Below, one piece after another: positions 1-21,076 of a stretch of DNA of 21,076 bases. The first letter of the stretch is position 1. Every line of letters begins with the position of its first letter. This stretch comes from a virus. The stretch lies in IMG/VR virus record IMGVR_UViG_3300013126_000298, positions 1-21,076 of that record. One strand, given 5' to 3'. The notes below the pieces were generated by a model. That model did not search any database. It was not told the DNA's origin and was given only the letters and a program-made list of their open reading frames with translations. The position numbers and the translations under genes were made by a program.

Positions 1-234
1 ACAGCCCGTCAGACTTCCATCACGCTTAAACCGCAACCCAAGCGTAAAGCCGCCCGACGGCTTCGTCAAGCCCCCGAAAGGGGGTTTGTCGTTTCTGGCC
101 TCTGTAACGGCGTCAGAGACGATGCGGATAACCGCTGCCCTTTCCCTTGCCTTTGCTCGAGAAGCCCTCGCAGAGGCTCTCCGTGCGTCCAAGCGCGTCC
201 AGTAATAAGCCCGGTGGTAGGCGGTGCGGCTCAT
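1..234 (-). CDS. Partial ORF off left edge, small basic phage protein, unknown
   Basis: This frame is open for 78 codons from an ATG at 234 to the window edge with no stop, so the C-terminus is missing. The ATG overlaps the methyltransferase stop in an ATGA arrangement, which suggests translational coupling; the only Shine-Dalgarno-like match is a weak AGG about 10 bases upstream. The product starts MSRTAYHRAYYWTRLDARRA and is rich in Arg and Ala for about 35 residues, probably a basic helix, then turns to a Gly/Pro-rich stretch (KPPFGGLTKPSGG). That stretch is encoded by two tandem hairpins that look more like a rightward terminator, so the far part of the ORF may be chance. I do not recognise the family with certainty; the RxxYHRAYY start resembles small phage proteins of unknown function. 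Confidence 0.4.
   Translation of the reverse strand, partial: MSRTAYHRAYYWTRLDARRASARASRAKARERAAVIRIVSDAVTEARNDKPPFGGLTKPSGGFTLGLRFKRDGSLTGC
47..90 (+). terminator. Tandem hairpins, possible rightward terminator
   Basis: Two perfect stems lie side by side: AAGCCG (47-52) with CGGCTT (58-63) around a 5-base loop, and CCCCC (71-75) with GGGGG (80-84) around a GAAA tetraloop. The second stem can be extended by CAAG/TTTG with one G-U pair and is followed by TTTGTCGTTT. The T-rich side is on the + strand only, so it would end a rightward gene lying left of the window (a stop codon at 27-29 in one frame is compatible with that). It also lies inside the leftward open frame described at the edge, so the two readings compete. 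Confidence 0.45.
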
Positions 235-1499
235 AGATCGCTAACCTGTTGGATGCGCTTGCCGATCCACGCCATGACAGGCACCGCCATGCTATTGCCA
301 AGCGCCTTGTAGCGCGGGCCGTCTAGGCTTTCTGCGGCCTTGCGCCAAGGGATGTTGGTGTAGCCATCAGGGAAGCCTTGGAGGCGCTCGCACTCCACGG
401 GCGTGAGGCGGCGCACTTGCATGGCTTGTATCGCTACACCCTCTACAGGCGTCCCATTAGATCGCCCACCGCTACCCGGGTTTGCTCGGAGCGTTCCAGC
501 GGTCTGATCAGATGCCACCGACTGCATGATCGTAGCGTGAGCGGCATTGTCACGTGCAAGGGTGTGGCAAGGATCGCCCGGTTGTCGTGACTGACGATTC
601 ACGGGGGCAGTAATCTGGAAAAAGTCATATGGGATTGGTTGGGCAACGCCATGACTGTGACCCTTCGTTCGCGTGTAACTAGGGCCGCCCGGTTGGAAAT
701 CACCAAATGAATGATGATCACCGCGACCTAAATGATTCATTGTGTCAATTGGGATTGGCTGGGCGACGGCAATAATTTGCGCGTCTTGCGTTGTGCCGGT
801 TGCAGCTTCCATGCGTTTAATTAAACATGGAGCAATATCTTCATCGCCCATTGTTTGCACTACAGGCAAGGTTTCTGTGGTTGGGTCGTAACGCTTTCCA
901 ACGCCTGCCGTAAGGCATTGGGCAGCTCCTTCCCGCGCCTCTCTGCTCGGCGCAAGATGCCCTTGCAGGCTGTGGGACTCAAAAAGTACCGCTGCGGCAC
1001 GTTGCCAGCTTCTAGCGTTTGCGACAACGAACACACGACGCCGTCGCTGGGCCACTCCGAAGTATTGAGCGTCAAGAACCCGGTAGGCGAACCCATACCC
1101 GAGTTCTGCCAACATTCCGAGGAAGGTTCCAAAGTCCCGTCCTCCGTTAGACGACAAGACACCGAAGACGTTCTCCCATACCAACCACTCGGGGCGATAT
1201 CGGCGAGCAATTGCGCCGTAGGTGAGCATGAGGTTGCCACGCGGGTCAGCCAGTCCTTTTCGCAGTCCTGCGACGCTGAATGACTGGCAAGGGGTTCCTC
1301 CGACCAAAAGTTCAATTGATTCATTCGGCCATTCCTCAAACTTGGTCATGTCCCCGTAATTGGGAACGTGTGGGTAGTGGTGCTTCAGCACGGCGCACGG
1401 GAACGGTTCGATCTCGCTATACCATGCCGCCTCCCATCCAAGGGGATGCCAAGCCACGGTCGCGGCTTCTATCCCCGAGCAAACGCTGCCGTAACGCAC
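231..1499 (-). CDS. C5-cytosine DNA methyltransferase (Dcm-type), solitary
   Basis: This enzyme transfers a methyl group from S-adenosylmethionine to C5 of cytosine in a short DNA target; in phages it usually protects the genome against host restriction. All the key motifs are present in 422 residues: the AdoMet-binding start (GSVCSGIEA, residues 4-12), the catalytic PCQ with nucleophile Cys71, ENV at 109-111, QRRRR at 151-155, a variable target-recognition region at roughly 190-355, motif IX (TPVECERLQGFP), and GNS at 401-403. The start is GTG at 1499, two bases after the stop of the upstream HTH gene, with AAGG in GAGAAGGGC as ribosome site. No cognate restriction endonuclease is visible. 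The target region carries a repeated VAQPIP segment. A second ORF is nested in its first half in the +1 frame. Target sequence cannot be predicted. Confidence 0.95.
   Translation of the reverse strand: MRYGSVCSGIEAATVAWHPLGWEAAWYSEIEPFPCAVLKHHYPHVPNYGDMTKFEEWPNESIELLVGGTPCQSFSVAGLRKGLADPRGNLMLTYGAIARRYRPEWLVWENVFGVLSSNGGRDFGTFLGMLAELGYGFAYRVLDAQYFGVAQRRRRVFVVANARSWQRAAAVLFESHSLQGHLAPSREAREGAAQCLTAGVGKRYDPTTETLPVVQTMGDEDIAPCLIKRMEAATGTTQDAQIIAVAQPIPIDTMNHLGRGDHHSFGDFQPGGPSYTRTKGHSHGVAQPIPYDFFQITAPVNRQSRQPGDPCHTLARDNAAHATIMQSVASDQTAGTLRANPGSGGRSNGTPVEGVAIQAMQVRRLTPVECERLQGFPDGYTNIPWRKAAESLDGPRYKALGNSMAVPVMAWIGKRIQQVSDL
631..770. repeat. 20-bp direct repeat pair inside methyltransferase target region
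   Basis: Positions 631-650 and 751-770 match at 17 of 20 bases (GGGATTGG-y-TGGGC-r-ACG core) and lie exactly 120 bases, or 40 codons, apart. In the methyltransferase frame both encode the segment VAQPIP. The flanking 30 bases do not match, so this is a short repeat rather than a full 120-base duplication. Confidence 0.6.
860..1324 (-). CDS. Overlapping ORF nested in methyltransferase gene, unknown product
   Basis: A 154-codon ORF lies wholly inside the methyltransferase gene on the same strand, in the +1 frame over methyltransferase residues 59-213. It has an ATG at 1324 preceded by TGAGGA with 8 bases of spacing, a better ribosome site than that of the host gene. The product starts MNQLNFWSEEPLAS, has a Ser/Thr/Cys-rich middle, and ends with a segment that looks like folded, helical protein (PQRYFLSPTACKGILRRAER then RGKELP). 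From memory, similar proteins with the PRYFLS-x-x-A-C-x-GILRRAE-x-RGK signature appear widely in phage and prophage annotations, often on top of cytosine methyltransferase genes; I cannot verify this here. Such conservation could reflect a real dual-coding gene or merely a shadow of the conserved methyltransferase. Function unknown. Confidence 0.45.
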   Translation of the reverse strand: MNQLNFWSEEPLASHSASQDCEKDWLTRVATSCSPTAQLLADIAPSGWYGRTSSVSCRLTEDGTLEPSSECWQNSGMGSPTGFLTLNTSEWPSDGVVCSLSQTLEAGNVPQRYFLSPTACKGILRRAERRGKELPNALRQALESVTTQPQKPCL

Positions 1500-1501
1500 C
1501 G

Positions 1502-1720
1502 TCAGCCCTTCTCAGCCCATCGACGGGCAGCCGCTATCTGCAACTGCTTGCGTCTCTGGCGCTCCTCTGCGGGGCTCTGGTTGCGCTCAAACTGCAGCAC
1601 CCGCAGCTCTGGCACCTTGCCGGTCTTTGACCAGCGATTCACCGATGCGCGGCTGATGTTGTAGACCCGAGCAATCTCGGCCTGTGATCCATACACGGTC
1701 AGTAGTTCGTCAAATGTCAT
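1502..1720 (-). CDS. Cro/YdaS-like helix-turn-helix transcription regulator
   Basis: This 72-residue protein is probably a Cro-type DNA-binding regulator. The helix-turn-helix is clear at about residues 11-32: GSQAEIARVYNISRASVNRW has the classic pattern with Ala in the second helix, a turn, and a recognition helix ending in Trp, followed by KTGKVP and a basic tail. Size and layout match the Cro/YdaS group. The ATG at 1720 has a very strong ribosome site, AGGAGG about 7 bases upstream. The methyltransferase gene starts two bases after its stop, so they form one leftward transcript. It faces the rightward recombination block across a 119-base regulatory gap, the usual position of a phage switch regulator. 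Its operators are probably the inverted repeats there. A control protein for the methyltransferase is the alternative reading. Confidence 0.8.
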   Translation of the reverse strand: MTFDELLTVYGSQAEIARVYNISRASVNRWSKTGKVPELRVLQFERNQSPAEERQRRKQLQIAAARRWAEKG

Positions 1721-1751
1721 AGGGTTCCTCCTGCTGCGAACCCTAGCCTAA

Positions 1752-1767
1752 AAATATTTAGTTAGCA
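1752..1767 (-). promoter_or_regulatory. Possible leftward extended -10 for the HTH-methyltransferase transcript
   Basis: Read leftward, positions 1767-1759 give TG-C-TAACTA, a mirror image of the rightward extended -10. The upstream region lacks a convincing -35 box (best is CTGCAA at 19 bases, three matches). A start near 1752 would give a leader of about 30 bases with the strong AGGAGG ribosome site of the HTH gene. Confidence 0.3.
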
Positions 1768-1800
1768 ACTGTTGACAGATGGATTGCAGCCTGTGCTAAC
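1761..1800. promoter_or_regulatory. Inverted repeat (putative operator) in divergent promoter region
   Basis: GTTAGCA at 1761-1767 and TGCTAAC at 1794-1800 are perfect inverted 7-mers separated by 26 bases. They bracket a second small palindrome, CAAC-T-GTTG at 1766-1774, which overlaps the TTGACA box. A further CTAAA-4 bases-TTTAG palindrome abuts at 1748-1761. These are the natural candidates for binding sites of the adjacent Cro-like protein. Binding is inferred, not shown. Confidence 0.45.
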
Positions 1801-1802
1801 AT
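1772..1802 (+). promoter_or_regulatory. Sigma70-like rightward promoter for the recombination block
   Basis: A perfect TTGACA at 1772-1777 is followed after 19 bases by TAACAT at 1797-1802. The -10 is preceded by TG-C, an extended -10, which can compensate for the long spacer and the imperfect -10 hexamer. A start near 1809 would leave a leader of about 30 bases containing GGAG at 1827-1830, nine bases before the first rightward ATG at 1840. Confidence 0.6.
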
Positions 1803-1839
1803 TCACCCATCGACTAGAACAACGACGGAGATACCAACG

Positions 1840-2016
1840 ATGTACCGCTGCGATATTTGTGACGACAAGCCTGCCACCTGCGACGACTGGTGCATGGACT
1901 GCGTGATCGAGCTTTACATGAACGATTCTGCAGAGCTGCAGGACGCGCTCGATTGCAACAGTCCTCCCGACAACTTCCTGACCGCCGCCAAGACCGCGGC
2001 TGCGAGGCTCGCATGA
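1840..2016 (+). CDS. Cys-rich mini-protein, possible zinc-binding
   Basis: This 58-codon gene is the first of the rightward block. The start ATG has GGAG nine bases upstream and lies about 30 bases after the predicted promoter start. The N-terminal 21 residues carry five cysteines in the pattern C-x2-C-x6-C-x3-C-x2-C (MYRCDICDDKPATCDDWCMD), which resembles a small zinc-ribbon or treble-clef knuckle; a sixth Cys lies at residue 39. The rest is acidic and then Ala-rich. I do not recognise a family. As the first product made from the early promoter it could be a host-takeover or anti-defence peptide, but that rests only on position and size. Its stop overlaps the next ATG (ATGA). Confidence 0.7.
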   Translation: MYRCDICDDKPATCDDWCMDCVIELYMNDSAELQDALDCNSPPDNFLTAAKTAAARLA

Positions 2017-2174
2017 ATACTGAACTCGAACGCCTTACCCAGTCGCTGATCGAGATGGTCAGCAACCCATCCCTCGACCCGATCGTTGCTCAAGCGATCA
2101 AGTACGCCTATGTCCTCGGCAAGTTCGACGGCACCCAAGAGGCCATCCTCGAAGTGACCAAGGAGCGCACATGA
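2013..2174 (+). CDS. Small phage protein, unknown
   Basis: This 53-codon gene begins in an ATGA overlap with the previous stop and ends in another ATGA overlap, so translation is probably coupled on both sides. The product (MNTELERLTQSLIEMVSNPS at its start) is mostly helical by composition, with a regular spacing of Leu, Ile and Met and no cysteines, membrane segment or recognised motif. The middle, IVAQAIKYAYVLGKFDGTQE, looks like a compact helix. The frame stays open 41 codons upstream of this ATG, but that part only shadows the Cys-rich gene. Function unknown. Confidence 0.65.
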   Translation: MNTELERLTQSLIEMVSNPSLDPIVAQAIKYAYVLGKFDGTQEAILEVTKERT

Positions 2175-2290
2175 GCCGCGTCTGGCCGATCGTTGTATTC
2201 ATCCTCGCGGCCTATGCCTGCGCCGCGATCTTGGTTCCCTGCGATGGGGACTGCACCGTAGAGCAAGAGGTAGCTAGCCATGTTTGGTGA
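2171..2290 (+). CDS. 39-aa single-pass membrane peptide, putative
   Basis: The ATG at 2171 overlaps the preceding stop (ATGA). The 39-residue product has a hydrophobic N-terminal stretch, WPIVVFILAAYACAAILV at residues 5-22, long enough for one membrane span or an uncleaved signal anchor, followed by a short acidic tail with two cysteines. The ribosome site is AGGAG at 2160-2164, about six bases upstream. It overlaps the next gene by 11 bases. Size alone makes it uncertain; the membrane segment and the gap-free arrangement favour a real gene. Function unknown. Confidence 0.5.
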   Translation: MSRVWPIVVFILAAYACAAILVPCDGDCTVEQEVASHVW

Positions 2291-2408
2291 TGACGATCTG
2301 AGCTGGTGGCACCAGCAAGACCTCGAGATGCAAGAGCTCGAGGAGATGGAACGGATCGAAGCCTGTAACAAAGCATTAGACGAACTCAAGGAGAGCGACG
2401 ATGAGTGA
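2280..2408 (+). CDS. 42-aa acidic coiled-coil-like protein, unknown
   Basis: This 42-codon gene overlaps its upstream neighbour by 11 bases and the annealase gene by 8. A GAG-rich ribosome site lies about 10 bases before the ATG (AGAGG in GCAAGAGGTA). The product is very acidic with few basic residues; residues 14-38 carry Leu/Met at heptad-like spacing (DLEMQELEEMERIEA), which suggests a short coiled coil. Its 3' end carries the GGAG that serves as ribosome site for the annealase gene, so one role may be to couple expression. No family recognised. Confidence 0.55.
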   Translation: MFGDDDLSWWHQQDLEMQELEEMERIEACNKALDELKESDDE

Positions 2409-2922
2409 ATTGCTGAAGGTCAACGTCAACGACCACACCGAGAAAAAGGGAAACCTGACCTACCTATCTTGGGCATGGGCTTGGGCCGAGGTGCTGAAGA
2501 TCGACCCGGCTGCGCGCTACACCGTCCACGAATTCGACGGCTTGCCGCTGGTCTACCTCAAGGACACGACCGGAATGGTCAAGGTCTCGGTCGAGATCAA
2601 GGGCGACATCAAGACTTGCTTGTTGCCGGTGCTCGACCACCGCAACAAGCCGATCCAGAACCCGGACTCATTTGCAGTCAATACGAGCATCATGCGCTGC
2701 CTTGCCAAGTGCATCGCCCTACATGGTCTCGGCCTTTACATCTACGCTGGCGAGGATCTGCCGGAAGCCGAGCGCGAAGAGCTCGATGCCGGGATCGCTG
2801 CCAAGCTCGCAGCCTGCAACACGGTCGACGATCTGACCGCCCTCTTCAAGAGCTTGCCGGAGTCTGTCCGGACAAGCGCCGTCCAGAAGTTTGCCGAACG
2901 CAAAAAGGAGTTATCCAAGTGA
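2401..2922 (+). CDS. Sak-type (DUF1071) single-strand annealing protein
   Basis: This 173-residue protein is a phage single-strand annealing protein of the Sak/DUF1071 family (Pfam PF06378). These proteins coat 3' single-stranded ends and anneal them to complementary strands, working with a 5'-3' exonuclease. The family signature YLSWAWAW is at residues 21-28 and the conserved C-terminal part of the domain, TSIMRCLAKCIALHGLGLYI, is at about 95-114. The last 50 residues form a separate helical tail (NTVDDLTALFKSLPESVR) that may dock a partner. GGAG lies seven bases before the ATG. The exonuclease follows one small gene later, which is the expected pairing. Length is typical of short members of the family. 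Confidence 0.85.
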   Translation: MSELLKVNVNDHTEKKGNLTYLSWAWAWAEVLKIDPAARYTVHEFDGLPLVYLKDTTGMVKVSVEIKGDIKTCLLPVLDHRNKPIQNPDSFAVNTSIMRCLAKCIALHGLGLYIYAGEDLPEAEREELDAGIAAKLAACNTVDDLTALFKSLPESVRTSAVQKFAERKKELSK

Positions 2923-3074
2923 GCAGCGACGAAATGCGATCCTTGCTGATCAGCCTACGCGACACCCTGCGTCGCCTCGACCCGGCTTGGTGCGCGCTGA
3001 ACAACGCCATACAAGTGACCGACGAGGAGCTCGACGAAGCGATCGGCAACCTTGAAGAAGCATTGGGAGACTGA
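2919..3074 (+). CDS. 51-aa acidic helical protein, unknown
   Basis: This gene starts at GTG in a GTGA overlap with the annealase stop; AAGGAG lies eight bases upstream, which supports GTG over the internal ATG at 2934. The 51-residue product has two likely helices, one basic (MRSLLISLRDTLRRLDPAW) and one very acidic (DEELDEAIGNLEEALGD). It sits between the annealase and the exonuclease, so a role as an accessory or linker factor of that pair is possible, but nothing in the sequence identifies it. Confidence 0.65.
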   Translation: MSSDEMRSLLISLRDTLRRLDPAWCALNNAIQVTDEELDEAIGNLEEALGD

Positions 3075-3075
3075 C

Positions 3076-3675
3076 ATGGAACAGCGCACAGATGAATGGT
3101 TCAATTCCCGGGTCGGCAAGGTGACTGCCTCTGCCATCTCAAACGTGATGATGGACAAGTCGAAGGCGGGTTATCGTAACTACATGGCGCAGCTCGTTTG
3201 CGAGCGCCTCACAGGAGCGCCTACGGAGACGTATACGAGCCCGGCCATGCAGCACGGCATCGATACAGAGGCCGAGGCCAGAGCCGCCTATAGCGCCCGT
3301 GTGGGGCTTCTCGTCGAGGAGGTGGGCTTCATCAAGCACGCCAAGCTCGAGGCCGGTGCGTCACCGGATGGGCTTGTCGGTGCAGAGGGGCTGGTCGAGA
3401 TCAAGTCTGTCCAGCCAGCGACCGCCTTGGACATTATCGAGAGCCGAAAAGTTCCGACCGATCACCGCCTCCAGATGCAATGGCAGATGGCCGTGACCGG
3501 GCGAGACTGGTGCGACTATGTGGTGTACCAGCCGAAACTGCCCGAGCGCCTGCGCCTGCACATCATCCGTGTTCATCGAGACCAGCCGCAGATCATCGAG
3601 ATCACTCAGAAGGTCACCGAGTTTCTGCAAGAAGTCGACCGCAAAGTGAATAACCTGAAGGAGTTAAGTTTGTGA
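3076..3675 (+). CDS. YqaJ/lambda-type 5'-3' DNA exonuclease
   Basis: This 199-residue enzyme belongs to the YqaJ/lambda exonuclease family of the PD-(D/E)XK nucleases. It would resect one strand of linear duplex DNA so the Sak protein can load. Visible signatures are the N-terminal RTDEWFNSRVGKVTAS (4-19), with Arg and Gly-Lys that line the DNA channel in the family; an acidic helix HGIDTEAEARAAY (60-72) with Glu65; the metal site SPDG with Asp98 followed by VEIKS with Glu108 and Lys110; and the QMQWQM helix (133-138). All catalytic positions are intact. The ATG lies one base after the previous stop with GGGAGA as ribosome site. An in-frame ATG at 3052 would add eight residues but lies inside the previous gene and has no ribosome site. 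Confidence 0.9.
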   Translation: MEQRTDEWFNSRVGKVTASAISNVMMDKSKAGYRNYMAQLVCERLTGAPTETYTSPAMQHGIDTEAEARAAYSARVGLLVEEVGFIKHAKLEAGASPDGLVGAEGLVEIKSVQPATALDIIESRKVPTDHRLQMQWQMAVTGRDWCDYVVYQPKLPERLRLHIIRVHRDQPQIIEITQKVTEFLQEVDRKVNNLKELSL

Positions 3676-3971
3676 AAGAGTACGATCGCACCAACACTGG
3701 AACGCTCGGCAGAGTGAAAGAAACACCCAAGAGCGAAAAGCATCCTACGCATACAGGCTCAATCAACATCAACGGCGTCGAATACTGGCTCTCTGGATGG
3801 GTCAAAGTCGCTGGCCCAACCGCCAAGGAACCGGGCTCGAAATTCCTCAGCCTGTCGGTCAAGCCCAAGGATGGCTTACCAGCAGCGCGGCCTGCGCCCA
3901 AGGCGAACGAGGTCAGCGAGGACAATTGGGACAAGATCGACTTTGAAGACGACAAGGTTATCCCGTTTTAA
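3672..3971 (+). CDS. Small ssDNA-binding-like protein with SSB-type C-terminal tip
   Basis: The 99-residue product starts at GTG in a GTGA overlap with the exonuclease stop, with AAGGAG eleven bases upstream. Residues 25-66 (HTGSININGVEYWLSGWV, then KFLSLSVKPKDG) are beta-rich with conserved aromatics, as expected of a compact OB-like domain. The protein ends in an acidic linker and DFEDDKVIPF, which closely mimics the bacterial SSB tip DDDIPF, the docking site for many repair and replication enzymes. With the annealase and exonuclease next to it, an ssDNA-binding protein is the natural reading. The N-terminal domain is too short for a classical SSB fold, so assignment rests on the tip, composition and context. 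Confidence 0.65.
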   Translation: MKEYDRTNTGTLGRVKETPKSEKHPTHTGSININGVEYWLSGWVKVAGPTAKEPGSKFLSLSVKPKDGLPAARPAPKANEVSEDNWDKIDFEDDKVIPF

Positions 3972-3973
3972 CT

Positions 3974-4378
3974 ATGCGCCGCGTCATCGCCAAAGGCACA
4001 CCGCCTGAGCAGATCGCCAATGCGATCTCGAACATGGTCAGCCGACTTGACCCGGCGCAGAGCTGGCAGGTGACGATCGAGGCGTTCAAGCCGAAACGTA
4101 GCGATCAACAAAACGCCTTCCTCTGGGGTGTGGTGTACCCATCCATCCTAGAGGGAGGCGGGGAGACCCTGCGCGGCTGGACAACCACAGACCTGCATGA
4201 GTACTTCCTCATCGAAGCATTCGGTTCTGAAGTCATCGAGGGATTCGGCAGGAAACGGCACAAGCCCTTGCGCAGGTCGAGCAAGCTCACGAAGCAGGAG
4301 TTCAGCGATTACCTTTCCCTCATCGAGGCCAAGTGCGCAGAGCTCGGCATTCATATTCCGGAACCCAACTATGGCTAA
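3974..4378 (+). CDS. ninB: NinB/Orf-family recombination protein
   Basis: This 134-residue protein resembles NinB (lambda Orf), a DNA-binding recombination mediator that can stand in for host RecFOR. Family features are the N-terminal basic region with KRSDQQNAFLW (41-51), where Arg, Gln and Asn are conserved, and the C-terminal SSKLTKQEFSDYLSLIEAKC (102-121) followed by IHIPEP at 126-131. Only two bases separate it from the previous stop and no good ribosome site is nearby, so its translation probably depends on the upstream gene. It follows the annealase, exonuclease and ssDNA-binding-like genes, consistent with one recombination module. Length is close to lambda NinB (146). Confidence 0.8.
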   Translation: MRRVIAKGTPPEQIANAISNMVSRLDPAQSWQVTIEAFKPKRSDQQNAFLWGVVYPSILEGGGETLRGWTTTDLHEYFLIEAFGSEVIEGFGRKRHKPLRRSSKLTKQEFSDYLSLIEAKCAELGIHIPEPNYG

Positions 4379-4658
4379 CCTACGCAAAGAGGCGAAAGGC
4401 CGCGGCTGCATGATCCGCCTTCCCGGGATCTGTAACCACAACAGCGAGACCGTGGTGCTCGCACACATCCGTATGCCCGGCATCTCTGGCATGGGCATCA
4501 AGGCCGATGACTTGCTCGGCGCTTGGGGATGCCATGAGTGCCACAGTGCAGTCGACCGCCGCAGCCACACCGACCTTGATCGAGATTACGTCAGACTCGC
4601 CCACCTCGAGGGCGTCATTAGAACCATCGCACAACTGAGAAAGGAGAACATCGTATGA
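4371..4658 (+). CDS. YbcO-like (DUF1364) putative nuclease
   Basis: This 95-residue protein fits the DUF1364/YbcO family (Pfam PF07102), small HNH-like putative nucleases found in lambdoid nin-type regions. Metal-binding residues are visible: Cys13, Cys21 and His23 near the N-terminus (GRGCMIRLPGICNHN), His32, and the CHECH cluster at 54-58 near Asp62. The ATG overlaps the end of the NinB gene by eight bases, the same neighbour relation seen in lambdoid phages (from general knowledge). It may resolve or trim recombination intermediates; the activity is inferred from the family, for which only structural data are known to me. Confidence 0.8.
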   Translation: MANLRKEAKGRGCMIRLPGICNHNSETVVLAHIRMPGISGMGIKADDLLGAWGCHECHSAVDRRSHTDLDRDYVRLAHLEGVIRTIAQLRKENIV

Positions 4659-4843
4659 GCCAGACTGAGAGAATCTTAAAGCACATGAAGCGCCGCGGCA
4701 GCATCACCGCTCTCGATGCCGTCCGGTTCGGATGCCTGCGTCTCGCAGCTCGCATCGCAGACTTGCGCGGCATGGGGTTCCAGATCGTCAGCAAGCGCGA
4801 GACGAAGCGCAACAAGACCTATGCCCGGTATACTTTGGCATGA
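4655..4843 (+). CDS. Winged-helix DNA-binding protein (HTH_39 type)
   Basis: This 62-residue protein has the pattern of a small phage helix-turn-helix family (Pfam HTH_39): TERILKHMKRRGSITALDAV, then GCLRLAARIADLRGMGFQIV. The sequence reads as helix, helix with SITALDA turn, recognition helix rich in Arg (LRLAARIADLR), and a short basic wing (KRETKRNKTYARY). AAGGAG lies eight bases before the ATG, and the start overlaps the previous stop in ATGA. It probably binds DNA as a regulator or an accessory factor; being in the middle of the recombination block it may act late in early expression. The target is unknown. Confidence 0.75.
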   Translation: MSQTERILKHMKRRGSITALDAVRFGCLRLAARIADLRGMGFQIVSKRETKRNKTYARYTLA

Positions 4844-5388
4844 CCTTTCTCGCTGACACGCCATACGTTCGGGCCTACGTCCGTAACGAATTCCTGCACG
4901 ACCAGCGCGAGGGGTTTGGCGAGTTTACCGAGTGCATGGTATTCGGATTTCGTGCCGAGCCAGCCCGGGTGCCGATGTTTCAGATCATGCTGGACAACGG
5001 AGCGCAATGGGCGCGCATACCGATCCACGCGCTATGCTCAAAGCCCTGCGATCCGTTTCCGCTCGAGCTCGCGTGCTGGTGGGATTCGTTCAGCAGGCAT
5101 TGCGCCGTGCATCAGTTCGACTTCCTGATCGGCCACCGCGTCGAAGGGCTCGGGCGCGATAAGGTGATGCGACCCGGCAAGTATCTGTTCACGGTTGACT
5201 GGTGTAGCGGCGGCTGGTCAGAGATCAGCGACCAGCACAAGAACCACCACATCATCGAGCTCGATGCAGGGCCGTGGATTGCGTACCCGAATAACCGACT
5301 CTATTGGCAAGATCCGAGCTGGATCAAGAAGCCTGTCACTCCGATGCGATCACCATCACAAAGCTACAGCGTTGAGGGTTTGCCATGA
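4840..5388 (+). CDS. Conserved phage protein of unknown function (182 aa)
   Basis: The gene starts in an ATGA overlap with the winged-helix gene; no strong ribosome site is visible, so translation is probably coupled. The product begins MTFLADTPYVRAYVRNEFLH and contains a recognisable block RVPMFQIMLDNGAQWARIPI followed by HALC. It is rich in Trp, Phe, His and Cys (CWWDSF, DWCSGGWSE, HHIIELD), giving an impression of a compact globular enzyme-like or binding fold. From memory, similar proteins occur near replication genes of podoviruses and are annotated as hypothetical. I see no nuclease, kinase or zinc-finger motif I can name. Confidence 0.7.
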   Translation: MTFLADTPYVRAYVRNEFLHDQREGFGEFTECMVFGFRAEPARVPMFQIMLDNGAQWARIPIHALCSKPCDPFPLELACWWDSFSRHCAVHQFDFLIGHRVEGLGRDKVMRPGKYLFTVDWCSGGWSEISDQHKNHHIIELDAGPWIAYPNNRLYWQDPSWIKKPVTPMRSPSQSYSVEGLP

Positions 5389-5597
5389 CTATAGACAAGA
5401 TCAGCCCACCCGGTGCATGGGCAAATGAGCTGAAGGCAGCGCCTTGGGCCTACGGGCAGGCGAAAGACGAGAGCGTCGAGAACGCGCTTGCCGTGGTCAG
5501 AGGATCGGGCCTGTGGAGACAGGCCTCAATCCTTTCCCTCGAGATCAAACGACTAGAGGCAGAGATCGCTAGGCTTACCCATTCACAGAGCGACTGA
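5385..5597 (+). CDS. Short coiled-coil protein, last gene of the rightward block
   Basis: This 70-residue product starts in an ATGA overlap with GAGGG about seven bases upstream. The N-terminal half is polar with a Pro-rich start (ISPPGAWANELKAAPWAYGQ); the C-terminal 25 residues (SLEIKRLEAEIARLTHSQSD) carry Leu/Ile at heptad positions and probably form a coiled coil. Its last 23 bases overlap the 3' end of the oppositely oriented tailspike gene. Function unknown. Confidence 0.65.
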   Translation: MTIDKISPPGAWANELKAAPWAYGQAKDESVENALAVVRGSGLWRQASILSLEIKRLEAEIARLTHSQSD

Positions 5598-7761
5598 TCT
5601 CTGTCCAGAACACTCCTCCAGTGCCAGTTGCTCCGCCAGTCTGCAAGAGCATACAGGTGTCATATTGGGTCACGGTATAAGCCGCGCCGCCAGCCATGCG
5701 CTTAGCATTGGCCGTCAATATAAAGTCTGTTGAGCCGGGTGAGTGAATGTAGATTACTTGCCCATAGACGCCATTCGAGAAATTATTAATTTCAGACGTT
5801 GCACTATCCGACGTAACATCGATACGAAAGAATTGGTATCGAGACAGTGCGGCTACATCTACATCTACAGCCGCTCCACCTCCTGCGTTATCAACATTAA
5901 CGCGTAGGATTGGATTGCCGGTGTCACTAACCAAAAAGTCATTTGGGACAATGTAGGCAGCGGAAGTAGCCGCCACAAAATCATTACCAGAAAAGAATGG
6001 GAGAGTTGTTAATTGCGGCCCACGGAATCCGATGTACCCAGCCGTTCCGCCGTTTGCTGATACTCGGTTATCCGTAATCGTCATGGTGTAGCCTAGCGTT
6101 GAAACCACTTGGCACAACAGGCACGCATCAGTCGCGCCGCCAATCGGATCGCCTAGCTCAAGAAATGCGTTTCCATGAACGGTAATATGCGAGCTGGCCG
6201 TAATATCAATACTAGAGCCGCCCCATTTTTGAATAATATTGTTAGATACGTTTGCATTTTGAACGTACACCACCTGAATCGCGCTTGAGTTTGTATTGGC
6301 TGTGATGCCATGCGAAACGACAATGTTATTAGCGCAAATCACATTTTTGTGATTTAACGCAGGGCCGCCATTGATGTTGATTCCGTAATTGGTGTTTTCA
6401 TAACCCGAAGCCGTGCCATCTGGATTGCGAGCATCCACGATATTGTTAATAACGGCGTTGTCATAACCAGCATATCCCGACGCATCGCCGCTTGATGAGG
6501 TGCAAGCAATGCCGCCGTAACTGGCGTAAACGTGGTTACCGTCAATAGTGATCTCATACCCGCCGTGAGTGTCAATCGGCTCCCACGCGTTGTAAGCAAC
6601 GTAGTTCTGACCAACATACCAATTCCAGCAAAACGGGTTGGCTGCTTGTTTCGTCCCAGCATTTGGGTCGGTGTTATACCCCGTTGAGTCATGCGTCAAC
6701 GAAATGCCGTACATATTGCTCGAAGTGCCGGGCGTGATGTACAAAATGCGGTTTTTTGTAGCTACACCGTTATTGCACGACAAGAACATCGCACCGGCGT
6801 ATCCGCAGTAATGGATATAGCACTCGGTCAGCAGAATGTTGTCTACAAACTGGCAGTAAACGCCATGCGATCCAAACTGCGTGATTTCGACATTACGCAA
6901 CTCCAATCCGCTTTTACGAACTGAAGTTGATGTGCCAACCATGTAAATGCCGTCTTCTCCAATGACGTACACCGAGGCGGCTGGGCCTTGCAGCTTGCCG
7001 CCCTCAATCGAAAAGTTATTGGCATTGACCGTAATTGCCTTGGCATTGACTCCAAGGGTCGGAAATTTCAAAACCGTTCCATCAGTCATCAAGAACTTGA
7101 TGTTGTTGATGCCGACTGTGAGCGGCCCCGATCGATAAATTCCGGTCGGGAAGAACAGCGTCCCGCCATTGGTCAGCGAATTAATCGCAGCTTGAATCGC
7201 AGCCGTATTTACCGTCGAATCGTCGCCAACGGCACCAAAGTCCGTGACCACCGCGGTCGCGTATCCCGGCGGCACACTCTCCATTGCAATAGCGCCAGAA
7301 GCATTGAACTTGAGATATTTGCCAGCACGATCAGACGATACCGGCAGAGTCGGGTCAAATGCGCTCGCGTCCGAAACCGGAAACTTTAACGAGCGGGCAG
7401 ACTCTTCATCGAGCTGTTGAGTGATCATCGTCAACTTGTCGATGGACTGCTCAAGCGTCTCGGCAGGCAATCGATCGTTTGGCTGCAGATCCGTTTCTTG
7501 CGTGAGCGGGACGTTGCGCACAATGACCAGCGTCGAGCCAGTTGGCGGTGCAACCGTCATCGTAACAGTGCCGCCAGTCAGCACGCCTGCGTCAGTTACC
7601 GTGTAATTGACGCCAAGCACTTGCGTCGTCTCTGCACCAGTAGAGGCGCGCAGAATGACCAAGAGCTGGCTATCGGCGAGGAAGTAGAACGGAACGGCAA
7701 AGGCTTGTGTTGCGCCGTTGCCGGAGTAGCTGACTTTTGCAGTCGATGATGAAACGGTCAT
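5575..7761 (-). CDS. Tailspike/tail fibre with T7-type anchor and beta-helix lyase domain
   Basis: This 728-residue receptor-binding protein likely binds, and may cut, host surface polysaccharide. Residues 1-150 match the T7 gp17-type N-terminal anchor that attaches fibres to the tail nozzle (SYSGNGATQAFAVPFYFL, then RNVPLTQETDLQPNDRLPAE). Residues 172-210 (VTDFGAVGDDST, AAIQAAIN, GGTLFFPTGIY) are the start of a Pectate_lyase_3 right-handed beta-helix, and the following 400 residues have the repeated short hydrophobic/Asn-rich rungs (NNIVDARN, NNIVVS, NNIIQKWG) of that fold. The last 100 residues may form a trimerising tip. GAGGA lies eight bases before the ATG. Sampled lines in its middle are 38-40% G+C against 60% or more nearby, a sign of recent exchange. 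Catalytic residues cannot be named. Confidence 0.9.
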   Translation of the reverse strand: MTVSSSTAKVSYSGNGATQAFAVPFYFLADSQLLVILRASTGAETTQVLGVNYTVTDAGVLTGGTVTMTVAPPTGSTLVIVRNVPLTQETDLQPNDRLPAETLEQSIDKLTMITQQLDEESARSLKFPVSDASAFDPTLPVSSDRAGKYLKFNASGAIAMESVPPGYATAVVTDFGAVGDDSTVNTAAIQAAINSLTNGGTLFFPTGIYRSGPLTVGINNIKFLMTDGTVLKFPTLGVNAKAITVNANNFSIEGGKLQGPAASVYVIGEDGIYMVGTSTSVRKSGLELRNVEITQFGSHGVYCQFVDNILLTECYIHYCGYAGAMFLSCNNGVATKNRILYITPGTSSNMYGISLTHDSTGYNTDPNAGTKQAANPFCWNWYVGQNYVAYNAWEPIDTHGGYEITIDGNHVYASYGGIACTSSSGDASGYAGYDNAVINNIVDARNPDGTASGYENTNYGININGGPALNHKNVICANNIVVSHGITANTNSSAIQVVYVQNANVSNNIIQKWGGSSIDITASSHITVHGNAFLELGDPIGGATDACLLCQVVSTLGYTMTITDNRVSANGGTAGYIGFRGPQLTTLPFFSGNDFVAATSAAYIVPNDFLVSDTGNPILRVNVDNAGGGAAVDVDVAALSRYQFFRIDVTSDSATSEINNFSNGVYGQVIYIHSPGSTDFILTANAKRMAGGAAYTVTQYDTCMLLQTGGATGTGGVFWTEISRSVNG

Positions 7762-7771
7762 TCGTTAATCC

Positions 7772-10700
7772 TCACTGAAGAACGGGGAGGCGCAATCTCT
7801 GTTTCTCCGCTTTGCGTTCGCGCACCTCATCACGCAATTCCGGATATTCTTTCAACAACTGATCTCGGGCGAGCTTGCGATAGTCGCTTACAATACTTGC
7901 AATCATATCTGCCTTGCCGCCATCCGGCCCGTCAGAGCGGATGCGGTAGATCTGCGACATCGGATGCTTGCCTGTTACAAGGGCGTTTAGGTAATCCTTT
8001 GCGCCCAGCCGCCATGCCGGGTGCTTGAGCTCGTTACCGGCAAGCTCGAGGTATCGGCTATAGATGCCGGGGTATCGGTCGAGATCCACCGTCACGCCGT
8101 CAAACACCACGCGCTTCGAGGGCATACTGACCGGAGCCTCAATGCGCAGCATCTCGGTATCAATCGGCTCAGGGTCTTCCTTCTTGCTGTATATCGGGCT
8201 GAAGACGTCATAGGCCCAGCCGAGGCCAGACTTGAACTCAAGCGGCCTGCCCCAGATATCACGCCGGACAGGCAAATCTTCCGAGAAGCCCGGTGTGCGG
8301 CGCTTCATCGCATCCAGCATCGAGTAGACCTCGCGGTTATACGGGTCGACTTGCCGCGTTACTTCAGCCACACCGGCAGGAATCAGCGACCCTGCGAACC
8401 GTTGAGCGAACCCTTCTGCTCTGCGCTTCGGATCGCCCATCGCCTCGAAGAAGTCGGCTAGGCCGGAGAGGTAGGTCTTGTTCAGCACGTTCGCACCGAC
8501 CGCAGCGGCAATCGCTACGGCAGCCTCTTCGGCATCATAGTTCGGGTCTTCCGTGTCGGTATTAATCAGAACCTCTACCAAATCGGATGACATACCGAGG
8601 AGCGATCCGGGCGGGTCAAGCCGGTTGTAGGCATACCAGCGGTCATCGATCTTGACGCTGTAGGGCTGCCAGCCGGTACGCATCAGCGCGGCCTTCTCCT
8701 TCGGATCAGACGGGCCACCGCCTGTGACCGAGCCGTTCATCGCAAGGTCAGCAGCGGTCAGCATCAGCATGGAACCCGTTGTCATTCGCGCATAGGCGAG
8801 ATCTGAGCGGGCTCCACCGGCAGCGATATCTGCACGCACCTGTGACATCAAGGGCGCGAGAGGCGTTCTCTCGAACGTATAGCGCAGGATGTTGGCCGGG
8901 GTACGCACGAACGGCAGCAGCACCTTGAGACCCGGATAGCGCGCAACGATCTCCTGCAGCCCCTTGGCAAGGTTGCCCGGGGTGTTGGTGAAGGTTTGAT
9001 AGGTCGCAGCATCAACGGCAGCCAATCGGATGTTCTCCGGTGGGTTGTCGATGATGTCTTGGATGCGGCCCTTCAGTTCATCGGGGCCAAACATCCCGGC
9101 GTTCATCTCGCTTGTCGCCTGCCGCAGGGCTTGGGCGTTGAGCTCCATCCGATAGCCGATGGTCTTGAAGAACTCATCTTCTGCAGCCAGCGCGCGACCC
9201 GGGAGCCGGATCACGTTGCCGAGGCCATCGACTGCGCGACCGAGGAATGTTTCGCTGCTGATGTTGAAGGCCTCCGAGGAGATCGCACCCTCTCGAGGCA
9301 GCTCAACCTTGCCGAGGCCGTAGCCGGTTTCCATTGTGCGGAAAGATCGAGCCGAGTAACGCAGGGCGTCTTTCATCGATTGAACGATGCCAAACATCTG
9401 CGCCGTCGCCTCGCCCACCTCAACGCCCGGGCCGACGCCGACCAGTTGGTTGATCTGCGCCGCCACACTGCGCTCGTACATTTGGGCAAAAATGACCGAG
9501 GTGTTCGACATCATATTGACGAGGTGCGTCTTCGGGCCAGAGAGCAAGCCCATAATCCACGCCTCTTGCATCGCCTCCGAGGTACGCGCCCAAGTCGACC
9601 GCTGGATAAAGGCATCAAGGGCTTCGTATTCGCCAGCGTTCACAAGACGCGACACCCGGTCGGCCATCTCACGGGTCAGCCTCTCGCCGCCCGTGTTGTT
9701 GATCGCATCGGTAATCGCGCGCAACTGCTCTGCTGATCCACCGGCTGGAATGCGCCACGAGGCCAGAGCGCGGGCCGTCTCCGTACGCGCCGCGAGCACT
9801 TCATTCTGGATCGCGTAGTGCGTTGCCATCATCTTGCGGAAGGCAAACAGATTGGCCTCGCTCGGGTTTGCCGAGGCTTCTCGGGCGACCTGTGCGAGCT
9901 TGTCACCGGACATCGCCCAGAGCTGGCGAGCGGCTACAGACTGCTCTGCGCTCAACGGCTCACCGGCGCGACGGGCTTGCAAGGCTTCCCATGCGTTCAC
10001 CTGTGCAGCGTCAAGCTCGATCTGCTCAAACGTCCGGACACCGCGGCGAGCCTTGTCAACATCTGGCTTGAACCTGTCGGCCATGTCTTGCAGGACAGCT
10101 TGGACATCTTCCGGCGCATTGATGCGCGCGAAGTTGATATAGATCTCGCCCGGCTTCGTGCCGCGCGGCACACCATCGGCTACGTCCACGACATCGGTCG
10201 GCGTTACGCCCTCAATGGCAGCCTCGGCCTTCTCGAGCTTAGTCGGGGCTTTCTTCGGGGCCACGCCAACAAGTGGCGCATCGGGCTTGTCGCTACCCAG
10301 TATGGAGAGCTCCGTCTCGGATACCGTTGCAGGAATCTCAACCTTTGCAGCCTTGGCAACCTTTGCGGCTTCCTCTTGGGTGCGCTTGGCAGCCCGGGCC
10401 TGTCGCAGGGTCTTAAGGCCAAGCAGGAATCCATCCGTTGCGACACCGAGGCCGAGCCCTTCGATGGCATTCTTGAACCGGCCTTCAGCGTTCGTGTCGG
10501 TGGAATCCGCAGCAAGGAACTCGGTGACCGGGTTCTGCAGCTCGGGGACTTCTTGCAAGAGATTCGAGAGGCGCTCTTCTTGCGGGTCAAAGACGGTGAA
10601 GTCTGCGACCGCGCCCTGTGCTGCAGCCTTGCCGATCTTGGCAGTCGTCGTTGCGGGCTTCAATGCCTTGAGCACTTTGCCTGCAGCGCCAAAGCCTGCG

Positions 10701-11191
10701 AGGAACTGTGAGACGCCCTTGAGCGCCTTACCCGTCGTAGATTCAGGGTCGCCGATCTCGGGCAGCTCTGCCGCCGTGAAGAGATCCTTGCCCTTCTTGC
10801 GCAGGTCTTGCAGCTCCTCAAAGGAGACAAACTCCACGCCCTTGCGCGAGACCTTTATCCCGCCTGTCTTGACGGTGTTCTCAAACCAGTTACCGACATC
10901 GCCAAAGAGATTAACCGTCTCCTGCACGGCATCGCGCACACCGGCTCCGATCGCTCGGGGGAGTTCGGTAACGCCGCGGCCTACGTCAGAGGCGGCTGCA
11001 CCAGCGGCCTCAAGCGCGCTGCGCTCTTGCGGAGCGGGCTGGGCTTGTGGCGCTTGGGGCTGCTGTGCCGCACGACGTTGCTGTACGCGAGCACGCAATT
11101 CCTCTGCCGCGGTCTGCGCTGCGAGATCCTCTCGATAGCGCATGAACTCCACAGATCCATCTGAGGCAGGTTGCGGGGGTTGTTGCATCAT
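7772..11191 (-). CDS. Large internal virion/ejection protein (gp16-position)
   Basis: This 1139-residue protein occupies the position of T7 gp16, the large internal core protein that is ejected and helps form the conduit across the cell envelope. The N-terminus is Gln/Ala/Pro-rich and disordered in appearance; residues 110-330 are rich in Ala/Lys helices; around residue 550 a conserved segment LLSGPKTHLVNMMSN occurs, which I associate with large phage internal and polyvalent proteins; the C-terminal part is charged and helical. I see no lytic transglycosylase signature (no ES-x-F near the N-terminus), unlike T7 gp16. The ATG lies in an ATGA overlap with the preceding gene. An alternative start, MRYREDL, lies 16 codons in. 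Function is inferred from order, size and composition. Confidence 0.7.
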   Translation of the reverse strand: MMQQPPQPASDGSVEFMRYREDLAAQTAAEELRARVQQRRAAQQPQAPQAQPAPQERSALEAAGAAASDVGRGVTELPRAIGAGVRDAVQETVNLFGDVGNWFENTVKTGGIKVSRKGVEFVSFEELQDLRKKGKDLFTAAELPEIGDPESTTGKALKGVSQFLAGFGAAGKVLKALKPATTTAKIGKAAAQGAVADFTVFDPQEERLSNLLQEVPELQNPVTEFLAADSTDTNAEGRFKNAIEGLGLGVATDGFLLGLKTLRQARAAKRTQEEAAKVAKAAKVEIPATVSETELSILGSDKPDAPLVGVAPKKAPTKLEKAEAAIEGVTPTDVVDVADGVPRGTKPGEIYINFARINAPEDVQAVLQDMADRFKPDVDKARRGVRTFEQIELDAAQVNAWEALQARRAGEPLSAEQSVAARQLWAMSGDKLAQVAREASANPSEANLFAFRKMMATHYAIQNEVLAARTETARALASWRIPAGGSAEQLRAITDAINNTGGERLTREMADRVSRLVNAGEYEALDAFIQRSTWARTSEAMQEAWIMGLLSGPKTHLVNMMSNTSVIFAQMYERSVAAQINQLVGVGPGVEVGEATAQMFGIVQSMKDALRYSARSFRTMETGYGLGKVELPREGAISSEAFNISSETFLGRAVDGLGNVIRLPGRALAAEDEFFKTIGYRMELNAQALRQATSEMNAGMFGPDELKGRIQDIIDNPPENIRLAAVDAATYQTFTNTPGNLAKGLQEIVARYPGLKVLLPFVRTPANILRYTFERTPLAPLMSQVRADIAAGGARSDLAYARMTTGSMLMLTAADLAMNGSVTGGGPSDPKEKAALMRTGWQPYSVKIDDRWYAYNRLDPPGSLLGMSSDLVEVLINTDTEDPNYDAEEAAVAIAAAVGANVLNKTYLSGLADFFEAMGDPKRRAEGFAQRFAGSLIPAGVAEVTRQVDPYNREVYSMLDAMKRRTPGFSEDLPVRRDIWGRPLEFKSGLGWAYDVFSPIYSKKEDPEPIDTEMLRIEAPVSMPSKRVVFDGVTVDLDRYPGIYSRYLELAGNELKHPAWRLGAKDYLNALVTGKHPMSQIYRIRSDGPDGGKADMIASIVSDYRKLARDQLLKEYPELRDEVRERKAEKQRLRLPVLQ

Positions 11192-12669
11192 TTCGCCCTC
11201 GGCGTTTCGGTGGCGCGCATCGCATCAACCGAGCTGCGCCATTTCTTAATCAGTGCGGATTGAGTTGCAAACTCGGCCTCGGTGATATCACCGCGCTTCA
11301 GAGCCTCAAGTGTTGCATCTTCTGTCGCGTCAAGATCGGGATTGTCACGCGCACCGCGCAAGAAGGTCGGCGAGCGCAAGAGCAAGACGTTGTTCTGGAA
11401 GTCGATAATGGAGTATTCGCGCACCAACCCGCGCGCGACTTCCATCGCCCGCTCCGGCGTAATCTTGCTCGGGTCTTCTTGACTCTCGGCCCATTCGCGC
11501 CAGTCGTTCTCGGCATTAGCCAACCGCTGCGCTGCTGCTGGGTCGGGATTGAGATCAGAGACACGAAGCGATCCGGCGATGAATCGAGCGCCTGCCTTAT
11601 ACCAGCCAGAGGAGGCCGAGAGCGACGTCAATCGATCAAGGTCGCTTTGCTTGATCCTGCCGTCGATATACGCCTGTCTTGCGTCTTGGCTTACATCTTG
11701 CCCGGAGCTAGCGCGTGACAGTAGATTGGCGTAGATCGTGGGGTTGGTCTGGCCCTCGTCGCCACGCAAAGCGCGCTGAAAGTAGCGATATTGCTCTGGC
11801 GACAAGTCATCACGGTTGGCGCGCAGCCACCCGGCAGAGAGGCGACCGCTGGCGATTAGGTCTTCACCGTCGCGGCGAATCGCATCCTCACGCAGCTTGC
11901 GATCTCGATCTTCTTGGATGCGCTGCTCTCTGAGCTTGGCCTCAACAGCATCTGACGCTTTCTTTGCAAACGAGATGCGATCATCTGCACGCAGCTCGGG
12001 GAACTGGCCTTGAGCAAGCGCGATCTCAAACTGTTCGGGGTCTGCTTGCAGCGCCACATTTGCGGAGTTCTGCGAGGCAAAGCGCACAAATTCTTGCCGC
12101 TTATTGGCGGCCTCTTCGGGCGAGATGAACCCAGCCACCTCGGCGTCATCAATCGCAAGGGCTCCCTGCGACAGCACATACTTGTCTTGCTCGGGGTTGC
12201 CAGAACCGGTCAGTTGACCGAGTGAGTAAAGGTTGTCATCGAGCGAGGCGCGATTGCGCTGTACCGTACCCTTGAGCGCGCGCTTCTGCACATCAAATGA
12301 TCGAGCGGTGACCGGAACCGAGAAGTCACGTTTCCACATCTGAAACAGACGCGGGTCGGCCTTCGTCTCATCCTGCACACGCGTTTCGAGCTGCTTGACG
12401 TAATCGTTGTATCGGTCGAGCTGAGTGTCGTAGTCGGTGTCGGTCTCGAGCGACAACACGAACTGGTTGAGTTCGGTCGCTGCTCGGGCGCTCAAGTCAG
12501 TAAGCTTGGATGCGCGTCGGTTCTCTTGAATCTTGGCTCCAATCGTTGCGAGCTGCTCAATGCTCTCGGCAACCTGTGCCGCAGGGGATTGGATTGCCGC
12601 CAAGCCGCGAACGCTTGGAGCTTCCACCTGTGGTGCGATACGTTGACGATAGAATTCGAGCTTTGCCAT
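11188..12669 (-). CDS. Internal virion protein (gp15-position)
   Basis: This 493-residue protein lies where T7-like phages carry gp15, the second internal core/ejection protein. The sequence is long helical and charged (for example QLDRYNDYVKQLETRVQDET and FAKKASDAVEAKLREQRIQE), compatible with a rod-like coiled structure; no catalytic motif is seen. I choose the ATG at 12669 (MAKLEFYRQRIAPQ) because GAGG lies six bases upstream; 30 further open codons upstream run through the end of the preceding gene and are not credible. Its stop overlaps the start of the large internal protein gene. Assignment rests on order and composition; direct homology to gp15 is not visible. Confidence 0.7.
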   Translation of the reverse strand: MAKLEFYRQRIAPQVEAPSVRGLAAIQSPAAQVAESIEQLATIGAKIQENRRASKLTDLSARAATELNQFVLSLETDTDYDTQLDRYNDYVKQLETRVQDETKADPRLFQMWKRDFSVPVTARSFDVQKRALKGTVQRNRASLDDNLYSLGQLTGSGNPEQDKYVLSQGALAIDDAEVAGFISPEEAANKRQEFVRFASQNSANVALQADPEQFEIALAQGQFPELRADDRISFAKKASDAVEAKLREQRIQEDRDRKLREDAIRRDGEDLIASGRLSAGWLRANRDDLSPEQYRYFQRALRGDEGQTNPTIYANLLSRASSGQDVSQDARQAYIDGRIKQSDLDRLTSLSASSGWYKAGARFIAGSLRVSDLNPDPAAAQRLANAENDWREWAESQEDPSKITPERAMEVARGLVREYSIIDFQNNVLLLRSPTFLRGARDNPDLDATEDATLEALKRGDITEAEFATQSALIKKWRSSVDAMRATETPRAK

Positions 12670-12677
12670 GTTAGACC

Positions 12678-13118
12678 TCAACCGCCCGGGAGCGTGCCGC
12701 CCGTGCCGACAAATGCGCTCAACGCCTTCGTGCCTGCAGAGAGCACCGCTGGCCCCCACTTCGGACGAGCTGCGCGCGTGACGCCCGCCTCATACATCAA
12801 GCCGCGACGACGAGACTCACCGGCAGAGCGGATATTGAGCGCATCGAGTTCGGCCATTGTAGCGGCTTGCGAGTAGGCATCCGCGAAGGACGTCGACTCC
12901 AAGAGCCCCATCTGAGCGCCTGCCGCTCGAGTCTCACCAAACGCAGCACGGGCCTGCCTGCGCTGGGCCTCTTCTGCAGCACCAGCTTCAAGGGTTGCCG
13001 CGCGAGCCTGCTCTTCAAGCCCAACAGCCTGCGCTTTGCCTATGGCCCGGGCTTGTCCGGTCTCTGCAAGAGTGCCGACTGCAGAGGCAGCGGCAGCAAT
13101 GAAAGGTAGTGCAGCCAT
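12678..13118 (-). CDS. gp14-like internal virion protein
   Basis: This 146-residue Ala-rich protein matches the T7 gp14 type: a hydrophobic N-terminal segment (MAALPFIAAAASAVGTLAE), a long Ala/Glu/Gln/Arg helix (residues 20-80, with EEAQRRQARAAFGETRAAG), the characteristic GLLESTSFADAYSQAA stretch, and a Gly/Pro-rich C-terminal end. In T7 this protein is ejected first and inserts into the outer membrane; that role is carried over by analogy. The start overlaps the previous stop in TAATG and is preceded by GAGGA. Length is somewhat shorter than T7 gp14 (196). Confidence 0.8.
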   Translation of the reverse strand: MAALPFIAAAASAVGTLAETGQARAIGKAQAVGLEEQARAATLEAGAAEEAQRRQARAAFGETRAAGAQMGLLESTSFADAYSQAATMAELDALNIRSAGESRRRGLMYEAGVTRAARPKWGPAVLSAGTKALSAFVGTGGTLPGG

Positions 13119-13543
13119 TACAGAATCCTCGAATACATCGCCATGTCTTGGCCCTGCGCTCCGAATGAACGCATCAAGCCCTCGTATTCAAACTGAAGCA
13201 TCCGCGCCCAGCGGTGACCGGCATCGAACCGATCATCGACATACGCCTCAATGCGCCGATATGGGCGGGTGTTGAGGTAGTCGTCGACAATGCGAGTGAG
13301 CGCCACCATCTTGCGTCCAGCGTCCCTTGAGAGCCACGCCCATGCGGCATATCGGCCTGTCCACATCTCTGCGACACCGGCACACATAATCGGAATATCG
13401 CCGTCTAGGATCGTGTGGGCGGGGCCAGCGTCGATGAGCTGCGCACAGTAGTCATCGTCGAATGCAAGAGGCGACATGAACTGCTGCGAGTCTTGCAGCA
13501 TCATCGCTTGCAGGTGCTTGGCCTTGAATGGCACGACTTCCAT
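13118..13543 (-). CDS. gp13-like protein with GNAT-type fold
   Basis: This 141-residue protein resembles the T7 gp13 family, which has the fold of GNAT acetyltransferases and is needed for virion assembly although it is not always retained in the particle. Visible features are the N-terminal beta strand MEVVPFKAKHLQAM, the core GDIPIMCAGVAEMWTGRYAA, the LSRDAGRKMVALTR helix (about 72-85) typical of the family, and the C-terminal YEGLMRSFGAQG that corresponds to the last GNAT strand-helix. The classic acetyl-CoA loop is not obvious, so enzymatic activity is doubtful. TAATG overlap with the nozzle gene, GGAGA six bases upstream. Confidence 0.8.
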   Translation of the reverse strand: MEVVPFKAKHLQAMMLQDSQQFMSPLAFDDDYCAQLIDAGPAHTILDGDIPIMCAGVAEMWTGRYAAWAWLSRDAGRKMVALTRIVDDYLNTRPYRRIEAYVDDRFDAGHRWARMLQFEYEGLMRSFGAQGQDMAMYSRIL

Positions 13544-16317
13544 TAGTTCTCCGTCTGCATCCGTGGGTACAGTGCTACAACCGTGAGCGGTAGCGGCTGG
13601 TCAGCGAGCACCCAAATGCGGCCTTCTGTTTCGTATCCCCCGGGATACGGGAACTTGTCGGTATCGCCCGTTAGAACAGGCGGCACTTCGTCCATATAGT
13701 CTGACAGCGACCGATAAAGAATGTAATCGGTCAATGACGGATCAGGGCCGACCTTGCCGCCGAGGCTGGCGTAGAGGCGCATCACGATCTGGTGGAACCG
13801 CTTGGTCTTGCCCTGCGCCGTGCCGTCTACCGCACCGGACTCAATGCGCTGCGTGGCAAGGCGAGAGGTGTACGGTTGACCAATCTGCGCTCGAGCGGTC
13901 TTAACGGGCAGCGTTACTGATCCGTTGGTCACCGTCAGATTTTTGATCTCAGCTCCGTCAGCAAGCGCCGAGACCGTCGTACCCTCAAGATGCCAGAGAC
14001 CTGTAATCACGGTCGAGGTCAGTCGCCAGCCGTTAAGGGGCAACTCGTCAAGGTTCGGGAACGGGGCGAGGATTGTGCAGAGCACCTGCCCTTCGTCAAC
14101 GTAGCTCGTGATAAGAGCGCGGCCCGTCAGCCACTGCTGTGCGTCCTCGTCAAAGTAGCGCACGCGGATCTCGCGGCCTACGTCGCCCGGGACAAACACA
14201 TCGTCGTTGATGGCCAGAAACTCATCATCCTCGGTGACCAAGAAATCACCGTCTTCGGTGATGAGCTCGAAGAACGACGTCACCGTAAAGGGGACATTGG
14301 TCGACCCGCGCACGTTCGCGCCCGTACCCGGCTGCAAGGTCTCATTTACCGCGCCGTCAAACTCAAGCGACGAGTCAAGGAACACAGCGCCCTCGATGTC
14401 GTCATCCTGCTCAAAGTTTTCTGCGAAATACTCGACAAAGCGCCGAGCAGTTCCGTCAATCTTTTTGGTGGCAATGATCCAGACATCGTTGACGTCAGCA
14501 TCGGGGCTCGTAATGACCTGCACCGATTCGACTGTGGCCGATACGCCGCCGAGTGGGTGACGGTGCCAGCCGTAGACATTCTGCTCTCTGTCATAGGTCA
14601 TGCCGAGCAATCGACCGTTTGAGAGCACAACCCAGATGATATTGTCCGGCTCTTTCTGGTACGCCATCTCGACGATGCCAGACTGGGTGATCTCGGGATA
14701 TAAAACATTCATGTCCCGGGGAACCCAAGAGTCAGACTGGATGTCAAAGCGCAGCTCGATGACCCGGCGGCCACCGATACGAATGAAAAGCAAAGCATCC
14801 TCAACGAGCACCGGCTCGAGCTCCCTCGAACCTTCAGCCGATTGGATTTCGTACTTGACGTTTTCGGGGCCGAGCACTTGGTTCGGCGTGATCTCTTGCA
14901 CCGCGATCTCAGACCCAGCGGTACCCACAAGGAGCACATCCGATGCCGTCATCCATCGGATCTTGTCGACCGTGCCAACCGATATGGTCAGCGAGATCGA
15001 GTTGTCGGCAAGAATCTCCCCCAAGGTGTCCGGGCTCATCGAGGAATAGTCACCGGCCACAGACGCATAGATCTGCTGGTTGCCTGCCCACCACAGCCGA
15101 TCGCGCCAGAACGCGACCTTGTACGGGAACGCAGCGCCTGTCGCCTCGCCCCACGCGCCGATGCGGAACCGGCAATCGTCACCGGCGACGACTTCAGCCG
15201 GAGCAATGCCCGGGCCGATAATGTCGCAGGTCGCCGTCTGAGCATCCGTCACGGCTGCGATCTTGACGACCACATAGCCGGGGTGGAGGTATTCCCAAGT
15301 CACGCCACCGTCAGACTCGGTGCCCTCCTCGTGTATAGGGCGCACAGAGCCCGTTGTAGCGGAGTTGGTGGCTTCGTAATACTTGCCGTCAGACTTGCGC
15401 AGGTTGCCCGCTGTGATGCTCTTGTTCGTTTCCCACGGGGGTGTGGTGATGTTGATCGGCTCCAGCCGAAACAGCATTCCAACGTGCTCGGCCTCGAAGA
15501 CGTTGGTCGTGCAAGTCAGCGCAACGCCCGTACCTGTAGACGCACCCAGCGTGAAATTCTTGGGCTCGAGCGGCTCCGTCTGGAACGGGCCGTCTGTCGG
15601 CGAATAGGTCGCAAATGACCAGTTGGTGTTTGCAAAGCGAGTCAGCGTGCGCGGAGCATAGCCCTCGCAGCCGATGTAAAGGACGTCACCGGACTGGACA
15701 ATCGAGAGCGCGCAGCCACCCTCTGGGTTCGTCAGATCGTCTGCCGAGTACGGAGAGGCGATCTCGTAGACCTTGTGCAGGTCGCCGTTGAAGACATACG
15801 CGCCAAAGCCCGTCGTATCAATCGGGTCGCCGTACCAGTCGGTTAGCTCGAAAGTATTGGCGCCTGTATCGACATTGGATACACGCACATAACGGTTGTT
15901 GAGTTCCGTCATGCCCTCTACGCCAGTGACGTAGAACCAATCACCGTTGGCAGGGTCTGTGCCGGTGTAGCTCAGTACGCCCGGGTTCGCTTGCGTGATG
16001 TTGTCGATGTCAACTGTGTCACCGAGTACCACACCTCGATCGGTGTAGAAGCGCACATACTGGTCGCCAAACTCGAGGATGTAGGCCTGATCGAACGAGA
16101 ACTCGAACCGCTTGAGAAACGTCGGCTTGTCTTGCAGCTTCGTCGGCAGTACGAACCGCGTACCCGGCATCCGCTTGGCCGGGCCTTGCACGGTCGGCAC
16201 AAACCGCTCCATCTTGAAGCAGGAGCTGCTGTACTTCTCGAAGTCGACGCGACCGGATAGGAGAGGGCCGACCTCGCCGCCGTTAAAGTTAGAGATCGCG
16301 GGCGAGCTTTTCGCCAT
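13543..16317 (-). CDS. Tail nozzle protein (tubular protein B, gp12-like)
   Basis: This 924-residue protein is the tail nozzle of short-tailed phages (T7 gp12 type), which forms the distal tube and carries the fibre attachment site. The N-terminus is diagnostic: FNGGEVGPLLSGRVD (12-26), CFKMERFVPTVQGPAKRMPG, TRFV, then FLKRFEFSFDQAYILEFGDQ. The rest is beta-rich with many short strands, including GDPANGDWFYVTG-like loops and the sequence VAFWRDRLWWAG around residue 400, typical of the beta-propeller part of these proteins. Residues 690-712 hold an odd acidic pair of near repeats (ITEDGDFLVTEDDEFLAIND). It is longer than T7 gp12 (794). The ATG lies three bases after the tail tube stop with GAGG as ribosome site. 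Confidence 0.9.
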   Translation of the reverse strand: MAKSSPAISNFNGGEVGPLLSGRVDFEKYSSSCFKMERFVPTVQGPAKRMPGTRFVLPTKLQDKPTFLKRFEFSFDQAYILEFGDQYVRFYTDRGVVLGDTVDIDNITQANPGVLSYTGTDPANGDWFYVTGVEGMTELNNRYVRVSNVDTGANTFELTDWYGDPIDTTGFGAYVFNGDLHKVYEIASPYSADDLTNPEGGCALSIVQSGDVLYIGCEGYAPRTLTRFANTNWSFATYSPTDGPFQTEPLEPKNFTLGASTGTGVALTCTTNVFEAEHVGMLFRLEPINITTPPWETNKSITAGNLRKSDGKYYEATNSATTGSVRPIHEEGTESDGGVTWEYLHPGYVVVKIAAVTDAQTATCDIIGPGIAPAEVVAGDDCRFRIGAWGEATGAAFPYKVAFWRDRLWWAGNQQIYASVAGDYSSMSPDTLGEILADNSISLTISVGTVDKIRWMTASDVLLVGTAGSEIAVQEITPNQVLGPENVKYEIQSAEGSRELEPVLVEDALLFIRIGGRRVIELRFDIQSDSWVPRDMNVLYPEITQSGIVEMAYQKEPDNIIWVVLSNGRLLGMTYDREQNVYGWHRHPLGGVSATVESVQVITSPDADVNDVWIIATKKIDGTARRFVEYFAENFEQDDDIEGAVFLDSSLEFDGAVNETLQPGTGANVRGSTNVPFTVTSFFELITEDGDFLVTEDDEFLAINDDVFVPGDVGREIRVRYFDEDAQQWLTGRALITSYVDEGQVLCTILAPFPNLDELPLNGWRLTSTVITGLWHLEGTTVSALADGAEIKNLTVTNGSVTLPVKTARAQIGQPYTSRLATQRIESGAVDGTAQGKTKRFHQIVMRLYASLGGKVGPDPSLTDYILYRSLSDYMDEVPPVLTGDTDKFPYPGGYETEGRIWVLADQPLPLTVVALYPRMQTEN

Positions 16318-16320
16318 GTC

Positions 16321-16923
16321 TTACAGCCTCGCCAAGATCCAAGTCTGGTCGGCAAGCGACTCCGGTGGGTTCTCAATAGCGTTGGCGATGACGGCATCCT
16401 TGATCGCGTTGCGGTAATCCTGATACGCCATCTGCTTCTGCTCTCTACTTGCGGTCAAGGGTTCCGCGAGGATGTATGCCAGATATGCGGAGAATGCCAT
16501 GTCAAACGCCGCGTCGAACTGCACAGGGTCAGTGACCTTCGAGAGATAGCGCAGCTTCAGCGGGCCAGCTTGATTCGAGAGGATGTACTTGCCCTCGAGG
16601 ACGTACTCTTGCCCACCGGTTGAAATGAGATCCGAGAGATCCGGCGTCGGGTACCACTGTCCGACCTGCAGGATGCGCAAGCAGTCAGTGGGGATCGGGT
16701 ACTGATACGACCAGTCCCAGAGCGGGGTCGAGGTATCCGCAGCAAGGTTTGCACGCTTGATGCAGAACCGCCACGAGAAACGACGCTGGAGATAATCCCG
16801 CGTCATATCGAACACGGCATTCACCTCGCGCGCTGGCTTGGTGTTATCCGTGAGGTTCAGAATGCGCAAATCCCCGAGCTTCGTCAGCGCGAGGTTTGCG
16901 ATTGCTACATTACTAGCGGCCAT
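16321..16923 (-). CDS. Tail tube protein (tubular protein A, gp11-like)
   Basis: This 200-residue protein is the gatekeeper/tail tube subunit of T7 gp11 type that bridges portal and nozzle. The pattern is characteristic: NVAIANLALTKLGDLRI at the N-terminus, then AREVNAVFDMTRDYLQRRFS and WRFCIKRANLA, a central beta-rich plug region (YPIPTDCLRILQVG, EYVLEGKYILSN), the conserved LRYLSKVTDPVQFDAAFDMA helix, and a C-terminal helical end (LADQTWILARL). Its length is close to T7 gp11 (196). It directly precedes the nozzle gene, as expected. Confidence 0.92.
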   Translation of the reverse strand: MAASNVAIANLALTKLGDLRILNLTDNTKPAREVNAVFDMTRDYLQRRFSWRFCIKRANLAADTSTPLWDWSYQYPIPTDCLRILQVGQWYPTPDLSDLISTGGQEYVLEGKYILSNQAGPLKLRYLSKVTDPVQFDAAFDMAFSAYLAYILAEPLTASREQKQMAYQDYRNAIKDAVIANAIENPPESLADQTWILARL

Positions 16924-16941
16924 CGGGAAACCCCGAGACCG

Positions 16942-17130
16942 TTAAGCCGGGGGCCAAGTGTCTTGAATGATTGCCTGCTTGATCGTGTCAAGCATATAGA
17001 GGACTTCATCCTTCGGCATACCAATCAAGTCGACGCGCACTTCCACATCGAGGCCGGTCGTTGACGCGGCTTCGGTGACGTTACGCACGCCTTGCAGGCC
17101 GCGGTCGATACCGTAAAAACGATCTGCCAT
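16942..17130 (-). CDS. 62-aa conserved phage protein, unknown
   Basis: This 62-residue protein lies between the putative decoration and tail tube genes. It begins MADRFYGIDRGLQGVRNVTE and has a beta strand pair (GLDVEVRVDL) followed by an amphipathic helix (KDEVLYMLDTIKQAIIQD). From memory, similar small proteins sit in this position in other podoviruses. GGAGA lies seven bases before the ATG. A head-completion or virion accessory role is plausible from position only. A GC-rich hairpin precedes it on the transcript. Confidence 0.7.
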   Translation of the reverse strand: MADRFYGIDRGLQGVRNVTEAASTTGLDVEVRVDLIGMPKDEVLYMLDTIKQAIIQDTWPPA

Positions 17131-17150
17131 GTCTGTTCTCCGTTAAGAGA

Positions 17151-17180
17151 GGGGCGGGCCGAGAATCCCCAACCCGCCCC
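17151..17180 (-). terminator. GC-rich hairpin after the decoration gene, attenuator-like
   Basis: GGGGCGGG (17151-17158) pairs perfectly with CCCGCCCC (17173-17180) around a 14-base loop, six bases downstream of the decoration gene stop. On the leftward transcript it is followed by TCTCTTAAC, a poor T tract, so termination is probably partial. It may set the higher level of capsid and decoration messages relative to tail genes, or protect their 3' end. Confidence 0.55.
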
Positions 17181-17186
17181 GCTTTA

Positions 17187-17690
17187 TTACGCCGTGTAAC
17201 GACCGATGAGCTTCACAGTGCCGGTCGCGTCAGCAGCGCCGGTCAAGGTGAAAGTCACGTCATACGACGTGGAAGGATCAGCCGCGAGGCCGAGCGCGTC
17301 CCAGAGCTCCTTACCGGAGTTGGCGATCGTGAACACCGCAGCCTCATGCAGAACATCCACGCCGTTCAGCGCACCGTCCTTGAGGGACAGAGCCGAGGCG
17401 AAGAAGTCGGCATCAACCACAGCGCCGCCGTCATCAGCCGTGCGATACAGGCCGATGTCGGAAATCGTCGTGGTGCCAATGTCCGGCGCGTAGACACGCA
17501 GGTCGGTGACGACCGCGTTCGACGGCACGCGGAACATACGGTAGGTCGAGCCCACCGAGTCAGCATTGGTGATAGCGACCGTCGCAACCTTTACTCGCTC
17601 AAAGCCACCGTCGACACGGGGGTTGTTGAGCACAGCAGGGGTCGCGTCTGCGTTGCTAATAAGGGTAGATTTTACTGCTTCAACTGCCAT
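17187..17690 (-). CDS. Putative head decoration/structural protein
   Basis: The 167-residue product follows the major capsid gene by 14 bases with AAGGA five bases before the ATG. It is rich in Ala, Val, Thr, Asp and Gly with few charges, and reads as alternating beta strands (YRMFRVPSNAVVTDLRVYAP, TTTISDIGLYRTADDGGAVV, STSYDVTFTLTGAADATGTV), the composition of a beta-sandwich coat component. Many phages carry a decoration protein directly after the capsid gene. I do not recognise a named family, so this is inferred from position and composition. Confidence 0.65.
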   Translation of the reverse strand: MAVEAVKSTLISNADATPAVLNNPRVDGGFERVKVATVAITNADSVGSTYRMFRVPSNAVVTDLRVYAPDIGTTTISDIGLYRTADDGGAVVDADFFASALSLKDGALNGVDVLHEAAVFTIANSGKELWDALGLAADPSTSYDVTFTLTGAADATGTVKLIGRYTA

Positions 17691-17704
17691 TTTCCTTTAC
17701 TCCC

Positions 17705-18592
17705 TTATTCCGCGCACAGGATGTCGACGACCTTCTTCTCTTCGGTGCGGGTGGCACCAAAGGTACCCATCAGATAGATCTGATACGGGTGCGAAGAGAG
17801 GTCACGACGCTGCGTGATATCGGACATGATGTCGTTCCACAAGCCGAGGTGAACGCCCGAGGGCACCCACACAGGGCAGCGACGCTGGCTCGAGGTCGTC
17901 GGCAGACGCTCGGTGTGGATGAAGTTGATGCCCAAGAACTGCATCACCTTGCCATCCTTCATCACCGGAGTGTCGCTGTTGAAGTCGCTCGAGACCACTT
18001 GGATCTGGCCCAAGAGATCGTCGTGCTGCTCGGCACTGATCGCGCAGTAGACCGGCTCGGCATCGAGGTCAACCTCATTTTCCATGAGGATGCGACGAGC
18101 TTCGCGCAGCTTGTCCACCGTGAGACCCACGTTGCCAGCGGCAGCGTAGTTCACAGCAACGCGCTGGTTGCTGGTGTCGAACGGAGTGGTCGTGCCGCCA
18201 GCTTCGCCCGTCTTGTTGTCGCCGAGCATACCGCTGATGATCACATCGTCCATCGCACGGCCCATCGCGTACAAGCCGTTCTGCGCGTAGGCAGACTGCG
18301 GGTCAGCGAGGAGACGGAGCTTGTCGAAGTTGTCGATCAGGTCAGCCCAGTCGAAATCTTCCGGAAACACCCAACGACGGTTGTTCGGGGTGTTGACCGG
18401 GACGATCGGCTGGTAGCGGGTCGAAACCGCACGAGCAGCGGTAGCACCGTACTGCGTGACGACTTCAGACTGCTTGCCCTTGTACGAACCAGTCTGCACA
18501 GAGCTGCGCAGCTTGGAGCCTTTCTGCTGCAGGAGCAGCGAGATGTTCGTGCCGTACTGTACGGCATAAACGCTTGCAATATTATCGGCCAT
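17705..18592 (-). CDS. Major capsid protein
   Basis: This 295-residue protein is the likely shell subunit, probably of HK97 fold. It lies downstream of the scaffold gene, carries an excellent ribosome site (GGAGG seven bases before the ATG), and has the general layout of phage coat proteins: an N-terminal extended helix region (NIASVYAVQYGTNISLLLQQ), an E-loop-like part, a long spine-helix region rich in Asp and Leu (DWADLIDNFDKLRLLADPQS), a central domain with ARRILMENEVD and YCAISAEQHDDLLGQ, and C-terminal strands (FLGINFIHTERLP, HPYQIYLMGTFGATR). Similar arrangement and short coat proteins are known in BPP-1-like podoviruses. No N-terminal cleavage site is evident. Confidence 0.85.
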   Translation of the reverse strand: MADNIASVYAVQYGTNISLLLQQKGSKLRSSVQTGSYKGKQSEVVTQYGATAARAVSTRYQPIVPVNTPNNRRWVFPEDFDWADLIDNFDKLRLLADPQSAYAQNGLYAMGRAMDDVIISGMLGDNKTGEAGGTTTPFDTSNQRVAVNYAAAGNVGLTVDKLREARRILMENEVDLDAEPVYCAISAEQHDDLLGQIQVVSSDFNSDTPVMKDGKVMQFLGINFIHTERLPTTSSQRRCPVWVPSGVHLGLWNDIMSDITQRRDLSSHPYQIYLMGTFGATRTEEKKVVDILCAE

Positions 18593-18730
18593 GATAGCCC
18601 TCCAAAAAAACTATAAAAGTAGTGTTTCTCGGATAGCTTGTCCGTTGCCGGGGCCAAATCCTTGTGGGATACGCTCCCACCGTTCGGTCGTCTTTCCGAC
18701 TGTCAGCGGGGTCTTGCGACTTGCCCGATC
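18593..18730 (-). promoter_or_regulatory. Structured leader of the capsid gene, possible promoter
   Basis: The 138 bases between the upstream terminator and the capsid ATG contain no ORF. On the leftward strand they hold a six-pair hairpin (GTGGGA/TCCCAC, 18664-18680, 5-base loop), a weaker GTCG/CGAC stem at 18688-18701, a TATAGT -10-like hexamer near 18608-18613 without a matching -35, a T-run, and the GGAGG ribosome site. Because a terminator precedes it, a separate promoter is expected here, but I cannot point to a full consensus; a phage-specific promoter is possible. Confidence 0.35.
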
Positions 18731-18732
18731 CT

Positions 18733-18763
18733 AAAAAAGAGGCCCGAGTTATCCCCGGGCCTC
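18733..18763 (-). terminator. Rho-independent terminator between scaffold and capsid genes
   Basis: GAGGCCCG (18739-18746) pairs perfectly with CGGGCCTC (18756-18763) around a 9-base loop. On the leftward strand the stem is followed immediately by six T residues (A tract at 18733-18738), a textbook intrinsic terminator. The other side has no A/T run, so it works only leftward. It lies about 67 bases after the scaffold stop. Confidence 0.85.
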
Positions 18764-18829
18764 AAACTGCCTTATCGGCTCTCTAGGAGATACACGCGGA
18801 TGATACTCCCGCGCGTAGCACACTAGCAA
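18764..18829. other. Short gap after scaffold stop, nothing recognised
   Basis: These 66 bases separate the scaffold stop codon from the terminator. I see no ORF, promoter or repeat in them; they form the 3' untranslated end of the scaffold message. Confidence 0.5.
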
Positions 18830-19678
18830 CTACTCTGTAAACAGCTCTGGGTTAGCCATCCGCTGCAGGCGCATCATCTCCTCGATGGCCCCAGCGCGCA
18901 CCCGCTCGTCGCGGTTCATGTAGCGGCCCATGAACTCTTGATCGGCGAACATACCGGCGATCTTGTTCTTGGCAGCCTGCGGGGTAAGCGCACCACCAGC
19001 GGTACCCTCGGAGGCGACGAACGTGCCTTCCGCGAACGATGAACCTACGGCATGGAAGAGCTTGAGCATCGGCCCGGTGCCGATCGCCTGCTCGAGCCGC
19101 TCCAGAGAGTCAGCGTCGATACCGGCATCTGCACCAAACTTCGCCACAGCACGCTTGGCAAGCTCGATATTCTGGTCAGCCGCGGCGCCCCATTCCCGGC
19201 GCAGGGCGGCGAAGTCTTCCTCGGACTTAGACAGGAACGACTCGCGCTCCATCTCGATCCGCTTGCCAGACGTCTCGTTCCACCACTCGGCAAGCCCCTT
19301 GGCCTGCTTGCTGGTCAGCCCGAGCTCGTGGAGCACCGGAGCGACCGCCTGAGCAAATGAACCATCGTCCCCTTCCGGTACTGGCAGCTCGTACTTGTCT
19401 GCGCTCTCTGGGCGTCCTAGGCGGTTATAGACGGCACTCCATCCGTCAGCGTCATCGTCAGACTTGGGCGCGAGAATGGTGCGCCCGGCCTTGTCAGCGC
19501 CGAATACCTTCTCGAGGTTCTGGTAGGAGAGCAGCGCATCTGCTGGCCCCTTCCATCCTTTGGCCTTGACCAGTTCTCCGAGCTGGCTGGCCGTGCTTTG
19601 GTCGATCCCTTCCGGCGCGTACCACGCGGGAGCCGGTGCTGGGTTGCCTGCTTCTGCAGACCCTTGATCGTCACTCAT
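18830..19678 (-). CDS. Capsid scaffolding protein
   Basis: This 282-residue protein has the marks of a phage scaffold: an acidic, Ala/Pro-rich start (MSDDQGSAEAGNPAPAPAWY), highly charged helical content (about residues 110-200, with LAEWWNETSGKRIEMERESF and LRREWGAAADQNIELAKRAV), no cysteine, and a C-terminal charged helix (RDERVRAGAIEEMMRLQRM) as used by scaffolds to bind coat protein. The segment AWYAPEGID and LGRPESADKYELPVP are features I recall from scaffold-type proteins of podoviruses. It lies just upstream of the capsid gene. AGAGGA eight bases before the ATG; the start overlaps the Bbp19-like gene by eight bases. Confidence 0.85.
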   Translation of the reverse strand: MSDDQGSAEAGNPAPAPAWYAPEGIDQSTASQLGELVKAKGWKGPADALLSYQNLEKVFGADKAGRTILAPKSDDDADGWSAVYNRLGRPESADKYELPVPEGDDGSFAQAVAPVLHELGLTSKQAKGLAEWWNETSGKRIEMERESFLSKSEEDFAALRREWGAAADQNIELAKRAVAKFGADAGIDADSLERLEQAIGTGPMLKLFHAVGSSFAEGTFVASEGTAGGALTPQAAKNKIAGMFADQEFMGRYMNRDERVRAGAIEEMMRLQRMANPELFTE

Positions 19679-19982
19679 CGATGAATTCCTCTTGCAGGTT
19701 GGTCAAGGTCTTTTCGTCCAGTTGCAGCGCCTCGACAATGAGCTGCACCGTTTCTTGTCGGCCCACCATGCGACCGACCTCGAACATATCCGTAGCGCCC
19801 GTCTTATCCGCAGCGACCGGAGGTTTTCCGTAGCGACTGAATCGCTTGAGGTGAGCCATGATGATCTGGCCATCCTCGGAGAGCGTGCCGGTCTTGCCGT
19901 CAAACAGGGCTCGCTTGTATGCGCGTGACCGGAAGAGCACCCGAGCGACCCGGGCGCGCATCACGGCAATCATGCTCGGCAT
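19671..19982 (-). CDS. Bbp19-like small head-module protein
   Basis: The 103-residue product resembles the Bbp19 family named after Bordetella phage BPP-1: a basic N-terminal helix (ARVLFRSRAYKRALFDGKTG), then GQIIMAHLKRFSRYGKPP, a short linker, and DMFEVGRMVGRQETVQLIVE with the conserved Gly-Arg-x3-Gly-Arg. The family has no established function; it sits between portal and scaffold genes in related phages. I choose the ATG at 19982, which overlaps the previous stop in TGATG with GAGG about ten bases upstream; six more codons are open back to a TTG but have no ribosome site. Confidence 0.75.
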   Translation of the reverse strand: MPSMIAVMRARVARVLFRSRAYKRALFDGKTGTLSEDGQIIMAHLKRFSRYGKPPVAADKTGATDMFEVGRMVGRQETVQLIVEALQLDEKTLTNLQEEFIDE

Positions 19983-21040
19983 CAGCGATTCCTCAACCAA
20001 GTGAGATATTCAGCGCCCTCTTCAGGCTCCCACCACACTTTGACCATATCGGGGTGGTCAGCCGGGAGCAGGGGATTGATGACCGTGAGACCGCAGGGCG
20101 AGAGCGCGTTATCGCGGAACCCGCGCTCCTTGGCGTATCGGTCATAAACCTTGTAGCTCGCAACCTTCATCAAGTGCATCGTGATACCTGATATCGGGTC
20201 TTTCAGCACAGAGTAGGCGCTTTCGTGCTTATGGCCTGCAACGTAGATGTGGTCGCGGGTGCCGAGCATGGCGGCTTTCATCGGGCCGTGCGCCGGGTTC
20301 CAGATAGATGAGCCGCTGTGATCGTGGCGGGCGTTGACACGCACCTCGCGCCCGTTTGGAAACTTCAAAGCGATGCGGGCCTCTGATGACTTGTACAGCG
20401 CGTTTTGCTGTTTTGCGATCCACTTGATCGGGTCTCCAGATCCGGAAAACAGATCGTGATTGCCAGCAATCATATACAACCAGCTACAGCGACCGATAAA
20501 CCATTCAGCAAGTCGCCACGCCTGCGCTGCTGATGTCGCCTGCTCGCCGTAAAGCCTTGCGAGGCGGCCCACCCAGTTGTTCGTGGTATCGCCGACATTG
20601 CAGGCAAATAGCCCGGGCGTGCGGTTACAGAGATCAGTGTGTCGCTCGAGCGCCTCGATGTCCGTGCCGTCATCGTCAACGTGCGGGTCGCCAAAATGCA
20701 AAAGCCCGATCGGGCCATTGATCTTGATGCGAATCGGGATGAGCTTGCTCGCCTCTTCATATTCGCGCTTGTGTGCGAACTTGCGCTTGCGTTGCTCGAC
20801 GAGCTCCTCGATGGAGACGTCATCTTCGGGCAAAGGTGTGAACGAGTAGTCTGCATTCTCGACAGGCTCGCCCGGCTGGTACGTCGACCTTGGGACGGTG
20901 TATCCCTTGGTCTTCATCTTTTTGAGCCGGGCCAGTAGCGTTCGATCAGCCATTCCGAGCTTGGCTGCCGCTGCGGATCGGATGCCTTTGGCATCTTGCA
21001 CGGCCTTCAATATTTGGTCGTCAGTGGCTTTTGCTCGCAC
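19982..21040 (-). CDS. Metallophosphoesterase with N-terminal helix-turn-helix
   Basis: This 352-residue protein joins an N-terminal Fis-like helix-turn-helix (residues 6-45: ILKAVQDAKGIRSAAAAKLG, MADRTLLARLKKMK) to a calcineurin-like phosphoesterase domain. The metal-binding motifs are all intact: GDPH (Asp118, His120), GD at 150-151 with Asn154-Asn155 nearby, GNHD at 193-196, H239 in ARHDHSG, and GHKH at 269-272. Such domains cut phosphodiester or phosphomonoester bonds using two metal ions; here the substrate could be DNA or a nucleotide. The start is GTG at 21040 with GGAG about seven bases upstream. Its place inside the head module, next to the presumed portal end, is unusual; a role in packaging or DNA-end processing is conjecture. 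Confidence 0.85.
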   Translation of the reverse strand: MRAKATDDQILKAVQDAKGIRSAAAAKLGMADRTLLARLKKMKTKGYTVPRSTYQPGEPVENADYSFTPLPEDDVSIEELVEQRKRKFAHKREYEEASKLIPIRIKINGPIGLLHFGDPHVDDDGTDIEALERHTDLCNRTPGLFACNVGDTTNNWVGRLARLYGEQATSAAQAWRLAEWFIGRCSWLYMIAGNHDLFSGSGDPIKWIAKQQNALYKSSEARIALKFPNGREVRVNARHDHSGSSIWNPAHGPMKAAMLGTRDHIYVAGHKHESAYSVLKDPISGITMHLMKVASYKVYDRYAKERGFRDNALSPCGLTVINPLLPADHPDMVKVWWEPEEGAEYLTWLRNR

Positions 21041-21043
21041 GGG

Positions 21044-21076
21044 TCACTCCATAGTGGTGAGCATCTGTTGCAGCAA
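21044..21076 (-). CDS. C-terminal fragment of an upstream head-module gene
   Basis: Only the last ten codons lie in the window, reading LLQQMLTTME and a TGA three bases before the GTG of the phosphoesterase gene. The spacing and the GGAG in its end, used by the next gene, suggest a real gene. By gene order it is probably the portal protein, but ten residues cannot show that. Confidence 0.35.
   Translation of the reverse strand: MLQQMLTTME

Follow-up and report, generated by a model that had tools for sequence, protein, structure and literature searches.

A virus record of IMG/VR (IMGVR_UViG_3300013126_000298; the window, that is, the whole analysed stretch of 21,076 nucleotides) carries a gene for a C5 cytosine DNA methyltransferase (MTase) within which a second reading frame, in +1 on the same strand, stays open for 154 codons. 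Does this frame encode a protein and, if so, what would a small protein do from inside the gene of a conserved enzyme? Comparison of homologous sequences strongly supports same-strand dual coding of the shared DNA, because +1 stops are depleted, synonymous constraint has sharp borders, a start codon and a ribosome site are conserved, and a second family replicates the pattern. As to function, I consider it fairly probable that the nested product is a small subunit supplying in trans the hinge and the beginning of the target recognition domain (TRD), both proteins being needed for sequence-specific methylation.

The locus and its two frames

The features of the locus are collected in Table 1. 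The ATG-started frame of 154 codons in +1, preceded eight bases upstream by TGAGGA and covering MTase codons 59-213, had been pointed out in an earlier note on this DNA and is confirmed in the sequence.

Table 1. Positions of the MTase gene, the nested gene and their parts in the window
Feature	Position	Strand	Details and basis
C5 cytosine DNA MTase, frame 0	231-1499	minus (1499→231)	422 aa, GTG start
Nested +1-frame gene	860-1324	minus (1324→860)	154 aa + stop; ATG 1324-1322, stop 862-860; proposed small, beta-like subunit
Shine-Dalgarno-like TGAGGA	1333-1338	minus	8 bases before nested ATG; window sequence
Conserved helical module at the nested C-terminus (residues 98-150)	875-1033	minus	Alignments, AlphaFold2
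Hinge-like segment CSLSQTLEAGNVPQRYFLSPTACKGIL, putative homologue of the hinge/TRD-start that canonical C5 MTases have in frame 0	953-1033	minus	HMM matches, profile comparison
MTase codons 161-190, +1 conserved equal to or above the enzyme frame	930-1019	minus	4-fold difference 0.05-0.12

Frame 0 matches PF00145 (E 3.9e-52), and its residues 3-160 and 361-416 align with M.HhaI, the elements PCQ, ENV, QRRRR, RRLTP..C.RLQGFP and GNSMAVPV included; the structural match between the two enzymes has a Z of 23.9 and an rmsd of 2.2 over 215 residues. Motif IX lies in frame 0, at residues 361-377. The frame-0 TRD region (residues 183-345) has no confident predicted fold, and a hypervariable alignment may be the sole cause of its low pLDDT. 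A small gene for a Cro/YdaS-like helix-turn-helix protein (window 1502-1720) immediately precedes the MTase on this strand, with a 2-base gap between its end and the GTG.

Selection on the nested frame

When the codons of the window gene alone are shuffled synonymously, a +1 frame open over codons 59-212 has P=0.0037, and a +1 run of 154 codons or more anywhere in the gene has P=0.034; by itself the window is therefore only suggestive, and this modest P of 0.0037 is what speaks for a chance open frame, or for an RNA or DNA signal that constrains the sequence without encoding a protein. So that open +1 frames would not be favoured, MTase homologues were gathered through frame 0 alone, and the null for stops was synonymous codon shuffling of each gene set. 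Codons 61-185 of 61 distinct MTase genes hold a single +1 stop against 225.6±11.6 expected, a depletion far beyond chance, which the earlier note had proposed as the yardstick. In the same genes the +2 frame within the overlap equals the null (335 stops vs 319 expected), and outside the overlap the +1 frame shows no depletion, either in the N-terminal region (185 vs 172 expected) or in the C-terminal one (153 vs 127). Eighty genome loci likewise contain one +1 stop, with 187.9±10.8 expected. Canonical MTases (Dcm, chromosomal enzymes and the Staphylococcus-phage type) have 116 +1 stops vs 126.2±5.6, and not one of the 19 tested has an open +1 frame; the other 17 of the 36 canonical loci were dropped from this test because a simple motif search missed the gene.

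Across 99 disjoint gene pairs, 4-fold sites differ by 0.45-0.56 in codons 2-58 and 360-420 vs 0.05-0.35 in codons 59-190, so that synonymous change is depressed within the overlap relative to its flanks, as would be anticipated if the earlier note was right. The difference returns to 0.53 at codon 191 and is at least 0.53 just beyond codon 190. Amino-acid identity in +1 amounts to 0.68-0.91, where 0.33-0.35 would be expected with free synonymous sites, and in codons 181-189 it reaches 0.91 in +1 vs 0.70 in frame 0. Within codons 181-190 change is fastest at the first codon position (0.34 vs 0.09 and 0.08), where the +1 frame has its wobble position.

The same holds for a second family. The +1 frames of 73 Firmicutes-phage MTases, again selected on frame 0, contain 36 stops vs 497.6±14.2 expected, 68 of the 73 genes are stop-free in +1 across codons 50-190, and the 4-fold difference is 0.06-0.40 inside the overlap vs 0.55-0.61 outside it. 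A single gene, L344, accounts for 31 of the 36 stops, and the others are confined to the extreme end of the ORF. This gene (L344:1501-3147) has a long in-frame insertion before motif VIII, which is open in the enzyme frame and brings 31 stops into the nested one. Homology between the nested proteins of both families (hhalign 99.7%) extends to the stretch beyond motif VIII where their enzyme frames differ. The depletion of stops, the phase-1-fastest pattern in codons 181-190, and the recurrence of the signal in two families alike in +1 but not in frame 0 all stand against a chance frame or a signal without protein, the probability of which is negligible. The evidence of selection demonstrates that the nested frame has a function, but not which function.

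The signals for initiation are conserved as well. A start codon is found at frame-0 codons 58-60 in 60 of the 61 homologues, where shuffling gives 26.8, and a Shine-Dalgarno-like site in 56 of them, where shuffling gives 12.8; the ribosome site described for the window is thus kept, together with the start, far above chance. In the Firmicutes family a Shine-Dalgarno-like site precedes 38 of 44 nested starts, and the nested start of MM1p15 of Streptococcus phage MM1 is preceded by AAAGGAG. Independent internal initiation is therefore preferred over programmed frameshifting into +1, which would fuse the catalytic half of the MTase to a +1 tail. An arrangement of the latter kind is seen in Faecalibacterium phage FP_Toutatis (L258:1587-3007), where the catalytic half and the +1 module share one frame and the C-half has an ORF to itself. 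As the frame changes close to a G-rich stretch that codes for glycine, slippage, an indel or a sequencing error could each account for this, and the arrangement could be an artefact. Since, in addition, selection on +1 begins sharply at the nested start (codon 59) and spans its whole length, frameshifting appears very improbable.

A hinge segment in the nested protein

In the AlphaFold2 model of the nested protein, residues 1-95 are mostly of low confidence; helices are predicted at 100-106, 117-130 and 136-147, and blocks with mean pLDDT of 89-97 extend over residues ~111-150, so that the claim of a folded, helical C-terminus holds by this model. Family searches in Pfam, NCBIfam and PADLOC gave no match and the sequences of solved structures no useful one. 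Fold searches with the model returned nothing convincing (Foldseek best E 2.9; VIA-align best Z 3.5, to a sigma factor domain 2), and no known fold is thus claimed or excluded for the protein.

The pattern of the nested C-terminal module is 'LSDILE..V..KYFLS', and canonical C5 MTases have 'L.DILE..V..KYYLS' in their own frame, where it joins the catalytic domain to the TRD. The HMM of the Firmicutes nested proteins matches the frame-0 segment behind motif VIII of canonical C5 MTases, such as 'RLVDVLESEVDEKYYLSEEKTKKL' (L262, E 4e-11) and others. In a sample of 38 control MTases, the HMM of the Firmicutes C-terminal module matches 12 canonical enzymes at E<0.05, some 30-60 residues past motif VIII, and none of 38 reversed control sequences; the window-type module HMM matches four of the 38 (best 3.5e-4) and no reversed sequence. 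In the other direction, an HMM of canonical hinges only matches frame 0 of the overlapped MTases in 0 of 287 cases and the +1 frame of Firmicutes-type genes in 67 of 75 (E<0.05); among genes of the window's own type it matches three only, at E<1. The results of both searches thus indicate that the large protein lacks the segment joining catalytic domain and TRD and that the nested protein has it. As judged from these profiles, homology to the hinge is strong for the Firmicutes type and weaker for the window's type, whose nested protein is paired with the canonical hinge by hhalign at 56% probability and whose case depends in part on its nested protein being clearly homologous to that of the Firmicutes type.

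Since its C-terminal module is homologous to the canonical hinge, the nested protein looks like an MTase subunit. On this view a methyltransferase operon of two frames would be packed into a single piece of DNA: frame 0 would give a C5 MTase with all catalytic motifs and without the 'L.DILE..V..KYYLS' segment, and the +1 frame a protein of ~150 aa, translated from its own start codon and Shine-Dalgarno site within the same mRNA, the folded C-terminal end of which would be the missing hinge segment extended by helices. I infer that the small protein would associate physically with the MTase, docking on it as a beta subunit that gives the hinge and TRD-start in trans and is needed for activity, and that the resulting methylation presumably protects phage DNA from host restriction. 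The two-polypeptide C5 MTases M.AquI and M.EcoHK31I provide precedents for such a subunit, and the lack of a confident fold in the frame-0 TRD region agrees with it; the different placement of motif IX in M.EcoHK31I (see below) counts against it.

The earlier note had guessed at an anti-restriction or regulatory role, and an independent protein of this kind might share DNA with the MTase and act without binding it. The variable N-terminal half would suit such a protein, as would the extra helical tail (GILRRAEKRGK.LP..L..AL) of the proteobacterial type; the lack of a Pfam, NCBIfam or PADLOC family would suit it too, while lending the guess no support. It is however unlikely, for the C-terminal module is homologous to a C5-MTase segment that is absent from frame 0, and at none of 343 loci with a match does the nested protein occur apart from such an MTase; the stand-alone copies that the earlier note had thought of are therefore not borne out. 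Less probable still is a decoy or regulator, whose borrowed hinge would dock on its own or on host MTases and limit or redirect rather than complete them. The same homology of module and hinge is compatible with it, and nested coding would fix its ratio to the enzyme, but the overlapped enzymes have no hinge of their own to compete with (0 of 287, as above). A subunit that completes the enzyme is thus the reading retained here.

Distribution and relation to known systems

By tblastn, the nested protein finds 134 phage records, including P1 dmt, mycobacteriophages and Roseobacter, Vibrio and gut phages, and the second form (Lactococcus phage query) finds 224, of which 151 are of Streptococcus. 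The earlier note's statement that the same signature occurs in many phages was therefore right, and both frames are kept by hundreds of unrelated phages. The C-terminal consensus hits 531 plasmid records, mostly Escherichia and non-mobilizable, annotated as in P1, and a search with the conserved stretch gives 551 loci in GTDB genomes; at all 167 loci examined the match sits in +1 inside the MTase ORF. The earlier note also had such proteins annotated on top of, or instead of, the MTase frame: annotation on top of it does exist but is occasional (MM1p15; P0095 gp51), and gp104 of mycobacteriophage Thibault is a remnant of the +1 frame. On a broader scale it is conceivable, at somewhat less than an even chance, that obligate two-subunit MTases are widespread (P1 dmt, mycobacteriophages, Vibrio phages, gut phages, streptococcal prophages), their ancestral hinge/TRD-start having left the enzyme frame and survived within the catalytic gene as an overprinted subunit.

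The nested protein of the window matches phrog_16143 (E 3.1e-7), as do 87 of 90 aligned relatives, and P0095 gp51, an annotated nested ORF of an S. thermophilus phage, fits it end to end (2.1e-86). This family is labelled 'DNA methyltransferase', yet it represents the other, nested frame. Another family with the same label, phrog_1008 (a 329-position profile), matches 11 of the 90 nested proteins, a hint that some of its members may be annotated in the nested frame.

Nested MTase ORFs are already known from MM1 and from S. thermophilus phages, as is a two-polypeptide MTase, M.EcoHK31I; what is new is the breadth (P1 dmt, Vibrio, Mycobacterium and gut phages), the proof of selection and the link between hinge and module. 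In MM1 (MM1p14/MM1p15) the small ORF lies wholly in +1 inside a C5 MTase, as in the window, and MM1p15 is homologous to the window nested protein (BLASTP 6e-11; window-type HMM 1.1e-26); however, the streptococcal protein is without the C-terminal helical extension, and the enzyme frame of the MM1 type is another subfamily. The total overlap in S. thermophilus phages of the 5093 group has been termed striking (PMC5601072), and that paper cites the same overlap in a pneumococcal phage and in transposon Tn5252; the selection analysis, module homology and wider distribution given here are not among its contents. Searches of the open-access literature turned up nothing on this overlap in proteobacterial phages or in P1 dmt, on selection acting in both frames, or on a relation between the module and the canonical hinge.

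M.EcoHK31I likewise has its small subunit encoded within the MTase gene in an alternative frame. This C5 MTase (YGGCCR) needs two polypeptides in vitro, according to a 1995 title cited in PMC3404938. By description, which is how the two systems were compared, the small subunit of M.EcoHK31I carries motif IX, whereas in the window motif IX was found in the large protein and not in the small one, which has the hinge segment. M.AquI is a natural two-subunit C5 MTase split in the variable region beyond motif VIII (PMC3404938); its subunits divide the domains end to end, and a nested frame is not described there. Split M.HhaI needs the region that corresponds to the hinge/TRD-start on its C-terminal fragment (PMC3439449). 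A hidden HNH endonuclease of the ShiLan type (PMC11855218) is also encoded in a second frame inside a methylase gene of a phage, namely a mycobacteriophage, but it is a homing endonuclease in an inserted element, whereas the window overlap is the conserved catalytic core. No HNH match was found in the window nested protein, and the overlap spans conserved MTase motifs without an insertion. In mycobacteriophages Thibault and Schatzie (L251:1341-2862 and L250:1345-2868), an HNH-carrying insert right behind motif VIII breaks both frames, gp104 of the former being the annotated +1 remnant beyond it.

If the two-subunit reading is true, a large share of phage C5 MTases, that of the textbook phage P1 included, would be annotated without their second protein, and codon optimisation for expression of the MTase frame would destroy the nested one. 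The locus would then likewise offer a clear-cut example, open to experiment, of part of an enzyme that moved to an overlapping frame, with both products under selection. Citrobacter phage Omnitron (L249:2207-2716) keeps the nested hinge motif and an intact MTase and has the C-terminal helices swapped for unrelated sequence, a variant that amounts to a natural test of the role of these helices.
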